This document shows, piece by piece, positions 1 through 64,000 of a stretch of DNA of 64,000 bases. Position 1 is the first letter of the stretch. Each line of letters begins with the position of its first letter. The stretch is from a virus: positions 31,492-95,491 of IMG/VR virus record IMGVR_UViG_3300044644_000679. The stretch is one strand, 5' to 3'. Below the pieces are notes generated by a model that had not been told where the DNA came from, did no database searches, and saw only the letters and a program-made list of their open reading frames with translations. Made by a program: the position numbers and the translations under genes.

Positions 1-259
1 AGTCAGATATATCTACACATCGCAAATCTGCACTGCGTATTATACCAAATTTCTCTTTGATCTTTTCATACTTTTCTGTCTCTTTGTAGTATTCTATCCA
101 GTGCCTAGTCTCTTCATCTTCAATAACCCCATTGATTGGTTTGTCGCACGGGTCAATGACAGTTACCCCTAGTTCGTTTAGATATGGAGTTATTCGCTTA
201 CGCCAAGTAGTTCCACCGTCTGGAACTCTATCCATAGCACCAACTAAATAAACTCTCAT
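1..259 (-). CDS. Nucleoside 2-deoxyribosyltransferase-like protein, C-terminus outside window
   Basis: The reading frame opens with MRVYLVGAMDRVPDGG and stays open for 86 codons to the left edge, so the 3' end is missing. The start MxVYLVGA followed by a conserved Asp-Arg and a later VIDPCD segment resembles small Rossmann-like nucleoside 2-deoxyribosyltransferase relatives common in phages, which cleave or transfer the base of deoxynucleosides. The start lies 10 bases after the stop of the upstream deaminase gene. The family call rests on the N-terminus only, because the catalytic region is not fully visible. Confidence 0.5.
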   Translation of the reverse strand, partial: MRVYLVGAMDRVPDGGTTWRKRITPYLNELGVTVIDPCDKPINGVIEDEETRHWIEYYKETEKYEKIKEKFGIIRSADLRCVDISD

Positions 260-269
260 GCCAACTAAG

Positions 270-677
270 TTATTTATTGAATCCATTGTCTATGCTCCAC
301 CATACTTTGTTAATACCTAGAGATCTCATTATTCTATCACACTTATCGCACGGCTGACTACATCTTAATTCGCCACGCTTATTTAGTCTTATAATAACCA
401 TTTTGAGGCTATTATCTATATAATATTTACCCCATAAACGAGATATTAGATCAGTTTCTGCGTGAAAGTAAGGGTATTCACTATCTGTATTGAACCTTTT
501 AGCTAATACTAGTGCTTGAGTATGGGTTTTCTCTGGATTGTTTTGCCCTATTGCAAGAAGTTTATTTTTCTTGTATCCAAAAGCAAAGTGAAAAAATTTA
601 TTCTTAGTTTGTCTTTCCTCTTTGGCTTTAGGTAAAAGGCTCAGTGCTATTTCAAGTGATTGATCTATTATATTCAT
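270..677 (-). CDS. Zinc-dependent cytidine/dCMP deaminase-fold protein
   Basis: 135 aa. It carries the deaminase zinc signature: His72-Ala-Glu74 (HAE), then Pro109-Cys110-x2-Cys113 (PCDKC). In this family the three ligands hold zinc and the Glu is the proton shuttle for hydrolytic deamination of a cytosine-type base. The spacing is normal, but the surrounding sequence is unlike the clear dCMP deaminase at 2393-2818, so the substrate is uncertain. Its ATG overlaps the stop of the upstream gene (ATGA), which indicates translational coupling. Confidence 0.75.
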   Translation of the reverse strand: MNIIDQSLEIALSLLPKAKEERQTKNKFFHFAFGYKKNKLLAIGQNNPEKTHTQALVLAKRFNTDSEYPYFHAETDLISRLWGKYYIDNSLKMVIIRLNKRGELRCSQPCDKCDRIMRSLGINKVWWSIDNGFNK

Positions 678-1174
678 GAGAAATCTATAGTATTGATAGT
701 AATAAGCTTGATAAATTCTTGAATACTAGTTACTTTATGATTATCAAAAGCTTGTTTGGTTTTCTGTTTTGCTTCTGTCTTTTTGTATCCAAGTGCTACA
801 AGCGAACTAATACAATCATTGTAAAGTTGCTCATCTCGTACTGGTTTTGGTTTAGGGGTTGTTGTTGTTGGTGTAATAGTAGGTATGGTTGCCGGTTGAT
901 TAATGACGGGGTTATTTTTCTTAGGTTTGGGCTTATCTGCAACGGTGCGTTTTGGTACACTCTTGACAGCACAGCTTTGTGTTGGTACAACCTTTACTTG
1001 TTTTGGTTTTTCAATATACGTGTAGTCTTCTACATATCCAATAACAAACTTATCTAGCTTGTTGAAGCTAATTGATTTGCCCTCAATGTATGCCTTATAT
1101 GTATAAAAAATTGTTAAGCAAATGATAACAAATGCCCAAAAATTTCCAACGCTAGGATGTGGCTGTGGGTTCAT
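674..1174 (-). CDS. Membrane-anchored protein with RuvA C-terminal-like domain
   Basis: 166 aa. Residues 11-29 form one hydrophobic anchor. Residues 50-112 are a Lys/Pro/Thr-rich linker with runs of Thr and Pro. Residues 114-160 (ISSLVALGYKKTEAKQ and flanks) match the pattern of domain III of RuvA, a three-helix UBA-like fold that in RuvA contacts the RuvB motor. There is no RuvA DNA-binding N-terminus, so this is not a full RuvA. It is the first gene after the promoter at 1192-1219 and has an AGGAAAAA ribosome site. Confidence 0.6.
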   Translation of the reverse strand: MNPQPHPSVGNFWAFVIICLTIFYTYKAYIEGKSISFNKLDKFVIGYVEDYTYIEKPKQVKVVPTQSCAVKSVPKRTVADKPKPKKNNPVINQPATIPTITPTTTTPKPKPVRDEQLYNDCISSLVALGYKKTEAKQKTKQAFDNHKVTSIQEFIKLITINTIDFS

Positions 1175-1191
1175 AATTTTTTCCTACTGTG

Positions 1192-1219
1192 ATCATACCA
1201 TAACTATCGTCACAGTCAA
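1192..1219 (-). promoter_or_regulatory. Sigma70-type promoter
   Basis: -35 TTGACT, 16-bp spacer containing GACGATA, -10 TATGAT preceded by TGG. It lies just downstream of the SSB terminator and drives 674-1174 and the following genes. Confidence 0.8.
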
Positions 1220-1229
1220 GACGCAAACT

Positions 1230-1266
1230 TAAAAAAAATGGCCCGAAGCACAAGGCGACGGGCCAT
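1230..1266 (-). terminator. Rho-independent terminator after SSB
   Basis: Stem ATGGCCCG/CGGGCCAT with a 13-nt loop, followed by eight T residues on the minus strand. It sits about 25 bases after the SSB stop codon and directly before the next promoter. Confidence 0.9.
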
Positions 1267-1291
1267 TCCTTAGACAGATTGACTATCCATT

Positions 1292-1624
1292 TCACTCTTT
1301 AGAGTCTTGCCCTACAATTCCAGACGGGCCTAAAGAAATTTCATCTGCCATTACGCAGATAGAGTTCTTTTGATTCCCATCCTTATCTTGATAATCATCA
1401 ATTTTTAGCTTCCCTTGAACGCCAACCAATCTGCCCTTCTTTAGATGATCCTTTAATGCTTCAGCCATTTTTCCAAAACATAGGATATTTAAGAATAGAG
1501 TATCTTCATTGCGACGATCATTCACGGCCATACGAAACTTTGCCATAGCAGTACCCTTTTGGGTTGTGCTTAATTCCGCATCCTTTGTTAATCTGCCACA
1601 ACCTAACCATGTATTAATATTCAT
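1292..1624 (-). CDS. ssb: Single-stranded DNA-binding protein
   Basis: 110 aa, essentially one OB fold (MNINTWLGCGRLTKDAEL, then FLNILCFGKMAE, then GRLVGVQGKLKI). It would coat single-stranded DNA during replication and recombination. Bacterial SSBs are about 170 aa with a long tail ending in DDDIPF. Here only a short tail ending DSKE follows the fold, so the canonical partner-binding tip is absent or reduced. A strong GGAGG site precedes the start, and it is the last gene before a terminator. Confidence 0.9.
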   Translation of the reverse strand: MNINTWLGCGRLTKDAELSTTQKGTAMAKFRMAVNDRRNEDTLFLNILCFGKMAEALKDHLKKGRLVGVQGKLKIDDYQDKDGNQKNSICVMADEISLGPSGIVGQDSKE

Positions 1625-1628
1625 GCTA

Positions 1629-1946
1629 TCATACCTCCAATGCTGAACGAATTCTACCTCTTACTACCTGTGTATTGCCACGATTATAAGTGCCTAGTGT
1701 AGCACTGTATACGTTTCTAGCAATTGATCGCGGAATACCCAGAAGTCGAGCAGCGAACTCTGTATCTTCACGATTATTACGAAAAAATCCAAACCCAGAC
1801 TTGTGTGCTAAAGCAGTAATTGGATTTAATGTTACACCCTTGTAGTGACCACTTTGAATGGTGGCAACAACACGATTATGATTAATATCCCAATGATATG
1901 CATCAGCTAGGTTTGATAGTCTGTCAAAAAATTCAGTATAATTCAT
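1629..1946 (-). CDS. Hypothetical protein
   Basis: 105 aa starting MNYTEFFDRL. I chose this start over an in-frame ATG 18 bases upstream because AGAAGGAG lies 7 bases before it and the longer form would overlap the upstream gene. The end (RLLGIPRSIARNVYSATLGT) looks helical and basic. No family recognised. It sits directly upstream of SSB in the same operon. Confidence 0.7.
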   Translation of the reverse strand: MNYTEFFDRLSNLADAYHWDINHNRVVATIQSGHYKGVTLNPITALAHKSGFGFFRNNREDTEFAARLLGIPRSIARNVYSATLGTYNRGNTQVVRGRIRSALEV

Positions 1947-1947
1947 A

Positions 1948-2127
1948 TCAATCTCCTTCTTCATTGCTATTTAATTCTTCGAAAACTTGAACATCTTTAA
2001 CGCCATTTTGCACATAAGCCTTTAGTTGCTCAATCTCATTTTGAATTAAAGCCTGCTGCTTTGTCAATTCTTCAATCCTTTGAGCAACATTTTGCAAATG
2101 TGCTTTTGCCATTTCTACAACCGTCAT
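1948..2127 (-). CDS. Small coiled-coil protein
   Basis: 59 aa starting MTVVEMAKAHL, chosen because AAGGAG precedes it at good spacing. The longest frame would add 20 residues with no ribosome site and would overlap the upstream gene. Residues 8-40 have heptad-like Leu/Ile/Gln spacing (RIEELTKQQALIQNEIEQL), so a short coiled coil is likely. Function unknown. Confidence 0.65.
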   Translation of the reverse strand: MTVVEMAKAHLQNVAQRIEELTKQQALIQNEIEQLKAYVQNGVKDVQVFEELNSNEEGD

Positions 2128-2183
2128 ATCTTTTTCTCCTTGTTCTTTCACCTTGTTATACCCATTAGTACTGTCAAAAACAA

Positions 2184-2396
2184 TCATGGTTTTTGTTCAT
2201 ATGTCATATAATCTAAAACTTGAAGATGAGTCCAATTAGGTTGATAATTGTCATCTGTTCCAAGTCTAGCAATATCTATATATTCACTTTCTAGCCTGAC
2301 TACTAGTTCTGCAAGAAATTCTAGCTTGTTTGAGTAAACACATTCCTCTATCATATCTAGAGTCTCTTTTACTGTGCGTTTATTATTAGTACTCAT
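2184..2396 (-). CDS. Hypothetical protein
   Basis: 70 aa starting MSTNNKRTVKET. Its ATG overlaps the stop of the dCMP deaminase gene (ATGA) and a GGAG lies upstream. It is acidic and mostly helical in appearance. No family recognised. Confidence 0.65.
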   Translation of the reverse strand: MSTNNKRTVKETLDMIEECVYSNKLEFLAELVVRLESEYIDIARLGTDDNYQPNWTHLQVLDYMTYEQKP

Positions 2397-2818
2397 GTTT
2401 GATACTCCACACATTCGACATCAGATTCATGAAATAATTCCCTTGATAATTCAAAGTCTTTTTCCCATCTATCTATTTTGTTTACGAATGAAACTATTCT
2501 GCTTATTCCTGACTGTATTATTAAACCAGCACATCTTGGACATGGCATAAATGGGTAAGTATATAAAGTACATCCTTCTACAGATTTATTAGCAAATAAG
2601 ATTGCATTTATCTCGCCGTGTACAATAATATTATACTTTGTATCTCTCTCTTTCAGTCTATCATTATCTTCTATATGTTTAGGAAAACCATTATATCCAA
2701 CAGAGACTATTCTATTATTTTTATCAACTATGACAGCACCAACTTTAGTCGATGGATCTTTAGACCATCCAGAAATAAATTTAGCTAAATCAAGAAACCT
2801 ATAATCCCATTTAGACAT
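2393..2818 (-). CDS. dCMP deaminase
   Basis: 141 aa. Zinc ligands are visible as His67-Gly-Glu69 (HGEIN) and Pro92-Cys93-x2-Cys96 (PCPRC); the N-terminal WSKDPSTKVGAVIVD block is typical of ComEB/T4 Cd-type enzymes. It would convert dCMP to dUMP, the substrate of the ThyX encoded at 7911-8546. The start overlaps the preceding stop as TAATG. Length fits the family. Confidence 0.88.
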   Translation of the reverse strand: MSKWDYRFLDLAKFISGWSKDPSTKVGAVIVDKNNRIVSVGYNGFPKHIEDNDRLKERDTKYNIIVHGEINAILFANKSVEGCTLYTYPFMPCPRCAGLIIQSGISRIVSFVNKIDRWEKDFELSRELFHESDVECVEYQT

Positions 2819-3384
2819 TATAATTCCCAAACTATTTGATAGCCATCAAAAATAGGATCTATACCTATGTTCTTCATAAATTGTTTAACGTATTTACCTT
2901 TACCGTGTCCATTTTCAAAATTGTCATCTACAGCAATTATAGTTCCGGCAGAACATGAAGGCCAAATACATAACAATTCCATAATATGGTGCATAGATGA
3001 TGGGTGAGGATTGTTATGATCAAAATCGTAAGAATCTAGATACAAAAGATCTACTGTTTTGTTTATTTCTCTCAACTGTTTATTCATATGAAATAAATAA
3101 GAAACTGAATCAGAACATATAAGACTTATATTTTTAGTTATACTTTTTGCTAATTCTATATTATATGGATTTATATCTATTGAATAACATTGACCTTTAT
3201 TGTCTTGAATAAACTTATCAAATATTACAGTTGACATTCCAGCACCGTAATCATTTACTTGTCTTACACAGCCAGTTTCTATAATCAACGGACTATCTTT
3301 TTTTGATAATTTGTCAATCATCAATTGAAAAGATTCTTTGCGTAATCCATTATTGTTTATTATTTCTTGTAATTCCAGTTCCAT
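2818..3384 (-). CDS. Class I SAM-dependent methyltransferase
   Basis: 188 aa. Rossmann motifs in order: IIETGCVRQVNDYGAGMST (motif I region, about residues 34-52), YSIDINP (acidic loop binding SAM), LLYLDSYD and AVDDNFENG near the end. This pattern resembles Methyltransf_24-type enzymes, often linked to glycan modification, but the substrate is not evident. It shares TAATG junctions with both neighbours, so it is co-translated with GMP reductase and dCMP deaminase. Confidence 0.7.
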   Translation of the reverse strand: MELELQEIINNNGLRKESFQLMIDKLSKKDSPLIIETGCVRQVNDYGAGMSTVIFDKFIQDNKGQCYSIDINPYNIELAKSITKNISLICSDSVSYLFHMNKQLREINKTVDLLYLDSYDFDHNNPHPSSMHHIMELLCIWPSCSAGTIIAVDDNFENGHGKGKYVKQFMKNIGIDPIFDGYQIVWEL

Positions 3385-4427
3385 TAAATGCTCCTATCAA
3401 AGTGTACCCTATTAACTTTAACAAATTCTGCACATTTTGGAAGGTCTTTTATACTATCTGCCCCAACATATGCACAAGCACTTCTGATACCACCCAATAT
3501 ATCATCAATGACATCTGATACCTCACCCTTATATTCTACCGTCTTAACGCGACCTTCACTGGCCCTATAATTTTTAATTCCACCATATTTTTCCTGTGCT
3601 GCATGGGAACTCATCCCATAGAATGTTAAAACCCTACTACCGTTTATATGACTCCATTCTCCACTGCATTCCTCTGTACCAGCAATCATGCCTCCAAGCA
3701 TAACAAAGTCTGCACCAGCAGCAAATGCTTTTACAACGTCTGCTGGAGTCCTACAGCCACCATCTGCACAAATTAGACCCAAGTGCTTGTGTTGTGCTTT
3801 TAATCCATGGGCAGCGTGAGAGCATTCATTAATTGCTGATAATTGAGGATATCCTACTCCAGCTTTTAGTCTTGTTGTACATGCTGATCCCGGCCCAATT
3901 CCAACCTTAACAATATCAACGCCACCGTGAAGAATTAATTCATGAACCATTTCGGGAGTACATACATTGCCAGCCATTATAACGGGCCTAGTTCCAAACT
4001 TCTCCCTTATTTTTGCACAGTGGTCTACAAACTTATCTGTATATCCATTAGCAACATCAATACAGATATTTGGTATATCTTCTATTCTATCAACTATCTT
4101 CCTAAGTTTGCTGACTTCTTCATCATTAATTCCCATGCTATACCAAAATGTATTTAGATCTTGGAGATTTTCTATATAATCTTCTATATTATAATGTTTG
4201 TGTAGGCATGTGATACAATTTTTCTTTGATAGAGATTCTGCCATTTCGAATGTGCCAGTGGTATCCATATTCGCGGCCATTATAGGAACACCACTCCACT
4301 CCAAAGATGAGTGAAAAAATTTAAACGTTCTTTTTACATCGACCAAGGACCGTGAGGCGGCTCGGGATCTCTGTGGAACGAGTAATACATCATCGAAATC
4401 AAGTTTTGTATCGTTATTAATATTCAT
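3384..4427 (-). CDS. guaC: GMP reductase
   Basis: 347 aa, the same length as E. coli GuaC. Visible are LDFDDVLLVPQR at the N-terminus, the nucleotide loop GIGPGSACTTR with catalytic Cys183, and ADGGCRTPADVVKAF. The enzyme reduces GMP to IMP with NADPH. The TTR after the catalytic Cys is typical of GMP reductase rather than IMP dehydrogenase, and there is no CBS insert. It begins just after the rIIB terminator, with GGAG upstream. A phage guaC would rebalance purine pools during DNA synthesis. Confidence 0.88.
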   Translation of the reverse strand: MNINNDTKLDFDDVLLVPQRSRAASRSLVDVKRTFKFFHSSLEWSGVPIMAANMDTTGTFEMAESLSKKNCITCLHKHYNIEDYIENLQDLNTFWYSMGINDEEVSKLRKIVDRIEDIPNICIDVANGYTDKFVDHCAKIREKFGTRPVIMAGNVCTPEMVHELILHGGVDIVKVGIGPGSACTTRLKAGVGYPQLSAINECSHAAHGLKAQHKHLGLICADGGCRTPADVVKAFAAGADFVMLGGMIAGTEECSGEWSHINGSRVLTFYGMSSHAAQEKYGGIKNYRASEGRVKTVEYKGEVSDVIDDILGGIRSACAYVGADSIKDLPKCAEFVKVNRVHFDRSI

Positions 4428-4439
4428 TATTTACTCCAA

Positions 4440-4474
4440 GAAAAAACCGACAGGGGAATTTCTTCCCCCATCGG
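4440..4474 (-). terminator. Rho-independent terminator after rIIB
   Basis: Stem CCGATGGGGGAA/TTCCCCTGTCGG with a GAAA loop and a run of six T residues on the minus strand. It is placed between the rIIB stop and the GMP reductase start, so read-through would set guaC expression. Confidence 0.88.
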
Positions 4475-4487
4475 ATTTAACACACAA

Positions 4488-5357
4488 TCAAACACTAACA
4501 GCCTGCCTACGCTTGGAAAGAACTCTATTAAGTCTATCCATCTTTGCCGTAACCTCAACAACCCAATCCCGGTTACGCTTCTTACGATTAACATGTTCAA
4601 TATCATCACCGGTCATATGAACAACCTTATCGAAAATGCTATCAAATTCAGATACAACTTCATATCGACAAGTGCGAAGCTTTTGAAACTTAGAGTCATT
4701 TGGTACGCTAACAACATCGCGTGGATTAACCTTGCAAATCATTAGACGATTGCCACCGCCATCATTATCGTTATCAATATCAATGCCGCCATAACTCTTA
4801 GCATAATCAATAGCACCAACGTGTAGACCCTTACCACAACCGTTGTCACGATTGCTGTCTACCTTACTACGCTGGACTTCGCAAATAGAACCAACGCGAT
4901 TGTCAAAAGTGCCGGAATAAATATCCTTGTAGTCTTCGCGTACAGCCTTATAGGACAAGAAACAACCATCATATGTGATAGGCATGTTCTTGTTTTCCAT
5001 AAAGTCGAACAACTCAATAACAGCATGGTCAGATGGATTCTGACTAAGATTATCAAGGAAATTCAACATAGGCTCAAAAGGAAAACCTTGCTTAATCATA
5101 TCAAGGATTGTTCCAGTAAACATATCGGGCATCTTAATTCCATCCCAACTCAAGCCACCATCTTGGCAATTTACATATCCATCGCAGTAAGCATTAACAT
5201 GCGAAATGATATCGTAAGAAGCCTCAAAGTGTTCGACATTGTTATTCTTAAGATGATTAATTAACTTATTATAGTTAGGGTGGGACTTGCCGAAGCAGTA
5301 TGCCTGACCACTAACAACCGCAGTAACAGTACCGTCATTTGCAATAATGTATTTCAT
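4488..5357 (-). CDS. rIIB: rIIB-like protein
   Basis: 289 aa. The central part contains MPITYDGCFLSYKAV, SGTFDNRVG, and GLHVGAIDYAKSYGG, the block shared by T4 RIIB-like proteins; the N-terminal half differs from T4. It lies directly downstream of rIIA, as in T4. In T4 the RII proteins are membrane-associated, needed to grow on lambda (RexAB) lysogens and linked to lysis control. Here a role in counter-defence is inferred from family and synteny only. Confidence 0.85.
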   Translation of the reverse strand: MKYIIANDGTVTAVVSGQAYCFGKSHPNYNKLINHLKNNNVEHFEASYDIISHVNAYCDGYVNCQDGGLSWDGIKMPDMFTGTILDMIKQGFPFEPMLNFLDNLSQNPSDHAVIELFDFMENKNMPITYDGCFLSYKAVREDYKDIYSGTFDNRVGSICEVQRSKVDSNRDNGCGKGLHVGAIDYAKSYGGIDIDNDNDGGGNRLMICKVNPRDVVSVPNDSKFQKLRTCRYEVVSEFDSIFDKVVHMTGDDIEHVNRKKRNRDWVVEVTAKMDRLNRVLSKRRQAVSV

Positions 5358-5385
5358 GTTATGTCTCCTTAAACTTATTATAGCG

Positions 5386-7518
5386 TCACAGTGAGTTAAG
5401 AACAGTTTGGGCCTTCAGGCCCGATTCAATAGTATCGATATAGTCAGCAACAAGCTTCCTATCAGCATCATTCCAAGGAATCGAAAGCAGTCTGAGCATA
5501 GGATACTTCTTCATTTCCTTGTCAAACTTGCTAGCGAACTTATTATCATCGAGTTTCACATCGCTAAAACTAACCTTCTCAACATTGGGCAACATCTTTG
5601 ACATGCTGTAAATCATATTCATTTCTGTTGCAATGTTATTAATGTTGGAGCAATATTCGTTGTATTCATTAATGATGTTCTTGACTTCGCTATTAGAAGT
5701 CATCGTAATGATATCCTTCCATCGATCATATCGCTCATTTGAAAGTGGAACCCTACGATTAACATTAATAATATTTTGCTTGTTGGTCTTTGTGGCATGA
5801 TCAAAAACTTTTTCAAGTACGTTAACACCACGGGTCCAGTTACCACGCTCATCAAGCTTCCTATTCTTTACAACGGATGGCTTGACAATATAAAACGTAG
5901 CATCTTCAACCATGTCAGAGTGATTCTTGCAAACATATTCAAGTACATTTTCAAGAAAACTGACATCAACTTCGTGAGAATCAATTTCAACAGAACCCTT
6001 AGACTCTGTGAAATAGTGAGCATTCTCATACTTTACGCTCATGTTGCAATCCTCAAAGCGACCAGTTTCTTCATTGAAAACCCGTGCCTGTACAACTGGA
6101 CCAGAGTTTGTAAACCCATAACTAGAACGATTGTAATTAACTTTATCAAGAGTTGAAGTCAAGACAACATCTGTCCGATCAGCATCACCAAGGATACCAT
6201 ACAAACGGCAGTTGTCAATAGTCTCGCTTTCCTTAAGCTTGTAGACATAGCAAGCCTGAGAGCCACCGTTCTCTTTCATGTACTGACGAATTCGACTAAC
6301 TCCACCCCTAGTAAGGTTATCAATAAAAAACTTTGTGTGAGTATTAAAGACAATACGCTCAACACCGTACTTAATATCAACCTTAGAACGATACTGGGAC
6401 TTTTCCATCAAGTTAATACCACTATCTTTAGCATTGATATACTCTCCAGCAACGCTATCAAAAAGCTTCATATCATTCCAAGTGATAGACTTTTGAAGAG
6501 ACTGAACAGCAGTATTGATAGACGAACACTGATTGCTAATCTGAACATACTTCATACGGGCCTTAAACAAAGAAGGCTGGCTAGCAATTTGTTCTTCAAT
6601 CTTAACAGCAATCTCGTTAATGATATTATCAATCATGCTAAGAATATTCTTTTTAGTGTCTCGACTATATGAAAGAGACTCACGACTAGGAGTAATGTCA
6701 ACATCTCCAATATTCACAAAGATTCTCAGTCCGTTAGAATACTCAATAAATTCACGATGACGTTGGAAAGACTTGTCACCATTAGCAGTAAACTGGTTAA
6801 CGTCAATTGGGTATGAGATCTGACCCATCACAATAAGATTCTCTCTGGCATTGTCATCAAAGTACCAGTTGGTTCCAGCCAGAACCTTATCAATGCTACG
6901 GAATGAGGGCTTATAAGCCACAAAGTTTGGCTTTACCTTGAAATGTTCATAAACATGGTGCGATTCATGTTGAAATCGGTTGATATCATACTCATTCACA
7001 TTGATAGAAACCTTGATACCATTCTGTTCGCTGGTATCAGACTCGTCCATCAAAGAGAAGACGGGACTGCCGCTCTCATCCTTATAGGCAGTATAAAGCC
7101 TACGAGTACCATCAAGATAAGCCTCAACGGTAAAACTATCGGAGTATGCAAAGGGAGCCTTGCTACCCAGACCAAGACAACCAACCGCATCATTGCTATT
7201 ATTTCGGGTGCTACGGAAATACGTAGTATAGAGTTGCATACAGTTTTCATGATCCATGCTAGTGCCGTAGTCACGAATAGAGAATACGGGCGAGATGGCG
7301 GTGGGGATATGAACGTCAAAAGGTACGTTTGCCTTGCCAGCCTCAACGTGAGAATCGTAGGCATTAGTAGAGAGTTCACGAACAACTGCGAGAATCTTGT
7401 TAGAATAAAGACCGTCAGAAAGGATAAAGAATGCCTTAGACGATGCTTCGATGCTGAACTTGGACTCTTCAAACTGACCGGACTTCTCAATAACGTTCGT
7501 ACTAGCGTGAAGTTTCAT
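5386..7518 (-). CDS. rIIA: rIIA-like GHKL-ATPase-fold protein
   Basis: 710 aa (T4 RIIA is 725). ATP-site motifs of the GHKL (gyrase/Hsp90/MutL) fold are visible: N box RELSTNAYDSH with Asn52, IRDYGTSM with Asp83 and Gly85, and GCLGLGSKAPFAYS near residues 113-126. It is first in the rII operon behind a consensus promoter at 7564-7591, with rIIB 28 bases downstream. Coiled or helical C-terminus. The role is as for rIIB: a membrane-associated exclusion or anti-defence partner. Confidence 0.9.
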   Translation of the reverse strand: MKLHASTNVIEKSGQFEESKFSIEASSKAFFILSDGLYSNKILAVVRELSTNAYDSHVEAGKANVPFDVHIPTAISPVFSIRDYGTSMDHENCMQLYTTYFRSTRNNSNDAVGCLGLGSKAPFAYSDSFTVEAYLDGTRRLYTAYKDESGSPVFSLMDESDTSEQNGIKVSINVNEYDINRFQHESHHVYEHFKVKPNFVAYKPSFRSIDKVLAGTNWYFDDNARENLIVMGQISYPIDVNQFTANGDKSFQRHREFIEYSNGLRIFVNIGDVDITPSRESLSYSRDTKKNILSMIDNIINEIAVKIEEQIASQPSLFKARMKYVQISNQCSSINTAVQSLQKSITWNDMKLFDSVAGEYINAKDSGINLMEKSQYRSKVDIKYGVERIVFNTHTKFFIDNLTRGGVSRIRQYMKENGGSQACYVYKLKESETIDNCRLYGILGDADRTDVVLTSTLDKVNYNRSSYGFTNSGPVVQARVFNEETGRFEDCNMSVKYENAHYFTESKGSVEIDSHEVDVSFLENVLEYVCKNHSDMVEDATFYIVKPSVVKNRKLDERGNWTRGVNVLEKVFDHATKTNKQNIINVNRRVPLSNERYDRWKDIITMTSNSEVKNIINEYNEYCSNINNIATEMNMIYSMSKMLPNVEKVSFSDVKLDDNKFASKFDKEMKKYPMLRLLSIPWNDADRKLVADYIDTIESGLKAQTVLNSL

Positions 7519-7563
7519 AATTGCTAATCTCCTAAAAAGTGCTTAAGTGCTGTGTGTACTTTG

Positions 7564-7591
7564 AGTATACCAGAGTTATCGGCAGTGTCAA
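7564..7591 (-). promoter_or_regulatory. Sigma70-type promoter of rIIA
   Basis: -35 TTGACA, 16-bp spacer with GCCGATA, -10 TATACT preceded by TGG. It lies 45 bases upstream of the rIIA start. Confidence 0.9.
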
Positions 7592-7611
7592 GCGGCCAGT
7601 TTAATTTTTTT

Positions 7612-7914
7612 TCAACGGTTGTCTTCTACACAGAAAGATATGGGTTCTAATGCAAAGTCAACTAAATGACCATCAATATATTCTGCCCATTCATCAATAA
7701 AAGATCCTATGGTATCTATATCATCTGTGCAATATCTATATGAATTATAATCGTTTATAGAATCATCCCAAATCACTATAGAGTCATTGGTCACTTCTAC
7801 ATTCTTTATATTTTCTTTGAAGTGCTTTGCTGCTAATAACTCAAGTGGTGAATACCTATTATCACGCATAGCACGAATAATATCACTTTCACTCATTTCA
7901 AGCTTGATTTTCAT
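7612..7914 (-). CDS. Hypothetical acidic protein
   Basis: 100 aa starting MKIKLEMSESDI; its ATG overlaps the ThyX stop (ATGA), which decides the start. Strongly acidic C-terminal half with aromatic residues. It is the last gene before the rII promoter. No family recognised. Confidence 0.65.
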   Translation of the reverse strand: MKIKLEMSESDIIRAMRDNRYSPLELLAAKHFKENIKNVEVTNDSIVIWDDSINDYNSYRYCTDDIDTIGSFIDEWAEYIDGHLVDFALEPISFCVEDNR

Positions 7915-8546
7915 TTCCAATCCAAAGCCTCACTAATTGTAGGGAATTGTTGTACAAAAATTTCTTTGCATCCATTCGCTATATCCATATGTTCCTTCTG
8001 AGTACCGCTTTTTTCTCTTAGTGCTATATACGTAATCCATGATCTGACATTTCCAGAAACATAAAGTCTGGTAGGAGTTGCTAGTGGTAATACAAACCTA
8101 GCACACTCTTTAGCCACCCCGTCTTTAATCATGTCATCGTATATTGATTTTGTTTTAGCGAAATGCTCACGAATTTTTGTATTCCATTTAACTCGTACTT
8201 CATCGCTAATGTCATCTATACTGTTTTGTCTATTTTTAGTATCTTGACGGCGAAGTTCAAATAACGGAATGTCTTCTGCTAACAATGCTGTATCGGCATA
8301 ACGTTGGCTAAACTCTTGAAAAGTAAAGCTTCTGTGTCTTAGAATCTGAGCAGCAATACCTCTTGTTGTATTAATTTCAACAGTCATAAAGCCGTGCTCA
8401 AAAATACTCCAATGCTGATGCTCAATACAATATTTCAAAAGTTTAGCATAGTTATCGTTATCTTGTCCTTTTGGATTTGATACTCTAGCACAATATGCCA
8501 TTAATTTTTCTGCATCGGGAGTAACGCTAATTAATTTTACATTCAT
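7911..8546 (-). CDS. thyX: Flavin-dependent thymidylate synthase
   Basis: 211 aa. The ThyX signature RHRx7S is present (Arg70-His71-Arg72 ... Ser80-Gln-Arg82), and the C-terminal RSWITYIALREKSGTQKEH block is typical. It methylates dUMP to dTMP using FAD, NADPH and methylene-tetrahydrofolate. With the dCMP deaminase at 2393 it forms a dCMP to dTMP route. Overlaps both neighbours (ATGA). Confidence 0.95.
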   Translation of the reverse strand: MNVKLISVTPDAEKLMAYCARVSNPKGQDNDNYAKLLKYCIEHQHWSIFEHGFMTVEINTTRGIAAQILRHRSFTFQEFSQRYADTALLAEDIPLFELRRQDTKNRQNSIDDISDEVRVKWNTKIREHFAKTKSIYDDMIKDGVAKECARFVLPLATPTRLYVSGNVRSWITYIALREKSGTQKEHMDIANGCKEIFVQQFPTISEALDWK

Positions 8547-9043
8547 GTTTTTTCTCTATTAAATTTATCTGTTCTAGTTTCCCACCAAAAATGCGCCATT
8601 GTTGTATCGCCATCAAAATATATTGGACAAAAATCTGGACGAAAAACGCTATTAAGATCACAGGCTATGCAAGTAAAAAATAATTGAGATCTTGGATAAC
8701 CATAATCTAAAAGTTTTTGTTCTATTTTCTTAAAATTATTTCCACTGAGACATCCGCTATCTACTACAATTAAGATATAGTATGGATCTAATTGATTTGG
8801 ATGAATAAATGCTTCAAACTCATCTTTATATGGAATATTAACGGGTTCTATATCTATAGGCTCATCTTTATTTGATAATTTATGAGATATTAATTGAGCC
8901 ACAAGCCCAGAATATTCATAACTTAATTGTAATATACCTATGCGACTAGACAAGTTAATAAGACTATTATGACGAATTTCATCGCATATTTTATCTATAC
9001 ATTTGGTTTCCCATTCTCTATCAATAAATAAACTATTTTTCAT
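8543..9043 (-). CDS. Phosphoribosyltransferase-like protein
   Basis: 166 aa. Residues 88-104 (ILIVVDSGCLSGNNF) resemble the PRPP loop of type I phosphoribosyltransferases (hydrophobic strand, acidic residue, then Ser/Thr-Gly), although the usual double acidic pair is reduced to a single Asp. The following strand (LFFTCIACDLN) also fits the fold. Located next to thyX in a nucleotide-metabolism operon. The substrate is unknown and the enzyme may be degenerate. Confidence 0.4.
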   Translation of the reverse strand: MKNSLFIDREWETKCIDKICDEIRHNSLINLSSRIGILQLSYEYSGLVAQLISHKLSNKDEPIDIEPVNIPYKDEFEAFIHPNQLDPYYILIVVDSGCLSGNNFKKIEQKLLDYGYPRSQLFFTCIACDLNSVFRPDFCPIYFDGDTTMAHFWWETRTDKFNREKT

Positions 9044-9248
9044 TATACTCTCTTTGGTGATCTAGCCACTTACCATTCGTATGATGATTAAATATTGCCC
9101 TAGCCAGTTTACTAACGCTTGGAGCAGCACCGCTACCGCTAATAGAATTATCACTAGATTTTGCCCAATAATACTGAGCATCGTCTTTATCTTTAATAGT
9201 CTCATATCCAAGACCTTTGGCCCACGATCTTATTTCTGTCCAAGTCAT
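9033..9248 (-). CDS. Hypothetical protein
   Basis: 71 aa, MTWTEIRSWAKGLGYETIK. The start overlaps the upstream stop as ATGA. The MTW-E opening recurs in two small genes at 23875 and 24059, which may be distant relatives. Function unknown. Confidence 0.6.
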   Translation of the reverse strand: MTWTEIRSWAKGLGYETIKDKDDAQYYWAKSSDNSISGSGAAPSVSKLARAIFNHHTNGKWLDHQREYNEK

Positions 9249-9592
9249 TTTTGTAATTGGTCTTCTGACCTTACCTTTTGCTTGTGGGAATACCCACTAG
9301 AAAATCCAGACATAAATGCTTCTTTTAAAAGCGGAATATCACTCTTCATTATGTTCTGGTTTTGTAGCCAATCGATGAACATTTTATCTTCGTCGCAAAG
9401 TTCTGGCCCACATAATTCATTATACCTATACTTTATGGTATTAAACATACTGTCTATGCATATAAAGTAGAAGTCATCTTTTATACAAGAATTTTCAAAA
9501 TTCTGATGCCATCCAGATATTACCACAATATCTCCAGAATGGGTGTAAATTTTATCACCAATTTTTATACGCAAGGCTTCTTTAAATATCAT
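9245..9592 (-). CDS. Hypothetical protein
   Basis: 115 aa; the first third (IKIGDKIYTHSGDIVVISGW) looks like a small beta barrel, and the last third is basic. It overlaps the glycosyltransferase-like gene by 11 bases and couples to the next gene by ATGA. No family recognised. Confidence 0.6.
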   Translation of the reverse strand: MIFKEALRIKIGDKIYTHSGDIVVISGWHQNFENSCIKDDFYFICIDSMFNTIKYRYNELCGPELCDEDKMFIDWLQNQNIMKSDIPLLKEAFMSGFSSGYSHKQKVRSEDQLQK

Positions 9593-10229
9593 ATAATTTT
9601 TCTTTTGCTATTATCTCATAATATTCTGGAGTAAATTCGCCTTTTCTCATAGCTTCATTGTACCAAGGCGTATCTTGTTTGTCAAACAGTATTCTGTGTT
9701 GCATACTGCTATTTAATCTTTTAGACCCATTTACCTCAAATTCCCAAGGGTTTTCTGAACCGTGGTTGATCAAGCAAGATTTAAAAAACTCTTTATTCCA
9801 TATAGAAGCTTGCATTGATATTGTATATAAACTATGCTGACGCAATGCATACATGTTTCCTATTATATGAAACTTATTATATAATCTACTATCTTCATGA
9901 ATTCCTAATCTATTTATTCCCTGCCGACATATTTGAATATACATATCAAATTGTGACTTTGGTATAGTTTTTCTCAAAAAATAATCATCCTGTAACCATA
10001 ATACGTACTCTGTATCGACTCTATCTAGAGCATACTTTAGACAATCTGAATAAGGTATTTTGCCCGGTAAAATAGATTTAAAACCATAGTCGTTAAATTC
10101 TAGGGTTTCTGATAAAAAATATCTTGGAATATCTATATTGTGGTCCCAGTATCTGTTGAATAATAGACCAAATTTGTTCCATAGGAAATTGTATTTATCG
10201 CAAGTGCCGACTAATAAAGTAATGTCCAT
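9582..10229 (-). CDS. Glycosyltransferase-like protein
   Basis: 215 aa. The N-terminal strand MDITLLVGTCDKYNFL and the segment YVLWLQDDYFL (about residues 73-83) resemble the nucleotide-sugar fold and DxD-like metal site of GT-A glycosyltransferases seen in phages and capsule loci. First gene of the thyX operon. No sigma70 promoter is evident immediately upstream. The acceptor is unknown. Confidence 0.5.
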   Translation of the reverse strand: MDITLLVGTCDKYNFLWNKFGLLFNRYWDHNIDIPRYFLSETLEFNDYGFKSILPGKIPYSDCLKYALDRVDTEYVLWLQDDYFLRKTIPKSQFDMYIQICRQGINRLGIHEDSRLYNKFHIIGNMYALRQHSLYTISMQASIWNKEFFKSCLINHGSENPWEFEVNGSKRLNSSMQHRILFDKQDTPWYNEAMRKGEFTPEYYEIIAKEKLYDI

Positions 10230-10238
10230 ATTGATTTT

Positions 10239-10249
10239 CGTGTATAATT
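10239..10249 (+). promoter_or_regulatory. Putative late-type -10 element GTGTATAAT
   Basis: GTGTATAAT lies about 43 bases before the start of the lone plus-strand gene. No TTGACA is found at the usual distance. The same GTGTATAAT word precedes the late operon at 44757-44766, so both may be read by the phage sigma-like factor. Confidence 0.45.
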
Positions 10250-10290
10250 GTAATGAGTACTCGATTTTAGAACCTTATAAGGAGATTTTT

Positions 10291-10659
10291 ATGCCTTTTT
10301 CACCAACACAATCTGGTAACATGTTTCCCGGCAGAAACGTATTCTTCCCCGGCATTATAGCTGGTCCATCTACTGTCACTGGTACTAGTGGCATATTCAT
10401 CCCATTTGCCGCATTAGAAAGTTATAATGTTGGTAATAGTGGTGAAATCGGAGAATTAGTATATTCAATAGTAGATAAGTTTGTAACTGGTTTAAACAAT
10501 TTATCTGGTGTTCCTACGCTTGCAGATGATCTCCCAAGTAAGTTTAGTGCTTCAAGACAAACATCGTTAACTTCAGATAACACTGCCACAAAAACATACT
10601 CAATGAGTTTTGATCTTAATGTTTCAAGTGCCAAGTATGATCTACAAAGCGAAGCATGA
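10291..10659 (+). CDS. Lone plus-strand protein, possibly virion component
   Basis: 122 aa starting MPFSPTQSGNMFPGRNVFF, with AAGGAG 6 bases before the ATG. The longer frame upstream is antisense to the glycosyltransferase gene and was discarded. It is rich in Gly/Ser/Thr/Phe and lacks charged clusters, like small structural proteins, but no family is recognised. It is a self-contained unit on the strand opposite its neighbours, with its own -10 element and a strong terminator, which suggests late expression. Confidence 0.75.
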   Translation: MPFSPTQSGNMFPGRNVFFPGIIAGPSTVTGTSGIFIPFAALESYNVGNSGEIGELVYSIVDKFVTGLNNLSGVPTLADDLPSKFSASRQTSLTSDNTATKTYSMSFDLNVSSAKYDLQSEA

Positions 10660-10699
10660 TGGATAGGGTTTGATAGAGAACATACGTATGTTTGGTTAA

Positions 10700-10731
10700 G
10701 AGGGCGAACTTTTAGTTCGCTCTCTTTTTTT
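10700..10731 (+). terminator. Rho-independent terminator of the plus-strand unit
   Basis: 11-bp stem GAGGGCGAACT/AGTTCGCTCTC followed by seven T residues on the plus strand. The minus-strand protease gene ends inside the hairpin, so the element separates convergent transcripts. Confidence 0.92.
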
Positions 10732-11476
10732 GTATATGTGTCTTGATCCAATCTAAGAAGTTACTAATCCTCGTATGACAACCATCATCATTATACGTTG
10801 AGTCTGGCTTTTTGTCAAGGGTTGTGACACAAGAATTTATACCAGCCAATTTGCCATCTATAAATAAACCGCCGCCGCTATCCCCGCTACCTATTAAGAA
10901 TTCAAGCTCTGTTCTATTTAATATAGAAGGACTGCAAATTAAAAGATCATTTTCTATTCTATCTATTTTATTTGATCCGCCCCTTTTTTTCTTGTCTCCA
11001 TTCTGTATTCCAGTTATAAAAGTACCAGTTTTACCATAGCCAGCAATAGCGCATATTTTGTCAACTTCATTTGATTCTTCGTATAGCTTTGGATAAAATT
11101 CAAGCTCTATGTCTGATGTTGTATGACATAATGCTATATCTGCAAATCCAAATTGCTTCTCTTCAAAGTTTTCATGGCATATAATTTCATCTATAACTAT
11201 GATCTGTTTTTTCTTTTCGCTGTGTAAGAAAGCAAACTTAGAGTCTTTCACAACATGAGCCGCCGTTAATACCCAACGAGAATCTATAGCAACAGCAGAG
11301 GCTGAGAATAAACCATCATTATTATAAGAACCCATTATCTCTAATACGCAATCAAATTTTTTACCATATTCAATATATTTTTCATCTGGAGTATTGGGGT
11401 CTATTGTGCCAGCATATATATTAGATATTAAACCAATAAGAAATCCAACTACGAGGTTGTTGATAAGTTTGTTCAT
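10712..11476 (-). CDS. Secreted trypsin-like (S1) serine protease
   Basis: 254 aa from MNKLINNLVV. Residues 1-22 form a Sec-type signal peptide. The chymotrypsin-fold triad is visible: His74 in WVLTAAHVV, Asp113 in FADIALCHT, and Ser200 in GSGDSGGGLF. So it should be a proteolytically competent enzyme outside the cytoplasm. The start overlaps the HNH gene by 56 bases; an in-frame ATG 39 bases upstream would push the signal peptide inside the protein and was rejected. The Shine-Dalgarno site is weak. S1 proteases are unusual in phage genomes. Confidence 0.85.
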   Translation of the reverse strand: MNKLINNLVVGFLIGLISNIYAGTIDPNTPDEKYIEYGKKFDCVLEIMGSYNNDGLFSASAVAIDSRWVLTAAHVVKDSKFAFLHSEKKKQIIVIDEIICHENFEEKQFGFADIALCHTTSDIELEFYPKLYEESNEVDKICAIAGYGKTGTFITGIQNGDKKKRGGSNKIDRIENDLLICSPSILNRTELEFLIGSGDSGGGLFIDGKLAGINSCVTTLDKKPDSTYNDDGCHTRISNFLDWIKTHIQKKRAN

Positions 11477-11783
11477 TATATGGCCTATTCTTGATTTTGA
11501 GTGATATTTGTTCACAGTCAGTGACTACATTTGTATTCCAGCTTTTGTAGTCCATCAAATGGCCCAATAATAGATGACAATCAGAGCATAATGTGATTAA
11601 ATTATCTGGATTTAATTCATTACTTGGATCTAAATGATATGGTATTATGTGATGAACTTGTAGATCGTTTTTTCTCCTACACGCCTGACAAATTGATTGA
11701 TGTTTTAAATGTTCCTTCCTGACGTTAGACCACTTGGGCGATCTAGAATAGTCAGATATTTTATCTCTTAACCAATTAAACAT
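11421..11783 (-). CDS. HNH endonuclease
   Basis: 120 aa. HNH core: ICQACRRKNDLQVHHIIPYHL, then NLITLCSDCHLLLGH, with two CxxC pairs for zinc and His-His in the catalytic beta hairpin. Likely a free-standing homing nuclease. GGGAAAA precedes the start. It overlaps the protease gene by 56 bases. Confidence 0.88.
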   Translation of the reverse strand: MFNWLRDKISDYSRSPKWSNVRKEHLKHQSICQACRRKNDLQVHHIIPYHLDPSNELNPDNLITLCSDCHLLLGHLMDYKSWNTNVVTDCEQISLKIKNRPYNEQTYQQPRSWISYWFNI

Positions 11784-11828
11784 AATTTTCCCATAAGATT
11801 AAAAAAACCCTTATATATATACACTAAA

Positions 11829-11858
11829 TAAAAAAGGGGGCAGCTTTCGCCACCCCCT
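11829..11858 (-). terminator. Rho-independent terminator
   Basis: Stem GGGGGTGGC/GCTGCCCCC capped by GAAA and followed by six T residues on the minus strand, 29 bases after the stop of 11887-12180. Confidence 0.92.
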
Positions 11859-11886
11859 GATTCATTACTTATTAGGTAACTATTGT

Positions 11887-12180
11887 TCACTCTTCACGAA
11901 CAAAAGCCACGCCAAATTCACCCGGTGCTACGGGAGGTACAGTATCAACAGCAGTAAACTCCACGGTGGCTGGCGAACTTACATTGCCAGCATCGTCAAC
12001 GTCTACTAAGGTTAAAACAACACTATCATTATCTGAGAATGATAGCTCACCAAAACTGGTGGTATTTGCTGGGAAGGGCGATGTTGAACGAACTTCACCA
12101 TTAACAGCCACTGAAAGTCTACGCTCTGAAACGTCACTATCAACAACTGGGCCAGCGGTTACATTATAAACTAGTGCCAT
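11887..12180 (-). CDS. Fibronectin type III/Ig-like single-domain protein
   Basis: 97 aa starting MALVYNVTAGPVV behind GAGAGGAA. The frame extends 41 codons upstream without a ribosome site. The sequence alternates hydrophobic and polar residues (LSVAVNGEV, DSVVLTLVDVDDAGNVSSPA, VEFTAVDTVPPVAPGEF), a beta-sandwich pattern with a PPxAPG segment common in FN3-like modules of phage virion proteins. It has its own terminator. Surface decoration is possible, but unproven. Confidence 0.6.
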   Translation of the reverse strand: MALVYNVTAGPVVDSDVSERRLSVAVNGEVRSTSPFPANTTSFGELSFSDNDSVVLTLVDVDDAGNVSSPATVEFTAVDTVPPVAPGEFGVAFVREE

Positions 12181-12307
12181 AGAAAATTCCTCTCTGTATA
12201 AAAAATCACACTTAAATGCTATAGGATAGATACTACGCATATCCATCTTTCGCAAAACTTTTAGATATCTATTAAATAGTCTGTCATTTAGCCATAAAAA
12301 CATAAAT

Positions 12308-12478
12308 CTACTCTGCTTTGTATGTTAGCTCATCTACCTTTTCCATTATTATACTCATCTTGTGCTCATTTACACTGTGGCTCTGATTAATTTCATTAAG
12401 TATGTCAATATATAGTAAATTTACCGATAAAGATGATACTAATATTGAAAGTAATAATGCTACAAATGTATATTTCAT
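12308..12478 (-). CDS. Small single-pass membrane protein
   Basis: 56 aa starting MKYTFVALLLSIL, chosen for the AAGGAG site upstream. Residues 4-22 are a transmembrane segment or signal peptide and the remainder is helical and charged. Function unknown. Confidence 0.65.
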   Translation of the reverse strand: MKYTFVALLLSILVSSLSVNLLYIDILNEINQSHSVNEHKMSIIMEKVDELTYKAE

Positions 12479-12513
12479 GAATAAACTCCTTAAGGTGGGA
12501 TATTTTAGGTAGG

Positions 12514-12717
12514 CTACCATTTTATACACCAACCGGGGGGTTTATCGTTGTCTAAAATGGCTTTTCTTTCTTCTCTAAGTAGGGCTATTTCTTTTCTTTG
12601 GGTTTTTACTTCCAGTTTTAATGATTCTACTATATTTTTAAGGGATTCTATATCCCTCAACAGTTTATTTATATAGTCATCTATATCTACTGGAAAGTCA
12701 TTTATATTAATCTTCAT
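12514..12717 (-). CDS. Small coiled-coil protein
   Basis: 67 aa; residues 15-55 (LLRDIESLKNIVESLKLEV and on) show strong heptad spacing. It overlaps the HNH gene by 11 bases, the usual junction in this genome. Function unknown. Confidence 0.65.
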   Translation of the reverse strand: MKININDFPVDIDDYINKLLRDIESLKNIVESLKLEVKTQRKEIALLREERKAILDNDKPPGWCIKW

Positions 12718-13276
12718 CTATTGATCCATAATGTTTTACTGCCGCCCTAGCATTTTGCTTGTGGGTTACTCTCTCTAAATTATCAAGGCTATTATTAGAC
12801 TTATTGTGATCTATATGATTGACGATGAATAACTCTCTTAGAAATACTTTGATAGATTCTGGAGTCTTTTTATAGTCTTTTGCATTAATTTCTTTTGGTA
12901 GATTTTGATCAAATGGCTTCCAGCTATCAATTACTAATTTATGAACTCGACAATTTAATGATTGTCTTTTAGCTCCATATCTTCCTTTTGAGCTATATTC
13001 ATAATCAAAAGTACCACAATCAAATGAAATATCCACCTTATTATATCCTTGCTTACATATACGAGGTTTTAAAAGTTTTTTATATGAAGTATCAATAATG
13101 CAAATACGATAACCACTTTTTTCCTCATTAATTCTTTTAAAATGAGAGTATATATTACCACTTTTTGAAACGCTGTATTCTTTTATTGGAATTCCATTCA
13201 AGATTACTGTGGTTAACTCTTCTTCATCGTCTACTTGATCTTCTGAAAAATCAAACTCTAGTTGATTCATTTGCAT
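12707..13276 (-). CDS. HNH endonuclease with NUMOD4-like N-terminus
   Basis: 189 aa starting MQMNQLEFDF behind GGGAGG. The N-terminal part (IPIKEYSVSKSGNIYSHFK) resembles a NUMOD4 module and the C-terminal part carries the HNH_3 core VNHIDHNKSNNSLDNLERVT. Such enzymes are mobile homing nucleases. It is embedded between two small overlapping genes, with junctions typical of this operon, so it is likely an inserted element now co-transcribed. Confidence 0.85.
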   Translation of the reverse strand: MQMNQLEFDFSEDQVDDEEELTTVILNGIPIKEYSVSKSGNIYSHFKRINEEKSGYRICIIDTSYKKLLKPRICKQGYNKVDISFDCGTFDYEYSSKGRYGAKRQSLNCRVHKLVIDSWKPFDQNLPKEINAKDYKKTPESIKVFLRELFIVNHIDHNKSNNSLDNLERVTHKQNARAAVKHYGSIDED

Positions 13277-13541
13277 ATAAAGCCCTCCCAAGTGCTATTC
13301 TAACACCAAGTTTCTTATCATAGTTATCTTCTGTGCTACAAATAGCAAGTCCATGAAAACGTTCGCCAGTAGGAGAATCAATAATAACTTCGGTAGAGCC
13401 ACCCTTGGTATCTGGGCCAATAATTCCATCAGTATAACCATAGACTCTCTTACCGTTTTGCCAAGCATGATATCCATTATAAAGACGGTTGTGAAAAACT
13501 TTTACTTTGTATCCATTGTCTTGCAATTCTTTGACAGTCAT
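13251..13541 (-). CDS. Conserved-looking phage hypothetical protein
   Basis: 96 aa. GGSTEVIIDSPTGERFHG and AICSTEDNYDKKLGVRIALG resemble a small conserved phage protein of unknown function, recalled rather than searched. Ends 26 bases inside the next gene. It lies upstream of the HNH gene and downstream of tRNA-Ser. Confidence 0.65.
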   Translation of the reverse strand: MTVKELQDNGYKVKVFHNRLYNGYHAWQNGKRVYGYTDGIIGPDTKGGSTEVIIDSPTGERFHGLAICSTEDNYDKKLGVRIALGRALYANESTRV

Positions 13542-13566
13542 TATTCAACCTTTCATAAAAAAGTAA

Positions 13567-13653
13567 CGGAAGAAGTAGGATTCGAACCCACGGAAGTTTT
13601 TACGCTTCTTCTGATTAGTAATCAGATGCATTAGTCCACTCTGCCATTCTTCC
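13567..13653 (-). tRNA. tRNA-Ser, anticodon ACU
   Basis: 87 nt. Acceptor GGAAGAA/TTCTTCC, discriminator G, long class II variable arm, T arm with GTTCGAATC. Anticodon stem TCTGA/TCAGA encloses loop TTACTAA, so the anticodon is ACU for codon AGU. The usual bacterial tRNA has GCU. CCA is not encoded. Confidence 0.92.
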
Positions 13654-13658
13654 TACTA

Positions 13659-13687
13659 ATTGTATCTCTATTAGTTGCTATTGTCAA
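13659..13687 (-). promoter_or_regulatory. Sigma70-type promoter before tRNA-Ser
   Basis: -35 TTGACA, 17-bp spacer, -10 TACAAT. It sits in the 35-base gap between the tmRNA 3' end and tRNA-Ser. Confidence 0.8.
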
Positions 13688-13688
13688 G

Positions 13689-14036
13689 TGGAGGCGGCGA
13701 GAATCGAACTCGCGTCCAGAATAATTTCAATATAAACATCTACATCCTTAGTTAGTTGTTCTCGCACAGCTAACAAAGCTAACAGAATTATCTGTGTCAG
13801 ATTGAATACAATCATTACCCCCATTTATGTTTGGTGAGGATACCATATCCGATTATCGGAGTCAGCATGATTGGGCAATACGGTTCATGCCACCGCACTC
13901 TTGCCTAACTAGGTCAGGCAGCGAGAGCGAAACGAGTTTCGCCAACTAACATTTTAATCGACTTTTATACTGGCCGGTCGATTAACCAGTGGATGCCATC
14001 TATATATCCGTTTACCTGTCGATACCTTTCGCCCCC
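13689..14036 (-). ncRNA. ssrA: Transfer-messenger RNA (tmRNA)
   Basis: 348 nt, one-piece. The 5' end GGGGGCG pairs with 3' CGCCUCC to close the alanine-type acceptor; discriminator A; T arm GCGAG/CTCGC with UUCGAUU loop. The 5' end continues AAAGGTATCGACAGG, the tmRNA D-analogue. An internal open frame encodes the tag GETRFALAA, preceded by UUAGUU and followed by UGA within the helix GCCTGA...TTAGGC (P5). CCA is not encoded. It begins one base after the stop of the thioredoxin gene, so it is probably processed from that transcript. It would rescue stalled ribosomes and tag nascent proteins for ClpXP-type degradation. Confidence 0.95.
13914..13943 (-). other. tmRNA tag-peptide reading frame (GETRFALAA)
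   Basis: Ten codons: resume codon GGC (Gly), then E T R F A L A A and UGA. The ALAA end is the ClpX-recognised form in bacteria. The preceding UUAGUU resembles the bases that set the resume frame in other tmRNAs. Confidence 0.9.
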
Positions 14037-14378
14037 TTATTTTAAGAAGTTTATTAAACCGCTTGGCCCATTATAGCCAATCTTCCTTCCCTTCTCTTTA
14101 CCGTTTTCGAAAACCACAAAGGCAGGGATCGTCTTTATATTGTAGCCTTCAACGATGTCTTTGTCAACATCAAAATCTACGTCTACGATGGTATAATTTT
14201 TTACAATCTCTGATAGTTGTGGGTCATTCTTCATATCATTCTTAGCTATGTGGCAGTATTTACACCAATCGGCGGAAAATATGATTAAAACCTTTTCGTT
14301 TGTATTATCAAAAGCAAAAACAGAAGCGATAGATATTAAACACGAAATCAAAAGGATAGATACTAGTGTATTTCTCAT
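14037..14378 (-). CDS. Exported thioredoxin-fold protein
   Basis: 113 aa. Residues 1-22 are a Sec signal peptide (SILLISCLISIASVFAF). The thioredoxin fold follows, with redox motif Cys39-Lys-Tyr-Cys42 (DWCKYC) and the cis-Pro segment TIPAFVVF. It should reduce or rearrange disulfides in the envelope. GGAGGG precedes the start. Its stop abuts the tmRNA 5' end, so both probably share a transcript. Confidence 0.88.
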   Translation of the reverse strand: MRNTLVSILLISCLISIASVFAFDNTNEKVLIIFSADWCKYCHIAKNDMKNDPQLSEIVKNYTIVDVDFDVDKDIVEGYNIKTIPAFVVFENGKEKGRKIGYNGPSGLINFLK

Positions 14379-14438
14379 GCTATAACCCTCCAGTTGGTAA
14401 ATAATATATTCTACCTTGAATATATATACACTTTTTAA

Positions 14439-14627
14439 TCAATCATTATTATCAACACCACCCTCGTATGTTAACTTGGGTATTAAATCATCATTTGTTT
14501 GTTCTACCTTTTTGATGGTGATCACCAAGAATGTATCTCCTTGGTGATTTCCACCATCCAGTAATTTTTTCAGAGCATTACATACCTTTTCGCATGTAAG
14601 TTCTGGATTTATTTTAAAGCAAATCAT
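14439..14627 (-). CDS. Hypothetical protein
   Basis: 62 aa, MICFKINPELTCEKV. Its ATG overlaps the stop of the 30-aa membrane peptide gene (ATGA). Last gene of a chain running from 16482 down. No family recognised. Confidence 0.6.
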   Translation of the reverse strand: MICFKINPELTCEKVCNALKKLLDGGNHQGDTFLVITIKKVEQTNDDLIPKLTYEGGVDNND

Positions 14628-14716
14628 CTTTTCTCAATTTGACAGATTATTACTGTGACTATTGCACATATAATATATACTATACCCAATATTGTCCAAG
14701 CGGTTGGTTCATTCAT
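14624..14716 (-). CDS. 30-aa membrane peptide
   Basis: MNEPTAWTILGIVYIICAIV begins a single transmembrane segment with a short basic tail (QIEKR). The start overlaps the upstream stop by 8 bases and its TGA overlaps the next ATG. This tight coupling is the main evidence that the short frame is real. Confidence 0.6.
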   Translation of the reverse strand: MNEPTAWTILGIVYIICAIVTVIICQIEKR

Positions 14717-14921
14717 TTAAATCGACCTCAATTTCTGCACCATCAAATACCCAATGATCTATACTATCTATATAGTTGTGGGTTGGAATTGGTTCATTTA
14801 CAATTTTGAATTTAACGTCAAAAATTCCACTTATTCCTTGATTTTGATAAAGATACTTTATAATAGCATCCTTAACATCTTCATCGCTCATAGTTATATG
14901 AGTCTTGTTATTAATCTTCAT
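14709..14921 (-). CDS. Hypothetical protein
   Basis: 70 aa starting MKINNKTHITMSD behind TGGAG. The 11-base overlap with the upstream gene matches other junctions here. Acidic C-terminus. No family recognised. Confidence 0.6.
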   Translation of the reverse strand: MKINNKTHITMSDEDVKDAIIKYLYQNQGISGIFDVKFKIVNEPIPTHNYIDSIDHWVFDGAEIEVDLNE

Positions 14922-15108
14922 GGTTCTCCATAACAAATTTTTTGCTTTGCTCATTAAATAGTTTAGATATTAGATAGAATCTTTCATTTTCTAAGTATTG
15001 AATTTGTTCGTTTATGAAATCTATTCGTTTCTTAGTATCTTGTATACCTATACTGTTTTCGTACTTTTCTTTCATATACTCATTTAGTTGTTGTTCTCTT
15101 TTACTCAT
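14911..15108 (-). CDS. Small coiled-coil protein
   Basis: 65 aa; residues 20-55 (RIDFINEQIQYLENERFYL) are heptad-like. Overlaps both neighbours by a few bases. Function unknown. Confidence 0.6.
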   Translation of the reverse strand: MSKREQQLNEYMKEKYENSIGIQDTKKRIDFINEQIQYLENERFYLISKLFNEQSKKFVMENHED

Positions 15109-15244
15109 TGGTTATTGCCTTTAGCTTTTTTGTGATATTCTCTATAGTTTTAATAACCGGTGCTGTTAATGCATAGTCTTTTTTATATGCCTGTATAGCA
15201 TCTATAATCTTCCAAGCCTCATTTTTAGAAATATCAATGTTCAT
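15101..15244 (-). CDS. 47-aa hypothetical protein
   Basis: MNIDISKNEAWKIIDAIQAY begins a helical, Lys-rich peptide. ATG overlaps the upstream stop (ATGA) and its TAA lies inside the next start region, so it is a link in the chain. Function unknown. Confidence 0.6.
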   Translation of the reverse strand: MNIDISKNEAWKIIDAIQAYKKDYALTAPVIKTIENITKKLKAITNE

Positions 15245-15411
15245 ACAAATAACCTGTCCTTTAGCAATTCTGCAATAGTTTCATTAATATTTATTCCGTT
15301 TACAACTATATCTTTGTTAGAATCATATTCATCAATTTCCATATATTTCATGGCATTATTGAAACACCAAAAGATAGCAAACTTTTGTTCTTTTGTGAGA
15401 TTACCATTCAT
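15241..15411 (-). CDS. Hypothetical protein
   Basis: 56 aa starting MNGNLTKEQKF, which gives the usual 11-base overlap and a GGGAA site. An in-frame ATG 33 bases upstream lacks a ribosome site. Acidic; no family recognised. Confidence 0.55.
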   Translation of the reverse strand: MNGNLTKEQKFAIFWCFNNAMKYMEIDEYDSNKDIVVNGININETIAELLKDRLFV

Positions 15412-15760
15412 TTCTATAAATTCCCGGTTGTAATCTTGGCTCATAAGGTTTAACAGTCCATCCCATCATCATTAAATCTAATTTAATTTCATCAGTAACA
15501 ACCCCTTCGTTGCCAGAACAATACCAATCCATATATTCTCCACTATTGATTATATCAGCTACTATGCCGCCAGACATTCTCCATGAGCAAGTCCACTCTT
15601 TATCACCATAAAAGAATCTGTTATTGCACAAAGCCCCATATAGGTCTGTGCAATAGACTTGGCTATTAATACATTTGGCTACTATACGTTCATTATTAAT
15701 GAGATCATATTCTAAGTCTGGCTTATCAAAAACTGCTTTTAGTGTACCATTTAAGTCCAT
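15401..15760 (-). CDS. Hypothetical protein
   Basis: 119 aa, rich in Asp, Tyr, Cys and Trp (EWTCSWRMSGGIVADIINSG). The SGGIVADI and EYMDWYCSG segments suggest a compact alpha/beta domain. Overlaps the 243-aa gene by 10 bases. Function unknown. Confidence 0.6.
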   Translation of the reverse strand: MDLNGTLKAVFDKPDLEYDLINNERIVAKCINSQVYCTDLYGALCNNRFFYGDKEWTCSWRMSGGIVADIINSGEYMDWYCSGNEGVVTDEIKLDLMMMGWTVKPYEPRLQPGIYRNEW

Positions 15761-16482
15761 AGCGAACTCCTAATCTTAATTAGTTCAATTAGTTTTTCAG
15801 TATCTTCTTCGTCATACTTATGCTCCATCTCATCAATTTTGCGATAGTAATACTTTCCGTCTTTTTCTTTAGTGAACAGATCATATGGATTCGCCCTGTA
15901 GTCTCTATCTAGCCACCAATTGTAAAGTTCCAAAATCTTTTGAGAGGCTATTGCTTGTGCTGTTGCCTTATTGTAATCTTCATCATCTGGATTAAAACCA
16001 TTATCTTCATTAAGTTTAAGGTCACAGGCCCAATTTAAATAGTCTAATCCTGCTTGTTTGCATCTTCCGTTAACAAACTTATAGTTACGCTCTGGATATG
16101 CTTTCATCAAATGAGCCTGATCACTCTCAACAAAAAGAACTAACTCATTAAAAAGACCATGAAGAATACGATAGTCAAGATCATAATACTTCCCCGGCTT
16201 TAGTCCTGTTCGTAAATAATGAAGTTTGTCAATATATCTGTTACGAACATAAACTTCTATGGTATAGTAAATATCCATAGGAAGATGCACAATGTCCTGT
16301 AAAAAGTTTAGAACTTCTTCAGCAATCCAGTGTCGTAAAGGGTGTTTTGTTTTAGATTCTTGTCTCCAAGTTTCCCATTCATCTAAACCTAATGCTAATG
16401 GCTTAGTGTTTCCCCTAATAAGGTCAGCGAAATGTGAGCAACTCCAGTAATTAATTCGGGATTGTTTTATAATTTTAAACAT
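15751..16482 (-). CDS. Conserved-looking phage hypothetical protein
   Basis: 243 aa, mostly helical. Contains SCSHFADLIRG, HPLRHWIAEEVLNFLQDI, LDYRILHGLFNELVLFVE and a C-terminal Asp/Glu-rich tail. It resembles large-phage proteins of unknown function that I recall but cannot name. Its start shares a base with the stop of 16482-16703. Confidence 0.65.
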   Translation of the reverse strand: MFKIIKQSRINYWSCSHFADLIRGNTKPLALGLDEWETWRQESKTKHPLRHWIAEEVLNFLQDIVHLPMDIYYTIEVYVRNRYIDKLHYLRTGLKPGKYYDLDYRILHGLFNELVLFVESDQAHLMKAYPERNYKFVNGRCKQAGLDYLNWACDLKLNEDNGFNPDDEDYNKATAQAIASQKILELYNWWLDRDYRANPYDLFTKEKDGKYYYRKIDEMEHKYDEEDTEKLIELIKIRSSLWT

Positions 16483-16703
16483 TATAGATCAATATTCACT
16501 TCATAATTGTTAAGTATTCTGTAAAACTCTTCTCTTATTTTGACTACAGCATCACGGGCATCTGTAAATGGATCACCATATTTTTCCCATGTGCGTAATG
16601 CTTCGCTTAAATCCCATAATACTTTTTGCATACGGATTGCTTGATTCATTACGTCATACTCACGCTGATCTTCTGGAAGATCAAATTCAAATGTAGCTTT
16701 CAT
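16482..16703 (-). CDS. Hypothetical helical protein
   Basis: 73 aa, MKATFEFDLPEDQREYDVM. The pattern of an N-terminal beta strand, acidic turn and long amphipathic helix (VLWDLSEALRTWEKYG) is seen in small phage proteins found next to the 243-aa type. Function unknown. Confidence 0.65.
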   Translation of the reverse strand: MKATFEFDLPEDQREYDVMNQAIRMQKVLWDLSEALRTWEKYGDPFTDARDAVVKIREEFYRILNNYEVNIDL

Positions 16704-16704
16704 A

Positions 16705-16953
16705 TTATTCCTTAAATTTAACCATTAAATATGTACCAAGAAACGCTCCAGACGCTAGCGGGATTAAGTAATAAATGTTCTTACTATATGATACTACGCC
16801 AAATGCCAGTAGACTGTAGATTATACTAGTCAAAACTGCTGCTGTAAAGGCCCGCTTTTTGTTAACGCTCATAATGTACCAAGCGTATAACATATCAATT
16901 GCAACATAAGTAACAAAGATTGTTAGTGCGGTTATGTAAGAAAAATCATTCAT
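16705..16953 (-). CDS. Membrane protein, three transmembrane segments
   Basis: 82 aa with hydrophobic stretches at about residues 5-26, 34-55 and 58-77, and a basic MVKFKE end. ATG overlaps the upstream stop (ATGA). Function unknown. Confidence 0.65.
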   Translation of the reverse strand: MNDFSYITALTIFVTYVAIDMLYAWYIMSVNKKRAFTAAVLTSIIYSLLAFGVVSYSKNIYYLIPLASGAFLGTYLMVKFKE

Positions 16954-17234
16954 GGGAAATATCTCTTTCCATTTAAAGGATCATGATCATATGGGTAATT
17001 GAATCCCCCTAAAACTTTTCGTTTTTTATCTTTGATAAAATGTAATACTTCAGTAAAACAATCTTCACACAAATCAATATCATACTCCATACCATCATCC
17101 TTGCAACCATAACCCCAAGTAGCACCAAGACTAGCCCATGATGGCCCCATATTTATGGTATCACAAGATTGACCACAGCAATCGCAAATGACATTATCAA
17201 TTGCTTTTCTAATTTCTTCTTTGTATGTTTTCAT
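16950..17234 (-). CDS. Zinc-binding hypothetical protein
   Basis: 94 aa. CDCCGQSC at residues 18-25 and LCEDCF near residue 55 supply CxxC pairs suited to a zinc site. The rest is Gly/Tyr/Asp-rich. Coupled to neighbours by ATGA. No enzymatic family recognised. Confidence 0.65.
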   Translation of the reverse strand: MKTYKEEIRKAIDNVICDCCGQSCDTINMGPSWASLGATWGYGCKDDGMEYDIDLCEDCFTEVLHFIKDKKRKVLGGFNYPYDHDPLNGKRYFP

Positions 17235-17329
17235 CTTTTAACTTTACTTACTATGTAAAGTATAGATCGTGCCAATAATATGCCACAACATACTTCAAAT
17301 ATTTTAAGCAGACTTGCTGACAACATCAT
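17231..17329 (-). CDS. 32-aa membrane peptide
   Basis: MMLSASLLKIFEVCCGILLA begins one hydrophobic helix ending in a basic SKVKR tail. TGA overlaps the next ATG, and the start lies inside the end of the upstream gene. No clear Shine-Dalgarno, so it depends on coupling. Confidence 0.45.
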   Translation of the reverse strand: MMLSASLLKIFEVCCGILLARSILYIVSKVKR

Positions 17330-17453
17330 ATTTAACGTCCTGTTGATGAATCTTTGGCTTTTTATAGCCCATAAATACTTGGCTAGTAATAACCCCCATA
17401 CCAGTTATGAGAGTTACTACTATACCCACGATAAATATGGTAAAATTGTTCAT
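17304..17453 (-). CDS. Small membrane protein
   Basis: 49 aa starting MNNFTIFIVGIVVTL, one transmembrane helix plus a cytoplasmic basic tail. The start overlaps the upstream stop (ATGA). The longer in-frame start lies within the upstream gene. Confidence 0.6.
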   Translation of the reverse strand: MNNFTIFIVGIVVTLITGMGVITSQVFMGYKKPKIHQQDVKYDVVSKSA

Positions 17454-17608
17454 TTGAATAAATTTCCTAAAGAAAGTATACTTGGAACCCACAATCCTAC
17501 GAATAGTGCCTGTTGCCTATTAAGGTCACTATCTCCTGCAAACCATAGTGTAACACTAAAAACAAAACTAGCAAATGCGGCAACAATAAAATAATTTCGA
17601 CTGTTCAT
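17450..17608 (-). CDS. 52-aa membrane protein
   Basis: MNSRNYFIVAAFASFVFSVT then a short loop (AGDSDLNRQQ) and a second hydrophobic segment: a two-pass hairpin. GGAATATT lies before the ATG and the TGA overlaps the next start. Confidence 0.6.
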   Translation of the reverse strand: MNSRNYFIVAAFASFVFSVTLWFAGDSDLNRQQALFVGLWVPSILSLGNLFK

Positions 17609-17622
17609 AATATTCCTTTTTG

Positions 17623-17805
17623 TTAAATTTGAAACCCCTTTAATATATCTAATATTCGTCGGGCTAACGCAGCGCCGCCGACAATTCTACCATCAGTATA
17701 ATCTTCACCATATCCAGCAGAAGATTCGTGATCTTTTTGATCTTGAACTTTTTCACTACACAGTTTGATAATCTCAAGTATTCTATCTTTTTGTTTCTGA
17801 TTCAT
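17623..17805 (-). CDS. Hypothetical protein
   Basis: 60 aa, MNQKQKDRILEIIKLCSEKV; two helices joined by an acidic Gly/Tyr loop (SSAGYGEDYTDGR). Overlaps 17783-17974 by 23 bases. Function unknown. Confidence 0.55.
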   Translation of the reverse strand: MNQKQKDRILEIIKLCSEKVQDQKDHESSAGYGEDYTDGRIVGGAALARRILDILKGFQI

Positions 17806-17974
17806 TTATATTAATACCTTGATTGTATCCTTCGTCATATGCTGCTTTTAGCCAATCTTTTATTTGTAACCAATTATCCACAGGATCTTTGGGGCATTTT
17901 ACAAGATCATCGTATATTCTCTCCATTCGTAAAGAAAATGATTCGACTTCTTCTAGCCATTCATTAAAAGTCAT
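17783..17974 (-). CDS. Hypothetical protein
   Basis: 63 aa, MTFNEWLEEVESFSLRMERI. Start forms a TAATG junction with 17974-18387. Helical and acidic. No family recognised. Confidence 0.6.
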   Translation of the reverse strand: MTFNEWLEEVESFSLRMERIYDDLVKCPKDPVDNWLQIKDWLKAAYDEGYNQGININESETKR

Positions 17975-18387
17975 TATACCACCGTATTGTCAGTTGTCAA
18001 CTCTCCATTACGAACAACATAATAAATAGGCTTGCCGGATGATCTAACATATTTTCGTCCACCATCAATCATATTACCATTATCAAATGCTTTATAATCG
18101 TGATGGAATTGAGAATATTGTAAATTACCATCATCGTCTTCTATCATGCCAAAAGTTAGTGATTCTACGCCATCAGCATTACTAATGTAAGCTTTTCCAT
18201 AATGCGGTCTTAATGAAAAATATCTGTTACCAAAATCTGGATGTGGAGTTTCCCTATAAAATATATCTGCTGGATTGTCATCGCTATTTATATCAGTAGT
18301 GCAAACATATTTAATAGGAACACCATCTCTTTGAGAATAATGCTCTACAATCTTATTTATATCGTTAATAGGAAAATGTTTTATCAT
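17974..18387 (-). CDS. Hypothetical protein
   Basis: 137 aa. Repeated short strands around RDGVPIKYVCTTDINSDDNP and GNRYFSLRPHYGKAYISN suggest a beta-rich fold. ATG overlaps the TGA of the 54-aa gene. No family recognised. Confidence 0.65.
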   Translation of the reverse strand: MIKHFPINDINKIVEHYSQRDGVPIKYVCTTDINSDDNPADIFYRETPHPDFGNRYFSLRPHYGKAYISNADGVESLTFGMIEDDDGNLQYSQFHHDYKAFDNGNMIDGGRKYVRSSGKPIYYVVRNGELTTDNTVV

Positions 18388-18548
18388 AGTAGTTTTTCTA
18401 GTTTTTTCTTAAGATCATTCATAACTTCTAATTCGATCTTCATGCATTCGGAAAGACCTTCCGGGCCACCGTGTATATCATCAAAGCTATCTTCAATTAA
18501 CCAAAGTATAACATCTATCTCGTCTTCTGTCAAGACTAGGTTTTTCAT
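18384..18548 (-). CDS. 54-aa acidic protein
   Basis: MKNLVLTEDEIDVILWLIED begins a helical acidic protein that ends in a Lys-rich helix (NDLKKKLEKLL). Its ATG overlaps the upstream stop (ATGA). Function unknown. Confidence 0.6.
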   Translation of the reverse strand: MKNLVLTEDEIDVILWLIEDSFDDIHGGPEGLSECMKIELEVMNDLKKKLEKLL

Positions 18549-18733
18549 AAAATTTTGTGCTGTTTCAATATTTTATATAGATCTTTAAGCTCACTAATAT
18601 CTATTCTCAGTTCATGTGGATCGCTATTATTATAACTGAAAACTCTCACAAGATAAGGTTTGTTTTTTAATTTTTTGTTATAGTGAATTTCTATTAAGTC
18701 ATATTCAAGGACTATGGTGCGAAATAGTGTCAT
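18545..18733 (-). CDS. Hypothetical protein
   Basis: 62 aa starting MTLFRTIVLEYDLIE. An in-frame ATG 18 bases upstream is inside the inverted repeat at 18737-18782, so the shorter start is preferred. Basic, alpha/beta pattern. First gene of the chain down to 17231. Confidence 0.55.
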   Translation of the reverse strand: MTLFRTIVLEYDLIEIHYNKKLKNKPYLVRVFSYNNSDPHELRIDISELKDLYKILKQHKIL

Positions 18734-18736
18734 AAT

Positions 18737-18782
18737 GAGATACCTAGCCAACTACTAAAAACTTCATTGGCTAGGCAATCTC
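18737..18782 (-). promoter_or_regulatory. Long inverted repeat before a start codon
   Basis: GAGAT and CCTAGCCAA pair with TTGGCTAGG and ATCTC around a 13-nt loop, giving about 14 bp. It ends 4 bases before the start of 18545-18733 and has no T run, so it may end the upstream transcript by another means or mask the ribosome site. Confidence 0.6.
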
Positions 18783-18789
18783 ACTAAAT

Positions 18790-18999
18790 TCAGTTACAGC
18801 AACTGCTGCCGCACTGGCGACTCTGCCTAGCCTTCTTTACAATACGAAATGGTGCTGTTAGAACACGCTTTGTTACGCTCACAACCGTTGATCCAGCCTT
18901 CCTAACTGGATTAGTCGAACATGACCCGCTGCAACAATCTGCACTAGCAAGTGTAGCAGACCCAAGAACAATTGCAACCGCACAAATTAGATTCTTCAT
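18790..18999 (-). CDS. Secreted Cys-rich basic peptide
   Basis: 69 aa. Residues 1-20 are a clear Sec signal peptide with an ASA-type cleavage site. The mature 49 aa are strongly basic (VTKRVLTAPFRIVKKARQSR) and flanked by paired cysteines: DCCSGSC at the start and QCGSSCC at the end, suiting disulfide cross-links. No family recognised. Loosely similar short Cys-bounded exported peptides come to mind from Planctomycetes, but this is a weak impression. The exported thioredoxin at 14037 could act on it. Confidence 0.75.
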   Translation of the reverse strand: MKNLICAVAIVLGSATLASADCCSGSCSTNPVRKAGSTVVSVTKRVLTAPFRIVKKARQSRQCGSSCCN

Positions 19000-19035
19000 A
19001 AATTCTCCTTAATTAGAAATTAAAACAAAAGAATA

Positions 19036-19073
19036 GGTAAGGCGGGCCAATGGTTAAATTATCCCGCCCTACC
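19036..19073 (-). terminator. Terminator-like hairpin
   Basis: Stem GGTAGGGCGGG/CCCGCCTTACC with a 16-nt loop, followed by a T-rich stretch TATTCTTTTGTTTT. It lies just after the stop of 19085-19324. Confidence 0.75.
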
Positions 19074-19084
19074 ATATTCAACAA

Positions 19085-19324
19085 TTATAATTGAACAAAG
19101 AGTTCGCCTTTTGGTCTAAGCCAAGGACTAACCTTTGACAATTTTACCATCTTGTTGATTCTACCACGATTGTCTTTGTGGCGACCAATAATATGGATTT
19201 CTCCTTCAACGTCTTTTTGTGTCCAAGTATAGTTATTGATTACGCTATTTGGATCAACGTTATCATCACCGTAGATTTCACCTTGAACATGAAATTTTAC
19301 AACTCTGTCAAATATTTTAGCCAT
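19085..19324 (-). CDS. Hypothetical protein
   Basis: 79 aa, beta-rich and basic (VVKFHVQGEIYGDD, VEGEIHIIGRHKDNRGRINK). GAGGTGT precedes the start. Last gene before a hairpin terminator. No family recognised. Confidence 0.65.
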   Translation of the reverse strand: MAKIFDRVVKFHVQGEIYGDDNVDPNSVINNYTWTQKDVEGEIHIIGRHKDNRGRINKMVKLSKVSPWLRPKGELFVQL

Positions 19325-19347
19325 GATACACCTCTCTTTATTTATGA

Positions 19348-19611
19348 TTATATAGTTTGTCGGGCCTTACGAGAAAATTCTGATCCTTTTCCCACTACAG
19401 ATTCTACAATATGATCTTCTAAAACTTCTGGACAGAATTTATTGATTTCACTTTGTAGAGTATCAACTGGATAGTTGATTTTCTCCTTGAAGAAGTAATC
19501 TTTAAATTCTTCTAGTAGCTCTAGGTTATCCATTCTACTTGTAATGTAGTCTGTATACCTTCTAACAACATAGGGTTTATTATCTTCCGTAATTGTCATT
19601 ATACGTTTCAT
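19348..19611 (-). CDS. Hypothetical protein, paralogue of 19614-19859
   Basis: 87 aa starting MKRIMTITEDNKPYVVRR behind GGGAGG. It aligns over its length with its upstream neighbour: YTDYITSRMDNLELLEEFKD against the neighbour's YIDHILGSLNFMEIKDRLRD, then DYFFKEK/DYLEVEK, then SEIN/AEIR and CPEVLEDH/APDVLVDN. A tandem duplication. The domain resembles small conserved phage proteins of unknown role. Confidence 0.75.
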   Translation of the reverse strand: MKRIMTITEDNKPYVVRRYTDYITSRMDNLELLEEFKDYFFKEKINYPVDTLQSEINKFCPEVLEDHIVESVVGKGSEFSRKARQTI

Positions 19612-19613
19612 GA

Positions 19614-19859
19614 TTACCTCCCACTCTTTGTTAAAGTGGCTGGGCCTTTCATGTCTTCCCAATTATCCACTAGCACATCTGGTGCTTCGTGTCTAATCTC
19701 TGCCTCTAACGCAGAAACGGAAGAATGATCTTTCTCGACCTCTAGATAATCTCTTAGTCTATCTTTAATCTCCATAAAGTTTAAAGATCCTAAAATATGG
19801 TCGATATACTTACGTTGAAACTCAGTCCTATTCTGTTCTGTTAAAACTTTAGTCTTCAT
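19614..19859 (-). CDS. Hypothetical protein, paralogue of 19348-19611
   Basis: 81 aa, MKTKVLTEQNRTEFQRKYID. Partner of the tandem pair described at 19348. Strong ribosome site AGGTGA follows a leader hairpin (CATAGAAA/TTTCTATG) that ends 5 bases before it. First gene of this short operon. Confidence 0.75.
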   Translation of the reverse strand: MKTKVLTEQNRTEFQRKYIDHILGSLNFMEIKDRLRDYLEVEKDHSSVSALEAEIRHEAPDVLVDNWEDMKGPATLTKSGR

Positions 19860-20035
19860 AAATCACCTCATAGAAAAAGTTAGATACCTTTCTATGATTC
19901 CTTTGTTCTCCGTAGTTCCACCACAGCTAACTCAGGCTTCGTAGTAACATCGAAAGATGTTTAAGCGGCAGATTCCCACCGCATCTAAATTATTATAGCC
20001 CCTAACCTTTTTCAGACACACTAATTTTTTCTACA
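19860..20035 (-). promoter_or_regulatory. Structured 5' leader with -10 element
   Basis: TATAAT at 19994-19999 without a good -35, then about 130 nt of leader. It has hairpin GCGG/CCGC inside GATG/CATC at 19956-19985, a GC-mixed stretch unlike the AT-rich surroundings, and the hairpin CATAGAAA/TTTCTATG just before the ribosome site of 19614-19859. I do not recognise a known riboswitch class. Confidence 0.45.
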
Positions 20036-20077
20036 GGTGTAGGATTATTTTCTTATTTTATAAGTTAGGAAAATAGT

Positions 20078-20281
20078 TCATTCTTGAGGAACAATCTTAT
20101 TGTCATCAACAACACACTGTCTCAAAAGATTAACAGCAGTTTCCAATAAGGAATTGGTTGTTTTCAAATCATCAGCAAGAGTATGTTCTATATTACCACC
20201 ATTAAGAAGTCCTAACATAAAAAGTCTTTCTTCATAATCAAGCAAGAACTCTTGAACATCTTTTCTGAGTTTATCGTTCAT
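20078..20281 (-). CDS. Hypothetical protein
   Basis: 67 aa, MNDKLRKDVQEFLLDYEERL, helical. A 47-aa protein at 21268 shares the MxxELKDRIxxF opening and EN-type ending, suggesting distant relatedness. Coupled by ATGA to 20278-20478. Confidence 0.6.
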   Translation of the reverse strand: MNDKLRKDVQEFLLDYEERLFMLGLLNGGNIEHTLADDLKTTNSLLETAVNLLRQCVVDDNKIVPQE

Positions 20282-20478
20282 TCTTCATTCTCTCTATACA
20301 AAGGATAGTCTTGTTCATTCTTTAGTAGTTTTTCGGCCAATCCCAATATCTCCCGCTCACTCCAACCACTAAAATATCCCCTCATATAAATTTGGGTCAA
20401 TTCATTACGAGGAGTATTCTCATAATATTTCTGCACAGATTCTATCCAAGTTTTGGTGGCTTGTTGTAGACGATTCAT
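20278..20478 (-). CDS. Hypothetical protein
   Basis: 66 aa, MNRLQQATKTWIESVQKYYE, helical. ATG overlaps the TGA of the 32-aa peptide gene. Function unknown. Confidence 0.6.
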   Translation of the reverse strand: MNRLQQATKTWIESVQKYYENTPRNELTQIYMRGYFSGWSEREILGLAEKLLKNEQDYPLYRENEE

Positions 20479-20573
20479 TTGTTATACTCAACTATCCTAT
20501 CTATAAATTTTAGACATTGCATAAATGCAATAAAATAAAGAAGATAATATTCCCAACGAGGTATAGTTATCAT
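20475..20573 (-). CDS. 32-aa membrane-type peptide
   Basis: MITIPRWEYYLLYFIAFMQC begins an aromatic-rich hydrophobic helix followed by a charged tail. TAATG and ATGA junctions join it to both neighbours. Confidence 0.5.
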   Translation of the reverse strand: MITIPRWEYYLLYFIAFMQCLKFIDRIVEYNK

Positions 20574-20695
20574 TAGTTATTCTCCAAATATTCACAAATC
20601 ATACTACTCAAACCTATTGGCACAATTACTACAAAAAACAAAAATCCCAAAATCAATAGTGAGTATACTATAATATCCTCTTTAGTTAGTTTCAT
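20573..20695 (-). CDS. 40-aa membrane peptide
   Basis: MKLTKEDIIVYSLLILGFLF: one transmembrane helix with a short Glu/Asn tail. ATG overlaps the next stop and the stop forms TAATG with the 32-aa peptide gene. Confidence 0.55.
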   Translation of the reverse strand: MKLTKEDIIVYSLLILGFLFFVVIVPIGLSSMICEYLENN

Positions 20696-20907
20696 TTCTT
20701 TTCCTCAAAGACTTTCATAAAATTTTCTTTCTGTTCTTTAGTGGGTCTTAAAATCACAGGGTTGTCTTTAGGATTCGCCCACAATGGAATAATATGTCCA
20801 TCAGAACAGTTATTTCGATGAGCAACTGCTTGATGATATGATACAAAAACAGAATAAGAATCTGGTTGCATAACGGCCCATGCCATAGGCTCTCGTTCAA
20901 TCATCAT
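20692..20907 (-). CDS. Hypothetical protein
   Basis: 71 aa starting MMIEREPMAWAVMQPDSYSV behind GGGAAAAG, with an 11-base overlap with the upstream gene. FVSYHQAVAHRNNCSDGHIIPLW may be a compact alpha/beta domain. No family recognised. Confidence 0.6.
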   Translation of the reverse strand: MMIEREPMAWAVMQPDSYSVFVSYHQAVAHRNNCSDGHIIPLWANPKDNPVILRPTKEQKENFMKVFEEKK

Positions 20908-21067
20908 TTCTTTTCCCTGCAAAAAAAGTTTCGTTCCATACAAATCCTAACAAAAATCCAACAGATAGCATATTAATCAAAGGATCGCTCCAAACTAAAA
21001 GAGAACATATAAAAATAGCAGTGCTAAAATAGACTATTACTACTTTATGTATTATAGTCCAATCCAT
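20897..21067 (-). CDS. 56-aa two-pass membrane protein
   Basis: MDWTIIHKVVIVYFSTAIFI then LLVWSDPLINMLSVGFLLG: two hydrophobic helices and a basic tail. Linked to neighbours in the chain. Function unknown. Confidence 0.55.
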   Translation of the reverse strand: MDWTIIHKVVIVYFSTAIFICSLLVWSDPLINMLSVGFLLGFVWNETFFAGKRNDD

Positions 21068-21069
21068 AA

Positions 21070-21264
21070 TTACTTATTCTCCAAATCAGTTGGTCGATAA
21101 CAACCGCCATATACTAGCATTGTTTTATCAGCACATTGTTCCCATAACACTTCTCGTTCTTTTAGTCTACGAATCTCTGCAATTAATTGTCCAACAACTT
21201 CATCACCAGGAGGAGGAAGCAAATGTCTACAAATATCCATGCGACCTATTTCATCTTGTTCCAT
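21070..21264 (-). CDS. Hypothetical protein
   Basis: 64 aa, MEQDEIGRMDICRHLLPPPG. The VVGQLIAEIRRLKEREVLWE helix is amphipathic. Spaced 3 bases from the next start. Function unknown. Confidence 0.55.
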   Translation of the reverse strand: MEQDEIGRMDICRHLLPPPGDEVVGQLIAEIRRLKEREVLWEQCADKTMLVYGGCYRPTDLENK

Positions 21265-21267
21265 TAG

Positions 21268-21411
21268 TTATTCTCCAATAGTTTCTTCTAACAGACTAAT
21301 AGCCGTTTCTAAAAATAAATCATAATCGGCCAATCCCATAGTCTCATCATCAATAGTATTATCCCAACTAACAATAAAGTTTTTGATTCTATCCTTGAGT
21401 TCGTTAGTCAT
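21268..21411 (-). CDS. 47-aa hypothetical protein
   Basis: MTNELKDRIKNFIVSWDNTI: a helical acidic peptide. First gene after tRNA-Arg in the transcript from the promoter at 21543-21571. TTGGAGAAAAATA lies before its start. Confidence 0.55.
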   Translation of the reverse strand: MTNELKDRIKNFIVSWDNTIDDETMGLADYDLFLETAISLLEETIGE

Positions 21412-21438
21412 TATTTTTCTCCAAATAGTTATCAATAG

Positions 21439-21510
21439 TAGCCCCAAGAGGAATTGAACCCCTAATCACTTTTTAGAAGAAAGTTGTTATATCCGTTTAA
21501 CTATGGGGCC
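21439..21510 (-). tRNA. tRNA-Arg, anticodon UCU
   Basis: 72 nt. Acceptor GGCCCCA/TGGGGCT, discriminator A, anticodon stem ACTTT/AAAGT around loop CTTCTAA, T loop TTCAATT. It reads AGA, a codon common in AT-rich genes. CCA not encoded. Confidence 0.93.
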
Positions 21511-21542
21511 AAATCAAAACTTAAAACGTTTTGGTGTATTGT

Positions 21543-21571
21543 ATTATAGCGTCTACCTTATGGAATGTCAA
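21543..21571 (-). promoter_or_regulatory. Sigma70-type promoter of tRNA-Arg
   Basis: -35 TTGACA, 17-bp spacer, -10 TATAAT, a perfect match. Its -35 overlaps the Shine-Dalgarno region of the opposite-strand HNH gene. Confidence 0.88.
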
Positions 21572-21581
21572 GGAGTTAATC

Positions 21582-22040
21582 ATGAATCTCAAACATCATT
21601 ATACAAAAGAAGTATTATCAAAAATTTGTGCAGAATCTTATAGTTATAGACAATGTTTAGAAAAAATGAATATAGTTGCAGCAGGGGGTAACTATGCTTG
21701 TCTTAAAAAACATATTGAATTGCATAATATTGACATCTCTCATTTTACACTACAGGGTTGGAATAGAGGTAAAATAATTGGTCCTAAACGTCCAATAGAA
21801 GATTATCTTTCTAATAAAGCTGGAATACAAAGTTGGAAACTGAAACGTAGGCTCATAAAAGAAAATATTTTGGAACATAAATGCAATAATTGTAAACAAA
21901 AAACTTGGCTTAATCAACTTATTCCAATTGAGTTACATCATAAAGATGGTAATCATTTGAATAATGAACTGTCAAATTTAGAGTTATTGTGTCCTAATTG
22001 TCATGCTTTAACTGATAACTATCGTGCTAAAAATAAATAG
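21582..22040 (+). CDS. HNH endonuclease beside intron-containing tRNA
   Basis: 152 aa starting MNLKHHYTKEVLSKICAES, with AAGGAG 6 bases upstream. HNH core near the C-terminus: HKCNNCKQKTWLNQLIPIEL then HHKDGNHLNNELSNLELLCP and NCHALTDNY. N-terminal helical region probably binds DNA. It runs opposite to all neighbours, and its last 3 bases overlap the 3' end of the intron-bearing tRNA, a typical position for a homing nuclease gene near its target. More AT-rich than its surroundings. Confidence 0.9.
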   Translation: MNLKHHYTKEVLSKICAESYSYRQCLEKMNIVAAGGNYACLKKHIELHNIDISHFTLQGWNRGKIIGPKRPIEDYLSNKAGIQSWKLKRRLIKENILEHKCNNCKQKTWLNQLIPIELHHKDGNHLNNELSNLELLCPNCHALTDNYRAKNK

Positions 22041-22306
22041 GAGTAGTCGGATTCGAACCGACACTTTAAGGATTTTCTTACTACTATAGTTTTCACTACC
22101 ATTTCTGTTTGTAGTCTGGACTTTATCTTAACCATAACTTTCGTTTTAGGTTCCTGCCGTTAAGTCTCTACACCTTCATATTTCTATGCTTGGCTCGGTA
22201 TTAGCAGTTAAGCCTTCACCGAATTTGACAGGTTCTACATTAAAAGTTTCCTTTTATGCACTCAAATTGTATAAGTCCTTTGCCTCTGCCGTTGGGCTAT
22301 ACTCCC
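22038..22306 (-). tRNA. tRNA with UAA anticodon, split by a group I intron
   Basis: Exons 22273-22306 (34 nt) and 22038-22076 (39 nt) give a 73-nt tRNA: acceptor GGGAGTA/TACTCCT, discriminator A, anticodon stem AAGGA/TCCTT, loop CTT|AAAA with the intron after U34. The anticodon is UAA (leucine codon UUA). The variable region is only AAAGT, 5 nt, whereas bacterial tRNA-Leu has a long variable arm. So either it is an atypical leucine tRNA or its charging differs. T arm GTCGG/CCGAC. CCA not encoded. Confidence 0.88.
22077..22272 (-). other. Group I intron (IC3-like), 196 nt
   Basis: P1 pairs exon ACUU with guide GAGU, placing a U-G pair at the 5' splice site; the intron ends in G. Core words in order: TGTCAAATTCGG, then CCGAGCCAAGC, then GGTGTAGAGACTTAACGGC, then TTAAGATAAAGTCC. 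These match, word by word, the small IC3 introns of bacterial tRNA genes (Azoarcus tRNA-Ile, cyanobacterial tRNA-Leu). Insertion is at the U34|A35 site used in cyanobacterial tRNA-Leu(UAA). No open reading frame is inside; the nearby HNH gene may serve mobility. Confidence 0.92.
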
Positions 22307-22320
22307 GTGTTCACTTCTTC

Positions 22321-22349
22321 ATCATACCACTATCATCGGCTCTTGTCAA
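22321..22349 (-). promoter_or_regulatory. Sigma70-type promoter of the split tRNA
   Basis: -35 TTGACA, 17-bp spacer with GCCGATG, -10 TATGAT after TGG. The stop codon of 22333-22503 lies inside it. Confidence 0.88.
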
Positions 22350-22503
22350 GTAGCTTCTTTAGTTCTTCTTCATTAGATCTTAATCTTTTTAGTTCATCTT
22401 TGGCATTTAAGACATTGAAATTAGTTATAGTCCAGTATCCTGTGCTAATAGAATTCTCGCAACATTCAATCAAATAGTCTATAGGGTTAGAGTCCTTGTT
22501 CAT
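22333..22503 (-). CDS. Hypothetical protein
   Basis: 56 aa starting MNKDSNPIDYLIECCENSI behind TAGGAG. The last codons and stop are shared with the tRNA promoter (CTTGACAAGAGCCGATGA). Helical basic C-terminus (LKRLRSNEEELKKLLDKSR). Function unknown. Confidence 0.6.
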   Translation of the reverse strand: MNKDSNPIDYLIECCENSISTGYWTITNFNVLNAKDELKRLRSNEEELKKLLDKSR

Positions 22504-22927
22504 TTTTACTCCTACATGAATCACAAAGAGTGCTAATCCAACCATTTTCATTTGGACTTCCTCTGTCTCCACAAACTTCACAAATCTTATAACTCATAGC
22601 CTCTGCCATAGAAACTAATCCTTCAACATAATCATCCCCGCCACTAAAGTATATTCTAAGACCGCCAAATTTTTCTTTGATTTGATCGAACTTTACAGGA
22701 ATACAATCGTTTTTGTATTCTGGTTCAGTTTTTTGTTTATATTTTGTCTGCCAAACAATATTATTTTCGTGATTCTTAATCATAAAACAAAGAGGAGAAA
22801 TAATATCAAACCAACCATTTCCACATTCTATTCCCCATGCCATGCAACTATTTTTTATTCCAAGGTTTTTATTAGAAAAAAGTTCTGGATACTTTTCAAA
22901 CAGTTGATTTTGTAGTTCTTGATCCAT
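22487..22927 (-). CDS. Phage protein with zinc-ribbon C-terminus
   Basis: 146 aa. IKEKFGGLRIYFSGGDD followed by ICEVCGDRG and TLCDSC resembles a widespread small phage protein in which the KFGGLR segment precedes a four-Cys ribbon. Function is not known to me; the ribbon suggests a structural zinc. GGAGTAAAAT precedes the start. Confidence 0.7.
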   Translation of the reverse strand: MDQELQNQLFEKYPELFSNKNLGIKNSCMAWGIECGNGWFDIISPLCFMIKNHENNIVWQTKYKQKTEPEYKNDCIPVKFDQIKEKFGGLRIYFSGGDDYVEGLVSMAEAMSYKICEVCGDRGSPNENGWISTLCDSCRSKNEQGL

Positions 22928-22930
22928 ATT

Positions 22931-23053
22931 TTACTCCACATCATACCATTCTGGGAAAAGATCTAAATATAGTTCGCCAAATATTGGACAGTCAGTGTTT
23001 ATCTGCAAATCCAATATTGGCAAACTTTGTTCACAATCGTTAGAATCAGTCAT
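22931..23053 (-). CDS. 40-aa acidic peptide
   Basis: MTDSNDCEQSLPILDLQINT, acidic, ending FPEWYDVE. Overlaps the end of 23046-23351 by 8 bases. Function unknown. Confidence 0.5.
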   Translation of the reverse strand: MTDSNDCEQSLPILDLQINTDCPIFGELYLDLFPEWYDVE

Positions 23054-23351
23054 TACCACAACTTTTACGACAACAACTTCTAATGCCATTAAAGTCTAGA
23101 TCAACTGAAGGATTAGTATCTTCAGCATAAGCATAGAATGAATCTGAATACTGATCTAACTTAAATGTCTGAGTAAATGTATCAAATAATTCAGCCTGTC
23201 TCCCCTCATGCAATACTCTGATACCAAAGAGTGTGCTAGCAATATCATCACGGTCTAGATCATGTTCTAATACTAATCTTGCTAGAAGGTTTAGTTCTTC
23301 AGCAATATCATTCATAGCAGTTATCTTGTCTTCAAGCTTAAAGCGGTCCAT
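23046..23351 (-). CDS. Hypothetical helical protein
   Basis: 101 aa, MDRFKLEDKITAMNDIAEEL, with acidic helices and a Cys-rich end (CCRKSC). GAAAGAGG precedes the start. Function unknown. Confidence 0.6.
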   Translation of the reverse strand: MDRFKLEDKITAMNDIAEELNLLARLVLEHDLDRDDIASTLFGIRVLHEGRQAELFDTFTQTFKLDQYSDSFYAYAEDTNPSVDLDFNGIRSCCRKSCGND

Positions 23352-23544
23352 GTTGTCCTCTTTCTATTTCTTGTATTAAAGTTTCATAAAGTAAATCTGT
23401 CAAATCATCTTCTTTAATTAATTGTGGGTAATACATTCTAATGGTTTCAGAATAATCATTGTCAGGCACATATTTAGCTGGTGGACTGTAATCAACAGTC
23501 GGTATTGTGGAACTAATGATTATTAATGAACCTAACTTGATCAT
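23338..23544 (-). CDS. Hypothetical protein
   Basis: 68 aa, MIKLGSLIIISSTIPTVDYS: a short hydrophobic N-terminus (possible weak signal or anchor) then an acidic helical part. ATGA coupling with 23541-23873. Confidence 0.55.
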   Translation of the reverse strand: MIKLGSLIIISSTIPTVDYSPPAKYVPDNDYSETIRMYYPQLIKEDDLTDLLYETLIQEIERGQHGPL

Positions 23545-23873
23545 GTATAACGCCTAGAATATTCACCCTGTATATCACTAATAAAGTCGGGATTGTCAGT
23601 AGCATCTGGCCCAAGAATATATTCCTGCGGAACATGCTTGTAAACTCCCTTTTGCTTTGCCTCTTCCCAATCAAGACAACCAAATCTACTCCAATAAAGA
23701 TACTTGAAACCCTCATAACTTTTAGTTTCCATAAGCATCTTCTCTACCAATATACAAAGCTTCTGCTTAGTTGACTGAGGAATTCTGGTTGAAAGCATAT
23801 CATTAACTGTATTCTTGATATGTTCAAGGAATTCTACAGATACTTGCTTTCTTTTCTTATTTGCAATCTTCAT
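23541..23873 (-). CDS. Hypothetical protein
   Basis: 110 aa starting MKIANKKRKQVSVEFLEHIK behind TTGGAGGAA. Basic N-terminus. The segment WSRFGCLDWEEAKQKGVYKH is distinctive. No family recognised. Confidence 0.6.
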   Translation of the reverse strand: MKIANKKRKQVSVEFLEHIKNTVNDMLSTRIPQSTKQKLCILVEKMLMETKSYEGFKYLYWSRFGCLDWEEAKQKGVYKHVPQEYILGPDATDNPDFISDIQGEYSRRYT

Positions 23874-23874
23874 A

Positions 23875-24054
23875 TTATTCCTCCAAAGCTGACTCATTAA
23901 TAGTTATACTAGGAAACCATTCCTTATCGTTAACCTTGAATTCATCAATACCCGCCTCATATTCTGATCCATTAGCAAAATCATAAACATACGCAACATC
24001 GCCGTGTATGTTAGGGTGTTTGTCAATATATTCTTTTATTTCGCCCCAAGTCAT
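23875..24054 (-). CDS. 59-aa protein, paralogue of 24059-24229
   Basis: MTWGEIKEYIDKHPNIHGDV with VYDFANGSEYEAGIDEF; matches the neighbouring gene's MTWRELMKFI and IYDYEDGKEHEAEITEL. A tandem duplication of a small acidic domain. Function unknown. Confidence 0.65.
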   Translation of the reverse strand: MTWGEIKEYIDKHPNIHGDVAYVYDFANGSEYEAGIDEFKVNDKEWFPSITINESALEE

Positions 24055-24058
24055 TGTT

Positions 24059-24229
24059 TTATTCCTCTATGTTGTTGATTGCTAAATATGGAGTCCAACC
24101 GTCTTGCAGTAATTCCGTTATTTCTGCTTCGTGTTCTTTTCCATCTTCGTAATCATATATTTTAACTTCTTCATCTAGTGTTTCTGTATCTTGATCTGCT
24201 ATAAATTTCATCAGTTCTCGCCAAGTCAT
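24059..24229 (-). CDS. 56-aa protein, paralogue of 23875-24054
   Basis: MTWRELMKFIADQDTETLDE. AAGGAG precedes two adjacent ATG codons and the second has better spacing. First gene downstream of the promoter at 24254-24282. Confidence 0.65.
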   Translation of the reverse strand: MTWRELMKFIADQDTETLDEEVKIYDYEDGKEHEAEITELLQDGWTPYLAINNIEE

Positions 24230-24253
24230 CATAACTCCTTTGCGATTGAACGT

Positions 24254-24282
24254 ATTATACAGTATCGTCTTCCTTGTGTCAA
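24254..24282 (-). promoter_or_regulatory. Sigma70-type promoter
   Basis: -35 TTGACA, 17-bp spacer with GACGATA, -10 TATAAT. The stop codon of 24279-24554 is the TGA inside TTGACA. Confidence 0.9.
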
Positions 24283-24554
24283 GTACTTGAAGTTTCTTCT
24301 ACCGGTTCTTCAAGGTCAACCCTAGATTTATAACTACTATAACGGTTAGGGTCGGCCATTCCACTGTCTATACGATTCTTTTTTGTTACGTAAAATCCAC
24401 GATCATCCTTGCAGACTACTTCATCTGCATTAATTGAAATTGTTTTGTATTTTGATGGATCAACGATCATAGATGAATCGCTACCATATGGTGTTTTGGT
24501 TGTTACAATTGTGCCAGATTCATGCTGGCGGGCCTTAAATAGTTTTCTTGCCAT
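24279..24554 (-). CDS. Hypothetical protein
   Basis: 91 aa starting MARKLFKARQHESGTIVTTK behind AAAGGA. Basic N-terminus, beta-rich centre, acidic end (DLEEPVEETSST). No family recognised. Confidence 0.6.
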   Translation of the reverse strand: MARKLFKARQHESGTIVTTKTPYGSDSSMIVDPSKYKTISINADEVVCKDDRGFYVTKKNRIDSGMADPNRYSSYKSRVDLEEPVEETSST

Positions 24555-24879
24555 TTTTATTATCCTTTGCTGCAAAAGTCATACAATTTAAATCAGTATC
24601 CCAATAAGTGTCAATTAAATCTTTAGAAGCCATTTTAGATAAATGAACCCCTAAAACCCAATCATTTACATCAGTAAATATCTTTTGTAAAAGCTTAGTA
24701 TTTAATAAGTAATCTCCATCTCTTTCAATGGCGTGTTGTTTTATAATAGATACTATCTCACTTGGCTTTATAAAGCCAGTAAGTTGATCTAATGGTATTT
24801 CTCTATTTCTGGCAACGTCTTTGCCAATATGCTTTGCTGTCTTTTTTAAGTGTTTAATTCTAACTAGTGGGTCTTCCAT
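24535..24879 (-). CDS. Hypothetical protein
   Basis: 114 aa, MEDPLVRIKHLKKTAKHIGK, basic N-terminus, helical. Its ATG overlaps the UvdE stop as TAATG, so it is co-translated with the repair enzyme. Function unknown. Confidence 0.6.
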   Translation of the reverse strand: MEDPLVRIKHLKKTAKHIGKDVARNREIPLDQLTGFIKPSEIVSIIKQHAIERDGDYLLNTKLLQKIFTDVNDWVLGVHLSKMASKDLIDTYWDTDLNCMTFAAKDNKNGKKTI

Positions 24880-25790
24880 TATGCACCTATCAAATTGTTA
24901 GTGTAACGAGATATTGCATTATCCTTCATCTTGAGTTCAAAGTCAAGATCAAAATCTAATCCATAAGTGTTAAAAGAATTATTTGCGTAATCAGCGTGTG
25001 CTCTTGGGTTATTACCGGGACGGCTTTCGCTGTAGTGGAACAGGGGTTTATAGTCGCCCCACGTTGCATAGCAAGCGTTTATAGCCTCTTCCTCTGATAA
25101 ACCGTCTGGATGGCAGGCATGATGTAAGTAGTCGAATGTAATGGGTATGTTGGTTTTAGAATGGAATATAGAGGTAAGTTCACGTACACTCCAGCAATTT
25201 ACTTTATCATCGTTTTCGATGACAAGCCTGCTACGGCAATTGGGATCAAGAAGATTAAAACTGTTAGTAAATCTAGATATAATAGACTCATAATCGCCCG
25301 TTTTGTTGTGTACGTGTAAATTCATGGGTGATCGGTAGTCTGCTGGGCATCCTATACGATCCATGAAAGATGAATAAAAATTAAGTTCTGTAATTGTTTT
25401 GTTTGCTACATCTTTAGACAAACTTGCTAGACTATTATACTCAGATGGATGTAAAGATATCCTTACTTGATTTTGCGATATTGTATTAGCTATTGAATCA
25501 AACTCATCTTGAATATCGTCATAATTTGGTAGATTTTCTAAATATATATCTGCTTTATCATATGTAATTAATGGAAATAAGTCGCTACTTAACCTATAAG
25601 TAAGATTATTATTAGCACAATATTCTATTGTTTTATTTGTAGTTATCATGTTATTGAGTATTCTTTCGCCAAGAATAGAAAGAGCTTCGTCTTTTGGTAA
25701 AGATGAAAATCTTTTATATGTCATAGTTTGAAATGAATATCCTAAATTTTTGACATTTAAAGATATACAGCAAAGACCAATTTTATTCAT
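24879..25790 (-). CDS. uvdE: UV damage endonuclease (UvdE/UvsE family)
   Basis: 303 aa TIM-barrel repair enzyme. Diagnostic segments: NKIGLCCISLN, RISLHPSEYNSL, NLHVHNKTGDYE, RLVIENDDKVNCWSV, PITFDYLHHACHP and LFHYSESRP, supplying the His/Glu/Asp metal ligands. It nicks DNA 5' of UV photoproducts and other lesions. The likely promoter (26456-26483) is separated from it by a plus-strand HNH gene. No Shine-Dalgarno is evident. Confidence 0.92.
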   Translation of the reverse strand: MNKIGLCCISLNVKNLGYSFQTMTYKRFSSLPKDEALSILGERILNNMITTNKTIEYCANNNLTYRLSSDLFPLITYDKADIYLENLPNYDDIQDEFDSIANTISQNQVRISLHPSEYNSLASLSKDVANKTITELNFYSSFMDRIGCPADYRSPMNLHVHNKTGDYESIISRFTNSFNLLDPNCRSRLVIENDDKVNCWSVRELTSIFHSKTNIPITFDYLHHACHPDGLSEEEAINACYATWGDYKPLFHYSESRPGNNPRAHADYANNSFNTYGLDFDLDFELKMKDNAISRYTNNLIGA

Positions 25791-25837
25791 AATTTGTGTA
25801 TAGGTTAGTGTAATTTAATGTGTTCTAGGAGAGTATC

Positions 25838-26443
25838 ATGTATAATAAAGTTTGTTCAGTTTGTCAAGTAGAAAAGTCTGTTGATCATTTTGAAAAAAGA
25901 AATCATAAACCAACATATAGATGCAAAGTATGTGCGTCTCAATACCATAAAAATTATTATATTAAAAATGCAGATAAATTAAAGAATAAAACTTTAGAAT
26001 TTCGTAATAATAATCCAGAGTATATGAAAAATTGGAGAAAAAATAATGCTGAAAAAGTGACAAATCAAAAAATAAATTGGTGTCGTAAAAATAAGTATAA
26101 AATAAACGAAAATGAACGTAATAGACGTAAAAATGATATTGAATATAAAATTAAAAAAAATTTACGTAGAAGAGTCAACCAAACAATAACTAGAGACTGC
26201 AAAAGTTCTAGTACATTAGAACTGTTAGGATGTTCTACATATGATTTTTTAAAATATATGGAATCTAAATTTATAGATGGTATGAACTGGGATAATTATG
26301 GACAATGGCACATAGATCATATAAAACCATGTTCTAGTTTTGATCTAACAAATCTAGAACAACAAAAATTATGTTTTCATTATTCTAACTTGCAGCCATT
26401 GTGGGCCAAGGATAATATTAGTAAGTCTGACAAAATTATCTAG
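25838..26443 (+). CDS. HNH endonuclease inserted upstream of uvdE
   Basis: 201 aa. N-terminal zinc ribbon (CSVCQVEKSVDHFEK, then CKVCASQYHKNYY), a long Lys/Asn-rich linker, and C-terminal HNH-like core WHIDHIKPCSSFDL then HYSNLQPLWAKDN. Family known as a mobile HNH type. GGAGAG precedes the start; GTGTATAGG lies about 35 bases upstream. Very AT-rich (Asn/Lys codons), consistent with separate origin. Confidence 0.88.
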   Translation: MYNKVCSVCQVEKSVDHFEKRNHKPTYRCKVCASQYHKNYYIKNADKLKNKTLEFRNNNPEYMKNWRKNNAEKVTNQKINWCRKNKYKINENERNRRKNDIEYKIKKNLRRRVNQTITRDCKSSSTLELLGCSTYDFLKYMESKFIDGMNWDNYGQWHIDHIKPCSSFDLTNLEQQKLCFHYSNLQPLWAKDNISKSDKII

Positions 26444-26455
26444 TGTGTCTACCCT

Positions 26456-26483
26456 ATTATACTTCGACCAGAGGCATTGTCAA
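26456..26483 (-). promoter_or_regulatory. Sigma70-type promoter, probably for uvdE
   Basis: -35 TTGACA, 16-bp spacer, -10 TATAAT. It reads across the back of the HNH gene toward uvdE. Confidence 0.82.
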
Positions 26484-26496
26484 CCTTGAGTTTTTC

Positions 26497-27045
26497 TTAC
26501 TTGTAAATGAAAAGAACCATATTTGCAAACAAGAACGGAGTATTGTACTGAAAATTAAAGTTAACCGCAGGACTTTCATAGTTCCATATTAGTGGATTTT
26601 GTGAAGTTTTTTGATATGCAAATGTATTCATATTACTATGATTTGTTCTTATCCAATCATCCATTTTAGGATTATATCCTATTGGAACGCTTATTAAGCA
26701 TGAATTAGATTCTGATAAAATTCTTTGAATTGATTCAATGGCCCCATTTTCATTTATATATGAACTGCCATAATCATCCAATCCTATATGCTCCACTGTA
26801 GACAGTGATAATACATTTTTGTTATTTATATCTACTTCATGTAAATACTTCTTTATATTAGCTTTCTCATCAAACGGATCAACAACGTCATGTTTTATGT
26901 CATTGTAGTATGATGGAAGAACAGCCCCTATTTCTATTAAATTTATTTTATTTTCTGCCCATTTTCTTCCTATTGGTACTTCTATAGCTCTTTCTGTTAT
27001 GTAATTACCTTGTTCAAAAAAGTAATCTATTGGATCAATTTTCAT
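26497..27045 (-). CDS. SAM-dependent methyltransferase-like protein
   Basis: 182 aa. NLIEIGAVLPSYY (motif I region), HDVVDPFDEKAN (acidic loop) and NVLSLSTVEHIGLDDYG follow the class I fold, with the typical GxGxG replaced by GAVLP. Similar proteins appear beside phage glycosyltransferases. Substrate unknown. Confidence 0.55.
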   Translation of the reverse strand: MKIDPIDYFFEQGNYITERAIEVPIGRKWAENKINLIEIGAVLPSYYNDIKHDVVDPFDEKANIKKYLHEVDINNKNVLSLSTVEHIGLDDYGSSYINENGAIESIQRILSESNSCLISVPIGYNPKMDDWIRTNHSNMNTFAYQKTSQNPLIWNYESPAVNFNFQYNTPFLFANMVLFIYK

Positions 27046-27085
27046 TCGTTTTTTCCTTTTTAACTTTCCTAATTTATTTGAAATG

Positions 27086-27328
27086 TCATGATTGATTCTT
27101 CTTCCAACTAAACAAACTATTTAGCCAAGCTTTTCTTTTACTACAATTACACTCTTGCAAGTTAAACCATTCCTTAAATCGCTCTTCAGTAATTCCTACT
27201 GATTTTAATGCTCCTTCAACAACATCGCCCAAACCTACTACATTATTAACTACATGACTATTAGGACTGATGCCTTGGCTCTCTAATTGTTGTATTACTT
27301 GATCCATTTCTTGTTTGATGTCGCTCAT
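27086..27328 (-). CDS. Conserved-looking phage hypothetical protein
   Basis: 80 aa. GLGDVVEGALKSVGITEERF then KEWFNLQECNCSKRKAWLN resembles a small widespread phage protein with a KxWxxxxxCxCxxRKxWLN ending. Function unknown. Helical with a basic end. Confidence 0.68.
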   Translation of the reverse strand: MSDIKQEMDQVIQQLESQGISPNSHVVNNVVGLGDVVEGALKSVGITEERFKEWFNLQECNCSKRKAWLNSLFSWKKNQS

Positions 27329-27447
27329 TTTTTTCTCCCAATTGTGGGTTTTAATCCCTTTTAGTATTTTTTTCGATGGTTTTCTGTGGGTACTTTTCCA
27401 TCATTACATAAGTAATATACACTCAAAAAGGATGCTATTCTGGGATG

Positions 27448-27603
27448 TTAAAGCATATACCTACAGATACGTTTAACACCATAAAAACATATATATAATA
27501 TACATACTACAAACCATATACATAAGAGTAATAACACACTACATATTGCTACCCATAATTTTGATTTGAACGTGGATAATTCACATAAATAATAAATTTT
27601 CAT
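27448..27603 (-). CDS. 51-aa membrane protein
   Basis: MKIYYLCELSTFKSKLWVAI then a long hydrophobic stretch (VLLLLCIWFVVCILYICFY) and a basic end. AGGC upstream is a weak ribosome site. It lies in an AT-rich gap, so the call is tentative. Confidence 0.4.
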   Translation of the reverse strand: MKIYYLCELSTFKSKLWVAICSVLLLLCIWFVVCILYICFYGVKRICRYML

Positions 27604-27666
27604 ATATGCCTATTTTTCTAGAGTCTATGGGTACTAGGGTAGAGTGTAGAAGGTATATAAAGAGTA

Positions 27667-27702
27667 AGACCCACAGTAACCTTTAGGGGGCTATATGGGT
27701 CT
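27667..27702 (-). terminator. Hairpin after 27737-28003
   Basis: Stem AGACCCA/TGGGTCT with a long loop containing CCCCCT/AGG, followed by TACTCTTT. Imperfect T run. It is flanked by TATA-rich sequence at 27700-27735 with no gene. Confidence 0.45.
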
Positions 27703-27736
27703 ATTGGTATATATGTATATGTATATGGTATATATA

Positions 27737-28003
27737 CTACTCTATATTAGACAGAGCCAGTTCTATCATACTAAGGTACTGATCTAGTTGTCTAGGGGTC
27801 AATTCCTTACCATTAGCAGCAAGGGCGTGTCTATATGCTAGCCTTTCCTTAGTCTTCATCTTGGGAAGTGGGCGTAATTCTCTTAATTTTGATTTATCAG
27901 TGCAATTTACTATTTCTTTATAGGCTCTATAAGAGTCACTATCAGTATATGGTTCCTCATACAGTTCACTCATGTATAAGAAGAATTCTTTCTTTGTAAT
28001 CAT
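27737..28003 (-). CDS. Hypothetical protein
   Basis: 88 aa, MITKKEFFLYMSELYEEPYT, helical and basic in the centre (LPKMKTKERLAYRHAL). AAGGGGA precedes the start. A GGGGC/GCCCC hairpin lies 25 bases upstream. No family recognised. Confidence 0.62.
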   Translation of the reverse strand: MITKKEFFLYMSELYEEPYTDSDSYRAYKEIVNCTDKSKLRELRPLPKMKTKERLAYRHALAANGKELTPRQLDQYLSMIELALSNIE

Positions 28004-28091
28004 AGTATTTTATCCCCTTGAGATTTGGGGCGTTTTGCCCCTTATATCTATAAATAAAGATGCTAAAACATAAATATTTGAGGAATTTGAC

Positions 28092-28529
28092 CTATTTTGC
28101 ATGAACAGGAATATTGGTCTTTACTATCTTATGTGGGCTACGATACATGTTTGGAATAGTATCAGACTTGATCTCTGGTCCCATATATATATACCCAAAG
28201 CCACCATCATTAGCGTAAACAATCAAGCCATTAGTGTCTTTATTCTTAACAGTATATATACCAGCATCAGTCATGTACTGCTTATCACCATTCTCACCTA
28301 TATAATAATTACCAGATCGTCCAATGACCTTAATACGATCACCAGTAGTTAAAGACTTCCAATCTTCAATTTCCTCAAACTTCTTTACCTTCTTAACCTT
28401 AGTTGGCTTCTTACTTTTAGAAGTAGCCACGATATTGAATGGTGTATTACAATGCTTACAGGTACGTGACCTAGCACCATTAATACCATTACAACTCTTA
28501 CATAATTTCTGTCCACGCTTGACTTTCAT
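28092..28529 (-). CDS. Zinc-ribbon basic protein
   Basis: 145 aa starting MKVKRGQKLCKSCNG behind AAGGAGAC. CKSC and CKHC, 11 residues apart, form a zinc ribbon (GARSRTCKHCNTPF). A Lys-rich linker (KSKKPTKVKKVKKFEE) and a beta-barrel-like C-terminal domain (LTTGDRIKVIGRSGNYYIG) follow. Could bind nucleic acid or ribosomes, but there is no direct evidence. Confidence 0.65.
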   Translation of the reverse strand: MKVKRGQKLCKSCNGINGARSRTCKHCNTPFNIVATSKSKKPTKVKKVKKFEEIEDWKSLTTGDRIKVIGRSGNYYIGENGDKQYMTDAGIYTVKNKDTNGLIVYANDGGFGYIYMGPEIKSDTIPNMYRSPHKIVKTNIPVHAK

Positions 28530-28548
28530 TTTTGTCTCCTTCACTGAC

Positions 28549-28594
28549 TATAGCTACCTTGGCGATCTTAAAGAATTGAGTGATACACGCCAGT
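28549..28594 (-). repeat. Leader repeat, copy A
   Basis: Copy of a ~45-bp sequence (core GATCGCCA then GTAGC and ATAGTCAGTGA on the minus strand) that recurs at 28680-28720. Here it forms the leader between the promoter and the start of 28092-28529. Confidence 0.7.
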
Positions 28595-28620
28595 ATACAT
28601 CGTCTGCCATGGTTTGTCAA
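28592..28620 (-). promoter_or_regulatory. Sigma70-type promoter
   Basis: -35 TTGACA, 17-bp spacer with GACGATG, -10 TATACT. Drives 28092-28529. Confidence 0.88.
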
Positions 28621-28679
28621 CTTTAAAAAAGTTTCTACGCATATACTATTAGTATATTTATAAGTAGAAAAGCAAATCT

Positions 28680-28724
28680 CACTGACTATGGCTACTCTGG
28701 CGATCTTATTAATTAAGGTGATAC
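28680..28724 (-). repeat. Leader repeat, copy B
   Basis: Second copy of the element at 28549-28594. It covers the last codons and stop of 28713-28979 and the bases after it. A related word, CAGTCAGCGAGA, precedes the start of that gene near 29000. Confidence 0.65.
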
Positions 28725-28979
28725 AATAGATATTTTATTATTATCAGAATTGAACTTGACAAAATAACTATTGCTGATATACTTACCTTCAATACCCTCA
28801 ACATAACGCTTACTATATAGATTAACGCGCCACTTATCATCAAATACATTAAAGCACTTTGAGAATATATAATCAGTGGGCTTCTCTACGTATTCAAATA
28901 TAAAGTCACATGGTGTATATCCATAATTACTCTTCTTCACCGTAGTCTCTTCAACGTTTTCTTTTTTAATCTTTGCCAT
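28713..28979 (-). CDS. Hypothetical protein
   Basis: 88 aa, MAKIKKENVEETTVKKSNYG then aromatic beta-rich sequence (CDFIFEYVEKPTDYIFSK, WRVNLYSKRYVEG). AAGGAGATA precedes the start. No family recognised. Confidence 0.65.
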   Translation of the reverse strand: MAKIKKENVEETTVKKSNYGYTPCDFIFEYVEKPTDYIFSKCFNVFDDKWRVNLYSKRYVEGIEGKYISNSYFVKFNSDNNKISIVSP

Positions 28980-29122
28980 ATATTATCTCCTTGGTTAAAT
29001 CTCGCTGACTGTATTGCAATATGTTGATCTCAATATTTGGGGAAGTACACCCCCATTTGCCCAGCTTATATATTTGCCCTATCTTATCTATCCTGTGCAT
29101 CTTACCAAAGACACACTACCCC

Positions 29123-29151
29123 ATTGTACCATATCGACACACTCGACACAA
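29123..29151 (-). promoter_or_regulatory. Probable promoter, weak -35
   Basis: -35 TTGTGT, 17-bp spacer with GTCGATA, -10 TACAAT after TGG. The spacer word matches other promoters here. Confidence 0.55.
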
Positions 29152-29165
29152 GTACTTGAGAACAA

Positions 29166-29276
29166 ACGACTTACGTTGTCTTACTATTAGACTTGACGTA
29201 AGTACTTGGAAATAAAAGACTTATGAATGATCGCCCCGGCCCCGGTCGCCCTAAACCCTTGCTGCTAAAGGACTTA
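29166..29276. repeat. Double-hairpin boundary element R1
   Basis: Two dyads (GACTTACG.../CGTAAG and CCCTTGCTGCTAAAGGACTTA) around CGCCCCGGCCCCGG. Part of the nine-copy family described in findings. With the promoter at 29123 and the G-rich hairpin it fills the 28980-29341 gap. Confidence 0.7.
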
Positions 29277-29300
29277 CGACGAGTCAGGAGTCAGTGAGAG

Positions 29301-29337
29301 TGGGGAAGGGGGTTTCCCCCCAACCCCAACCCTCCCA
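29301..29337 (-). terminator. G-rich hairpin and quadruplex motif after the DUF932 gene
   Basis: Minus strand has GGGAGGGTTGGGGTTGGGGGG, four G runs with 1-2 nt loops, followed by AAACCCCCTTCCCCA, which pairs with the last runs. It lies 5 bases after the stop of 29342-30538 and could stop polymerase or protect the RNA 3' end. Confidence 0.6.
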
Positions 29338-29341
29338 CTAA

Positions 29342-30538
29342 CTAAGCGGTAAGAGCGAAAACCTTTTCGTAATCCTTGTCGGTGAAAGTATCAGCACGAC
29401 GCAGGATCGTTGCCCAGCGGTCTGCGGAAGTATCCAACAGACTGCCAGCGATTTCATCGAACTTCACCCAAGTCTTATTATCAAACTTCTGTCCCGCACG
29501 GGTCAGACCATTGATAATACCAAAGAGATTACGCTCTCCAGATTCCATAGTAATATACTGCTCAAGAAACTCAGTTGCTTCACGCTTGCTCAGTTTGTAA
29601 TCCGACGATACCGTAGCCACGACACCCTTCACGCTAGCCTTGCCAGTTTCCAAGGCTCGGGTAGCCAGAAACTGCTTGATACCGGGAGCAAGAAGCGGAA
29701 TCTGATCTTGGATATTATGAGCGATTTCCGTTTTCAGAACAGCGAGGTCGATATTGCCACGGTGAACGCGGCGAATCTTCTCACCCTTAGTCTGACCCCA
29801 GATGCAACCGTTCATACAGATGGCACGAAAAAGGCTAGGCGTCTGGCTAATGCGGCGAGTGCCGATTTCACAGTTGCCCACACTAATCATTCCACCATAA
29901 TCACTATCGTCAGCACCGTAGTCCATGATAGTATCGGGGATAAGGATATTACCATAGATAGTATCCTCATCGCCACGCCAGTGACTGAAACGACCGCCGG
30001 GAACAAACTCCGACAGGGTTTCCAGATACCAGCGGTTATCAACAGGAGCATATTGCTCAGTCACGAACGCACGGCAAGTACCATCCGTATATGTACGGAG
30101 TCGGAACTTCTTATCGGCTTCGATTCGACGCAGAGCATTGTTGCCAACGTATGCCATCGTGTCAGCATCGGCAAGGTCGAAATCTTCGATATTACGCATC
30201 TCACGAAGGAACGAGGACGAGGTAACACCCACGCGAACGCTAAACTGTTCAATGGCGTGGTCCGTAGGGCGAAACTCTCGTCCATCGTTCAACTTCAAAA
30301 AGAATCCTTTATCATTACCAACACAGGTAATGTTCTTACGCTCAGTCAGAATATCCTCACGGTTCTCAATAGCGACGTTGGCATCCTGCATGACCTGTTC
30401 GTAGGTCTTGGTCTTTGCCCACCAATCCTTGTGAACATGCGTACCCTTCTCAAAACCAGTGCCAGTAGCACCAGTGAGAGTACGAACAAAATCGCCTTCG
30501 CTCGGCTTGCTCTGAATCGTCAACTTATCGTAACTCAT
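29342..30538 (-). CDS. DUF932 family phage/plasmid-like protein
   Basis: 398 aa starting MSYDKLTIQSKPS behind AGGAGAT. The layout matches DUF932: HAIEQFSVRVGVTSSSFLRE, then CRAFVTEQYAPVDNRW, NCEIGTRRISQTPSLFRAI, and MNGCIWGQTKGEKIRRVHRG. The family is common on plasmids and large phages, but its biochemical role is unknown to me. Codon use is noticeably more GC-rich than the surrounding small genes. Confidence 0.82.
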   Translation of the reverse strand: MSYDKLTIQSKPSEGDFVRTLTGATGTGFEKGTHVHKDWWAKTKTYEQVMQDANVAIENREDILTERKNITCVGNDKGFFLKLNDGREFRPTDHAIEQFSVRVGVTSSSFLREMRNIEDFDLADADTMAYVGNNALRRIEADKKFRLRTYTDGTCRAFVTEQYAPVDNRWYLETLSEFVPGGRFSHWRGDEDTIYGNILIPDTIMDYGADDSDYGGMISVGNCEIGTRRISQTPSLFRAICMNGCIWGQTKGEKIRRVHRGNIDLAVLKTEIAHNIQDQIPLLAPGIKQFLATRALETGKASVKGVVATVSSDYKLSKREATEFLEQYITMESGERNLFGIINGLTRAGQKFDNKTWVKFDEIAGSLLDTSADRWATILRRADTFTDKDYEKVFALTA

Positions 30539-30574
30539 TATCAATCTCCTAGTAGTGGGTTATCAACTTCTCGT

Positions 30575-30602
30575 ATTATACAGGATCACTCGTCGTTGTC
30601 AA
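30575..30602 (-). promoter_or_regulatory. Sigma70-type promoter of the DUF932 gene
   Basis: -35 TTGACA, 16-bp spacer, -10 TATAAT. It overlaps the last codons of 30586-30816. Confidence 0.88.
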
Positions 30603-30816
30603 GGTCTGGCGGAAACATTTCATCGAAACATTGTCCGCAGATTCCGCTCAACAGTAGTTCACGTTCATTCATAGAAAGATAGTGCAGGGCATCTTGAATA
30701 GCAAATGCACCACTCAGCCAATCGTACATATCACTCTCATTGAACATCAGCACAAACTGACGCCCGCAGTTCTTGCAGAAAGCATCGCACGAAGTATCGT
30801 AAACCGCAGCAACCAT
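30586..30816 (-). CDS. Zinc-binding hypothetical protein
   Basis: 76 aa starting MVAAVYDTSCDAFCKNCGRQ behind AAGGAGAC. CKNCG and CGQCF pairs suggest a zinc site; the end is acidic (DLDNDE). The stop lies inside the next promoter. Confidence 0.62.
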   Translation of the reverse strand: MVAAVYDTSCDAFCKNCGRQFVLMFNESDMYDWLSGAFAIQDALHYLSMNERELLLSGICGQCFDEMFPPDLDNDE

Positions 30817-30835
30817 AACTGTCTCCTTTTCAACC

Positions 30836-30863
30836 ATCATACCATAGATATCGGCGTGGTCAA
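30836..30863 (-). promoter_or_regulatory. Sigma70-type promoter
   Basis: -35 TTGACC, 16-bp spacer with GCCGATA, -10 TATGAT after TGG. Drives 30586-30816. Confidence 0.82.
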
Positions 30864-30889
30864 GGGGTCAGCATTAGTTTTTTCTTTTT

Positions 30890-30974
30890 GACGTAAGTTG
30901 TTGATAGATAAGGACTTACGATAAGCGGGGCGGGCCGCGTTCGCCCTAAATCCTTGTGGCTAAAGGACTTAGAG
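30890..30974. repeat. Double-hairpin boundary element R2
   Basis: Dyads GTAAGTTGTT...AAGGACTTAC and TAAATCCTTGTGGCTAAAGGACTTA around GGGGCGGGCCGCG. Between the stop at 31003 and the promoter at 30836-30863. Confidence 0.8.
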
Positions 30975-31002
30975 CGAATCACGGTGCTAGTCTTCCCAAG
31001 CA

Positions 31003-31464
31003 TTATCCAAACTGAGTCCATCTACGCTCAGTAATAATATCTTTATATTTCTCGCCAGCAGGACTAAGTTGTACCATACCACTTACGCAGAATATACAAC
31101 CATCTTCATCTCCCGGCTCATCATATCTATCGCCTTGATCTTCATCGTAATTATCAAAGTATAAAGTCAATCCAGTTTTTTCGTTGAAAGCCTTTGTAAG
31201 ATTGATAATATGATTGTCATACACCTTAACCATTTCCTCTGCAATCTTTTCGCTATCTTCGCTTTCTGGATTATCCAAAGATTCTAAGATATTCTCTTTG
31301 AACTGATCGGGATCGCTCCACGACATCCAACATCCAATACTATTCCAACCCACAGAATCAAAATACTTTTCCTTTTCAATAGCCGCTATTTCATCTGGAC
31401 AAATCTTTTTCAGTTCATCGTATGGAATAACATAACTACTTACCGCATAACTACCCATACCCAT
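31003..31464 (-). CDS. Hypothetical acidic protein
   Basis: 153 aa starting MGMGSYAVSSYVIPYDELKK with CAGGAG upstream. Acidic middle, then LTLYFDNYDEDQGDRYDE and GCIFCVSGMVQLSPAGEKYK. MGMGSYAV-type starts occur in small phage proteins of unknown role. Confidence 0.65.
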   Translation of the reverse strand: MGMGSYAVSSYVIPYDELKKICPDEIAAIEKEKYFDSVGWNSIGCWMSWSDPDQFKENILESLDNPESEDSEKIAEEMVKVYDNHIINLTKAFNEKTGLTLYFDNYDEDQGDRYDEPGDEDGCIFCVSGMVQLSPAGEKYKDIITERRWTQFG

Positions 31465-31466
31465 GA

Positions 31467-31655
31467 TTAGCACTCCTGAGTTTCTATGTATGTTTTACCA
31501 GTAGCAGTTTCGTATACTTCTGTTATCTCCCACGACTCCATATGCCTAGTATTTATATCGGGATCATATGGTAGGAGTCTAGAGCATTTTTCTAAAGCAT
31601 CCTTTTCATTTTCACAATCACGCATAATAACACAGACAGTAACGTAATGGTACAT
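31467..31655 (-). CDS. Hypothetical protein
   Basis: 62 aa starting MYHYVTVCVIMRDCENEKDA behind AAAGGTG. Its stop is 3 bases before the next start. Function unknown. Confidence 0.6.
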   Translation of the reverse strand: MYHYVTVCVIMRDCENEKDALEKCSRLLPYDPDINTRHMESWEITEVYETATGKTYIETQEC

Positions 31656-31656
31656 A

Positions 31657-31866
31657 TTACACCTTTGAGTAGTAGTTGTTGAAAATATCATCCCACGTTG
31701 GAAACTCGTAGAAAGGATCTCCCTCGTTTACACACGCTCCCGTTTTCTGGTTGTAAACGTCATAGAAAGATACATTACGAGTATCCATATCAGCCCAAGA
31801 ATCATAACACGCATAAATATCATACTGTACATCATCCATAACATAAGTGGCTACTTTCTCGTTCAT
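31657..31866 (-). CDS. Hypothetical protein
   Basis: 69 aa, MNEKVATYVMDDVQYDIYAC, acidic and aromatic. TAGGAGATA precedes the start. Ends in the SD region of the following gene. Function unknown. Confidence 0.62.
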   Translation of the reverse strand: MNEKVATYVMDDVQYDIYACYDSWADMDTRNVSFYDVYNQKTGACVNEGDPFYEFPTWDDIFNNYYSKV

Positions 31867-32017
31867 AATATACTATCTCCTAAATGGTTGGGGGCGTGTT
31901 GACTTTTAGTATTCAAACAACGTCCTATTTATTCTTCTGTAAACAGCATACTCCAAACGAATATCATAATCATTAGTTCTATCAAGAAACCTCCCTAGTG
32001 TGATGATAACAACACAA

Positions 32018-32093
32018 TAGGGCGTGTAGGAGTCGAACCTACCTATGAACACCTTATAAGAGTGTCGGATGCAACCGGCTTACCTTACGCCCC
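32018..32093 (-). tRNA. tRNA-Ile, anticodon UAU
   Basis: 76 nt. Acceptor GGGGCGT/ACGCCCT, discriminator A, anticodon stem ACACT/GGTGT with loop CTTATAA, T arm GTAGG/CCTAC. Reads AUA. Most bacteria read AUA with a CAU tRNA modified to lysidine, so an encoded UAU is notable. CCA not encoded. Confidence 0.92.
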
Positions 32094-32115
32094 ATAGATA
32101 CGGGTGACGCATAGC

Positions 32116-32144
32116 ATTGTACCATACGCCACCCGTACACTCAA
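32116..32144 (-). promoter_or_regulatory. Sigma70-type promoter of tRNA-Ile
   Basis: -35 TTGAGT, 17-bp spacer ending TGG, -10 TACAAT. Confidence 0.75.
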
Positions 32145-32151
32145 GGGAGAA

Positions 32152-32364
32152 TCACCGATAGCATTTCGTTTCCAACATCTTATCGCAAAGCAGGGTTCGC
32201 ACAGTGTTATCCATAGCACGAACAACAGCATACTTGCCATTGGGGCCAGTACCAACACGCAGAACACGACCAGTGTGGAACTTCAGCACGTTCTTAGTAC
32301 CGTGCAGAGGATACTTACACTTGATATGACGATCCTTACGCAGACTAGCAAAGTTATTAGACAT
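32152..32364 (-). CDS. Basic hypothetical protein
   Basis: 70 aa starting MSNNFASLRKDRHIKCKYPL. AAGGGAG precedes two ATG codons and the second is better spaced. It is a basic, beta-rich protein (GRVLRVGTGPNGKYAVVRAM) resembling a KOW/SH3-like barrel. Function unknown. Confidence 0.6.
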   Translation of the reverse strand: MSNNFASLRKDRHIKCKYPLHGTKNVLKFHTGRVLRVGTGPNGKYAVVRAMDNTVRTLLCDKMLETKCYR

Positions 32365-32374
32365 CATCTCTCCC

Positions 32375-32515
32375 TTAGTTAGAAAAAACCATCGACTCAA
32401 CTTCAGTGAGGGTCAACACAACCCTTGCACCGTTCTTCTCAAACGTCACACCATCACGACTAATACGCACAACCTTGCCCGCATCAGTCTCATCATTCAA
32501 TCCAAGAATCTTCAT
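32375..32515 (-). CDS. 46-aa SH3-like protein
   Basis: MKILGLNDETDAGKVVRISR then GVTFEKNGARVVLTLTEVES, with GAGGAAC upstream. Short beta pattern, as in its downstream neighbour. Function unknown. Confidence 0.58.
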   Translation of the reverse strand: MKILGLNDETDAGKVVRISRDGVTFEKNGARVVLTLTEVESMVFSN

Positions 32516-32540
32516 GTCGTTCCTCATTGTTATCGTAATG

Positions 32541-32897
32541 TCACCACCAACTATCATACACTACCGTTAGTCCGCTGTCAAGTGCCTCTCTGGCTTTCTT
32601 GACAAACTCCAAGTCCTGTTGACCATAGATATCATCACTATTACTACCAAAGAAAAATCCTACGGTGTCTGGCAGACTAGCATTAGTAACATCCTGCTCT
32701 AGACTATCCAGATCTTCTTTAGTAAGTTCAAGTTCAACACAGTTGAAAGAGTCATCATTTTCGTGGGCATTAGGGCGACCCTTACTTTCCCACAGATTCT
32801 CCATCCAACCTTGAAGATTAGGATGCTTACGCCAGCAAGCGAGTTCTTCCTTCTCTCCATTGTTGTCAACAGCAAATGCCCACTGATCCAAACCCAT
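32541..32897 (-). CDS. Conserved-looking phage protein (MGLDQWAF family)
   Basis: 118 aa. MGLDQWAFAVDNNGEKEELA, CWRKHPNLQGWMENL, DTVGFFFGSNSDD and VVYDSWW form a pattern I know from many phage genomes as a conserved protein without assigned function. Its end carries the promoter of the next module. Confidence 0.72.
   Translation of the reverse strand: MGLDQWAFAVDNNGEKEELACWRKHPNLQGWMENLWESKGRPNAHENDDSFNCVELELTKEDLDSLEQDVTNASLPDTVGFFFGSNSDDIYGQQDLEFVKKAREALDSGLTVVYDSWW
32553..32581 (-). promoter_or_regulatory. Sigma70-type promoter inside a gene end
   Basis: -35 TTGACA, 17-bp spacer, -10 TATGAT, entirely inside the last codons of 32541-32897. Drives 32375-32515. Confidence 0.78.
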
Positions 32898-32963
32898 TGT
32901 AAACTCCTAGTTAGTGGTTGCCAGAATGGATACTAGGTTACTACTACTTCACCTAGTATCGAC

Positions 32964-32992
32964 ATTCTAGCGTAACGTCTTTAGAAAATCAA
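32964..32992 (-). promoter_or_regulatory. Sigma70-type promoter, weak -35
   Basis: -35 TTGATT, 17-bp spacer, -10 TAGAAT. The stop of 32989-33258 is inside the -35. The flank TAGAATGTCGATA recurs at 41900 and 42556. Confidence 0.65.
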
Positions 32993-33258
32993 GCGGTAGC
33001 CGTAGCAACTTCCGCTTCGACCTTCTTGGCCTTGGGAGCCTTGGGAACCTTGACCTTGGCCGGTTCCTTGATACCAGCAACCCTTGCCCGCCAAACCTTG
33101 AAACCCTGTTCCTTGAGAGTCTCGCTCTTGACAGGATGAACAGCGGCGATATTGCCGATGCCATCGACAGACGCCAGAAGCGTATCACGAACAGCCTGCG
33201 GCTCAATACCAACCGGCGAATCGGTCACAATATCAACAACAAACGTAAACTTCTGCAT
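32989..33258 (-). CDS. Hypothetical protein with Lys/Ala-rich tail
   Basis: 89 aa. Residues 1-60 look like a small alpha/beta fold (MQKFTFVVDIVTDSPVGIEP). Residues 62-89 are a basic tail of KVPKAPKAKK type like histone H1-tails, suited to nucleic-acid binding. GAGGAGAT precedes the start. Confidence 0.62.
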   Translation of the reverse strand: MQKFTFVVDIVTDSPVGIEPQAVRDTLLASVDGIGNIAAVHPVKSETLKEQGFKVWRARVAGIKEPAKVKVPKAPKAKKVEAEVATATA

Positions 33259-33306
33259 AATAATCTCCTCTTATCAAGTTAGTGTTATCAACCCGTTACT
33301 CTAATC

Positions 33307-33334
33307 ATTATACATGTATTATCGGCTCTGTCAA
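33307..33334 (-). promoter_or_regulatory. Sigma70-type promoter
   Basis: -35 TTGACA, 16-bp spacer with GCCGATA, -10 TATAAT. Drives 32989-33258. Confidence 0.9.
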
Positions 33335-33363
33335 GCGGAATCTTGAAAAAAATTTTTATTGGT

Positions 33364-33450
33364 CATAAGTCTTTGGTGGGTAAGGACTTACGACGAACGC
33401 GGCCCGCCCCCTTGGTCCTAAATCCTTGTGGGATAAGGACTTAAGGCGAG
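33364..33450. repeat. Double-hairpin boundary element R3
   Basis: Dyads TAAGTCTTTGGTGGGTAAGG with ACTTA, and TAAATCCTTGTGGGATAAGG with ACTTA, around CGCGGCCCGCCCCC. It lies between the stop of the L7/L12-like gene and the promoter at 33307. Confidence 0.82.
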
Positions 33451-33452
33451 CT

Positions 33453-33809
33453 TCAAGAGTTAGTGGTCCAGCAATCCATACCACACTTCTTGAGTTCGTC
33501 GCACAGTTTTTGTGCAGATGCTGGGTCAAGAGGAGGAGAGTAGTTAGTTTTAGCGTCGTGCTGACAACTTTCAACCCAATCCTTACTTTCCTTGAGTCCC
33601 CAACCGGTAGCAAATCGGAGAACCTTGATGGCAGCGATCTTATGATCCCAATACTGAGTGTCATACCTGACACCGTTACAGCCAACCAACAACTTCTCGT
33701 TGCCAGTAGCCAGTTCCAGAGCCTTGATGATCCTCTCGTAAAGATCGGGGCTATTGGTTGAAGTAGCAATGCTCACCATCTCACGAATCGTCATGCCAAC
33801 GTTAATCAT
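33453..33809 (-). CDS. Ribosomal protein L7/L12 C-terminal-domain-like protein
   Basis: 118 aa. Residues 54-81 (HKIAAIKVLRFATGWGLKES then KDWVES) reproduce the L7/L12 C-terminal domain, which in E. coli reads KVAVIKAVRGATGLGLKEA then KDLVES. The Lys-x-x-x-Ile-Lys, Arg and Gly-Leu-Lys-Glu residues that contact translation GTPases are kept. The following AQKLCDELKKCGMDC matches the last helix. The L7/L12 N-terminal stalk-binding domain is replaced by another helical region (residues 1-50). It could recruit or divert EF-Tu/EF-G on host ribosomes. Confidence 0.85.
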   Translation of the reverse strand: MINVGMTIREMVSIATSTNSPDLYERIIKALELATGNEKLLVGCNGVRYDTQYWDHKIAAIKVLRFATGWGLKESKDWVESCQHDAKTNYSPPLDPASAQKLCDELKKCGMDCWTTNS

Positions 33810-34081
33810 TTGTTTTCCTTATTAGTAATCCAAGGGTAATCGGGAGGGTAATCTTCGCTAGGTGGTTGTGGTTTCTCTTGTCCTAAATCTGGCATCCACC
33901 ACGGGGCATCCATATAATCTACATTTCCCCAAGTTTCGCCACAATAGATATTATGAATACAAAACTTATCATCATAGTTTATCTTATATGTACCACGCCA
34001 CACACCAATGGCCTCACCATAATAGATGATCTTTTGACCATTAACAGGGCGACGAGGGCCATGAAAACTAATCCATTCCAT
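33806..34081 (-). CDS. Hypothetical Trp/Pro-rich protein
   Basis: 91 aa, MEWISFHGPRRPVNGQKIIY. It resembles small phage proteins with an N-terminal W-x-x-x-HGxRRP-G-I-Y-strand followed by a Pro-rich tail. ATGA with the L7/L12-like gene and TAATG with the 29-aa peptide link it to both. Confidence 0.62.
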   Translation of the reverse strand: MEWISFHGPRRPVNGQKIIYYGEAIGVWRGTYKINYDDKFCIHNIYCGETWGNVDYMDAPWWMPDLGQEKPQPPSEDYPPDYPWITNKENK

Positions 34082-34170
34082 TATTGATTTCTATTCTTAT
34101 ACTGAAAGTAAAGGAAAGCAACTGCTATTACTGTACCACAGATACATTGTACCATTTCGTTAGTCATCAT
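34081..34170 (-). CDS. 29-aa membrane peptide
   Basis: MMTNEMVQCICGTVIAVAFL: one transmembrane segment and a basic tail. TAATG with 33806-34081; its start overlaps the stop of 34167-34334. Confidence 0.55.
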   Translation of the reverse strand: MMTNEMVQCICGTVIAVAFLYFQYKNRNQ

Positions 34171-34334
34171 ACACTCATCGCTATTTTGTAGGCAAAGTCA
34201 ATCAACTCTTCCACAGTTATACCATGCTCTGCTGCTAATGTCAAGGCATCTTCTCTGATTGGTTTACAAGCCGCAACCATAGGGCTTTTCAAAACCTTCA
34301 TCACCTTCAGCATTGCTTTTTCTTTATCAGTCAT
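34167..34334 (-). CDS. 55-aa hypothetical protein
   Basis: MTDKEKAMLKVMKVLKSPMV; helical with ITVEELIDFAYKIAMSV at the end. The coding sequence holds a promoter-like TTGACA-17-TATAAC at about 34195-34225, perhaps fortuitous. Overlaps both neighbours. Confidence 0.6.
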   Translation of the reverse strand: MTDKEKAMLKVMKVLKSPMVAACKPIREDALTLAAEHGITVEELIDFAYKIAMSV

Positions 34335-34530
34335 TCAATCCATTCCTTATCATTTGGATTAGGTTAGAAGCATCACCCAAAGCCGCAGATTCAAAATCAT
34401 CATCAAGATTTTCAGCAACGCTATCAAGTATATTCTCAATATTTAATAATGCAATACCAATATCATGAAATGATAAATCATCAATATCAATACTAAGAGC
34501 ATCTGCTATTTGTTTCTTAGATATTCTCAT
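34327..34530 (-). CDS. Hypothetical protein
   Basis: 67 aa, MRISKKQIADALSIDIDDLS, all-helical, acidic. First gene of the L7/L12-like operon, behind a roughly 200-nt leader and tandem promoters. AAAGGAAAAAA precedes the start. Confidence 0.62.
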   Translation of the reverse strand: MRISKKQIADALSIDIDDLSFHDIGIALLNIENILDSVAENLDDDFESAALGDASNLIQMIRNGLND

Positions 34531-34730
34531 TTTTTTCCTTTGTATTATAAACCAGCGAATCTTTTACGCCCCGATTCTATTACCCATCAGTCTACCCTTT
34601 TACGGAACTGAGGAAACCGCCCACGGAAATCCTTCCTAGGCATAGTTCATGACTCATGCCGTCTGGCTCTTGGAACGATTACTGGTTGTATGACTCGTGG
34701 TGAGGATGCCATCCCTTATAGATTAGCACT
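34531..34730 (-). ncRNA. Long structured leader or small RNA of the L7/L12-like operon
   Basis: About 200 nt without a convincing reading frame between promoter 34731-34758 and the first gene. It is more GC-rich than the coding DNA around it and holds several short dyads (GGAAGGATTTCC, GCATGAGTCATGAACTATGC). I do not recognise an RNA family. It could be a leader with regulatory folds or a stand-alone RNA. Confidence 0.4.
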
Positions 34731-34758
34731 ACTATACAGCGTATAAGCCCGCTGTCAA
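34731..34758 (-). promoter_or_regulatory. Sigma70-type promoter (downstream of a tandem pair)
   Basis: -35 TTGACA, 16-bp spacer, -10 TATAGT. The second of two promoters before 34327-34530; the 34759-34856 spacer between them has no gene and includes dyads around TACGGCTGTTACGC. Confidence 0.82.
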
Positions 34759-34856
34759 CCCCACGCTGCGTAACAGCCGTAGGTTTATCGTAATGGCTTA
34801 TCCTAATCTAGTCCCGTCGCATGGACCCACGGATGTTTGTTTTGTCTTACTCCCTC

Positions 34857-34884
34857 ATTCTACACTGTGTTATCGGCTTGTCAA
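34857..34884 (-). promoter_or_regulatory. Sigma70-type promoter (upstream of the tandem pair)
   Basis: -35 TTGACA, 16-bp spacer with GCCGATA, -10 TAGAAT. The TGA stop of 34881-35291 is the TGA inside TTGACA. Confidence 0.85.
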
Positions 34885-35291
34885 GGGGCAATCTTTAGAG
34901 GATTCAAAATATCTTGCCTACATTCATTATAGAACACACCCTTTGATGTAAGGTGAAGGATGTCAAATGCAAGACCGTCAATGTTTCTTCCTGACCAAGT
35001 ATGCCAGTATGGGAGTTTCCTAGGGTCATACTTTAGGTGAGTAGAATATGAGGGGATATATGAATCATCATATTTAAATCCATCCTTAAACTTAATCCAT
35101 GCACAAACATCCTTATTAGCCCCCATATAAATCTTGTTTGCTACATTACGGTTGTTATATAGAACACAGTTATGGAGTTCAATGATTTGCTCTTCTGGAT
35201 GAACATACCAGACCCTCTTAGTTATAGTATCTTTGAACTGCCAGTGCTTATAATACTGACCCTTCTGAAGATGATAGCGTACCTTGATCAT
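34881..35291 (-). CDS. Hypothetical protein
   Basis: 136 aa, MIKVRYHLQKGQYYKHWQFK, basic and aromatic, with RNVANKIYMGANKDVCAWIK and a C-terminal NECRQDILNPLKIAP. ATGA with the Api92-like gene. No family recognised. Confidence 0.65.
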   Translation of the reverse strand: MIKVRYHLQKGQYYKHWQFKDTITKRVWYVHPEEQIIELHNCVLYNNRNVANKIYMGANKDVCAWIKFKDGFKYDDSYIPSYSTHLKYDPRKLPYWHTWSGRNIDGLAFDILHLTSKGVFYNECRQDILNPLKIAP

Positions 35292-35779
35292 ACATCCTCC
35301 TCCATCATCTCAAAGAACTCGTCCATACCATACTCATTCCACAGTGCTACAGGAATAATATCCTGCTTATTATCCATATCACCATATTCAATATAGTTGT
35401 CAATACCATTATCCCAAATGCCACAGTAGGCCATTCCCGGCTCAAAGTATGTAGCACGAACATTATAATCCAACTCTACCAGTTTTTCATAGAACTGAAT
35501 AGGGGGCGACCATGCGGTATTGAATGACACCATAACCTTACCATCTTCAATCTTAGCAGGATCGTAGTATTCATCCTTGCCAAAGTCCCACTTGGTTCCC
35601 CAGTTATTGCAACACCAGTTATACCAACGCGGATTTGGCCCATCATCTTCATAATATCCTTCGGGAACTGGCAAGTAATGCTCACACGTTTTGCCAGAGT
35701 TATAGGCATCAACAAACTCTTGCAACTTCGCAGGATCGCTATGGGAAATATACAGATTATTCATGCACCAGTTAGGCAT
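35288..35779 (-). CDS. Api92/YubB ferredoxin-like-fold protein (DUF1281 type)
   Basis: 163 aa. MPNWCMNNLYISHSDPAKLQ and WCCNNWGTKWD then FNTAWSPPIQFYEKL are the hallmarks of the MPNW(C)xN family found on plasmids and phages. It is annotated as a ferredoxin-like domain of unknown role. TAATG with the upstream zinc-ribbon gene. Confidence 0.82.
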   Translation of the reverse strand: MPNWCMNNLYISHSDPAKLQEFVDAYNSGKTCEHYLPVPEGYYEDDGPNPRWYNWCCNNWGTKWDFGKDEYYDPAKIEDGKVMVSFNTAWSPPIQFYEKLVELDYNVRATYFEPGMAYCGIWDNGIDNYIEYGDMDNKQDIIPVALWNEYGMDEFFEMMEEDV

Positions 35780-35928
35780 TAGATGTCTCTTTCTTCAATG
35801 ACGTTAGAGGAACCACAATCCATACACTGACAGTTATCATACGGGCCACCAATGACGTTACCATCTTGGTCTACCCATGCGTCGTAACCTATACGATTAC
35901 TATCGCACTGTTCACATATCATACTCAT
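35779..35928 (-). CDS. 49-aa zinc-ribbon protein
   Basis: MSMICEQCDSNRIGYDAWVD ... CQCMDCGSS: CEQC and CMDC pairs around a short loop. GGAGGTGGCGTG gives an excellent ribosome site, which decides the start. Similar tiny ribbons are common in phages. Confidence 0.68.
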   Translation of the reverse strand: MSMICEQCDSNRIGYDAWVDQDGNVIGGPYDNCQCMDCGSSNVIEERDI

Positions 35929-36034
35929 CACGCCACCTCCTGTCAATAGACTTACGAGTACGTTGACGCTTGGGACGATTATCGAACACCGTATACTTGT
36001 GTTCTTGATGTCCCTGCCGCATTTCCCACGGCAT
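35912..36034 (-). CDS. 40-aa Arg-rich peptide (tentative)
   Basis: MPWEMRQGHQEHKYTVFDNR then RPKRQRTRKSIDRRW; very basic. Start uncertain, no good ribosome site, and it overlaps both neighbours. Supported only by its place in the chain. Confidence 0.35.
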   Translation of the reverse strand: MPWEMRQGHQEHKYTVFDNRPKRQRTRKSIDRRWRDEYDM

Positions 36035-36305
36035 AACTTTCTTGATTTTGATCACGTTTCGGCGTGGCCGAGTATCGTCGTTGTTGTGGAGGGTAATCAT
36101 ACCATATTCCGTTTTCGTGTTGATAGTAAACTTTGTCAGTATTAGGATCGTAAGCCATCAGACAGTATTGTATAGGATAGTTCGTCTTTGTCAAGACCTC
36201 AGTTTTAGATATTTGAGGGATTTTTATATTTCCAGATTGAACATCCTTGAAGCCCGTATAAACCAATCCACAAATCGTGATAATCACGCCAATCCACTGA
36301 ATCAT
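35979..36305 (-). CDS. Membrane-anchored hypothetical protein
   Basis: 108 aa starting MIQWIGVIITICGLVYTGFK behind AAAGGAGAAAGG; one N-terminal transmembrane segment, then a basic, Gln/Tyr-rich outer or inner domain. Function unknown. A promoter-like sequence sits inside (36167-36194). Confidence 0.6.
   Translation of the reverse strand: MIQWIGVIITICGLVYTGFKDVQSGNIKIPQISKTEVLTKTNYPIQYCLMAYDPNTDKVYYQHENGIWYDYPPQQRRYSATPKRDQNQESYAVGNAAGTSRTQVYGVR
36167..36194 (-). promoter_or_regulatory. Promoter-like sequence inside a gene
   Basis: -35 TTGACA, 16-bp spacer with GACGA, -10 TACAAT, inside 35979-36305. It could boost the downstream zinc-ribbon and Api92-like genes. Confidence 0.55.
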
Positions 36306-36323
36306 GATACCTTTCTCCTTTTT

Positions 36324-36352
36324 CATATAAGGATTATCGGCATTCTGTTCAA
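36324..36352 (-). promoter_or_regulatory. Sigma70-type promoter
   Basis: -35 TTGAAC, 17-bp spacer with GCCGATA, -10 TATATG. Drives 35979-36305. Confidence 0.68.
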
Positions 36353-36398
36353 CAAACTTTAGGCTGGCTGACTACCCCTGAGAAAATGATCTGTCTGA

Positions 36399-36548
36399 TT
36401 AGGCAAAGACAACCTTATATTCCGCAGTCTTCTCAACCCATACATTTTGCCCATATTCCTCAGTCGCCTTAACATATGCTTCAAACTGGCTTGCAGACGT
36501 TACATACCCCGCAAACCGGTTATTCTTCCAAACTCTCCATACATACAT
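36399..36548 (-). CDS. 49-aa aromatic peptide
   Basis: MYVWRVWKNNRFAGYVTSAS then WVEKTAEYKVVF; small alpha/beta sequence. AGGAGAAAC precedes the start. Sole gene between two promoters. Confidence 0.62.
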   Translation of the reverse strand: MYVWRVWKNNRFAGYVTSASQFEAYVKATEEYGQNVWVEKTAEYKVVFA

Positions 36549-36569
36549 AACTGTTTCTCCTATATACGT

Positions 36570-36597
36570 ACTCTACCATAACTATCGGTCAAGTCAA
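36570..36597 (-). promoter_or_regulatory. Sigma70-type promoter
   Basis: -35 TTGACT, 16-bp spacer with ACCGATA, -10 TAGAGT after TGG. Drives 36399-36548. Confidence 0.72.
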
Positions 36598-36615
36598 GAC
36601 TCTATCTTTAATGAT

Positions 36616-36700
36616 CCTAAGTCTATATTCTGTAAGGATTTACGTCAAATCTCCCCGGCCCCGCTCACCATAACTCTAATGGCGGCAAGGGTTTACGTCA
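36616..36700. repeat. Double-hairpin boundary element R4
   Basis: Dyads CTAAGTCTATATTCTGTAAG with GATTTACG and a degenerate second one around CTCCCCGGCCCCGCTC. Covers the last bases of 36698-36925. More diverged than R2 and R3. Confidence 0.65.
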
Positions 36701-36925
36701 CATTGTCCAACCGGCTTCTGCGGCGACTAGTTTAGTGGGAATAACAATAGTATCCGGTTTTGCTGTGGCATAATCTTTCATACCACGCTCATCTATATAA
36801 AAGTGTTCATCTAGTACGTCAAACTTATTAGTTTCCCCTAGTGCTACAACAGCGGCCTCTAGTGGACTTTTATCCGTAGAGTAGATAAGTTCCAACGTGT
36901 TAGACTTGATATAAAACTTACTCAT
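36698..36925 (-). CDS. Conserved-looking phage hypothetical protein
   Basis: 75 aa starting MSKFYIKSNTLELIYSTDKS, an 8-base overlap with the upstream gene. The YIKSNTLELIYSTDKSPLEA pattern is familiar from phage proteins with no assigned role. An upstream 33-residue extension lies in the neighbouring gene and was discarded. Confidence 0.68.
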   Translation of the reverse strand: MSKFYIKSNTLELIYSTDKSPLEAAVVALGETNKFDVLDEHFYIDERGMKDYATAKPDTIVIPTKLVAAEAGWTM

Positions 36926-37421
36926 AGCAGCAACCGCCCTTTCTGCAAGTGATACAATAACAGTTATCGCTGGTAACGCTTTCATCGCCAGTATCAATAC
37001 ATACCATAACGGGAAGACCGCCACGCATTACAAATCCTACATTACCGGGATGATCGTCACCAAAATGAAATCCACAATCTTCCATGTTTCCGATTAGGTT
37101 ATCAATCTCATTTTCATAATCATACATAATACTTCCACGATCACAACATTCACAACCATTACCGGGACAGCAGATTAGTTCAGCGATTTCAGTAATAAAG
37201 CCCCATCCGCTGAGACTCTTATCACTCCTACGAACACGCCCGACTTGACTATAAACATATGGGGCAAGATTATACATAGAGAGTTCAGTCTGGTTAGCGT
37301 GTGCAATGTCTGCACTCTCTTTAGAATCGAATACCTTGAAGCCCCTATTCTTCATTCCCTTGAGTTTATAGAATGAGGATGCACAACCCGAACCACTCTT
37401 TTTCTTTACAATAGTATACAT
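36918..37421 (-). CDS. Kinase-fold-like (APH-type) Cys-rich phage protein
   Basis: 167 aa starting MYTIVKKKSGSGCASSFYKL behind AGGGAG. FHFGDDHPGNVGF then MVCIDTGDES resembles the catalytic (HxDxxPxN) and metal-binding (IDxGD) loops of aminoglycoside-phosphotransferase-type kinases, but the catalytic Asp region is shifted and no N-lobe is clear. CCPGNGCECC and CYCITCRKGGCC add many cysteines, perhaps for zinc. Function unknown. Confidence 0.5.
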   Translation of the reverse strand: MYTIVKKKSGSGCASSFYKLKGMKNRGFKVFDSKESADIAHANQTELSMYNLAPYVYSQVGRVRRSDKSLSGWGFITEIAELICCPGNGCECCDRGSIMYDYENEIDNLIGNMEDCGFHFGDDHPGNVGFVMRGGLPVMVCIDTGDESVTSDNCYCITCRKGGCCYE

Positions 37422-37423
37422 AA

Positions 37424-37639
37424 TCAACTCCCTAGACTAATAAGAATGTCGGCATCAAAGTTATCTGGAAAATCACGCTCACAAATATCTGCCAATGTAT
37501 CTGGACGAACTAGCGTATCATCATTTGGGCCAAAACTAATAGGACTATTTAGTAATGATTCCATAGTATTTTCATAATCCCAATCAACATGGTCACAAAA
37601 ATCTTTGAGTGTAACGCACTTATAAGTAAAAATATCCAT
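37424..37639 (-). CDS. Hypothetical protein
   Basis: 71 aa, MDIFTYKCVTLKDFCDHVDW, acidic. Two bases separate its stop from the next start. Function unknown. Confidence 0.6.
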   Translation of the reverse strand: MDIFTYKCVTLKDFCDHVDWDYENTMESLLNSPISFGPNDDTLVRPDTLADICERDFPDNFDADILISLGS

Positions 37640-37647
37640 AGTTATCC

Positions 37648-38352
37648 TTAGTGAGAGGGAAACAACACGTTAGCCAAACCCTTGACGCACAGATTACAGT
37701 CTACACTACCCTTAGTCGGTGTGCAAGTGACAACGCCACGACCACGACGGATTTCGGGGCAAGTGATAAACTTCGTACCATTTAGCACGACGAGTTTGGG
37801 CAGACTGTTACGCCACTCAGCAGCAGCGGCTTTACGCTTGGGACGCTTCTTAGCAATCTTTTGATCACTATCGCACCACGCGAACAGTTTGAAACCTTGA
37901 GCCTTTGCCTCATTCATATCGGTATCATTGTGGATACTAGCATATACATTCATATACTTTTCAAATGCCACAAGGCGACTATCGTAGATATGAGTATAAA
38001 ACCACATATCGGGCAACGCAACCCCATCGGCCAGAATACTCTCACAAGCCCACATTACATTCTCAACATAGTTGGTATCCAACTCACCATTGAGAAACCA
38101 ATCACCACGCTCATGCCAACGAATAGACTTCTCTTTACGAATCGCTTCCAGAATCATAGCACGAATACGATTCTTCTCTGTGATAAGATTCTGCATACCA
38201 GCAGGACGCACGTTAGGATACATTTTCTCGGTTTGCTCTGCATAGCAACCGTCACCAAGAAATGCACAAGTAGGTGGGCAAGTATCACCCACGGGACGCG
38301 ACACCACCAAACAACCCTTACCAAGTTTATCGTTACCGTCTGCAACTTTCAT
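37648..38352 (-). CDS. Phage gp88-like Cys-rich protein
   Basis: 234 aa. CPPTCAFLGDGCYAEQTEKM near the N-terminus, RWHERGDWFLNGELD, and a C-terminal CTPTKGSVDCNLC cluster resemble the gene-product-88-like phage family (possible iron-sulfur or zinc binding). Function unknown to me. AGGAGAAAG precedes the start. Confidence 0.65.
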   Translation of the reverse strand: MKVADGNDKLGKGCLVVSRPVGDTCPPTCAFLGDGCYAEQTEKMYPNVRPAGMQNLITEKNRIRAMILEAIRKEKSIRWHERGDWFLNGELDTNYVENVMWACESILADGVALPDMWFYTHIYDSRLVAFEKYMNVYASIHNDTDMNEAKAQGFKLFAWCDSDQKIAKKRPKRKAAAAEWRNSLPKLVVLNGTKFITCPEIRRGRGVVTCTPTKGSVDCNLCVKGLANVLFPSH

Positions 38353-38375
38353 AACTTTCTCCTGTGTATGCCATC

Positions 38376-38403
38376 ATTCTACACTCTATATCGGCATGGT
38401 CAA
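38376..38403 (-). promoter_or_regulatory. Sigma70-type promoter
   Basis: -35 TTGACC, 16-bp spacer with GCCGATA, -10 TAGAAT. Drives 37648-38352 and following genes. Confidence 0.82.
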
Positions 38404-38465
38404 GAGAAATCTTTAGAGAGCAAAGCGTGTGCCACTTGTTGCAAAAAATGAAATAACTGAATCCT

Positions 38466-38533
38466 AGGGCATTTGGCACGAAAAACGCGGCCCGCCCCGT
38501 TGTTGCTAAATCCTTGAGAGATAAGGACTTACG
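38466..38533. repeat. Double-hairpin boundary element R5 (one dyad)
   Basis: Dyad TAAATCCTTGAGAGATAAGG with ACTTA, next to AACGCGGCCCGCCCCG, and the word TTTGGCACGAAAA shared with R7 and R8. Between tRNA-Asp and the next promoter. Confidence 0.75.
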
Positions 38534-38542
38534 AAAAGAAAA

Positions 38543-38616
38543 CGAGAATGACGGGACTTGAACCCGCAACCTCTAGCGTGACAGGCTAGCGATCTAACCA
38601 ATTGATCTACATTCCC
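38543..38616 (-). tRNA. tRNA-Asp, anticodon GUC
   Basis: 74 nt. Acceptor GGGAATG/CATTCTC, discriminator G, anticodon stem CTAGC/GCTAG with loop CTGTCAC, T arm GCGGG/CCCGT-type pairing. Confidence 0.94.
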
Positions 38617-38620
38617 AAAA

Positions 38621-38692
38621 TGACCCCACAGGGAATCGAACCCTGATTCTCGGAGCGAAAATCCGATTTCCTAACCGTTAGAAGATGGGGCC
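38621..38692 (-). tRNA. tRNA-Glu, anticodon UUC
   Basis: 72 nt. Acceptor GGCCCCA/TGGGGTC, discriminator A, anticodon stem TCGGA/TCCGA with loop TTTTCGC. Four bases from tRNA-Asp. Confidence 0.94.
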
Positions 38693-38695
38693 AAG

Positions 38696-38767
38696 CTGGC
38701 AAAACAGGATTCGAACCTATAACCTAGCGGTTAACAGCCGCTTGCACTACCGTTGTGCTATTTGCCA
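38696..38767 (-). tRNA. tRNA-Asn, anticodon GUU
   Basis: 72 nt. Acceptor TGGCAAA/TTTGCCA, discriminator G, anticodon stem AGCGG/CCGCT with loop CTGTTAA. Confidence 0.94.
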
Positions 38768-38771
38768 ATAT

Positions 38772-38840
38772 TTCGGGACTACGATTCGAACGTAGAAAGA
38801 CTGATCCAAAGTCAGTCGTGATACCGTTTCACCATCCCGA
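38772..38840 (-). tRNA. tRNA-Gln, anticodon UUG
   Basis: 69 nt. Acceptor TCGGGAT/GTCCCGA with the weak U1-A72 pair typical of tRNA-Gln, discriminator A, anticodon stem ACTGA/TCAGT with loop CTTTGGA. Confidence 0.93.
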
Positions 38841-38842
38841 AG

Positions 38843-38914
38843 AGCCGACAACAGGACTTGAACCTGTAACCTACTGATTACAAATCAGTGGCTCTACCAT
38901 TGAGCTATGTCGGC
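38843..38914 (-). tRNA. tRNA-Thr, anticodon UGU
   Basis: 72 nt. Acceptor GCCGACA/TGTCGGC, discriminator U, anticodon stem ACTGA/TCAGT with loop TTTGTAA, T arm ACAGG/CCTGT. Confidence 0.94.
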
Positions 38915-38926
38915 CACCACCGCAAC

Positions 38927-39073
38927 TCAACCGTCAGCCTCCGAAGCATAAATATTGTTATACCATTCCTCACTATCATCTACTACGATAATCTCTTCCT
39001 CATATACGATAAGATCATCATACTCTTCAGTATCGTAAGGGCCGCACCATTTCATGACATTTTCGTTGTACAT
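38927..39073 (-). CDS. 48-aa very acidic peptide
   Basis: MYNENVMKWCGPYDTEEYDD then VYEEEIIVVDDSEEWYNNIY. No clear Shine-Dalgarno, but it is directly downstream of the promoter at 39106-39134 and upstream of the tRNA cluster in the same transcript. Function unknown. Confidence 0.58.
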   Translation of the reverse strand: MYNENVMKWCGPYDTEEYDDLIVYEEEIIVVDDSEEWYNNIYASEADG

Positions 39074-39105
39074 AGTATTTAGGGGTTAAAGGAATGGTTT
39101 TATCT

Positions 39106-39134
39106 ATTATACTGTATACACACCAAAAAGTCAA
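39106..39134 (-). promoter_or_regulatory. Sigma70-type promoter of the tRNA cluster
   Basis: -35 TTGACT, 17-bp spacer, -10 TATAAT. The -35 abuts the 3' end of tRNA-Lys. Drives 38927-39073 and the five tRNAs after it. Confidence 0.8.
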
Positions 39135-39208
39135 TGAGTCATGTAGGATTCGAACCTACGACCAACGGATTAAAAGTCCGATGCTCTAACCAACTGAGCT
39201 AATGACCC
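39135..39208 (-). tRNA. tRNA-Lys, anticodon UUU
   Basis: 74 nt. Acceptor GGGTCAT/ATGACTC, discriminator A, anticodon stem TCGGA/TCCGT (one mismatch) with loop CTTTTAA, T arm GTAGG/CCTAC. Confidence 0.93.
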
Positions 39209-39264
39209 AAAATGGGGGTGTCTGCCATACTCGACTGTCTTTTACTTATGGCTTCTTTGATATC

Positions 39265-39292
39265 ATTATGCCATAAGCCCCCAGTTTGTCAA
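39265..39292 (-). promoter_or_regulatory. Sigma70-type promoter of tRNA-Lys
   Basis: -35 TTGACA, 16-bp spacer ending TGG, -10 CATAAT. It begins one base after the stop of 39293-39571. Confidence 0.75.
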
Positions 39293-39571
39293 CTATTCAA
39301 ATAACTTAATCTGTCCGTCATTTTCTACGATAGGGTTGAAATCCAGTAGTTCGTTACCATCATCGTCTTCATAGCCATAAGTCTCATCCTCAACAATCTC
39401 GCGGATACGCTCACGATACTCCTCATCGCTATGGTTGTCAAGCCATGAATCCAGAAGATCATTAGCCAGTAGATCATTCACGCATAGAGTAAAGTTCTCG
39501 GGCCATGCGTTAGTCTCATCACGCCAGATAGCCCTCATCTCAGATGCAGTAAAGATATCAAATATTCCCAT
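39293..39571 (-). CDS. Hypothetical acidic protein
   Basis: 92 aa, MGIFDIFTASEMRAIWRDET, helical and acidic with LLDSWLDNHSDEEYRERIRE. It overlaps the end of 39558-39761 by 14 bases. No family recognised. Confidence 0.62.
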   Translation of the reverse strand: MGIFDIFTASEMRAIWRDETNAWPENFTLCVNDLLANDLLDSWLDNHSDEEYRERIREIVEDETYGYEDDDGNELLDFNPIVENDGQIKLFE

Positions 39572-39761
39572 TTTCTACCTCAATGTCTATTACAGGAAAC
39601 CAGCCACTCCAACCATCTTGAATGTTTTTCAAAAGAATAGCCTTTTCTCCCTGCCAGCACGGTGCTTCCTTTGCTTCCTGCTCAACTTCCCACAAGCCAG
39701 GATGCCGTTTCAACCGTTCTTTTGTCCACTTGCGAGCGTTCTGTTTAGGTTTGATAATCAT
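39558..39761 (-). CDS. Basic hypothetical protein
   Basis: 67 aa, MIIKPKQNARKWTKERLKRH; basic first half, acidic end. Preceded by GAAAGGACGATAAT. Function unknown. Confidence 0.6.
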   Translation of the reverse strand: MIIKPKQNARKWTKERLKRHPGLWEVEQEAKEAPCWQGEKAILLKNIQDGWSGWFPVIDIEVENGNI

Positions 39762-39785
39762 ATTATCGTCCTTTCTTGTCTACAA

Positions 39786-39814
39786 AGTTTACTCTAAAAT
39801 GGAAGGTCTGTCAA
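39786..39814 (-). promoter_or_regulatory. Sigma70-type promoter, weak -10
   Basis: -35 TTGACA, 17-bp spacer, -10 TAAACT. Drives 39558-39761. Confidence 0.65.
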
Positions 39815-39844
39815 GTCATCCTGTCGCTGACTATCTGCACAACA

Positions 39845-39970
39845 TCAATCTTCATTCTTTGGGAAAGACTCTCCCCCGCATTTTGCCTGCCTTTTGTATT
39901 CTTCCCATTCCTCCCAAACTACCAAGTCTGCCGATTCCTCGCAGTGTACCCATTCATCCCATTTTGACAT
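39845..39970 (-). CDS. 41-aa acidic peptide
   Basis: MSKWDEWVHCEESADLVVWE then EWEEYKRQAKCGG; AAGGAGTTATGGT precedes the start and excludes the longer frame, which would run through the promoter. Function unknown. Confidence 0.62.
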   Translation of the reverse strand: MSKWDEWVHCEESADLVVWEEWEEYKRQAKCGGESFPKNED

Positions 39971-40002
39971 ACCATAACTCCTTATGCTATGCGGACTTAC
40001 GT

Positions 40003-40030
40003 AGCCTACCATATTATCGGCGTTTGTCAA
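40003..40030 (-). promoter_or_regulatory. Sigma70-type promoter, weak -10
   Basis: -35 TTGACA, 16-bp spacer with GCCGATA and TGG, -10 TAGGCT. Drives 39845-39970. Confidence 0.7.
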
Positions 40031-40050
40031 GCCCGACTTGAAACTTTTTC

Positions 40051-40134
40051 TAAGTCTATATCCCACAACGCTTTACGACAAATCCGGCCCGCCCGCCTAG
40101 CCCTAACTCCTTTGCCCGTAAGGACTTAGGAGAA
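40051..40134. repeat. Double-hairpin boundary element R6
   Basis: Dyads TAAGTCTATATCCCACAACG with CTTTACG, and TAACTCCTTTGCCCGTAAGG with ACTTA, around CCGGCCCGCCCGCC. Between the stop at 40153 and the promoter at 40003. Confidence 0.78.
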
Positions 40135-40152
40135 GGGTCTAGGCAGTGTACA

Positions 40153-40557
40153 TTAAAACAGGTGTGCCACACCAGCCTTGAACAAAAGTTCACCTACAGC
40201 TGAACGCCTGCACATGTCGCTACGTTCAGCATAGAACTGTCGAAAATCACCGTTACTCATTTCGCATGTAACAAGCGTAGGACTACGCTTAAACTCACTA
40301 TCATATTGACGGTAATCACTTGTCCAGTTCAAACGCGAGATTTCAGCCTGAGATAACTTGCGAACACCAACAACCTTGGCGAGATACCTTTCATAGTCGC
40401 CCGTTACTGGCTGGAAGTATCGAAAGTTATATACAGTACCAGTAACAGCATTAGTAAGACTATCATTTACACCCCTATAGATGTTATAGAGAAGGAAAAT
40501 ACCAATCGCCGCAACGGCACAAGCAAAACAAATGCCCAAAGTAAACGCATCATTCAT
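40153..40557 (-). CDS. Membrane-anchored phage protein
   Basis: 134 aa. Residues 5-27 form a transmembrane helix (LGICFACAVAAIGIFLLY); the rest (FRYFQPVTGDYERYLAKVVG, then RSPTLVTCEMSNGDFRQFYA) is a compact basic domain of a type I associate with small conserved phage proteins. Stop and start share a base with 40557-40772. Confidence 0.65.
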   Translation of the reverse strand: MNDAFTLGICFACAVAAIGIFLLYNIYRGVNDSLTNAVTGTVYNFRYFQPVTGDYERYLAKVVGVRKLSQAEISRLNWTSDYRQYDSEFKRSPTLVTCEMSNGDFRQFYAERSDMCRRSAVGELLFKAGVAHLF

Positions 40558-40772
40558 CAGAAATCATCTCCGTAAGTGTCACCAAAACATCCATAACCTT
40601 CATCAACGTCCCAACCGATAGAGTTCATAGCACTATCGTGGTCGCCATCCATACTATCATCATAGAAATCATTGTAATCATCATAGATAGCATCGGCAGT
40701 ATCATCATGGTATTCCATGTCATCATCCTCATAAGAGTTTTCGGGATCGTAGCAGGGATCTGGGTGACTCAT
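40557..40772 (-). CDS. Extremely acidic protein
   Basis: 71 aa starting MSHPDPCYDPENSYEDDDME. About 40 percent Asp and Glu with almost no Lys or Arg, so strongly negative. Start chosen for AAGGAG spacing. Such composition occurs in DNA-mimic inhibitors, but nothing else supports that role. Confidence 0.62.
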   Translation of the reverse strand: MSHPDPCYDPENSYEDDDMEYHDDTADAIYDDYNDFYDDSMDGDHDSAMNSIGWDVDEGYGCFGDTYGDDF

Positions 40773-40795
40773 CTTCATTTCTCCTTAGTTAGACT

Positions 40796-40984
40796 TTACC
40801 ACACGAAATCGTTGATGTCAAGCGGCTCGGGATACATTTCATCCCACAGGCCCGTCACTTCTGCATAGTCAAACGGACTACAATCCGGTTCGTCAATCGG
40901 CTCAACCATTGGTTCCACCACTTCTTCTGCGATCAGTGTGGCAAAGAAAGCATCCATCGCTTCTTGATCTTCAAAGGTATTCAT
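40796..40984 (-). CDS. Acidic hypothetical protein
   Basis: 62 aa starting MNTFEDQEAMDAFFATLIAE. AAGGAG favours this ATG over one 6 bases upstream. Acidic with Pro/Glu repeats (VVEPMVEPIDEPD). Function unknown. Confidence 0.6.
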   Translation of the reverse strand: MNTFEDQEAMDAFFATLIAEEVVEPMVEPIDEPDCSPFDYAEVTGLWDEMYPEPLDINDFVW

Positions 40985-41010
40985 TTCCATTTCTCCTTGT
41001 GATACCATCA

Positions 41011-41038
41011 TCATACAGGGTATATCGGCAATGTCAAG
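41011..41038 (-). promoter_or_regulatory. Sigma70-type promoter
   Basis: -35 TTGACA, 16-bp spacer with GCCGATA, -10 TATGAT. Drives 40796-40984. Confidence 0.88.
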
Positions 41039-41075
41039 CCCCTCCAACAATATTTTTTCCTTAAAAAGATGAAAG

Positions 41076-41146
41076 GTGATTTGGCACGAAAATCGCGGCC
41101 CGCCCCGTTCGCCCTAAACCCTTGTCAGATATAGAGTTACGTCAAC
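41076..41146. repeat. Double-hairpin boundary element R7
   Basis: TTTGGCACGAAAA then CGCGGCCCGCCCCG and a degenerate dyad TAAACCCTTGTCAGATATAG with AGTTACG. Overlaps the stop of 41142-41219. Confidence 0.72.
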
Positions 41147-41219
41147 TGTTCACAATCCAAGCCGCTATACATCCGATCACGAATGAAATAGAAAGAACAA
41201 TCGCATCACCTGTACGCAT
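41142..41219 (-). CDS. 25-aa membrane peptide
   Basis: MRTGDAIVLSISFVIGCIAA: a single hydrophobic helix. AAGGAAGTGAAA lies before the ATG. Paired with another tiny membrane peptide 2 bases upstream. Confidence 0.5.
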   Translation of the reverse strand: MRTGDAIVLSISFVIGCIAAWIVNS

Positions 41220-41221
41220 TT

Positions 41222-41320
41222 TCACTTCCTTATTGGAAAAACAAGATCAGAAACAAGATAAGAGCAACCAACGCCAATAACAAATCCCACACCTATTTGT
41301 ACCCAGTTAATATCGACCAT
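41222..41320 (-). CDS. 32-aa membrane peptide
   Basis: MVDINWVQIGVGFVIGVGCS: one hydrophobic helix then PIRK. Its last codons double as the ribosome site of the 25-aa peptide. Confidence 0.5.
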   Translation of the reverse strand: MVDINWVQIGVGFVIGVGCSYLVSDLVFPIRK

Positions 41321-41335
41321 CCGTGATCCCTTTCT

Positions 41336-41638
41336 TTAGTTACGAACCAAAACATTATCTTCAAACGGAGTACCATCACGCAAAAACCATTCAAAGTTTT
41401 TCTGGTACACACTCACCGGACTATACTGATTAATACGCTTTTTAGTAGTGCTGGTTCGATATCCACCACTGCTCAACTTAATCAGCCCGTTAGGATAAAA
41501 AACCACCACCTTAGTACCATGCAACTCAATCGCCACACTTCCATCATGTTCAATGTAAGCGTAGGTATTGTTTCCCACCTTACGTTGACTGCGATTAGTC
41601 TTGCCCAAAACCATCTTAGTCGCTTCGGAGTGAGTCAT
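41336..41638 (-). CDS. Conserved phage protein (GGYRT-TTKxRIN family)
   Basis: 100 aa. GTKVVVFYPNGLIKLSSGGY followed by RTSTTKKRINQY and a WFLRDG ending matches a small phage protein family seen widely, with basic N-terminus KTNRSQRKVG. Role unknown. Stop and neighbour start are adjacent. Confidence 0.75.
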   Translation of the reverse strand: MTHSEATKMVLGKTNRSQRKVGNNTYAYIEHDGSVAIELHGTKVVVFYPNGLIKLSSGGYRTSTTKKRINQYSPVSVYQKNFEWFLRDGTPFEDNVLVRN

Positions 41639-41788
41639 TTAGCACCAAAAGTAAAAGGGAAGATAAACAAAAAGATAACTAGTCCAGAAAACCAAGAAAG
41701 CCAAAATGCCTAGCCCACTAACCATACCAAACGTGTCAACATCATCAGGATGTTCACCAAACAGATTGTAGCAAATCCACTTTTTCAT
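41639..41788 (-). CDS. 49-aa membrane protein
   Basis: MKKWICYNLFGEHPDDVDTF then a hydrophobic C-terminal half ending YLPFYFWC. GGGAAAG precedes the start. ATGA coupling with the 31-aa peptide. Confidence 0.58.
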   Translation of the reverse strand: MKKWICYNLFGEHPDDVDTFGMVSGLGILAFLVFWTSYLFVYLPFYFWC

Positions 41789-41880
41789 TGTGAATACTTT
41801 CCCGCCAGAAATCCAAGGCAAAACACAATATTCAGAATCGGCAGAACGAACACGACAAAGATGAAACTAGCACGATACAT
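41785..41880 (-). CDS. 31-aa membrane peptide
   Basis: MYRASFIFVVFVLPILNIVF: one hydrophobic helix. Preceded by AAAGGAGAAAGAA; TGA overlaps the next ATG. Confidence 0.58.
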   Translation of the reverse strand: MYRASFIFVVFVLPILNIVFCLGFLAGKYSQ

Positions 41881-41907
41881 TTCTTTCTCCTTTGTTCTTA
41901 TATCGAC

Positions 41908-41935
41908 ATTCTATCGTCTAGACTTTAGTTGTCAA
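41908..41935 (-). promoter_or_regulatory. Sigma70-type promoter
   Basis: -35 TTGACA, 16-bp spacer ending GACGA, -10 TAGAAT; flank TAGAATGTCGATA shared with the promoters at 32964 and 42562. Confidence 0.8.
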
Positions 41936-41949
41936 GCGGATTTTTGCTG

Positions 41950-42066
41950 ACTACGCTGACTACAAAATGATCCGGCCAGTTTGGCCGAGACTTCCCAGTT
42001 TGCCCAAACCCCCCAAACCCCCCATTTTGCCTAGATTACCCATCTTGCCTATCTTACCAAAACCCC
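41950..42066 (-). other. G-rich stretch with a collagen-like frame
   Basis: After the stop of 42067-42393 the minus strand reads GGGGGGTTTGGGGGGTTTGG and on, four G runs with short loops. In one frame it encodes Gly at every third residue (MGNLGKMGGLGGLGKLGSLG), a possible 26-aa product without a convincing ribosome site. It may be a G-quadruplex element, a peptide, or both. Confidence 0.4.
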
Positions 42067-42393
42067 CTATTCTTCGTGAAATGCGGAGATTTCCTGTCCT
42101 GCCATATTCTGTAGTTCATAGAAAGCCCGCAAAGCCTCTACTCTATCTTTGCTTCCCGGCTTACCTACCTTATCAACCATGAGATCACTACCCCCTACAA
42201 GGCGGGGATCGACTTTCTCTTTCTTCATCTTGCCCATATTTCGCAAAGCCGTTTTATTAAACTTGATTACCTTTTCGCTACGGATTGGCCCGTATTCACC
42301 ATCGGCTAGGCTAGGCTGATGAGGAACGGCGATTCCCAAAAAGCATGAACGAATCTGGCGTTCGGCATCGCGGATAATCTTAAACTTTTTCAT
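42067..42393 (-). CDS. Basic hypothetical protein
   Basis: 108 aa starting MKKFKIIRDAERQIRSCFLG behind AAGGAAAA. Basic, Lys/Arg-rich centre (ALRNMGKMKKEKVDPR) and helical end. No family recognised. Confidence 0.62.
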   Translation of the reverse strand: MKKFKIIRDAERQIRSCFLGIAVPHQPSLADGEYGPIRSEKVIKFNKTALRNMGKMKKEKVDPRLVGGSDLMVDKVGKPGSKDRVEALRAFYELQNMAGQEISAFHEE

Positions 42394-42410
42394 TTTTTGT
42401 TTTCCTTGTT

Positions 42411-42533
42411 TCAAGAGTTCATGAACCGAATAGCATCTTGGGAAGTCTTAAAAACTCCCAACAGTTTACGCTTTCCGTTGGCTTCGGAATATACCTTATA
42501 CTTGTTTCCGACTACGATCAAAACCTGAGTCAT
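42411..42533 (-). CDS. 40-aa protein, paralogue of 43667-43795
   Basis: MTQVLIVVGNKYKVYSEANG then KRKLLGVFKTSQDAIRFMNS. It matches the second copy almost residue by residue (VLIVVGxKYKVY, GKRxLLGxF, RFMN). Its own promoter lies at 42562. Function unknown. Confidence 0.72.
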   Translation of the reverse strand: MTQVLIVVGNKYKVYSEANGKRKLLGVFKTSQDAIRFMNS

Positions 42534-42561
42534 TTTCATTTTCTCTTTCTTATCTATCGAC

Positions 42562-42589
42562 ATTCTAGCGTCTAATCTTGAAGATGCAA
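42562..42589 (-). promoter_or_regulatory. Sigma70-type promoter, weak -35
   Basis: -35 TTGCAT, 16-bp spacer, -10 TAGAAT with the TAGAATGTCGATA flank. Confidence 0.6.
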
Positions 42590-42599
42590 GCGGAAAAAC

Positions 42600-42752
42600 T
42601 TACGATTTTTTGTTTTCGTTTTTCGTTTTTTCTTGCATACGCTTCATTTCCTCATCTCTTTCCAGAGACTTCAAAAACTCTTGAACGTATCCGTCCCGAT
42701 TGTCACGGGAATAATCATAACCATCATCGGAATATCTATAAGACTTTCTCAT
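42600..42752 (-). CDS. 50-aa charged peptide
   Basis: MRKSYRYSDDGYDYSRDNRD then a helical tail rich in Lys/Glu (ERDEEMKRMQEKTKNENKKS). Ends just before a promoter. Function unknown. Confidence 0.58.
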   Translation of the reverse strand: MRKSYRYSDDGYDYSRDNRDGYVQEFLKSLERDEEMKRMQEKTKNENKKS

Positions 42753-42756
42753 ACTA

Positions 42757-42903
42757 TCAACCTTTCATACTTTCAAAAAACTTACGAACCATTTCATCAT
42801 TCTTTTTCATATCCTTATTCACAATCGGCATATTGTATGCAACTTGCCTATTGTTTTCATTCTTGATTCTCTTAATCGCATTTTTCATTGTCTTATTCAT
42901 CAT
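42757..42903 (-). CDS. 48-aa basic peptide
   Basis: MMNKTMKNAIKRIKNENNRQ then KKNDEMVRKFFESMKG. GAGAGAGTTTAAG precedes two adjacent ATG codons. Function unknown. Confidence 0.55.
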   Translation of the reverse strand: MMNKTMKNAIKRIKNENNRQVAYNMPIVNKDMKKNDEMVRKFFESMKG

Positions 42904-43024
42904 CTTAAACTCTCTCTTTCTTATGCTATATATAAGAGCAACTACCGTGCCAAACATAGATTATTTTTTTTTGCGTTTCGCTCGGGAAAAACGCTATGAC
43001 ATTTTTTGTGCTTAGATATTGAGC

Positions 43025-43102
43025 GTAGCATTTTGCAACACCCTGTAGCATTTTGCGTTAGTGATTTCCGCCGTGAAACTGAGGTAGTGTAGCATTTTGC
43101 AA
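43025..43102. repeat. Three direct repeats GTAGCATTTTGC
   Basis: The 12-mer GTAGCATTTTGC occurs at 43025, 43045 and 43088 in a 300-base gap without genes (42904-43265), two copies followed by AAC. This spacing suits binding of a protein, as in iteron-type origins or operators. No promoter is recognised for 42757-42903 between them. Confidence 0.65.
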
Positions 43103-43150
43103 CGGATTGCCCATCTTAACATGCCTCTTTTTTAGGCGTGGAATATATTA

Positions 43151-43266
43151 TTTTTTGGCACGGATTTTGCGTTGATATTCGCCCTAAGTCCTTATGCCAC
43201 AAGGGTTTACGTCAAATCTGGGGGGCCGGATTCGCCCTAAGTCCTTATAGGATAAGGCTTTACGTT
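43151..43266. repeat. Double-hairpin boundary element R8
   Basis: TTTGGCACGGATTTTGCG, then CGCCCTAAGTCCTTATGCCA with CAAGGGTTTACG, GGGGGGCCGG, and CGCCCTAAGTCCTTATAGGA with TAAGGCTTTACG. Both dyads are intact. Confidence 0.82.
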
Positions 43267-43334
43267 CAATCTTCTACAGTCATACAGATGTACAGTAGTC
43301 CAACGTACACGCATACGAATACTAGAATGGGCAT
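43266..43334 (-). CDS. 22-aa membrane peptide
   Basis: MPILVFVCVYVGLLYICMTV ends in ED. An unusually good ribosome site, GGGAG eight bases before ATG, supports this very short frame. It ends exactly where R8 begins. Confidence 0.5.
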   Translation of the reverse strand: MPILVFVCVYVGLLYICMTVED

Positions 43335-43389
43335 TCTATTGTCTCCCTATTGTGGGGGGTGCTTACCGGTTTAGATTAGATAGTACGCT

Positions 43390-43605
43390 CTAGGCTGCGT
43401 GAATGAACACCCGTTCACTCTTGGTCTGATTCGTGATGGTTACGATCCAGTTGCGACCACTACCATCCTCACGCATGACAGCATTGATAAGGCCAGCATA
43501 TACCCTACCCTTCGGGTCGATCACACTGGTATACTTACCAGCGATCATAGATGCGAAGATAGTGTTGAGGTTATTCTTACGGACAGCGTATGCAGTGCCA
43601 AACAT
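43390..43605 (-). CDS. Hypothetical protein
   Basis: 71 aa, MFGTAYAVRKNNLNTIFASM, basic, beta-rich end (NWIVTITNQTKSERVFIHAA). The MFGTxxAxRK opening also appears in the unused upstream frame of 42757. AAGAAAG is its ribosome site. Confidence 0.62.
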   Translation of the reverse strand: MFGTAYAVRKNNLNTIFASMIAGKYTSVIDPKGRVYAGLINAVMREDGSGRNWIVTITNQTKSERVFIHAA

Positions 43606-43641
43606 TTTCTTTTTCTTTCTTAGGGTTGGATAACTGTGGAT

Positions 43642-43670
43642 ATTATATCTATCGTCTATCTATTTGTCAA
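43642..43670 (-). promoter_or_regulatory. Sigma70-type promoter
   Basis: -35 TTGACA, 17-bp spacer with GACGATA, -10 TATAAT. The TGA stop of 43667-43795 is inside TTGACA. Confidence 0.9.
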
Positions 43671-43795
43671 GCGTTCATGAATCGTTCGGCCTCAGTCGAA
43701 CTATTGAAAGAGCCTAGAAGCCTACGCTTACCATTGCCCATATCCTTGTATACCTTGTATTTCTTTCCTACTACGATCAGCACAAGCGTTGTCAT
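43667..43795 (-). CDS. 42-aa protein, paralogue of 42411-42533
   Basis: MTTLVLIVVGKKYKVYKDMG then GKRRLLGSFNSSTEAERFMN. AAAAGGAAAAG precedes the start. Upstream in-frame ATG codons lie through the promoter and were ignored. Function unknown. Confidence 0.72.
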   Translation of the reverse strand: MTTLVLIVVGKKYKVYKDMGNGKRRLLGSFNSSTEAERFMNA

Positions 43796-43822
43796 TTTCT
43801 TTTCCTTTTCTTTCTTTCGCTC

Positions 43823-43851
43823 TATTATACTCATCGGCTTTCGCCGTGTCA
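43823..43851 (-). promoter_or_regulatory. Sigma70-type promoter
   Basis: -35 TTGACA, 17-bp spacer with GCCGATG, -10 TATAAT. Drives 43667-43795. Confidence 0.9.
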
Positions 43852-43871
43852 AGCCTATAGAAAATATTTTT

Positions 43872-44036
43872 TCAGTTATTGGAAGCGGGAAGTCTACGAA
43901 CGATATAAACCCTACATCCATCCTCACCATCCCACTTATCGAAAGCGGCAGTATTGGCCGCATCCTCACTAGTGAAAGGGCCGATGAAGTCTAGTTCACA
44001 ATCCCAAGCGTCTACGATTTGTGCGAAGTATGTCAT
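43872..44036 (-). CDS. 54-aa acidic protein
   Basis: MTYFAQIVDAWDCELDFIGP then DAANTAAFDKWDGEDGCRVY. GAGAGAAAGAAA precedes the ATG. A small alpha/beta sequence; function unknown. Confidence 0.62.
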   Translation of the reverse strand: MTYFAQIVDAWDCELDFIGPFTSEDAANTAAFDKWDGEDGCRVYIVRRLPASNN

Positions 44037-44063
44037 TTTCTTTCTCTCTCTTTCTTTCTCTCT

Positions 44064-44092
44064 ATTATATCTATCGTCTTTTCCCGTGTCAA
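44064..44092 (-). promoter_or_regulatory. Sigma70-type promoter
   Basis: -35 TTGACA, 17-bp spacer with GACGATA, -10 TATAAT. Drives 43872-44036. Confidence 0.9.
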
Positions 44093-44095
44093 GCC

Positions 44096-44290
44096 TTAAG
44101 CAAAAAGATTTTCGGAAGTTTGAGTCATCATGTCAACGTACATGCTACGGTATCCAATACCCTCATTCCGCGAACTATCTTCAATCATGATTCGGATCAT
44201 TTCACGACCCTTGACCATCTTCTTTTCTACAATGAAGCCCGTATAAGTCTTGCCATTGTAGGTTGTCTTGATTTCAGTGTTGATTGTCAT
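44096..44290 (-). CDS. Hypothetical protein
   Basis: 64 aa, MTINTEIKTTYNGKTYTGFI, small beta barrel-like and basic. Ribosome site AGAAAGAGAGAAAGAA. First gene at the minus-strand side of the divergence. Function unknown. Confidence 0.62.
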   Translation of the reverse strand: MTINTEIKTTYNGKTYTGFIVEKKMVKGREMIRIMIEDSSRNEGIGYRSMYVDMMTQTSENLFA

Positions 44291-44321
44291 TTTTCTTTCT
44301 CTCTTTCTTTCTTATGCTCTT

Positions 44322-44349
44322 ATTATACCATACTTATCGGCCATGTCAA
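44322..44349 (-). promoter_or_regulatory. Sigma70-type promoter, outermost of the minus-strand array
   Basis: -35 TTGACA, 16-bp spacer with GCCGATA and TGG, -10 TATAAT. Drives 44096-44290, away from the late operon. Confidence 0.92.
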
Positions 44350-44470
44350 GTAGCAATCTAAAATATTTTTGAATATAATCTTGTGCCAAAGCAAGAAATA
44401 TTCTCTAGAGCAAACGGTGTGCCAAATATATTATTCTCTTAAACAGAACATCGTGTCGATCATATTATTA

Positions 44471-44560
44471 GTCGTAAGTCTATATCCCATAAGGGTTTAC
44501 GTCAAAAATGGCGGGGGATATTCGTCGTAACCCTATACCCCACAAGCACTTACGTCAACT
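44471..44560. repeat. Double-hairpin boundary element R9
   Basis: GTAAGTCTATATCCCATAAG with GGTTTACG, GGCGGGGGATATTCG, then GTAACCCTATACCCCACAAG with CACTTACG. It lies in the 44350-44785 gap between divergent operons, beside G runs (GGGGGATATGGGGGGG at 44594) and the word GTGCCAAA repeated at 44383 and 44413. Confidence 0.7.
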
Positions 44561-44756
44561 ACCACATTGATACGATCTGCTCTTTGTTAAGATGGGGGAT
44601 ATGGGGGGGTTTTATCTTATAAGTAGCCTAGGCAAGATATGTCGAAAAAACGAGGGGTGGTCCATTCACAATTGGAAATATATAAACTAATGTACTACCC
44701 AATCCTCCCCCATCGCCCCTATTTGATTCATTTAATCTGTCAATTTATCGCTATGC

Positions 44757-44766
44757 GGTGTATAAT
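44757..44766 (+). promoter_or_regulatory. Putative late promoter GGTGTATAAT
   Basis: GGTGTATAAT lies 20 bases before the first late gene, with no -35 match, and shares GTGTATAAT with the element at 10239-10249. Candidate target of the phage sigma-like factor. Confidence 0.55.
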
Positions 44767-44785
44767 GTTGTATAGGAGACTTTTT

Positions 44786-44956
44786 ATGAAAAAGAAACAA
44801 ACAATTGAAACGCAATTGGATTGTCGCGCTACCGCTTCTTTACAGCAACAAATAGAATCTGACTTAAATCAGACGGATAAATCACTAGCATCGTTACTCT
44901 CCACCAAGGACAAGGACACTGAAGAGGACAACGATGAAACAAAGTCAAGCGATTGA
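44786..44956 (+). CDS. Small charged protein, first late gene
   Basis: 56 aa starting MKKKQTIETQLDCRATASLQ behind ATAGGAGA; the 49-codon upstream extension crosses the promoter and is ignored. Helical, with an Asp/Glu/Lys-rich tail. Overlaps the next gene by 23 bases. Function unknown. Confidence 0.62.
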   Translation: MKKKQTIETQLDCRATASLQQQIESDLNQTDKSLASLLSTKDKDTEEDNDETKSSD

Positions 44957-45713
44957 AGCTGTAAAACCTTGTGATGATCCAAGTAGCAACGATCTATTAT
45001 TATGTGGAATAGATGATATACAACGTGCAAATATAGAATTTTCAGAAGCCGTATATTATAAACACATTACTGAAGATAACACAGTTGCTAATTCAATCGG
45101 CCTCGGCCCCAATAATAAATTCTTTTATAGGTTGGTTTGTTATCAGAATAATGTTATAGTTGGCCATGAAACTGGCATTGGTTATGCCTATGAGTCTGAA
45201 GGCAAGCATTATTTCAAGCGAGATTTGCCACTAGTTCACGGAAAGAACGAAAAACACTTACAAGTTATTACTAATAACTGTTTAAGATTTCACTTTCCTC
45301 CAGATAGTACTAGCATACTATCTTCAGACATCCCCCCTAACTTATCTCTCTTATTTCATACAAAGAACTGCGTACTGGCTTCTAGAGATCAGTTCGCCCC
45401 ATCCGCGTTAGAGATTCTAGATAATTGTGTTTTAACATCAATGCATGGAGAGTTGACTAACCTAGCATTTGATAGCAAAACATTTAGCGATATTATTGCT
45501 GAATCTTTGACGAAGTATACTAAACAGCTATCGCTTAAAACTTCAAAACTTAGCGTTAACAAGCTATCGGTAAAACATTTACAATTAGATTCTTCTAGCG
45601 ATCTTAACGTTAAGAAGGGTACTTTTATTTACGACGAAACAACGGACACCGTTAAGTTCTATAACGGTTCGAAATGGAGAACATTAAAGTGGGTAGAAGA
45701 CGAGTCGGAATGA
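44934..45713 (+). CDS. Virion-type hypothetical protein
   Basis: 259 aa. The end (GTFIYDETTDTVKFYNGSKW) is the short beta module common at the ends of phage fibre and adhesin proteins; the preceding repeats (LSLKTSKLSVNKLSVKHLQL) look like a beta-helix stalk. The N-terminal half is not recognised. ATGA with the sigma-like gene. Confidence 0.55.
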   Translation: MKQSQAIEAVKPCDDPSSNDLLLCGIDDIQRANIEFSEAVYYKHITEDNTVANSIGLGPNNKFFYRLVCYQNNVIVGHETGIGYAYESEGKHYFKRDLPLVHGKNEKHLQVITNNCLRFHFPPDSTSILSSDIPPNLSLLFHTKNCVLASRDQFAPSALEILDNCVLTSMHGELTNLAFDSKTFSDIIAESLTKYTKQLSLKTSKLSVNKLSVKHLQLDSSSDLNVKKGTFIYDETTDTVKFYNGSKWRTLKWVEDESE

Positions 45714-46198
45714 AGATACCTAAAAATATGACAGAACAACAGGTGGTAGATCAGATTAACATTGTCGTTAATAGGATATCATCACGATATACTTTTCATG
45801 GATATGAGGTTGAGGATATAAAACAAGAAGCTTTTATTATTTGCATGGATGCTATGGACCGCTATGATCCAAGTCGCCCCTTGGAGAATTTCTTATCAGT
45901 TCACCTATCTAATAGACTTAAAAACTTCGTTCGTGATAATTTTTACACCAAAGATGAAGAAGAAAAGAAAAAGATCCTAAAACCCAGTAGTTTATCTTAT
46001 GAAGATTATGTTCCTCATGAAGATAAAGTTGAGGATGACAAAATAGACGCCCAAGCCCTACAAAAGACTATTGATATGAGATTACCAGCAGAATACCGAT
46101 CTGATTACCTAAAAATAATTAATGACGTATACGTACCGAAAAAAAGAAGAGAAGAAATCATTGAAATAATCAAGGAGTTGCTTGATGAAGAAGGGTAG
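45710..46198 (+). CDS. Sigma factor-like protein (sigma region 2), probable late sigma
   Basis: 162 aa starting MKIPKNMTEQQVVDQ. Residues 30-78 (GYEVEDIKQEAFIICMDAMD, then RYDPSRPLENFLSVHLSNRL and KNFVRDNF) match sigma70 region 2, the part that binds the polymerase clamp and the -10 element: compare DLxQExxxxxxxAxxRYDP and Fxxxxxxxxxxxxxxxx. There is no obvious region 4, as in T4 gp55, which directs late transcription from -10-only promoters. Position at the head of the late operon fits. Confidence 0.75.
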   Translation: MKIPKNMTEQQVVDQINIVVNRISSRYTFHGYEVEDIKQEAFIICMDAMDRYDPSRPLENFLSVHLSNRLKNFVRDNFYTKDEEEKKKILKPSSLSYEDYVPHEDKVEDDKIDAQALQKTIDMRLPAEYRSDYLKIINDVYVPKKRREEIIEIIKELLDEEG

Positions 46199-46970
46199 AA
46201 TCTCTAAAGACGAGGAGCGAACAATCGGCAGGCTAATTAATAGCTTAACCATAGAAGATATCGCCAAACAACTCGACCGTGACGTTGAATCCATTGACAA
46301 CTTTGTTAAGCGCAAGTTCAAGGTTGGATTATCAAACGAAGAAGCCGCCGCATACTCTCTAGAAGATCGCCCCTATTGGATTGAATTAGAGAACCAGTTT
46401 ACTCCTTCAGAACTAGAGCTTTTTAAGTATCACTGGTCGCGCATAATTTCACAGTTCAAAGATGACGTTTTTCCAACAGAAGAACTACAGGTAGTAGATG
46501 TTATTAAGCTAGAAATACTTATGAACCGCTGCTTAAAGAGTAATAAAGATAACCTTAATGAGATGACCACTTTAGAAAAAATGTTAGCAGATGAGCGGGC
46601 CGTGGATAAGGATCAACGTGACCATGACTACGTTTTAAATCTAGAACGTCAACTAGCTTCCTTACGGGCTTCGCAAGAAGCCCTTAATAGGGACTACCGA
46701 GAACTCCAAAGCAAAAAGGCTAGCATGTTGCGTGAGATGAAAGGAACCAGAGAACAGAGAATCAAACGTCTTGAGGATAGTAAACAAAGCTTTACTTCTT
46801 GGGTTGCTCACCTTATGCAAGACCCCGAAACTCTAAAGCGATATGGGATCGAAATGGAGAAGATGAGGCTTGCTATGCTTAAGGAGAAAGAGCGTTTAAG
46901 TCAGTTCCATCAATATGAGGACGGACAGATTGATCAGCCATTCTTAACGCCAGACACGGTGATAGAATGA
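46185..46970 (+). CDS. terS: Probable terminase small subunit (HTH and coiled coil)
   Basis: 261 aa starting at ATG with AAGGAG upstream. Residues 8-42 (DEERTIGRLINSLTIEDIAK then QLDRDVESIDNFVKRK) form a helix-turn-helix like those that bind pac/cos DNA. Residues 130-240 are a long coiled coil suited to a ring-forming oligomer. The position upstream of TerL supports the assignment, although an unusual glycosylation cassette lies between. Confidence 0.55.
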   Translation: MKKGRISKDEERTIGRLINSLTIEDIAKQLDRDVESIDNFVKRKFKVGLSNEEAAAYSLEDRPYWIELENQFTPSELELFKYHWSRIISQFKDDVFPTEELQVVDVIKLEILMNRCLKSNKDNLNEMTTLEKMLADERAVDKDQRDHDYVLNLERQLASLRASQEALNRDYRELQSKKASMLREMKGTREQRIKRLEDSKQSFTSWVAHLMQDPETLKRYGIEMEKMRLAMLKEKERLSQFHQYEDGQIDQPFLTPDTVIE

Positions 46971-47653
46971 TTAGCGTTGTCACACTAACATATAGTAGGA
47001 CAAATTTGCTTGAAGAAGCTGTTAATTCTTTTTTACTGCAAGATGATCCTAGTTTTGAGATGATAATTGTAAATGATAAACACAATTTAACGTACACAAT
47101 TAATCATCCAAATATTAAAATTATTAATCTAGAAAATAGAACTAGTTGTATATTAGAAAAATTAATGATAGGTTTTAAACACGCCTCAAATGAATATATC
47201 TATAGACTAGACGATGATGATTTATTAACCCCTAATGCCTTAGTCAGTTGCTCAAAAGAAATAAAAAATAATCCGGGTTATGATTTATATAGATCCAAAA
47301 ATCATTATCATTTTGTAAACAATAAATTTGAACTCATATCTGATAGTATTAATAATGGAAATATATTTCGTAAAACACACTATTTAAATATATCCCATCC
47401 CCATAGAAGCATTGATGAGGATGTATATCTATTCGGTGAATGTGAAGCTAAAATTTTTGCTTATGATTTTATATCAATGATATACAGGTGGGGTATGAGT
47501 ACATTTCATATTAGCGGATATGGTATAATCCCTACTCAAGAATTATATAATAATCTATCAAATCATTTTCCACAAGAAGAGGGTCATAAAACTATAATCC
47601 CGAATTGGAAAGAGGATTATTGGAAACTACTTCCCGTAGGAGCTATGAAATGA
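46967..47653 (+). CDS. Family 2 glycosyltransferase
   Basis: 228 aa. GT-A fold: MISVVTLTYSRTNLLEEAVN, then FEMIIVNDKHN, and the metal site YIYRLDDDDLLTPNALV (DDD near residue 88). It would transfer a sugar from an NDP-sugar to a glycan or protein. The C-terminal part carries Trp/Tyr-rich acceptor elements. ATGA coupled to both neighbours, first of a three-gene sugar cassette. Confidence 0.85.
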   Translation: MISVVTLTYSRTNLLEEAVNSFLLQDDPSFEMIIVNDKHNLTYTINHPNIKIINLENRTSCILEKLMIGFKHASNEYIYRLDDDDLLTPNALVSCSKEIKNNPGYDLYRSKNHYHFVNNKFELISDSINNGNIFRKTHYLNISHPHRSIDEDVYLFGECEAKIFAYDFISMIYRWGMSTFHISGYGIIPTQELYNNLSNHFPQEEGHKTIIPNWKEDYWKLLPVGAMK

Positions 47654-48426
47654 TAATCATGCAAGTAATGGGAGGTTTAGGAAATCAAATATTTCAATGG
47701 GCTTATGGTAAGTGTCTTTCTAAAATTTACGATACACCATTTTATTTAGATGCCTCATTCTATGATAGAGAATGTGGTGCGACTCTTAGATCATTTTCTT
47801 TAAATAAATTTCCTAATATATCTTACGATTTAATAGAATATCCTTCCAGCACACCTCAAGACATCATTATTATCTATGATAATTTTTATTACAATAAAAT
47901 TTATTACGATCCTAGTCATAATTATTATTTAGGAGGGTATTGGCAATCTGAAAAATATTTTATAGATATAGAAAATACAATTAGAGATAATTTAGAACCA
48001 ACAGAGTCTATAAAAAATAAATTATTATCTGCTTATCCAGTTAGTAATTCAGTATCAATACATATTAGAAGGACGGATTATTTAGCACTTAGTACTATTC
48101 ATCCTGTACAATCTATAAGTTATTATGAAGAAGCTTTAAGCCTAGTCAAATATAAAAATATACTTGTATTTTCAGATGATATAGATTGGTGTAAACAAAG
48201 CTTAAAATTTAAAAATATGATTTTTGTTGAAAATAATGATAATATAGAAGATATGTGGTTAATGTCTTTATGCGAACATAATATCATAGCTAATTCATCT
48301 TTTTCTTGGTGGGGAGCTTGGCTTAACAAGAACAAAAATAAAACAGTCATAGCTCCATCTAAATGGTTTGGTGAAGGATACTTTTGCGATGTAGATATAG
48401 TGCCGAATAACTGGATTAAATTATAA
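47650..48426 (+). CDS. Family 11 glycosyltransferase (alpha-1,2-fucosyltransferase-like)
   Basis: 258 aa starting MIIMQVMGGLGNQIFQWAYG; ATG overlaps the upstream stop. GT11 motifs: GGLGNQIFQ (residues 8-16), GGYWQSEKYF, SIHIRRTDYL (the HxRRxD block that binds GDP-fucose), and ANSSFSWWGAWLN. It should transfer fucose or a related 6-deoxyhexose from a GDP-sugar. The next gene makes the GDP-sugar precursor. Confidence 0.9.
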   Translation: MIIMQVMGGLGNQIFQWAYGKCLSKIYDTPFYLDASFYDRECGATLRSFSLNKFPNISYDLIEYPSSTPQDIIIIYDNFYYNKIYYDPSHNYYLGGYWQSEKYFIDIENTIRDNLEPTESIKNKLLSAYPVSNSVSIHIRRTDYLALSTIHPVQSISYYEEALSLVKYKNILVFSDDIDWCKQSLKFKNMIFVENNDNIEDMWLMSLCEHNIIANSSFSWWGAWLNKNKNKTVIAPSKWFGEGYFCDVDIVPNNWIKL

Positions 48427-48435
48427 GGAAAATTT

Positions 48436-49527
48436 ATGAAAAAATCAATAATATTTGGAATAACGGGACAAGATGGTAGTCACCTAGCAGATCTATTATT
48501 AGATAAGGGGTACGATGTAATCGGGGTTACTCGACGCTCTAGTGTAGATAATACCCAAAGAATAAAGCATATATTGAATCATTCTAGGTTCAGTCTAGTC
48601 GAGGGGGACATAACCGATTCTAGTAGTGTTTTAAATATTCTTCGTAATAACGAACATGTAGATGAAGTCTACAACCTCGCCGCTCAATCTCATGTGGGAA
48701 CCTCATTCACTCAGCCTTCCCTGACTTGGGATATAACTGGCAAAGGGTGCTTAAATATATTGCAGACTATGGTAGATTTGGAGATGTTGGGCAGTAGGTT
48801 TTATCAAGCCTCCTCCAGCGAGATGTTTGGTAAAGCTTACGATATTGACAGGGATGGTACAAAATACCAAGATGAAAATACTAGATTTTTACCCCAATCC
48901 CCATACGCTGTAGCAAAGTGTGCTTCCCATTACGCCGTTGGTTTATATCGTCAGGCTTACGGAATACACGGTAGTTGTGGCATACTATTTAACCACGAAG
49001 GTCCAAGGCGCGGAGATAACTTCGTTACTAAAAAAGTAGTGAACTGGGTAGCTTCTTTCATAGATTGGATACATGATACTAATATTACTGATATGCAATA
49101 CCTTCAATCTTTAGATAATGATATTGTATATAATGATGTGACCTTTCCTAAGTTGATGTTAGGTAATTTGGACGCTTATAGAGATTGGGGATATGCTGGA
49201 GATTACGTAGAAGCTATGTGGCTAATGTTACAGCAAGATGAACCAGATGATTACGTTATATGTACAGAAAATACCTATTCTATTCGTGACTTATTAGATG
49301 CCGCTTTTGGCTATTTTGGTATTTATGATTGGAGTAATTATGTTGGAATAGATCCTAAATTCTACAGACCGGCAGAGGTAGATTACTTAAGAGGCAGATC
49401 AACTAAGGCCAGAGCTAAACTGGGATGGAAACCAAAATATGACTTAAATAGTCTTATTAAGCTTATGATAGAAGAGAAAATTAATGAAAACTTACAGAAT
49501 AATGCTCGACATATCAAATGTGTTTAG
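48436..49527 (+). CDS. gmd: GDP-mannose 4,6-dehydratase
   Basis: 363 aa (E. coli Gmd is 373). SDR signatures: GITGQDGSHLADLLL (NADP-binding), RRSSVDNTQRI, YNLAAQSHVG, YQASSSEMFG (Ser and Glu of the active site), SPYAVAK with YxxxK, FNHEGPRRGDNFVT, and RPAEVDYLRGR. Converts GDP-mannose to GDP-4-keto-6-deoxymannose, the precursor of GDP-fucose and GDP-rhamnose. No epimerase/reductase gene is visible, so the host may finish the pathway. AAGGAAAA precedes the start. Confidence 0.95.
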   Translation: MKKSIIFGITGQDGSHLADLLLDKGYDVIGVTRRSSVDNTQRIKHILNHSRFSLVEGDITDSSSVLNILRNNEHVDEVYNLAAQSHVGTSFTQPSLTWDITGKGCLNILQTMVDLEMLGSRFYQASSSEMFGKAYDIDRDGTKYQDENTRFLPQSPYAVAKCASHYAVGLYRQAYGIHGSCGILFNHEGPRRGDNFVTKKVVNWVASFIDWIHDTNITDMQYLQSLDNDIVYNDVTFPKLMLGNLDAYRDWGYAGDYVEAMWLMLQQDEPDDYVICTENTYSIRDLLDAAFGYFGIYDWSNYVGIDPKFYRPAEVDYLRGRSTKARAKLGWKPKYDLNSLIKLMIEEKINENLQNNARHIKCV

Positions 49528-49732
49528 CAGAATAAGACATTTATTTCTTAAATCATATAATAGTCCATTTCCTACTATATTCGTAAATGCAGATGACCCA
49601 GACGATGCGTGTTTTGTAGTTTTAAACGATCTCATAAAAATTATCATGAAGCAAAATCCCTCAATAGAGATGAGAATAGCTTGTATAGAAATTAGAAGAA
49701 AATCCAGAATAGATAAAATATACGAATTATGA
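49484..49732 (+). CDS. Hypothetical protein
   Basis: 82 aa, MKTYRIMLDISNVFSRIRHL, overlapping the end of gmd by 44 bases, with GAAGAGAA upstream; an alternative ATG at 49502 would shorten the overlap. Contains PFPTIFVNADDPDDACFVVL and a basic end. ATGA with the HNH gene. Function unknown. Confidence 0.55.
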   Translation: MKTYRIMLDISNVFSRIRHLFLKSYNSPFPTIFVNADDPDDACFVVLNDLIKIIMKQNPSIEMRIACIEIRRKSRIDKIYEL

Positions 49733-49989
49733 AAAGAAACTATGACGATCCAGCCTACGAAAGCTTCAGAAAATCTGTATTAAATAGAGATAAGAGAAAG
49801 TGTATGATGCCGGGATGCGGAAAAAAACTGTCTTTACAAGTACACCATATTAAAAAGTGGTCTAGAGCTAGTGCATTAAGATATGACGTTTCAAATGGTA
49901 TAACATTATGTAGAAAGTGCCATGACTCAATAAAGGGTTATGAACACCAATACGAATCATTATTTAGGATTATAGTCGATGACGTATAA
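49729..49989 (+). CDS. HNH endonuclease next to packaging genes
   Basis: 86 aa. HNH core KCMMPGCGKKLSLQVHHIKK then GITLCRKCHDSIKGYE with the two CxxC pairs and catalytic His. Small HNH proteins beside terminase genes act in DNA packaging in some phages. Its ATGA overlaps and fixed position here fit a functional packaging partner as well as a homing nuclease. Confidence 0.85.
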   Translation: MKRNYDDPAYESFRKSVLNRDKRKCMMPGCGKKLSLQVHHIKKWSRASALRYDVSNGITLCRKCHDSIKGYEHQYESLFRIIVDDV

Positions 49990-50479
49990 AGTTGCTCCAC
50001 CATTCACTGTTATAAAAGATACCAGAGAGCAGGACGGCTATTTTTTTAGCGAGTTCAATACTTGCGCTGGAATGATAGATCAAAAGCTGGATACTGGTGA
50101 TTATTCCATACTTGGAATGGAAGACAAAATATGTATAGAAAGAAAGGGTTGCGTTGAGGAACTAGCAGTTAATCTAGGACAAAAGAAACACGCATTCTTA
50201 GCTGAAGTAGAGCGAATGACTCCATTTCCTCATAAATTTATTGTCTTAGAATTTTCTTTAGAAGACCTCATCAAGTTCCCTGACGAAACAAGAATACCAG
50301 TTAAGAACAAGGGAGCTTTGAAGATTACTGGTAAATATATGTTAAAATGTTTGTTTGAATTTCAGCTATATAACAACGTTCAAATATTATTTTGTGGTAA
50401 TAAATATAATGCTTTTCTTGCGGTCAGTAGTATATTAAAAAGAGTAAATGAAATGTACACAATAGGGAGGAAGAAATGA
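49979..50479 (+). CDS. ERCC4-domain nuclease
   Basis: 166 aa. XPF/Mus81-type core: VIKDTREQDGYFF (Asp14), KLDTGDYSILG (Gly40-Asp41), and ICIERKGCVEELAVNLG (the ERKxxxD-like motif at 54-62, with the Asp replaced by Glu). The family cleaves branched DNA. With terminase and HNH nearby it may trim branches before packaging, replacing the usual endonuclease VII-type resolvase. Overlaps the HNH gene by 11 bases. Confidence 0.82.
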   Translation: MTYKVAPPFTVIKDTREQDGYFFSEFNTCAGMIDQKLDTGDYSILGMEDKICIERKGCVEELAVNLGQKKHAFLAEVERMTPFPHKFIVLEFSLEDLIKFPDETRIPVKNKGALKITGKYMLKCLFEFQLYNNVQILFCGNKYNAFLAVSSILKRVNEMYTIGRKK

Positions 50480-51120
50480 TGGCTGAACCAGAACTATTGA
50501 AAGATTTTCATGACTATGGAGCTAATATTGCCACAAGGGAAATATTCCTTCACAATCATTATCACGCTGAAGATAACCAAAACCCCGGCGTTGAATATAG
50601 GATGTCTAATACCTTTATTAAAAACTTAAGGGCATTAGATATGAGAAGTAATGCTAACATTACTATACATTGCCACAGTATTGGCGGTGAGTGGACAGAT
50701 GGCATGGCTATTTATGATGCTATACAGATGTGTAGATCATATGTGACAATTATCATTTATGGTCAGGCTGAGTCTATGAGTAGTATTTTTATGCAAGCGG
50801 CAGATTATCGCTATATGACTCCAAATGCCCACTTTATGTCTCATTATGGCTCAACTCTTATTGGTACAGATTATTTGAGTGCTATGAATCAAGCAGACTA
50901 CGAAAGAAAAACTGCGGATACAATGTTTAATATTTATGCTGGAAGATGTGTCGAGGGCAAGTTCTTCTATGAAAAATTTGGAAAGAAGCCAAGCGTGAAA
51001 CAAGTTCGCCAATATCTAATTAGGAAACTGAAATCTGGAGATTGGTATCTTAGTGCAGAGGAAGCTGTTTATTACGGTTTCGCTGATTCTATATTACGAA
51101 ACTGGCATTTCACAGAATGA
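50476..51120 (+). CDS. ClpP-like prohead protease
   Basis: 214 aa. ClpP/crotonase fold with catalytic Ser100 in YGQAESMSSIFM and His123 in HFMSHYGST, and the IHCHSIGGEWTDGMAIYDAI helix typical of S14 head-maturation proteases. Would cleave scaffold or capsid N-termini during head maturation. ATGATG start behind GGGAGG; ATGA with TerL. Confidence 0.9.
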   Translation: MMAEPELLKDFHDYGANIATREIFLHNHYHAEDNQNPGVEYRMSNTFIKNLRALDMRSNANITIHCHSIGGEWTDGMAIYDAIQMCRSYVTIIIYGQAESMSSIFMQAADYRYMTPNAHFMSHYGSTLIGTDYLSAMNQADYERKTADTMFNIYAGRCVEGKFFYEKFGKKPSVKQVRQYLIRKLKSGDWYLSAEEAVYYGFADSILRNWHFTE

Positions 51121-53105
51121 AAAAAGATAACCTCAAAATAATAGATGAGGCTTGGCTAGGTTTAGATGTCATTGAAGCTGACATTTTTAATCCTATGTCT
51201 ATTCTCAATCCATCAGATGATGATTTTCATCTCAAGCTTTCTTGGCTAATGAGTAGATCCGAGTATTTGCCATTCTTATGCCACCAGATATTGAATATAC
51301 AACTTCTGCCATCTCAGTCTCTTATTATCAACGAACTTTGGAATAGAAAGTTCCCAATGCTTGTTGGCAGTCGAGGTCTTGGTAAATCATTCCAGTTGTC
51401 GTTATATTCTATATTGAGGGCAATGTTAATGCCCAAGCGAAAGATTGTTATAGTTGGTGCTGCATTTAGACAATCCAAGGTTTTGTTTGAATACATGGAA
51501 ACTATATGGCGTAATGCTCCCATGTTAAGAGATATGTGCGATGGGAATAGCGGCCCAACGCGAGATGTTGATAGATGTACAATGAGAATTAATGAAAGCG
51601 TTATAACATGTTTACCACTAGGTGACGGTCAAAAGATTAGAGGTCAACGTGCTAATGATATTATTGCAGACGAGTTTGCTTCTATTCCTAGGGATATATT
51701 TGAAAATGTAGTCGCGGGCTTTGCTGCTGTTAGTGCTGATCCTGTGCAAAATGTTAAGAGAATATCCGCAAAAAAGAAGGCGGCAGAGCTTGGAATAGAA
51801 ATAGAAACTGAAGAAGAGAATACAGAGATAAAAGATAATCAAATTATTCTTTCTGGTACTGCTTATTATGATTTTAATCATTTTGCTACATATTGGAAAA
51901 AGTGGAAGGCTATTATAAAAAGCCGTGGTAATAGAGCTAAACTGACTGAAGTATTTGGTGGAGAACAACCCCCAGATACTTTTGATTGGCGTCAATATTC
52001 TATAATAAGAATGCCATACGAACTATTGCCAGTGGGTTTCATGGACGCTGATCAAGTAGCAAGGTCTAAGGCTACAGTACACGCTGGTATATATCAGATG
52101 GAATACGGGGCTTGCTTTACTAGAGACAGTCAGGGGTTCTTCAAAAGATCATTAATAGAGTCGTGTGTTGTTGGTAGTAATGATAACCCTGTCATGGACT
52201 CTAGAGGTGACATTATAAAGTTTGAAGCTTGTCTAATTGGCGATACAAATAAAAGATATGTTTTTGGCGTTGACCCCGCATCTGAAGTAGACAATTTTAG
52301 TATTGTAGTTCTAGAAATTAGTGGAGATCATAGAAAAATAGTTCATTGCTGGACCACAACGAGGCAAGAACACAAAGAAAAAGTGAAGAAGGGATATGCT
52401 AAAGAGTCAGATTTCTATGCATATTGTGCGAGAAAAATTAGAGATTTGATGAGACTCTTCCCATGTGTTCATATTGCTATGGATGCTCAAGGTGGCGGTG
52501 TTGCAATTATGGAATCACTACACGATAAAGATAAAATTAAAGATGATGAAATGCCTATCTGGCCTACAATTGATGACGATAAACCCAAAGATACAGACGG
52601 AGAAAGAGGGTTGCACATATTAGAAATGTGTCAATTTGCCAGATATGATTGGTTAGCAGAAGCTAATCACGGTATGAGAAAAGATTTTGAAGATAAGGTT
52701 CTGTTATTTCCATTCTTTGACTCTATAACACTTGGATTGTCAAATTCTGAAGATGGTTTAAAAAGCAGAATGTTTGACACTTTAGAAGAGTGCGTCATGG
52801 ATATAGAAGAACTTAAGGATGAATTATCTATGATCCAGATGACCCAAACATCTAATGGTAGAGACAGGTGGGACACTCCAGAGGTTATAGTTGGAACTGG
52901 TAGAAAAAGTAAAATGAGAAAAGATAGATATTCTGCACTCTTAATGGCTAATATGGCTGGTAGAATAATACACAGGACTCCAACCCCAGAAACCTATCAG
53001 TTTTATGGCGGTTTTGCTACTGGTGGTCATGTTCCAGCAAAAGAAGACGAAAAGCTATATATTGGCCCCAGTTGGTTCTCTGATAACATGAAAGATGTGT
53101 ATTAA
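51117..53105 (+). CDS. terL: Terminase large subunit
   Basis: 662 aa. ATPase: Walker A GSRGLGKS (84-91), Walker B NDIIADEF (Asp185-Glu186), and coupling motif SGTAYYD. Nuclease: FGVDPASEVDNFSIVVLE and HIAMDAQGGGVA supply the RNase H-like acidic residues. It is the packaging motor and cuts the concatemer. Start ATGA after the protease gene. Confidence 0.96.
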   Translation: MKKDNLKIIDEAWLGLDVIEADIFNPMSILNPSDDDFHLKLSWLMSRSEYLPFLCHQILNIQLLPSQSLIINELWNRKFPMLVGSRGLGKSFQLSLYSILRAMLMPKRKIVIVGAAFRQSKVLFEYMETIWRNAPMLRDMCDGNSGPTRDVDRCTMRINESVITCLPLGDGQKIRGQRANDIIADEFASIPRDIFENVVAGFAAVSADPVQNVKRISAKKKAAELGIEIETEEENTEIKDNQIILSGTAYYDFNHFATYWKKWKAIIKSRGNRAKLTEVFGGEQPPDTFDWRQYSIIRMPYELLPVGFMDADQVARSKATVHAGIYQMEYGACFTRDSQGFFKRSLIESCVVGSNDNPVMDSRGDIIKFEACLIGDTNKRYVFGVDPASEVDNFSIVVLEISGDHRKIVHCWTTTRQEHKEKVKKGYAKESDFYAYCARKIRDLMRLFPCVHIAMDAQGGGVAIMESLHDKDKIKDDEMPIWPTIDDDKPKDTDGERGLHILEMCQFARYDWLAEANHGMRKDFEDKVLLFPFFDSITLGLSNSEDGLKSRMFDTLEECVMDIEELKDELSMIQMTQTSNGRDRWDTPEVIVGTGRKSKMRKDRYSALLMANMAGRIIHRTPTPETYQFYGGFATGGHVPAKEDEKLYIGPSWFSDNMKDVY

Positions 53106-53144
53106 AAAGTAGCATTCCGATTACATTCCAATTAAGGAAAAATT

Positions 53145-55238
53145 ATGAGTGAAGAAGACATGATAACTTGGTCAGATGACAATTTTTCTAGCAAATCTAA
53201 TGCTATGGAGAGGTTGTCCGACAATATCAACTCTTATTCTGGCTTAAATAAATCTACTGGTAGCGATGCTTATAGAACCTTTATAGACATTGAGCCAAAT
53301 AGGTCAGTAAGACCCGGTTTTAATAAACTTGATTATTACGCATTTAGACAAACCGAGTCTGTACCCACTCAACAACGACGCATTATTAAGATGTGTATGG
53401 ACGCTTACGATAAAGTTGGCATTATACGAAATATTATTGACTTGATGGGTGACTTTGGCAGTCAGGGTATAAGCATTGTACACCCTAATAAAACAGTTGA
53501 AAAATTTTACCAGCAATGGTTTAAGAGTGTAAATGGGAAAGAAAGATCAGAAAGATTCTTAAATAATCTTTATAAAACTGGCAATGTGATTATGTATCGC
53601 AGTTATGCCAATGTGACTCCAGAGCTTGAAAAGTACATGAAGTCTCTAGCAAAGGATATTAAGGTTGAAACTCCAAACATTAAGCAGAATCAGATTCCTT
53701 GGAGATATAACTTCTTTAGTCCTCTTAGTGTAGAGTTAAAAGATGGTAAGTTAGCACTGTTCATGGGTATCTCAAATTATACCTTGAGTGCTGGAACATT
53801 CTTAGATACTTTTCAGTCAGGCTCACTTCCCAACGATGTTCTTGATAGCTTGCCAACTGATATTAAGAAGGCATTGCTAAACAAAGAAAAAAGAATCCCA
53901 CTTGATTCAGAAAGACTTTGCGTTTTTCACTATAAGAAAGATGATTGGCAGATGTGGGCAAATCCCATGATCTATGCTATCTTAGATGATATTATTATGT
54001 TAGAAAAAATGAGATTAGCAGATATGTCCGCTTTGGATGGTGCTATTTCTAATATTCGTTTATGGACACTTGGCAATCTTGAACATAAAATTTTACCAAA
54101 CAAAACAGCTATTAACAAGTTGCGAGATATTCTAGCCAGTAATGTTGGTGGCGGCACGATGGAACTAGTTTGGGGGCCAGAACTATCCTTCAAAGAATCT
54201 AGCAGCGAAGTATACAAATTCCTTGGTTCTGAAAAATATACTTCGGTACTCAATAGTATATATGCTGGGTTGGGTGTTCCTCCAACATTAACTGGTATGG
54301 CTACTGGCGGTGGCGGCTTTACTAATAACTTCATTTCGCTCAAAACTCTAGTAGAAAGACTTCAGTATGGTAGAGATCAGTTAACTAGATTTTGGGAAAA
54401 AGAAATTGAAATGGTTAGACAGGCTATGGGTTTTAGATACAAAGCCTATATTCAGTTTGATCAAATGACCTTATCTGATGAAGCCGCAGAGAAAGCTCTT
54501 CTATTACAACTTGTGGATAGAGATATTATAAGTCAAGAAACTGTTCTTGAAAGATTTAAGGAGATTCCTCAGATCGAAAAGATTAGACTACAAAGAGAAT
54601 TTGATGAGAGGCAGGGCGAAGATACTCCAGATAAAGCTGGACCATTCCATAACGCTAATCATAAAATGGATTTGGAAAAGATTGCCTTACAGTCAGGAAA
54701 AGTAAATCCACAAGACGTTGGTTTAAAAACAAGTGTACCAAAAGATATATTGATGCCAAAACCACCAGCACCCGGTGGTGGTCTTCCAAATGCCCCTAAA
54801 CCTAGTAATCCAAATGGGCGACCGCTTTTTAAGCAAGATACCGGACCAAGAAAACAAAGGGTGGCAACTCCAAAAAAGAAACCGGGAGTAGCTGAGTTTG
54901 TATATTGGGCAGAAGAAAGCTGGAAAGAAATTTCAGACGTTCTTACTAATGCATATTTAAATTCTAAGTCTAAGAAGAACTTAAGGCAGCTAACAAAGTC
55001 AGAAGTAAAAGAACTTGAAAAATTTAAAGTAGATGTTCTTACTAATCTAGACATTATGTCTGAGGTAAATGCTACTTCAATAAGAGATATACTTAGTGAA
55101 AATAGAAAAACTCCTACAGCGTTTGCCAGCGTTCTACAAGAAGAAAGCATTAATCCAGAGTCAATGAATATAGACAAATACAGAATGCGCGTTATAAGTT
55201 TATATATCCAATCACAATTAGCAGAAATGGAAGAATAA
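53145..55238 (+). CDS. Portal protein
   Basis: 697 aa. Follows TerL after 40 bases with AAGGAAAA. Central part (IIRNIIDLMGDFGSQGISIV, then FFSPLSVELKDGKLALFMGI and GLGVPPTLTGMATGGGGFTN) has the SPP1/T4-like portal pattern, here long. The C-terminal 170 residues have a Pro/Gly-rich linker (MPKPPAPGGGLPNAPKPSNP) and a helical appendage. Forms the dodecameric DNA gate. Confidence 0.85.
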   Translation: MSEEDMITWSDDNFSSKSNAMERLSDNINSYSGLNKSTGSDAYRTFIDIEPNRSVRPGFNKLDYYAFRQTESVPTQQRRIIKMCMDAYDKVGIIRNIIDLMGDFGSQGISIVHPNKTVEKFYQQWFKSVNGKERSERFLNNLYKTGNVIMYRSYANVTPELEKYMKSLAKDIKVETPNIKQNQIPWRYNFFSPLSVELKDGKLALFMGISNYTLSAGTFLDTFQSGSLPNDVLDSLPTDIKKALLNKEKRIPLDSERLCVFHYKKDDWQMWANPMIYAILDDIIMLEKMRLADMSALDGAISNIRLWTLGNLEHKILPNKTAINKLRDILASNVGGGTMELVWGPELSFKESSSEVYKFLGSEKYTSVLNSIYAGLGVPPTLTGMATGGGGFTNNFISLKTLVERLQYGRDQLTRFWEKEIEMVRQAMGFRYKAYIQFDQMTLSDEAAEKALLLQLVDRDIISQETVLERFKEIPQIEKIRLQREFDERQGEDTPDKAGPFHNANHKMDLEKIALQSGKVNPQDVGLKTSVPKDILMPKPPAPGGGLPNAPKPSNPNGRPLFKQDTGPRKQRVATPKKKPGVAEFVYWAEESWKEISDVLTNAYLNSKSKKNLRQLTKSEVKELEKFKVDVLTNLDIMSEVNATSIRDILSENRKTPTAFASVLQEESINPESMNIDKYRMRVISLYIQSQLAEMEE

Positions 55239-55239
55239 A

Positions 55240-55635
55240 ATGGCAGCTGCAAAATATGATTTTGATGTTGAACAGGGTTCTTCTTATAACTTGACATTCA
55301 TTTATAAAAATAATGCAGGCACAGCAATTAATATTACTGATTGGTGCGCTAGGATTTTAATTACGACCAGTGATAATCAAACAATAACTTACACTTCTGG
55401 AAATTCTAATTCAGACTACCAAATGTCTATAGATGGAGTCAATGGTAAGATAACTCTTATGTTACCAGCTTCTACTACTAATAACTTTGCATTCAAAACA
55501 GCAAAATATGATTTTGAGTTAGAATCAAATGATATCTTCTATACTAACGGCGGTCGGTATACTACAAGAGTATTATTTGGCCTTATAACAATCATAAAAA
55601 GAAATAGCAAAAATTCTACCCAAATGGAGTGCTAA
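55240..55635 (+). CDS. Small virion protein (fibre/neck associated)
   Basis: 131 aa beginning MAAAKYDFDVEQGSSYNLTF, with FIYKNNAGTAINITDWCARI then beta strands. This opening is familiar from phage fibre- or tail-associated beta-sandwich proteins. One base separates it from portal, so same operon. Function inferred from family and place. Confidence 0.6.
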   Translation: MAAAKYDFDVEQGSSYNLTFIYKNNAGTAINITDWCARILITTSDNQTITYTSGNSNSDYQMSIDGVNGKITLMLPASTTNNFAFKTAKYDFELESNDIFYTNGGRYTTRVLFGLITIIKRNSKNSTQMEC

Positions 55636-58600
55636 ATGAGCAACTACACTATAGAAGTTACTGAAAATGTAGTTAATCTTGATGTTCTCAAAGATCATGA
55701 TATTATCATAGAGATAAAATCTTCTGATAACTTTATTACATTTGACACTCCCAGTGGCTACCCTATATTATTTACTAGCGGAATTCTTCCCGTCAGTAGA
55801 GTTGGTAGTGGATACTTAATTGAAAATTTAACTAGTGGCAACACTATAGTTAGAACATTTGGTAATCAATCAATAAGTGGAATCAAATTATTTAATGATA
55901 ATGTTATAATATCTGGCTATTTAGCAACTAGATCTGAAGCCTCAAATATTGGAGCTTCTCATTTTCCGGTATTTATATCTGATCCATCTACATTTGCCCG
56001 TAATATTCATACTAGAACACCTTCACAATTCAAATCAGACCTTGCTATAAATAATGTTCAAAACATTGCGTTAACTGGCGTAAATTTTTCTGCTGGTAGC
56101 GGCTTAATTGGTGGCGGTAATTTATCAGCTAATAGAAGCTTTGACATTGGACAGGGCGACGGTTTAGTTGTAAGTGCTGATAATATTGCTGTTGATTCTA
56201 CCGTTGTAAGAACAACTGGTGAACAAACTCTCTCTGGCGGTAAAACTTTCAGTGGAACTGGAATAAAAATAACAACTGGTGCAATAGGAATAAATCGTAA
56301 AGATATTATTTTAAAAGGTAATACAGGAACATTATTTAATAATACTATAACTATTACTCCAACAAATAATCTTTATACTGATAGAGTTTACTATCTTCCA
56401 GAGGCTGGTGTTGATGCAGACTTTGTTATGACCGCTGGAAGTCAAATCATTACTGGACAAAAAACTTTTACTAGTACAGTTATATTTAATAGTGGCACTT
56501 TTCAATCTCTTAAACTTGGTGGTATTGATGTTTCTGTTAGCGGCCATACTCATACCTCCTCAAGCATAACTGATTTCAATAGTAGTGTTAGTGGATTATT
56601 ACCAATAACATTATTAACCGCTGGTAGTGGTATTGGTATATCTGGCGTTGGTTCTAATTATACAATATCTACTACTGGAACATTTGGTTTAACTCAAACT
56701 CAAGTAGATTCTAGAGTAAATACTTTAACTAGTGGAATTTATGCTCCTCTCACTGGGGCTGTTTTTACTGGTATCATTAGTGGACCAAGTGGTAGTTTTA
56801 CATCTTTAAAAGTATCTAATGTCGATGTTTCTGTTAGTGGACATACTCACAATATAGCTGATATTACGTCACTTCAAACAACTCTTGACAATAAACAACC
56901 TTCTGGAAATTACGCACTTAGTTCTCACACTCATGCGTCTAGCAATATTACAGATTTCAATAGTAGTGTAAGTGGGCTAGTGAATGGCATATATGCCCCA
57001 TTAAGTAGTCCATCGTTCAGCGGAGTTCCATTAACTCCAACAGCAACTGCTGGAACTAATAGTACTCAAATTGCTAGTACAGCATTTGTTCGCACAGAAA
57101 TAAGTAATTTAGTGGCTTCTGCTCCAACTGCACTAGATACTCTCAACGAATTAGCAACTGCTTTAGGTAATGATGCTAATTTCTCTACCACCGTCACAAA
57201 TAATCTTGCTGGAAAAGCTAATCTAAGTGGTGCAACATTTACTGGAAGTATTAGTGGCCCCAGCGGAAACTTTACTTCACTAAAAGTTAACAATGTTGAT
57301 GTTAGTGCTAATGGTCATACTCACACTATATCTGATATTACTAACCTCCAAACCGCGCTTGATGGAAAGCAACCCTCTGGTAATTATGCAGCAAGTTCCC
57401 ACACTCATACTAGCTCTAATATAACAGATTTTAATTCTTCCGTTAGTGGTTTATTACCAGTTAAAAATATTCTTGCTGGTTATGATATTAATATTACTAA
57501 TAATAGCGGCGTTTATACCGTTGCTTCTACAAACTTAGTTCACGTTGACAGTCAACAGCCTCAAGGATTTGTCAATAGAACTGATAGTAGAATTAGTGTT
57601 AGTGGTAACATATTTAGAATAGAACCCACAGGAAGTTCATATAGTTATTACAATAAAGGCATCAAAGTTGTTAAAACTAGTGGTGATAGTTTAACTATAC
57701 CTAATCTTACTCAAATTAATTATATTCATTTTGATACTGTTAATAATCAAATATCAAATAAAACTACAAGCTTTGATTTTAGTAGTGATATTCCTATCGC
57801 ATATGTAGCTTGGAACAGTGGAGTTGGTCCTAGTGGACAAATGACTTTTTTTGCTGAAGAACGTCACGGTATTGTGATGGATACTAGCACTCACAAGTGG
57901 ATTCATAATACTTTTGGCTCACAATATGTTGGCGGTTTGAGCATTGGTAATTACTCTACTAGCGGAAATGGAAATAGCAATAGCGATGCTACAATAGCGA
58001 TTGGTAATGGTACTCTTTATCAAGAAGATATTGAGATAAATATTACTAATAGTCCTAGCACTGATCCGTTCTGTCAAGAGTTAAGTCCGATTGCTCAAAT
58101 TCCAGTTTATTATCACCAAGGAAACACTGGTCAGTGGGTTAAGAATACCGCCACAAATTATCCAGTAAAGTATGGAGTTAATGGTCCACAGTATAACTTA
58201 TTAAGCGGTGGAACTTGGACAACTCCAGATGTTAGTCCCGGTGGAGCAACAAGATATTTCGCAGTATGGATTCTTGCAACTAATCAGATTGATGATCCTA
58301 TAATTAGTATTATGGGTCAGAGAGTAGACAGCAATCCCGGCTCTGCTGAAAGTAATAACTCTTGGAGTGATGTTAATCTTACTAATCTTCCATTAAGCGA
58401 AGTTAAACCTCTTTATCGACTAATATTTGCTGGTGATAGTGATTTTACTAACACTCCAAAATGCTATTTATATAGTATTCTTGATATACGAGTATCTGTG
58501 ATTAGTACTATTGCTGGAGTTTCTCAGAATGATCACGGCAGCTTATTCGGATTAGGTGATGATGATCACTCTCAATATTTACATGTTGATAATGCACGAA

Positions 58601-60405
58601 CGGTTAATGCAATTCATAACTTCGTTAATGGATTAACCGTTAATGGTACTAGTGTAAGCGTTAGCGGCCATACTCATACATCATCAAATATTACTGATTT
58701 CAATAGTAGCGTAAGTGGACTACTACCGGTAGGGACTGCTAATTATTTAAGCAAGTTTGGAACTGGTGGTAGCGGACTAGGTAATAGTTTAATTTATGAT
58801 AATGGTACTAATGTTGGTATTGGAACAAGTGTACCACAAGCGGGATACAAATTAGATGTTAATGGATCAGCAGTAATAAGAGGTAGTATTCTCACTAATG
58901 CTACAATTACAGAGTTTGGAAATTCTAGGTATCAGTTACATAGCGGAGCATCAACTAATCAAGTATCTTATGTTTGTAATGGAGGCGGAAGATTTGGTGT
59001 TGGTTTTACCGCACCTAGCGGTTTAGTAGCAATTAGTGGTGGAGTATCTATAGGATCAGCATATAATGTAACTTCTCCAACTAATGGTTTGATTGTAGAG
59101 GGAAACGTTGGTATTGGAACCACCACTCCAAGCGGAGCTTTGCATGTTGTTGGAGATACTTATATTGATAATAGTGCTAAACTCTATATTGTAGGAAGCG
59201 GAACATCAAAAACTAGAAATTTTATTTGGAGTGGTACTAACGGTAATCTAGAAATTAATGCTAATGGTCCTAGTGTAGTATTTTCTCCAGATGGTGGCTA
59301 TGTTGATCTTGGAAGAACGGTATCTCAATATATTAATATAGGACATGGATATCTTAATGCGGGAGCAAATAATCAGCATGTAAGATTCACTCCCGGCGGC
59401 GTTGAACTAATGAGGATGACTAATTCTGGTACTATTGGTATTGGAACAACAAGCCCACTTGGCACATGCAGATTAACTATTGCTGGTTCTGGATCAACAA
59501 GTGCTAGTTCAGCACTTAATGTGGTCAATAGTGGAAACAGCCCATTATTATTTGTTAGAAACGATGGTAATGTTGGTATAGGTAATAATAATCCATCCTA
59601 TCGCTTAGATGTTACTGGTAGCGGTAGATTTATAGGAACTGGATCTTCTTTAATTTTGAATGCCGATGGAAATGTCGCTGGATCTCCATCAATAGAAGCC
59701 ACAAGCACATATTCAGATATAAACATTAAGGTTGGTGGTCAAAATATTTTTAGAGGTTTAGATGGCTGGACAGGAACATGGGCTGACTCTGTTGCAACCA
59801 CATATTTTCAAGTTGGTCGAGCCGCTGGTAATACAATATTTACATCTTTAGTGGGAAATAACTTTAATAGATTAGCATTTGCTTCATCAAAAACACTATT
59901 TACTAATTCTACATCTAGCATAGCAATACCATCTGGCTACTTCAATATAGTTAGAAATTCTAATAGTTTGTTCAATGTGATGGATGATGGTAAAGTTGGC
60001 ATTGGAACTCAAACTCCAAGTGCTCAACTACACGTTATAGGTAGTGGAGTAATTAGTAGTGGATTAATTGTCAATGGTAATCTTACTTTTGATAGTTTCA
60101 CAGAAAGCGTTGTGGCTATTGGAAATAGTAGCACATCTCAAACAATAAGCTTAACTAGTGGAACTGTTCAAACATGCACACTAACTGGTAATTGTACATT
60201 TACCATGCCAACAGCAACTGCTGGCAAGAGTTTTAGTTTGTTTCTTAATAGTGGCTCTGGAAATTATACTGCCACTTTTACTGGAGTAAGATGGGCCGAT
60301 AGTGCCATTCCAACAGCAACAATTACCGCTAGTAAAGTTGATATATATAGTTTTATTAGTGATGGAACCTATTGGTACGGCAGCTTCTCTCAAAACTATG
60401 GGTGA
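55636..60405 (+). CDS. Giant tail fibre/adhesin protein
   Basis: 1589 aa. The N-terminal part attaches; the shaft has repeated modules: SGHTHTSSNITDFNSSVSGL and variants at least six times between residues about 300 and 1030, each with a His-x-His pair; SGPSGNFTSLKVNNVDVS units; and five NVGIGTTTPSGALHV-type repeats from about residue 1060 on. A middle domain (WIHNTFGSQYVGGLSIG and on, residues ~750-970) may carry receptor binding. The end is beta-rich (GDSVDSAIPT-like). HxH pairs bind iron in T4 gp37-type trimeric shafts. Ser/Thr/Asn/Gly-rich. Confidence 0.88.
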   Translation: MSNYTIEVTENVVNLDVLKDHDIIIEIKSSDNFITFDTPSGYPILFTSGILPVSRVGSGYLIENLTSGNTIVRTFGNQSISGIKLFNDNVIISGYLATRSEASNIGASHFPVFISDPSTFARNIHTRTPSQFKSDLAINNVQNIALTGVNFSAGSGLIGGGNLSANRSFDIGQGDGLVVSADNIAVDSTVVRTTGEQTLSGGKTFSGTGIKITTGAIGINRKDIILKGNTGTLFNNTITITPTNNLYTDRVYYLPEAGVDADFVMTAGSQIITGQKTFTSTVIFNSGTFQSLKLGGIDVSVSGHTHTSSSITDFNSSVSGLLPITLLTAGSGIGISGVGSNYTISTTGTFGLTQTQVDSRVNTLTSGIYAPLTGAVFTGIISGPSGSFTSLKVSNVDVSVSGHTHNIADITSLQTTLDNKQPSGNYALSSHTHASSNITDFNSSVSGLVNGIYAPLSSPSFSGVPLTPTATAGTNSTQIASTAFVRTEISNLVASAPTALDTLNELATALGNDANFSTTVTNNLAGKANLSGATFTGSISGPSGNFTSLKVNNVDVSANGHTHTISDITNLQTALDGKQPSGNYAASSHTHTSSNITDFNSSVSGLLPVKNILAGYDINITNNSGVYTVASTNLVHVDSQQPQGFVNRTDSRISVSGNIFRIEPTGSSYSYYNKGIKVVKTSGDSLTIPNLTQINYIHFDTVNNQISNKTTSFDFSSDIPIAYVAWNSGVGPSGQMTFFAEERHGIVMDTSTHKWIHNTFGSQYVGGLSIGNYSTSGNGNSNSDATIAIGNGTLYQEDIEINITNSPSTDPFCQELSPIAQIPVYYHQGNTGQWVKNTATNYPVKYGVNGPQYNLLSGGTWTTPDVSPGGATRYFAVWILATNQIDDPIISIMGQRVDSNPGSAESNNSWSDVNLTNLPLSEVKPLYRLIFAGDSDFTNTPKCYLYSILDIRVSVISTIAGVSQNDHGSLFGLGDDDHSQYLHVDNARTVNAIHNFVNGLTVNGTSVSVSGHTHTSSNITDFNSSVSGLLPVGTANYLSKFGTGGSGLGNSLIYDNGTNVGIGTSVPQAGYKLDVNGSAVIRGSILTNATITEFGNSRYQLHSGASTNQVSYVCNGGGRFGVGFTAPSGLVAISGGVSIGSAYNVTSPTNGLIVEGNVGIGTTTPSGALHVVGDTYIDNSAKLYIVGSGTSKTRNFIWSGTNGNLEINANGPSVVFSPDGGYVDLGRTVSQYINIGHGYLNAGANNQHVRFTPGGVELMRMTNSGTIGIGTTSPLGTCRLTIAGSGSTSASSALNVVNSGNSPLLFVRNDGNVGIGNNNPSYRLDVTGSGRFIGTGSSLILNADGNVAGSPSIEATSTYSDINIKVGGQNIFRGLDGWTGTWADSVATTYFQVGRAAGNTIFTSLVGNNFNRLAFASSKTLFTNSTSSIAIPSGYFNIVRNSNSLFNVMDDGKVGIGTQTPSAQLHVIGSGVISSGLIVNGNLTFDSFTESVVAIGNSSTSQTISLTSGTVQTCTLTGNCTFTMPTATAGKSFSLFLNSGSGNYTATFTGVRWADSAIPTATITASKVDIYSFISDGTYWYGSFSQNYG

Positions 60406-60408
60406 TAA

Positions 60409-61485
60409 ATGTTTAGTATAAGACAAAATACATTCCAAAGATCAACACGACTTCCTAAAAAAAGTCAATTATTGACTATGGATGTTATTTATAAAGGTCA
60501 GCCGTTTGTAGAAGTTGTTGCAACTAATAGTGATGCACTTAGTCTTGATATTATAAAGCAGGCCCAACCCTTCATTCCCGCATTCGATAATACCAAAAAA
60601 TCATCTCAGTTAATATTAAGTGGTAATAATCATCCAGATGTTCAGCTATGGCTAAATAATGTTCAAGCCAATGGTGGAAGTGCTAGTGCTGGAACAATTA
60701 CGGCTTTAAACACTTTTTGCAATAGCATAGATAGTGCTGGGTTGAGGAGCAAATTTTATAGACTTAATTTATTTTGTGGAGATAATTTAAATTCTGCACT
60801 AGTGCCAATATATTTATCTACAAATTGGTTATCTCCATCCTATGGTTTTGGCAAAGACATTAACTACAATTTTGTTAGTGGAGATTATTCAGAAACTGGC
60901 AGTAATGCTGGATTAACTTCTAGTGGAGCTGATCCCACCCAGCAAAATGTTGGAACTAAGTATTTAGATACTGGATTTTCTCCTTCTATGGTTGGAGCTA
61001 TTGGTTCACTAATAGATAATTTACATATAGCAGCTACTGTTTCCACAACAGCAATATCTGCGGCTGGACAAACTATAGTTTATTCTACATCTTCATATGT
61101 TGATGTATGGATATTATCAATTCAATTACTAAGCGGATATGCCAATGTAAGATCCACAATAACCCAGAATGGTATAAATGCTCAATTAAGTCCACTGTCA
61201 ACAGGTCTAGTATCTCCAGCGACTCATTTAATTAATTCTAGATTAACAACAACAGATTCTAGAGTCTATCAAGGTGGATCACAGATTGGAAGTACTAACA
61301 CCACACCAGTTACTGCCACCTTAACGCGATTTACTCCAACATTTTTGCTATTTAGACAAAGTGCTGGATATTATAGTAATCTACGATTAAGTGACTATTC
61401 ATTGGGACAAGGATTGACAATATCAGAAGCTTCATCATACAACAGTATATTACAAACATTTAAAAATTCATTAAATAGGACTTGA
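60409..61485 (+). CDS. Virion-associated structural protein
   Basis: 358 aa, MFSIRQNTFQRSTRLPKKSQ. Contains PDVQLWLNNVQANGGSASAG, a pattern typical of phage proteins with a jellyroll carbohydrate-type domain (LRLSDYSLGQGL near the end). Three bases from the fibre gene and one from the next, so co-translated. Probably a fibre or receptor-binding component. Confidence 0.6.
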   Translation: MFSIRQNTFQRSTRLPKKSQLLTMDVIYKGQPFVEVVATNSDALSLDIIKQAQPFIPAFDNTKKSSQLILSGNNHPDVQLWLNNVQANGGSASAGTITALNTFCNSIDSAGLRSKFYRLNLFCGDNLNSALVPIYLSTNWLSPSYGFGKDINYNFVSGDYSETGSNAGLTSSGADPTQQNVGTKYLDTGFSPSMVGAIGSLIDNLHIAATVSTTAISAAGQTIVYSTSSYVDVWILSIQLLSGYANVRSTITQNGINAQLSPLSTGLVSPATHLINSRLTTTDSRVYQGGSQIGSTNTTPVTATLTRFTPTFLLFRQSAGYYSNLRLSDYSLGQGLTISEASSYNSILQTFKNSLNRT

Positions 61486-61486
61486 T

Positions 61487-64000
61487 ATGCCAACATTCTT
61501 TTTAGACAGTGAAAATGGTGATGATAACTTTAGTGGAACTAGCTTTGCTCTTTTGGCTAGTGGTACAGACGGAGCTTTAGCTGCTGGATCTAGTAACGTT
61601 TTTGGCATATTAACATCAGCAAGCGCAAATTTTCCAAATAATAATACTATAGCTCCTACCAAAAATCTTGCTTGGTATAGTAATTGTTTGTATCTTAACG
61701 GCGGATTAACAGCAGCAAAAATTGGTAAAGAATCCATAGCTGGTCCAAGTGGAATTGATGCTACCGTTTATAAATTGTCAGAAGCCGCTCCACTCACAAA
61801 TAATATGAGATTTTGGCAAGCAACAAGTTTGTATACTCCATGGAATACTGGAAGTCAGTATACTATCTCTGTTTATGTTAAAGCTGCGGAAAAAATTAAG
61901 GTATTATTGAGACTTGCTAGTGATTCTAAAACCGCTAGATATAATCTTAGCACAGGAGTTGTTGAAGCCACAGGTGCTGATCCTTCTGTGTCTTCTAACA
62001 TAGTAAATGCTGGCAATGGATGGTATAGATTATTATTAACAGCAAATACTAGCGGAAGTATTGGTTCTTTGGCCGCAGATACTTTAGAAATAGCTCTACT
62101 TCCAAGTTCATCTACCGCTTTAAATTTGGCTGGCTATGAAGGAAATGATGTTGATGGTGTTTATATCTGTGGCCTTCAGATAGAAGCAGGATCATCTGCT
62201 ACGTCATACGAAAAACCTCCAGAACAACTTTTAAATATATTCAATGGTACTAATTATACTCCACTTAATATAACACAAAGAATAGATTCTACTAATTTAA
62301 GAGTAGTAATAGTAAATGGTGCGGGTCTTAACGTTTCTACTCAAACTAATAGACAATATTATATTGGAGGAAGATGCAAAACATTCACAACTGTTACTAA
62401 TGCTAATGGTATTGCGCCAGCAAAATTAATACCCGGTGACACAGTTAGAATTATGGGAAGTCCAGCACCAACTATAGTTGGAAGTGGAACATGGTCAACC
62501 CTTAGCGGTAGAGTTGGAGCAGGAACTAGCAATGTGGTTACTGCCACAAATGCTAGCCCCATAAGAGTAACTTGTGCTAGCACAATGGCTTCTTTGGGTA
62601 TAGGTGACGGAGATACAGTTTTAGTTAATCTCGTTACTTCAACTGGTGGAAATACTAATGCTAATGGAGTGTGGACAGTTTCAAATGTCAGTGGCAGCAG
62701 TTGCGATCTTGTGGGATCTAGTGGTAATTTTAATCAAACAGCTAGTAATGGTATCTTAAGAAAGATGACTCATAGGGTTGTTACATTAAATAGTGCTGTT
62801 ACAGCAAATATAGCTAGTTGTGGCAATAGAGGAACAGCATCTAATCCAAGAACAGTATGGACAGCTGCTACTAATGTCACAACTTCGTTATCTACTATAG
62901 ATGTTGCTGCTGGAGATTCTAAAGAAGGAGACTGTTCTGATAGTATTGCTATTGGGGCAGCATTTGTCACCGGTAAGGCCGCATACAAATCAACGGGAAC
63001 CCTTAATCTAAGCGGCTATCAACAGCTTAGTTTTTATATTAAACAAACTGCTGGTACTTCAACTGTAAATGGCGATATTAGTCTACGATTATGCTCTGAT
63101 GCAACTGGAGATACTACAGTACATACATTTAATATTCCAGCAATAGTTGTTAACAATAACTGGATTCCTTTTACAATTGATCTTGGATCATCGATGAGTA
63201 GTACCATTAATAGTATTGCTTTATATGTTGACACTGATCGTGGCGCACAGACATTTTTACTTAGTAATATAATTGCTTGCAAAGCTCCATCCTTACCAGA
63301 TAGTTTAAATCTTCAATCTTTGATTAGCAAAAATACTACTGATGAGTTATGGTATCCTATTATGAGCATTAACGGAACTAGAGTAATGATTGGTCAAGGG
63401 GCCAATCTTGGTATCAATACTTCAAGTACCACACATAGAGGAGGTTATTATGGAGTTACAGAAAATGTTACTACATATAAACGAGAAAGTATAAAAACTC
63501 CAATATTAAATACCGTTTCAACTGTTAATCAAAGTTTTGCCGAAGGTGGATTTGTCGGAAATTATATTAATTATGAATTTGGATGGGATAGAACCAACAT
63601 GAGTGTTCAAAATCTTGATACATTCTATGATGGTCTTAACGGTTTTGGATATTGTTTTGCTTCCAGTAATTTCAATTATATACGAATAAACAAATTAGGA
63701 ATGGTAAGATATCAAAGACCACTGAGACTAGCCGGATGTGCTTTTGGCAATCATGGAACAATAGAATCCGTTGGTTCTTCTGAATATTCTTTTGATATTA
63801 CTGGCGGTACTAGTGAAAATATATTTGACGTTTTAAAGAGTTCTAGCTCGTCTTCGCAGGGACTTGCATTGTTTTTTGGTTGTAATGGAAATATATTTAA
63901 CAAATTTATAGGTACTAATCATGCTAATAATTCAATATTTATGACTCAGGGTTGTGGATATAATAGATTTAATTATATATTGTCAGCACATAATAATTAT
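61487..64000 (+). CDS. Large fibre/adhesin with CBM-like and beta-helix domains, truncated by window
   Basis: At least 838 aa, open to the window edge. Starts MPTFFLDSENGDDNFSGTSF. It has two carbohydrate-binding-like segments: one ending GLQIEAGSSATSYEKPP (residues ~225-245), a motif frequent in phage fibre jellyrolls, and one around residues 465-600 (STLNLSGYQQLSFYIKQTAG-like). From about residue 690 there is a parallel beta-helix rhythm (ENIFDVLKSSSSSSQGLALF), as in tailspike depolymerases; the catalytic part would lie beyond the window. Confidence 0.82.
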   Translation, partial: MPTFFLDSENGDDNFSGTSFALLASGTDGALAAGSSNVFGILTSASANFPNNNTIAPTKNLAWYSNCLYLNGGLTAAKIGKESIAGPSGIDATVYKLSEAAPLTNNMRFWQATSLYTPWNTGSQYTISVYVKAAEKIKVLLRLASDSKTARYNLSTGVVEATGADPSVSSNIVNAGNGWYRLLLTANTSGSIGSLAADTLEIALLPSSSTALNLAGYEGNDVDGVYICGLQIEAGSSATSYEKPPEQLLNIFNGTNYTPLNITQRIDSTNLRVVIVNGAGLNVSTQTNRQYYIGGRCKTFTTVTNANGIAPAKLIPGDTVRIMGSPAPTIVGSGTWSTLSGRVGAGTSNVVTATNASPIRVTCASTMASLGIGDGDTVLVNLVTSTGGNTNANGVWTVSNVSGSSCDLVGSSGNFNQTASNGILRKMTHRVVTLNSAVTANIASCGNRGTASNPRTVWTAATNVTTSLSTIDVAAGDSKEGDCSDSIAIGAAFVTGKAAYKSTGTLNLSGYQQLSFYIKQTAGTSTVNGDISLRLCSDATGDTTVHTFNIPAIVVNNNWIPFTIDLGSSMSSTINSIALYVDTDRGAQTFLLSNIIACKAPSLPDSLNLQSLISKNTTDELWYPIMSINGTRVMIGQGANLGINTSSTTHRGGYYGVTENVTTYKRESIKTPILNTVSTVNQSFAEGGFVGNYINYEFGWDRTNMSVQNLDTFYDGLNGFGYCFASSNFNYIRINKLGMVRYQRPLRLAGCAFGNHGTIESVGSSEYSFDITGGTSENIFDVLKSSSSSSQGLALFFGCNGNIFNKFIGTNHANNSIFMTQGCGYNRFNYILSAHNNY

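Follow-up and report, generated by a model that had tools for sequence, protein, structure and literature searches.

In phages, genes for sugar-nucleotide synthesis and glycosyl transfer are usually regarded as auxiliary genes that occur here and there and have no clear use. The moron or hypervariable loci of tailed phages, like the locus described here, contain exchangeable genes flanked by conserved core genes, and gtr clusters, whose genes modify a surface glycan and differ among related phages, are likewise similar to the variable slot reported below. The gtr clusters of P22-like phages and of epsilon34 are serotype-converting (PMC2629481). In chlorovirus PBCV-1, virus-encoded Gmd/GMER feeds fucose and rhamnose into virus glycans (PMC5408694). 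Cyanophages of the Kyanoviridae, for example Synechococcus phages DSL-LC03 and S-SCSM1 and Prochlorococcus phage P-SSM2, likewise encode both a GDP-mannose 4,6-dehydratase (Gmd) and a GT11, and the two Synechococcus phages also carry Fcl and an annotated alpha-1,2-fucosyltransferase.

The stretch analyzed here (the window, 64,000 nucleotides) comprises bases 31492-95491 of the 95,491-base IMG/VR record IMGVR_UViG_3300044644_000679, which, like all records we examined, is classed as linear and is possibly a fragment. Coordinates are those of the window, and every gene given with them lies on the + strand. A rightward packaging and structural operon runs from about 44.6 kb in the order p105, p259, sigma-70 region 2-like factor, probable TerS, GT2, GT11, Gmd, p82, HNH, ERCC4, Clp-type prohead protease, TerL and portal-like protein. 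The first larger late gene, p259 (44934..45713), has a C-terminal tail that looks fibre-like by eye and gave no match in Pfam and PHROG scans; its middle diverges sharply among close relatives, and DNA homology to the relatives L010-L012 breaks at about 45092-45483. The sigma-70 region 2-like factor (45674..46198; PF04542, E 1.8e-7) stands at the start of the late operon. The probable TerS (46182..46970), a protein of 262 aa with an HTH and long helices, is conserved in intact loci. In a fold search HK97 TerS was among weak, non-significant matches (E 0.14), and the sole PHROG match was a transcription-regulator HTH; its identification as TerS is plausible by position only. Downstream of Gmd are the small conserved gene p82 (49484..49732, recognized by synteny) and, by sequence and synteny, the HNH endonuclease that borders Gmd on the right (49729..49989). 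They are followed by an ERCC4-type nuclease (49979..50479; PF02732, E 8e-6; phrog_3490, E 6e-15) and TerL (51117..53105; PF03237, E 7e-6; phrog_2, E 1.5e-23). HNH, ERCC4 and TerL are as initially annotated, with a Clp-type prohead (head maturation) protease to be added between the last two (50476..51120; PF00574, E 1e-23; phrog_94, E 2e-28). The next gene (53145..55238) is named portal-like from its position after TerL, where it is conserved in relatives. No close isolate was found in the phage collection, the best TerL being 25-28% and the best Gmd 46% identical. Assigning a host from TerL copies in bacterial bins was abandoned, as SAR202, Alphaproteobacteria, Flavobacteriales (two) and Gemmataceae MAGs are too scattered. 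The tmRNA tag GETRFALAA resembles the tag GENNYALAA of a Flavobacteriales bin, a weak host pointer.

Open reading frames and family profiles confirmed the three glycan-related genes between TerS and p82: a GT2 glycosyltransferase (46967..47653; Glycos_transf_2, PF00535, E 4e-13), a GT11 (47650..48426; Glyco_transf_11, PF01531, E 1e-32; phrog_2644, E 2e-52) and Gmd (48436..49527; GDP_Man_Dehyd, PF16363, E 6e-106). Their tight coupling was also borne out, with ATGA overlaps at TerS/GT2 (46967-46970) and GT2/GT11 (47650-47653) and Gmd starting 9 nt past GT11, and Gmd and its upstream partners would presumably be expressed late with the packaging operon. The initial annotation had further proposed that the three genes were inserted as one cassette. 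This does not hold, because Gmd is a resident of the locus and only GT2 and GT11 are variable.

The evidence for a variable slot comes from DNA breakpoints and a census of relatives. Three loci (L010, L011 and L012) are 97% identical in TerL, 98-99% in TerS and 96-97% in Gmd, yet the content between TerS and Gmd is unrelated. DNA homology to them ends at 46966-46972, the TerS stop, and restarts at 48407-48442, at the Gmd start or at most 29 bp upstream of it; breakpoints at 46966-46972 and 48407-48448 delimit a cargo slot at 46967..48435. Base composition differs as well: GC is 0.285 in GT2 and 0.273 in GT11 versus 0.34-0.42 in surrounding genes, and GC3 is 0.20 and 0.18 versus about 0.29-0.43 in flanking genes. 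Given these breakpoints, the AT-rich pair and the presence of other genes in relatives, the mobile cargo is GT2 and GT11 alone. Within the clade the pair is limited to near-identical contigs, and a relative of GT2 (43%) is found in the same slot of locus L317. Several pairs of loci with 96-99% TerL identity have zero similarity in the slot. No shared recombination motif was seen by eye at the slot borders in four junctions.

Among 115 distinct TerS-Gmd junctions, 45 were empty (-8 to 24 nt), 65 were filled, mostly with one to four ORFs, and 5 were intermediate. On the TerL tree the empty or filled state changes 15 times, versus about 26 times with shuffled labels. The 107 slot ORFs fall into 43 similarity groups; calling was mechanical, and some of the small ORFs may be spurious. 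Representatives mostly match methyltransferases, sulfotransferases and glycosyltransferases, the latter from GT2, GT6, GT11, GT25, GT29, GT90, GT92 and Gly_transf_sug/Caps_synth, and further matches are to a cytidylyltransferase and a cupin. We take the GT11 found here to belong to the H-antigen-synthase family and the GT6 of relatives to the ABO-transferase family. A minority of the cargo is not related to glycans (FA hydroxylase, lipid desaturase, radical SAM and MotA/ExbB-like proteins).

Gmd behaves differently from the slot next to it. Relatives were collected by their TerL from viral and genome contigs; 54 distinct loci extend 3.6 kb or more upstream, and all 54 carry Gmd upstream of TerL, in the order Gmd-HNH-ERCC4-TerL. 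A TerL search started from a distant member again recovered Gmd in every locus (37/37), and one from a still more distant member recovered it in 13/33. The remaining 20 have no Gmd between TerS and TerL and, in those with a visible TerS, HNH comes about 6-150 nt after it; strict universality of Gmd is thereby ruled out. Gmd presence changes four times on the TerL tree with presence as the root state, a state that depends on midpoint rooting, and the 20 absences are therefore best read as mainly losses. In at least two of these members (G030 and G032), another part of the record matches Gmd strongly. In a Gmd tree that took in cyanophage, archaeal-virus and bacterial-bin sequences, the clade's sequences form one group (SH-aLRT 93, short of the level starred in the tree), with the cyanophage, archaeal-virus and three bacterial-bin Gmds outside. 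Three bin sequences inside the group are phage copies, two of them identical to phage sequences and one nested among them. Gmd and TerL distances are correlated (Mantel r 0.68, permutation maximum 0.25). Strict co-inheritance was rejected and holds only broadly, as 20/58 supported Gmd splits conflict with TerL, indicating that some exchange of Gmd has occurred. Overall, Gmd is a near-fixed packaging-locus gene in a large phage clade.

Gmd matches solved Gmd structures by phmmer (E 1e-90), and its AlphaFold model (pLDDT 91; TM 0.85 to Gmd structures) has Gmds as its best structure matches (TM 0.77-0.86, 36-45% identity). The GxxGQDG motif (G8/G11/Q12/D13/G14), S128, E129, Y157, K161 and R192 are invariant in 98 relatives, so that judged by its residues the enzyme appears catalytically intact and is presumably active. 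Against TIGR01472 it scores E 1e-107 and 360 bits over residues 2-350, missing the equivalog cut-off of 415 bits. A variable insertion at residues ~207-238, common in the clade and modelled as ordered, probably lowers the score. GT11 has an intact HxRRxDY motif (H140/R142/R143/D145/Y146, at least 90% conserved across 78 phage GT11s), and a sequence search found no related solved structure. We predict it to be an alpha-1,2-fucosyltransferase that uses GDP-fucose, a donor also supported by the presence of Fcl beside GT11 and Gmd in unrelated phages: 32/42 loci with GT11 and Gmd in such phages also carry Fcl, including GT11-Gmd-Fcl tandems in L162 and L169. Hydropathy revealed no transmembrane stretch in GT2 or GT11.

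The search for fcl elsewhere in the phage, which the initial annotation had called for, found none in the 95-kb record. Fcl was also not found in the close relatives G003 (149 kb), G004 (166 kb), G005 (101 kb) and G008 (145 kb). Fcl-type proteins were detected in 7/23 relatives checked (G007, G010-G013, G017 and G023), each with GDP-L-fucose synthase as best match and below the equivalog cut-off. The earlier suggestion that a host enzyme performs the last step is thus plausible for this record, where the step would fall to a host Fcl. The proposed fucosylation fared similarly: Gmd and GT11 are genuine and form a coherent set, but because Gmd is near-fixed and GT2 with GT11 is one of many cargoes, fucosylation would be a trait of this member and not of the locus.

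Taken together, we consider it rather probable that the resident Gmd supplies a GDP-deoxyhexose to an exchangeable tailoring slot, which in this phage is fucosylating. Expressed with the late operon, Gmd would convert host GDP-mannose to GDP-4-keto-6-deoxy-D-mannose, and a reductase/epimerase would complete the GDP-deoxyhexose; in some relatives this would be a phage-encoded Fcl, here most likely that of the host. The slot would provide exchangeable glycan-tailoring enzymes; here GT2 may extend an acceptor glycan to which GT11 would add an alpha-linked fucose, and fucose is probably the product in this phage. A swap of cargo would alter the final glycan and leave the resident Gmd untouched. 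As GT11 is confined in this clade to near-identical contigs, the other members must use their resident Gmd for different products. We counted against this reading the missing Fcl here and in G003, G004 and G008, some of the cargo being non-glycan, the Gmd-less members and the TIGR01472 shortfall. A broader version, in which the whole clade practises modular virion glycosylation, with a fixed Gmd feeding swapped sets of glycosyl-, methyl- and sulfotransferases and a glycan 'serotype' changed by one-step gene replacement, is tentative and in our view on the unlikely side. Fixation of Gmd in a packaging operon and a defined exchange slot make the function testable, among phages that are almost the same outside the slot.

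As the target of such a modification we lean towards a virion protein, to which we give about an even chance, over the host envelope, which we place a little lower. The presumed late operon position, suggesting expression with virion proteins, and the soluble enzymes in a slot without a flippase or polytopic membrane protein, unlike gtrABC, favor the virion. The cargo, in contrast, resembles LPS/O-antigen tailoring enzymes (GT25, Caps_synth, sulfotransferases), fast swapping would suit evasion of receptor competition, and cyanophage gmd/fcl/GT11 sets were assigned by their authors to cell-wall/LPS modification (PMC9602691). That the module alters the host envelope (LPS or another surface glycan) late in infection, to keep out superinfecting phages or to stop progeny from adsorbing again to debris, is accordingly a serious possibility, if appreciably short of even. 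The product itself may also be another sugar. If the resident Gmd were bifunctional and made GDP-D-rhamnose, Fcl would be unneeded, and the GT11-like enzyme would use another donor or draw on a little host GDP-fucose. PBCV-1 Gmd does yield both GDP-4-keto-6-deoxymannose and GDP-D-rhamnose, whereas ATCV-1 Gmd, 53% identical to it, is without the second activity (PMC5408694), so sequence cannot tell whether a Gmd is bifunctional. Fcl is missing in most members checked, but seven relatives have it and GT11 elsewhere travels with Fcl in the phage loci counted above; we regard this alternative as unlikely.

Two further explanations concern the function of the module as a whole. GT2 and GT11 might be a recent, possibly transient moron of little function beside an older Gmd whose role is unrelated to fucose. 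The pair is AT-rich and confined to near-identical contigs, and empty slots are common (45/115). Both frames, however, are intact and start-stop coupled with conserved motifs, the predicted donor use fits the adjoining Gmd, and unrelated phages also have GT11 next to Gmd, which makes this explanation distinctly improbable. Finally, the location among packaging genes could mean that the packaging-linked Gmd serves to put sugar on phage DNA as a hypermodified base, and DNA glycosylation does occur in other phages. The cargo, however, includes not base-modifying enzymes but sulfotransferases and GT families of surface glycans, and we give this possibility very little weight. Supply of a GDP-deoxyhexose to the tailoring slot remains the reading we prefer.

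Compared with known systems, the locus is distinguished by its arrangement. Cyanophage Gmds lie outside the packaging locus in the stretches compared, whereas here Gmd and its adjoining swap slot lie within that locus, between TerS and HNH. Fcl, part of the cluster in DSL-LC03 and S-SCSM1, is here missing or, in relatives, located elsewhere. Cyanophage Gmds also form their own starred clade (98) outside the Gmds of this clade, and identity to cyanophage proteins is ~45% for Gmd and at best 38% for GT11. PBCV-1 differs in being a eukaryotic algal virus with established capsid glycans. The gtr clusters encode a GtrA flippase and a membrane-bound GtrB, neither of which is found here, GT2 and GT11 being the only slot genes. 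What sets the slot apart from moron loci is its link to a single resident sugar-nucleotide enzyme and a cargo made up largely of glycan-tailoring genes. A limited search of the open-access literature found nothing on point linking phage GT11 or Gmd to packaging. Phage-encoded Gmd, Fcl and GT11 are already known from Kyanoviridae, and GDP-fucose made by a virus from chloroviruses; what is new, as far as the collections compared show, is that a diverse uncultured clade keeps Gmd fixed in the packaging locus with a swap slot beside it.

The slot is the variable cargo site between the probable TerS and the GDP-mannose 4,6-dehydratase gene (gmd). An open reading frame (9582-10229, minus strand) that resembles a common slot-cargo family, as judged by eye, and a Methyltransf_24 gene (2818-3384, minus strand) are both located outside the slot, and the phage may therefore carry glycan-type genes elsewhere in its genome as well. 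A homologue of IMP dehydrogenase/GMP reductase (3384-4427, minus strand; PF00478, E 7e-72) could affect the guanine nucleotide pool feeding GDP-sugars. Among the uncultured relatives collected by TerL, gmd itself is found away from the packaging locus in G030, the record that contains L453 (at roughly 30.9-32.7 kb), and in G032, the record that contains L457 (at roughly 27.6-29.4 kb); in both, the packaging locus lacks gmd, and a second epimerase-like gene adjoins the copy found elsewhere.

The gene p259 (44934-45713, plus strand), near the start of the late operon, is hypervariable in its middle part among relatives that are otherwise near-identical. Its product may be exposed on the virion surface and is a candidate glycan acceptor.

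The window also encodes a UvdE homologue (UV-damage endonuclease; 24879-25790, minus strand; PF03851, E 9e-42), a group I intron match (22096-22282, minus strand; RF00028, 58.7 bits) and a phage tmRNA (13686-14036, minus strand; RF00023, 108.8 bits) with the tag GETRFALAA. Of 14 long viral records belonging to the clade, 11 have a tmRNA match above the Rfam cut-off, and their tags differ.

Finally, GT6 cargo adjoins gmd in L095 (3852-4613) and in the form of five related open reading frames in the slots of the clade. Together with GT11, this may represent a recurrence of blood-group-like chemistry in the slot. GT11 belongs to the family of the H-antigen synthase and the GT6 cargo to that of the ABO transferases.
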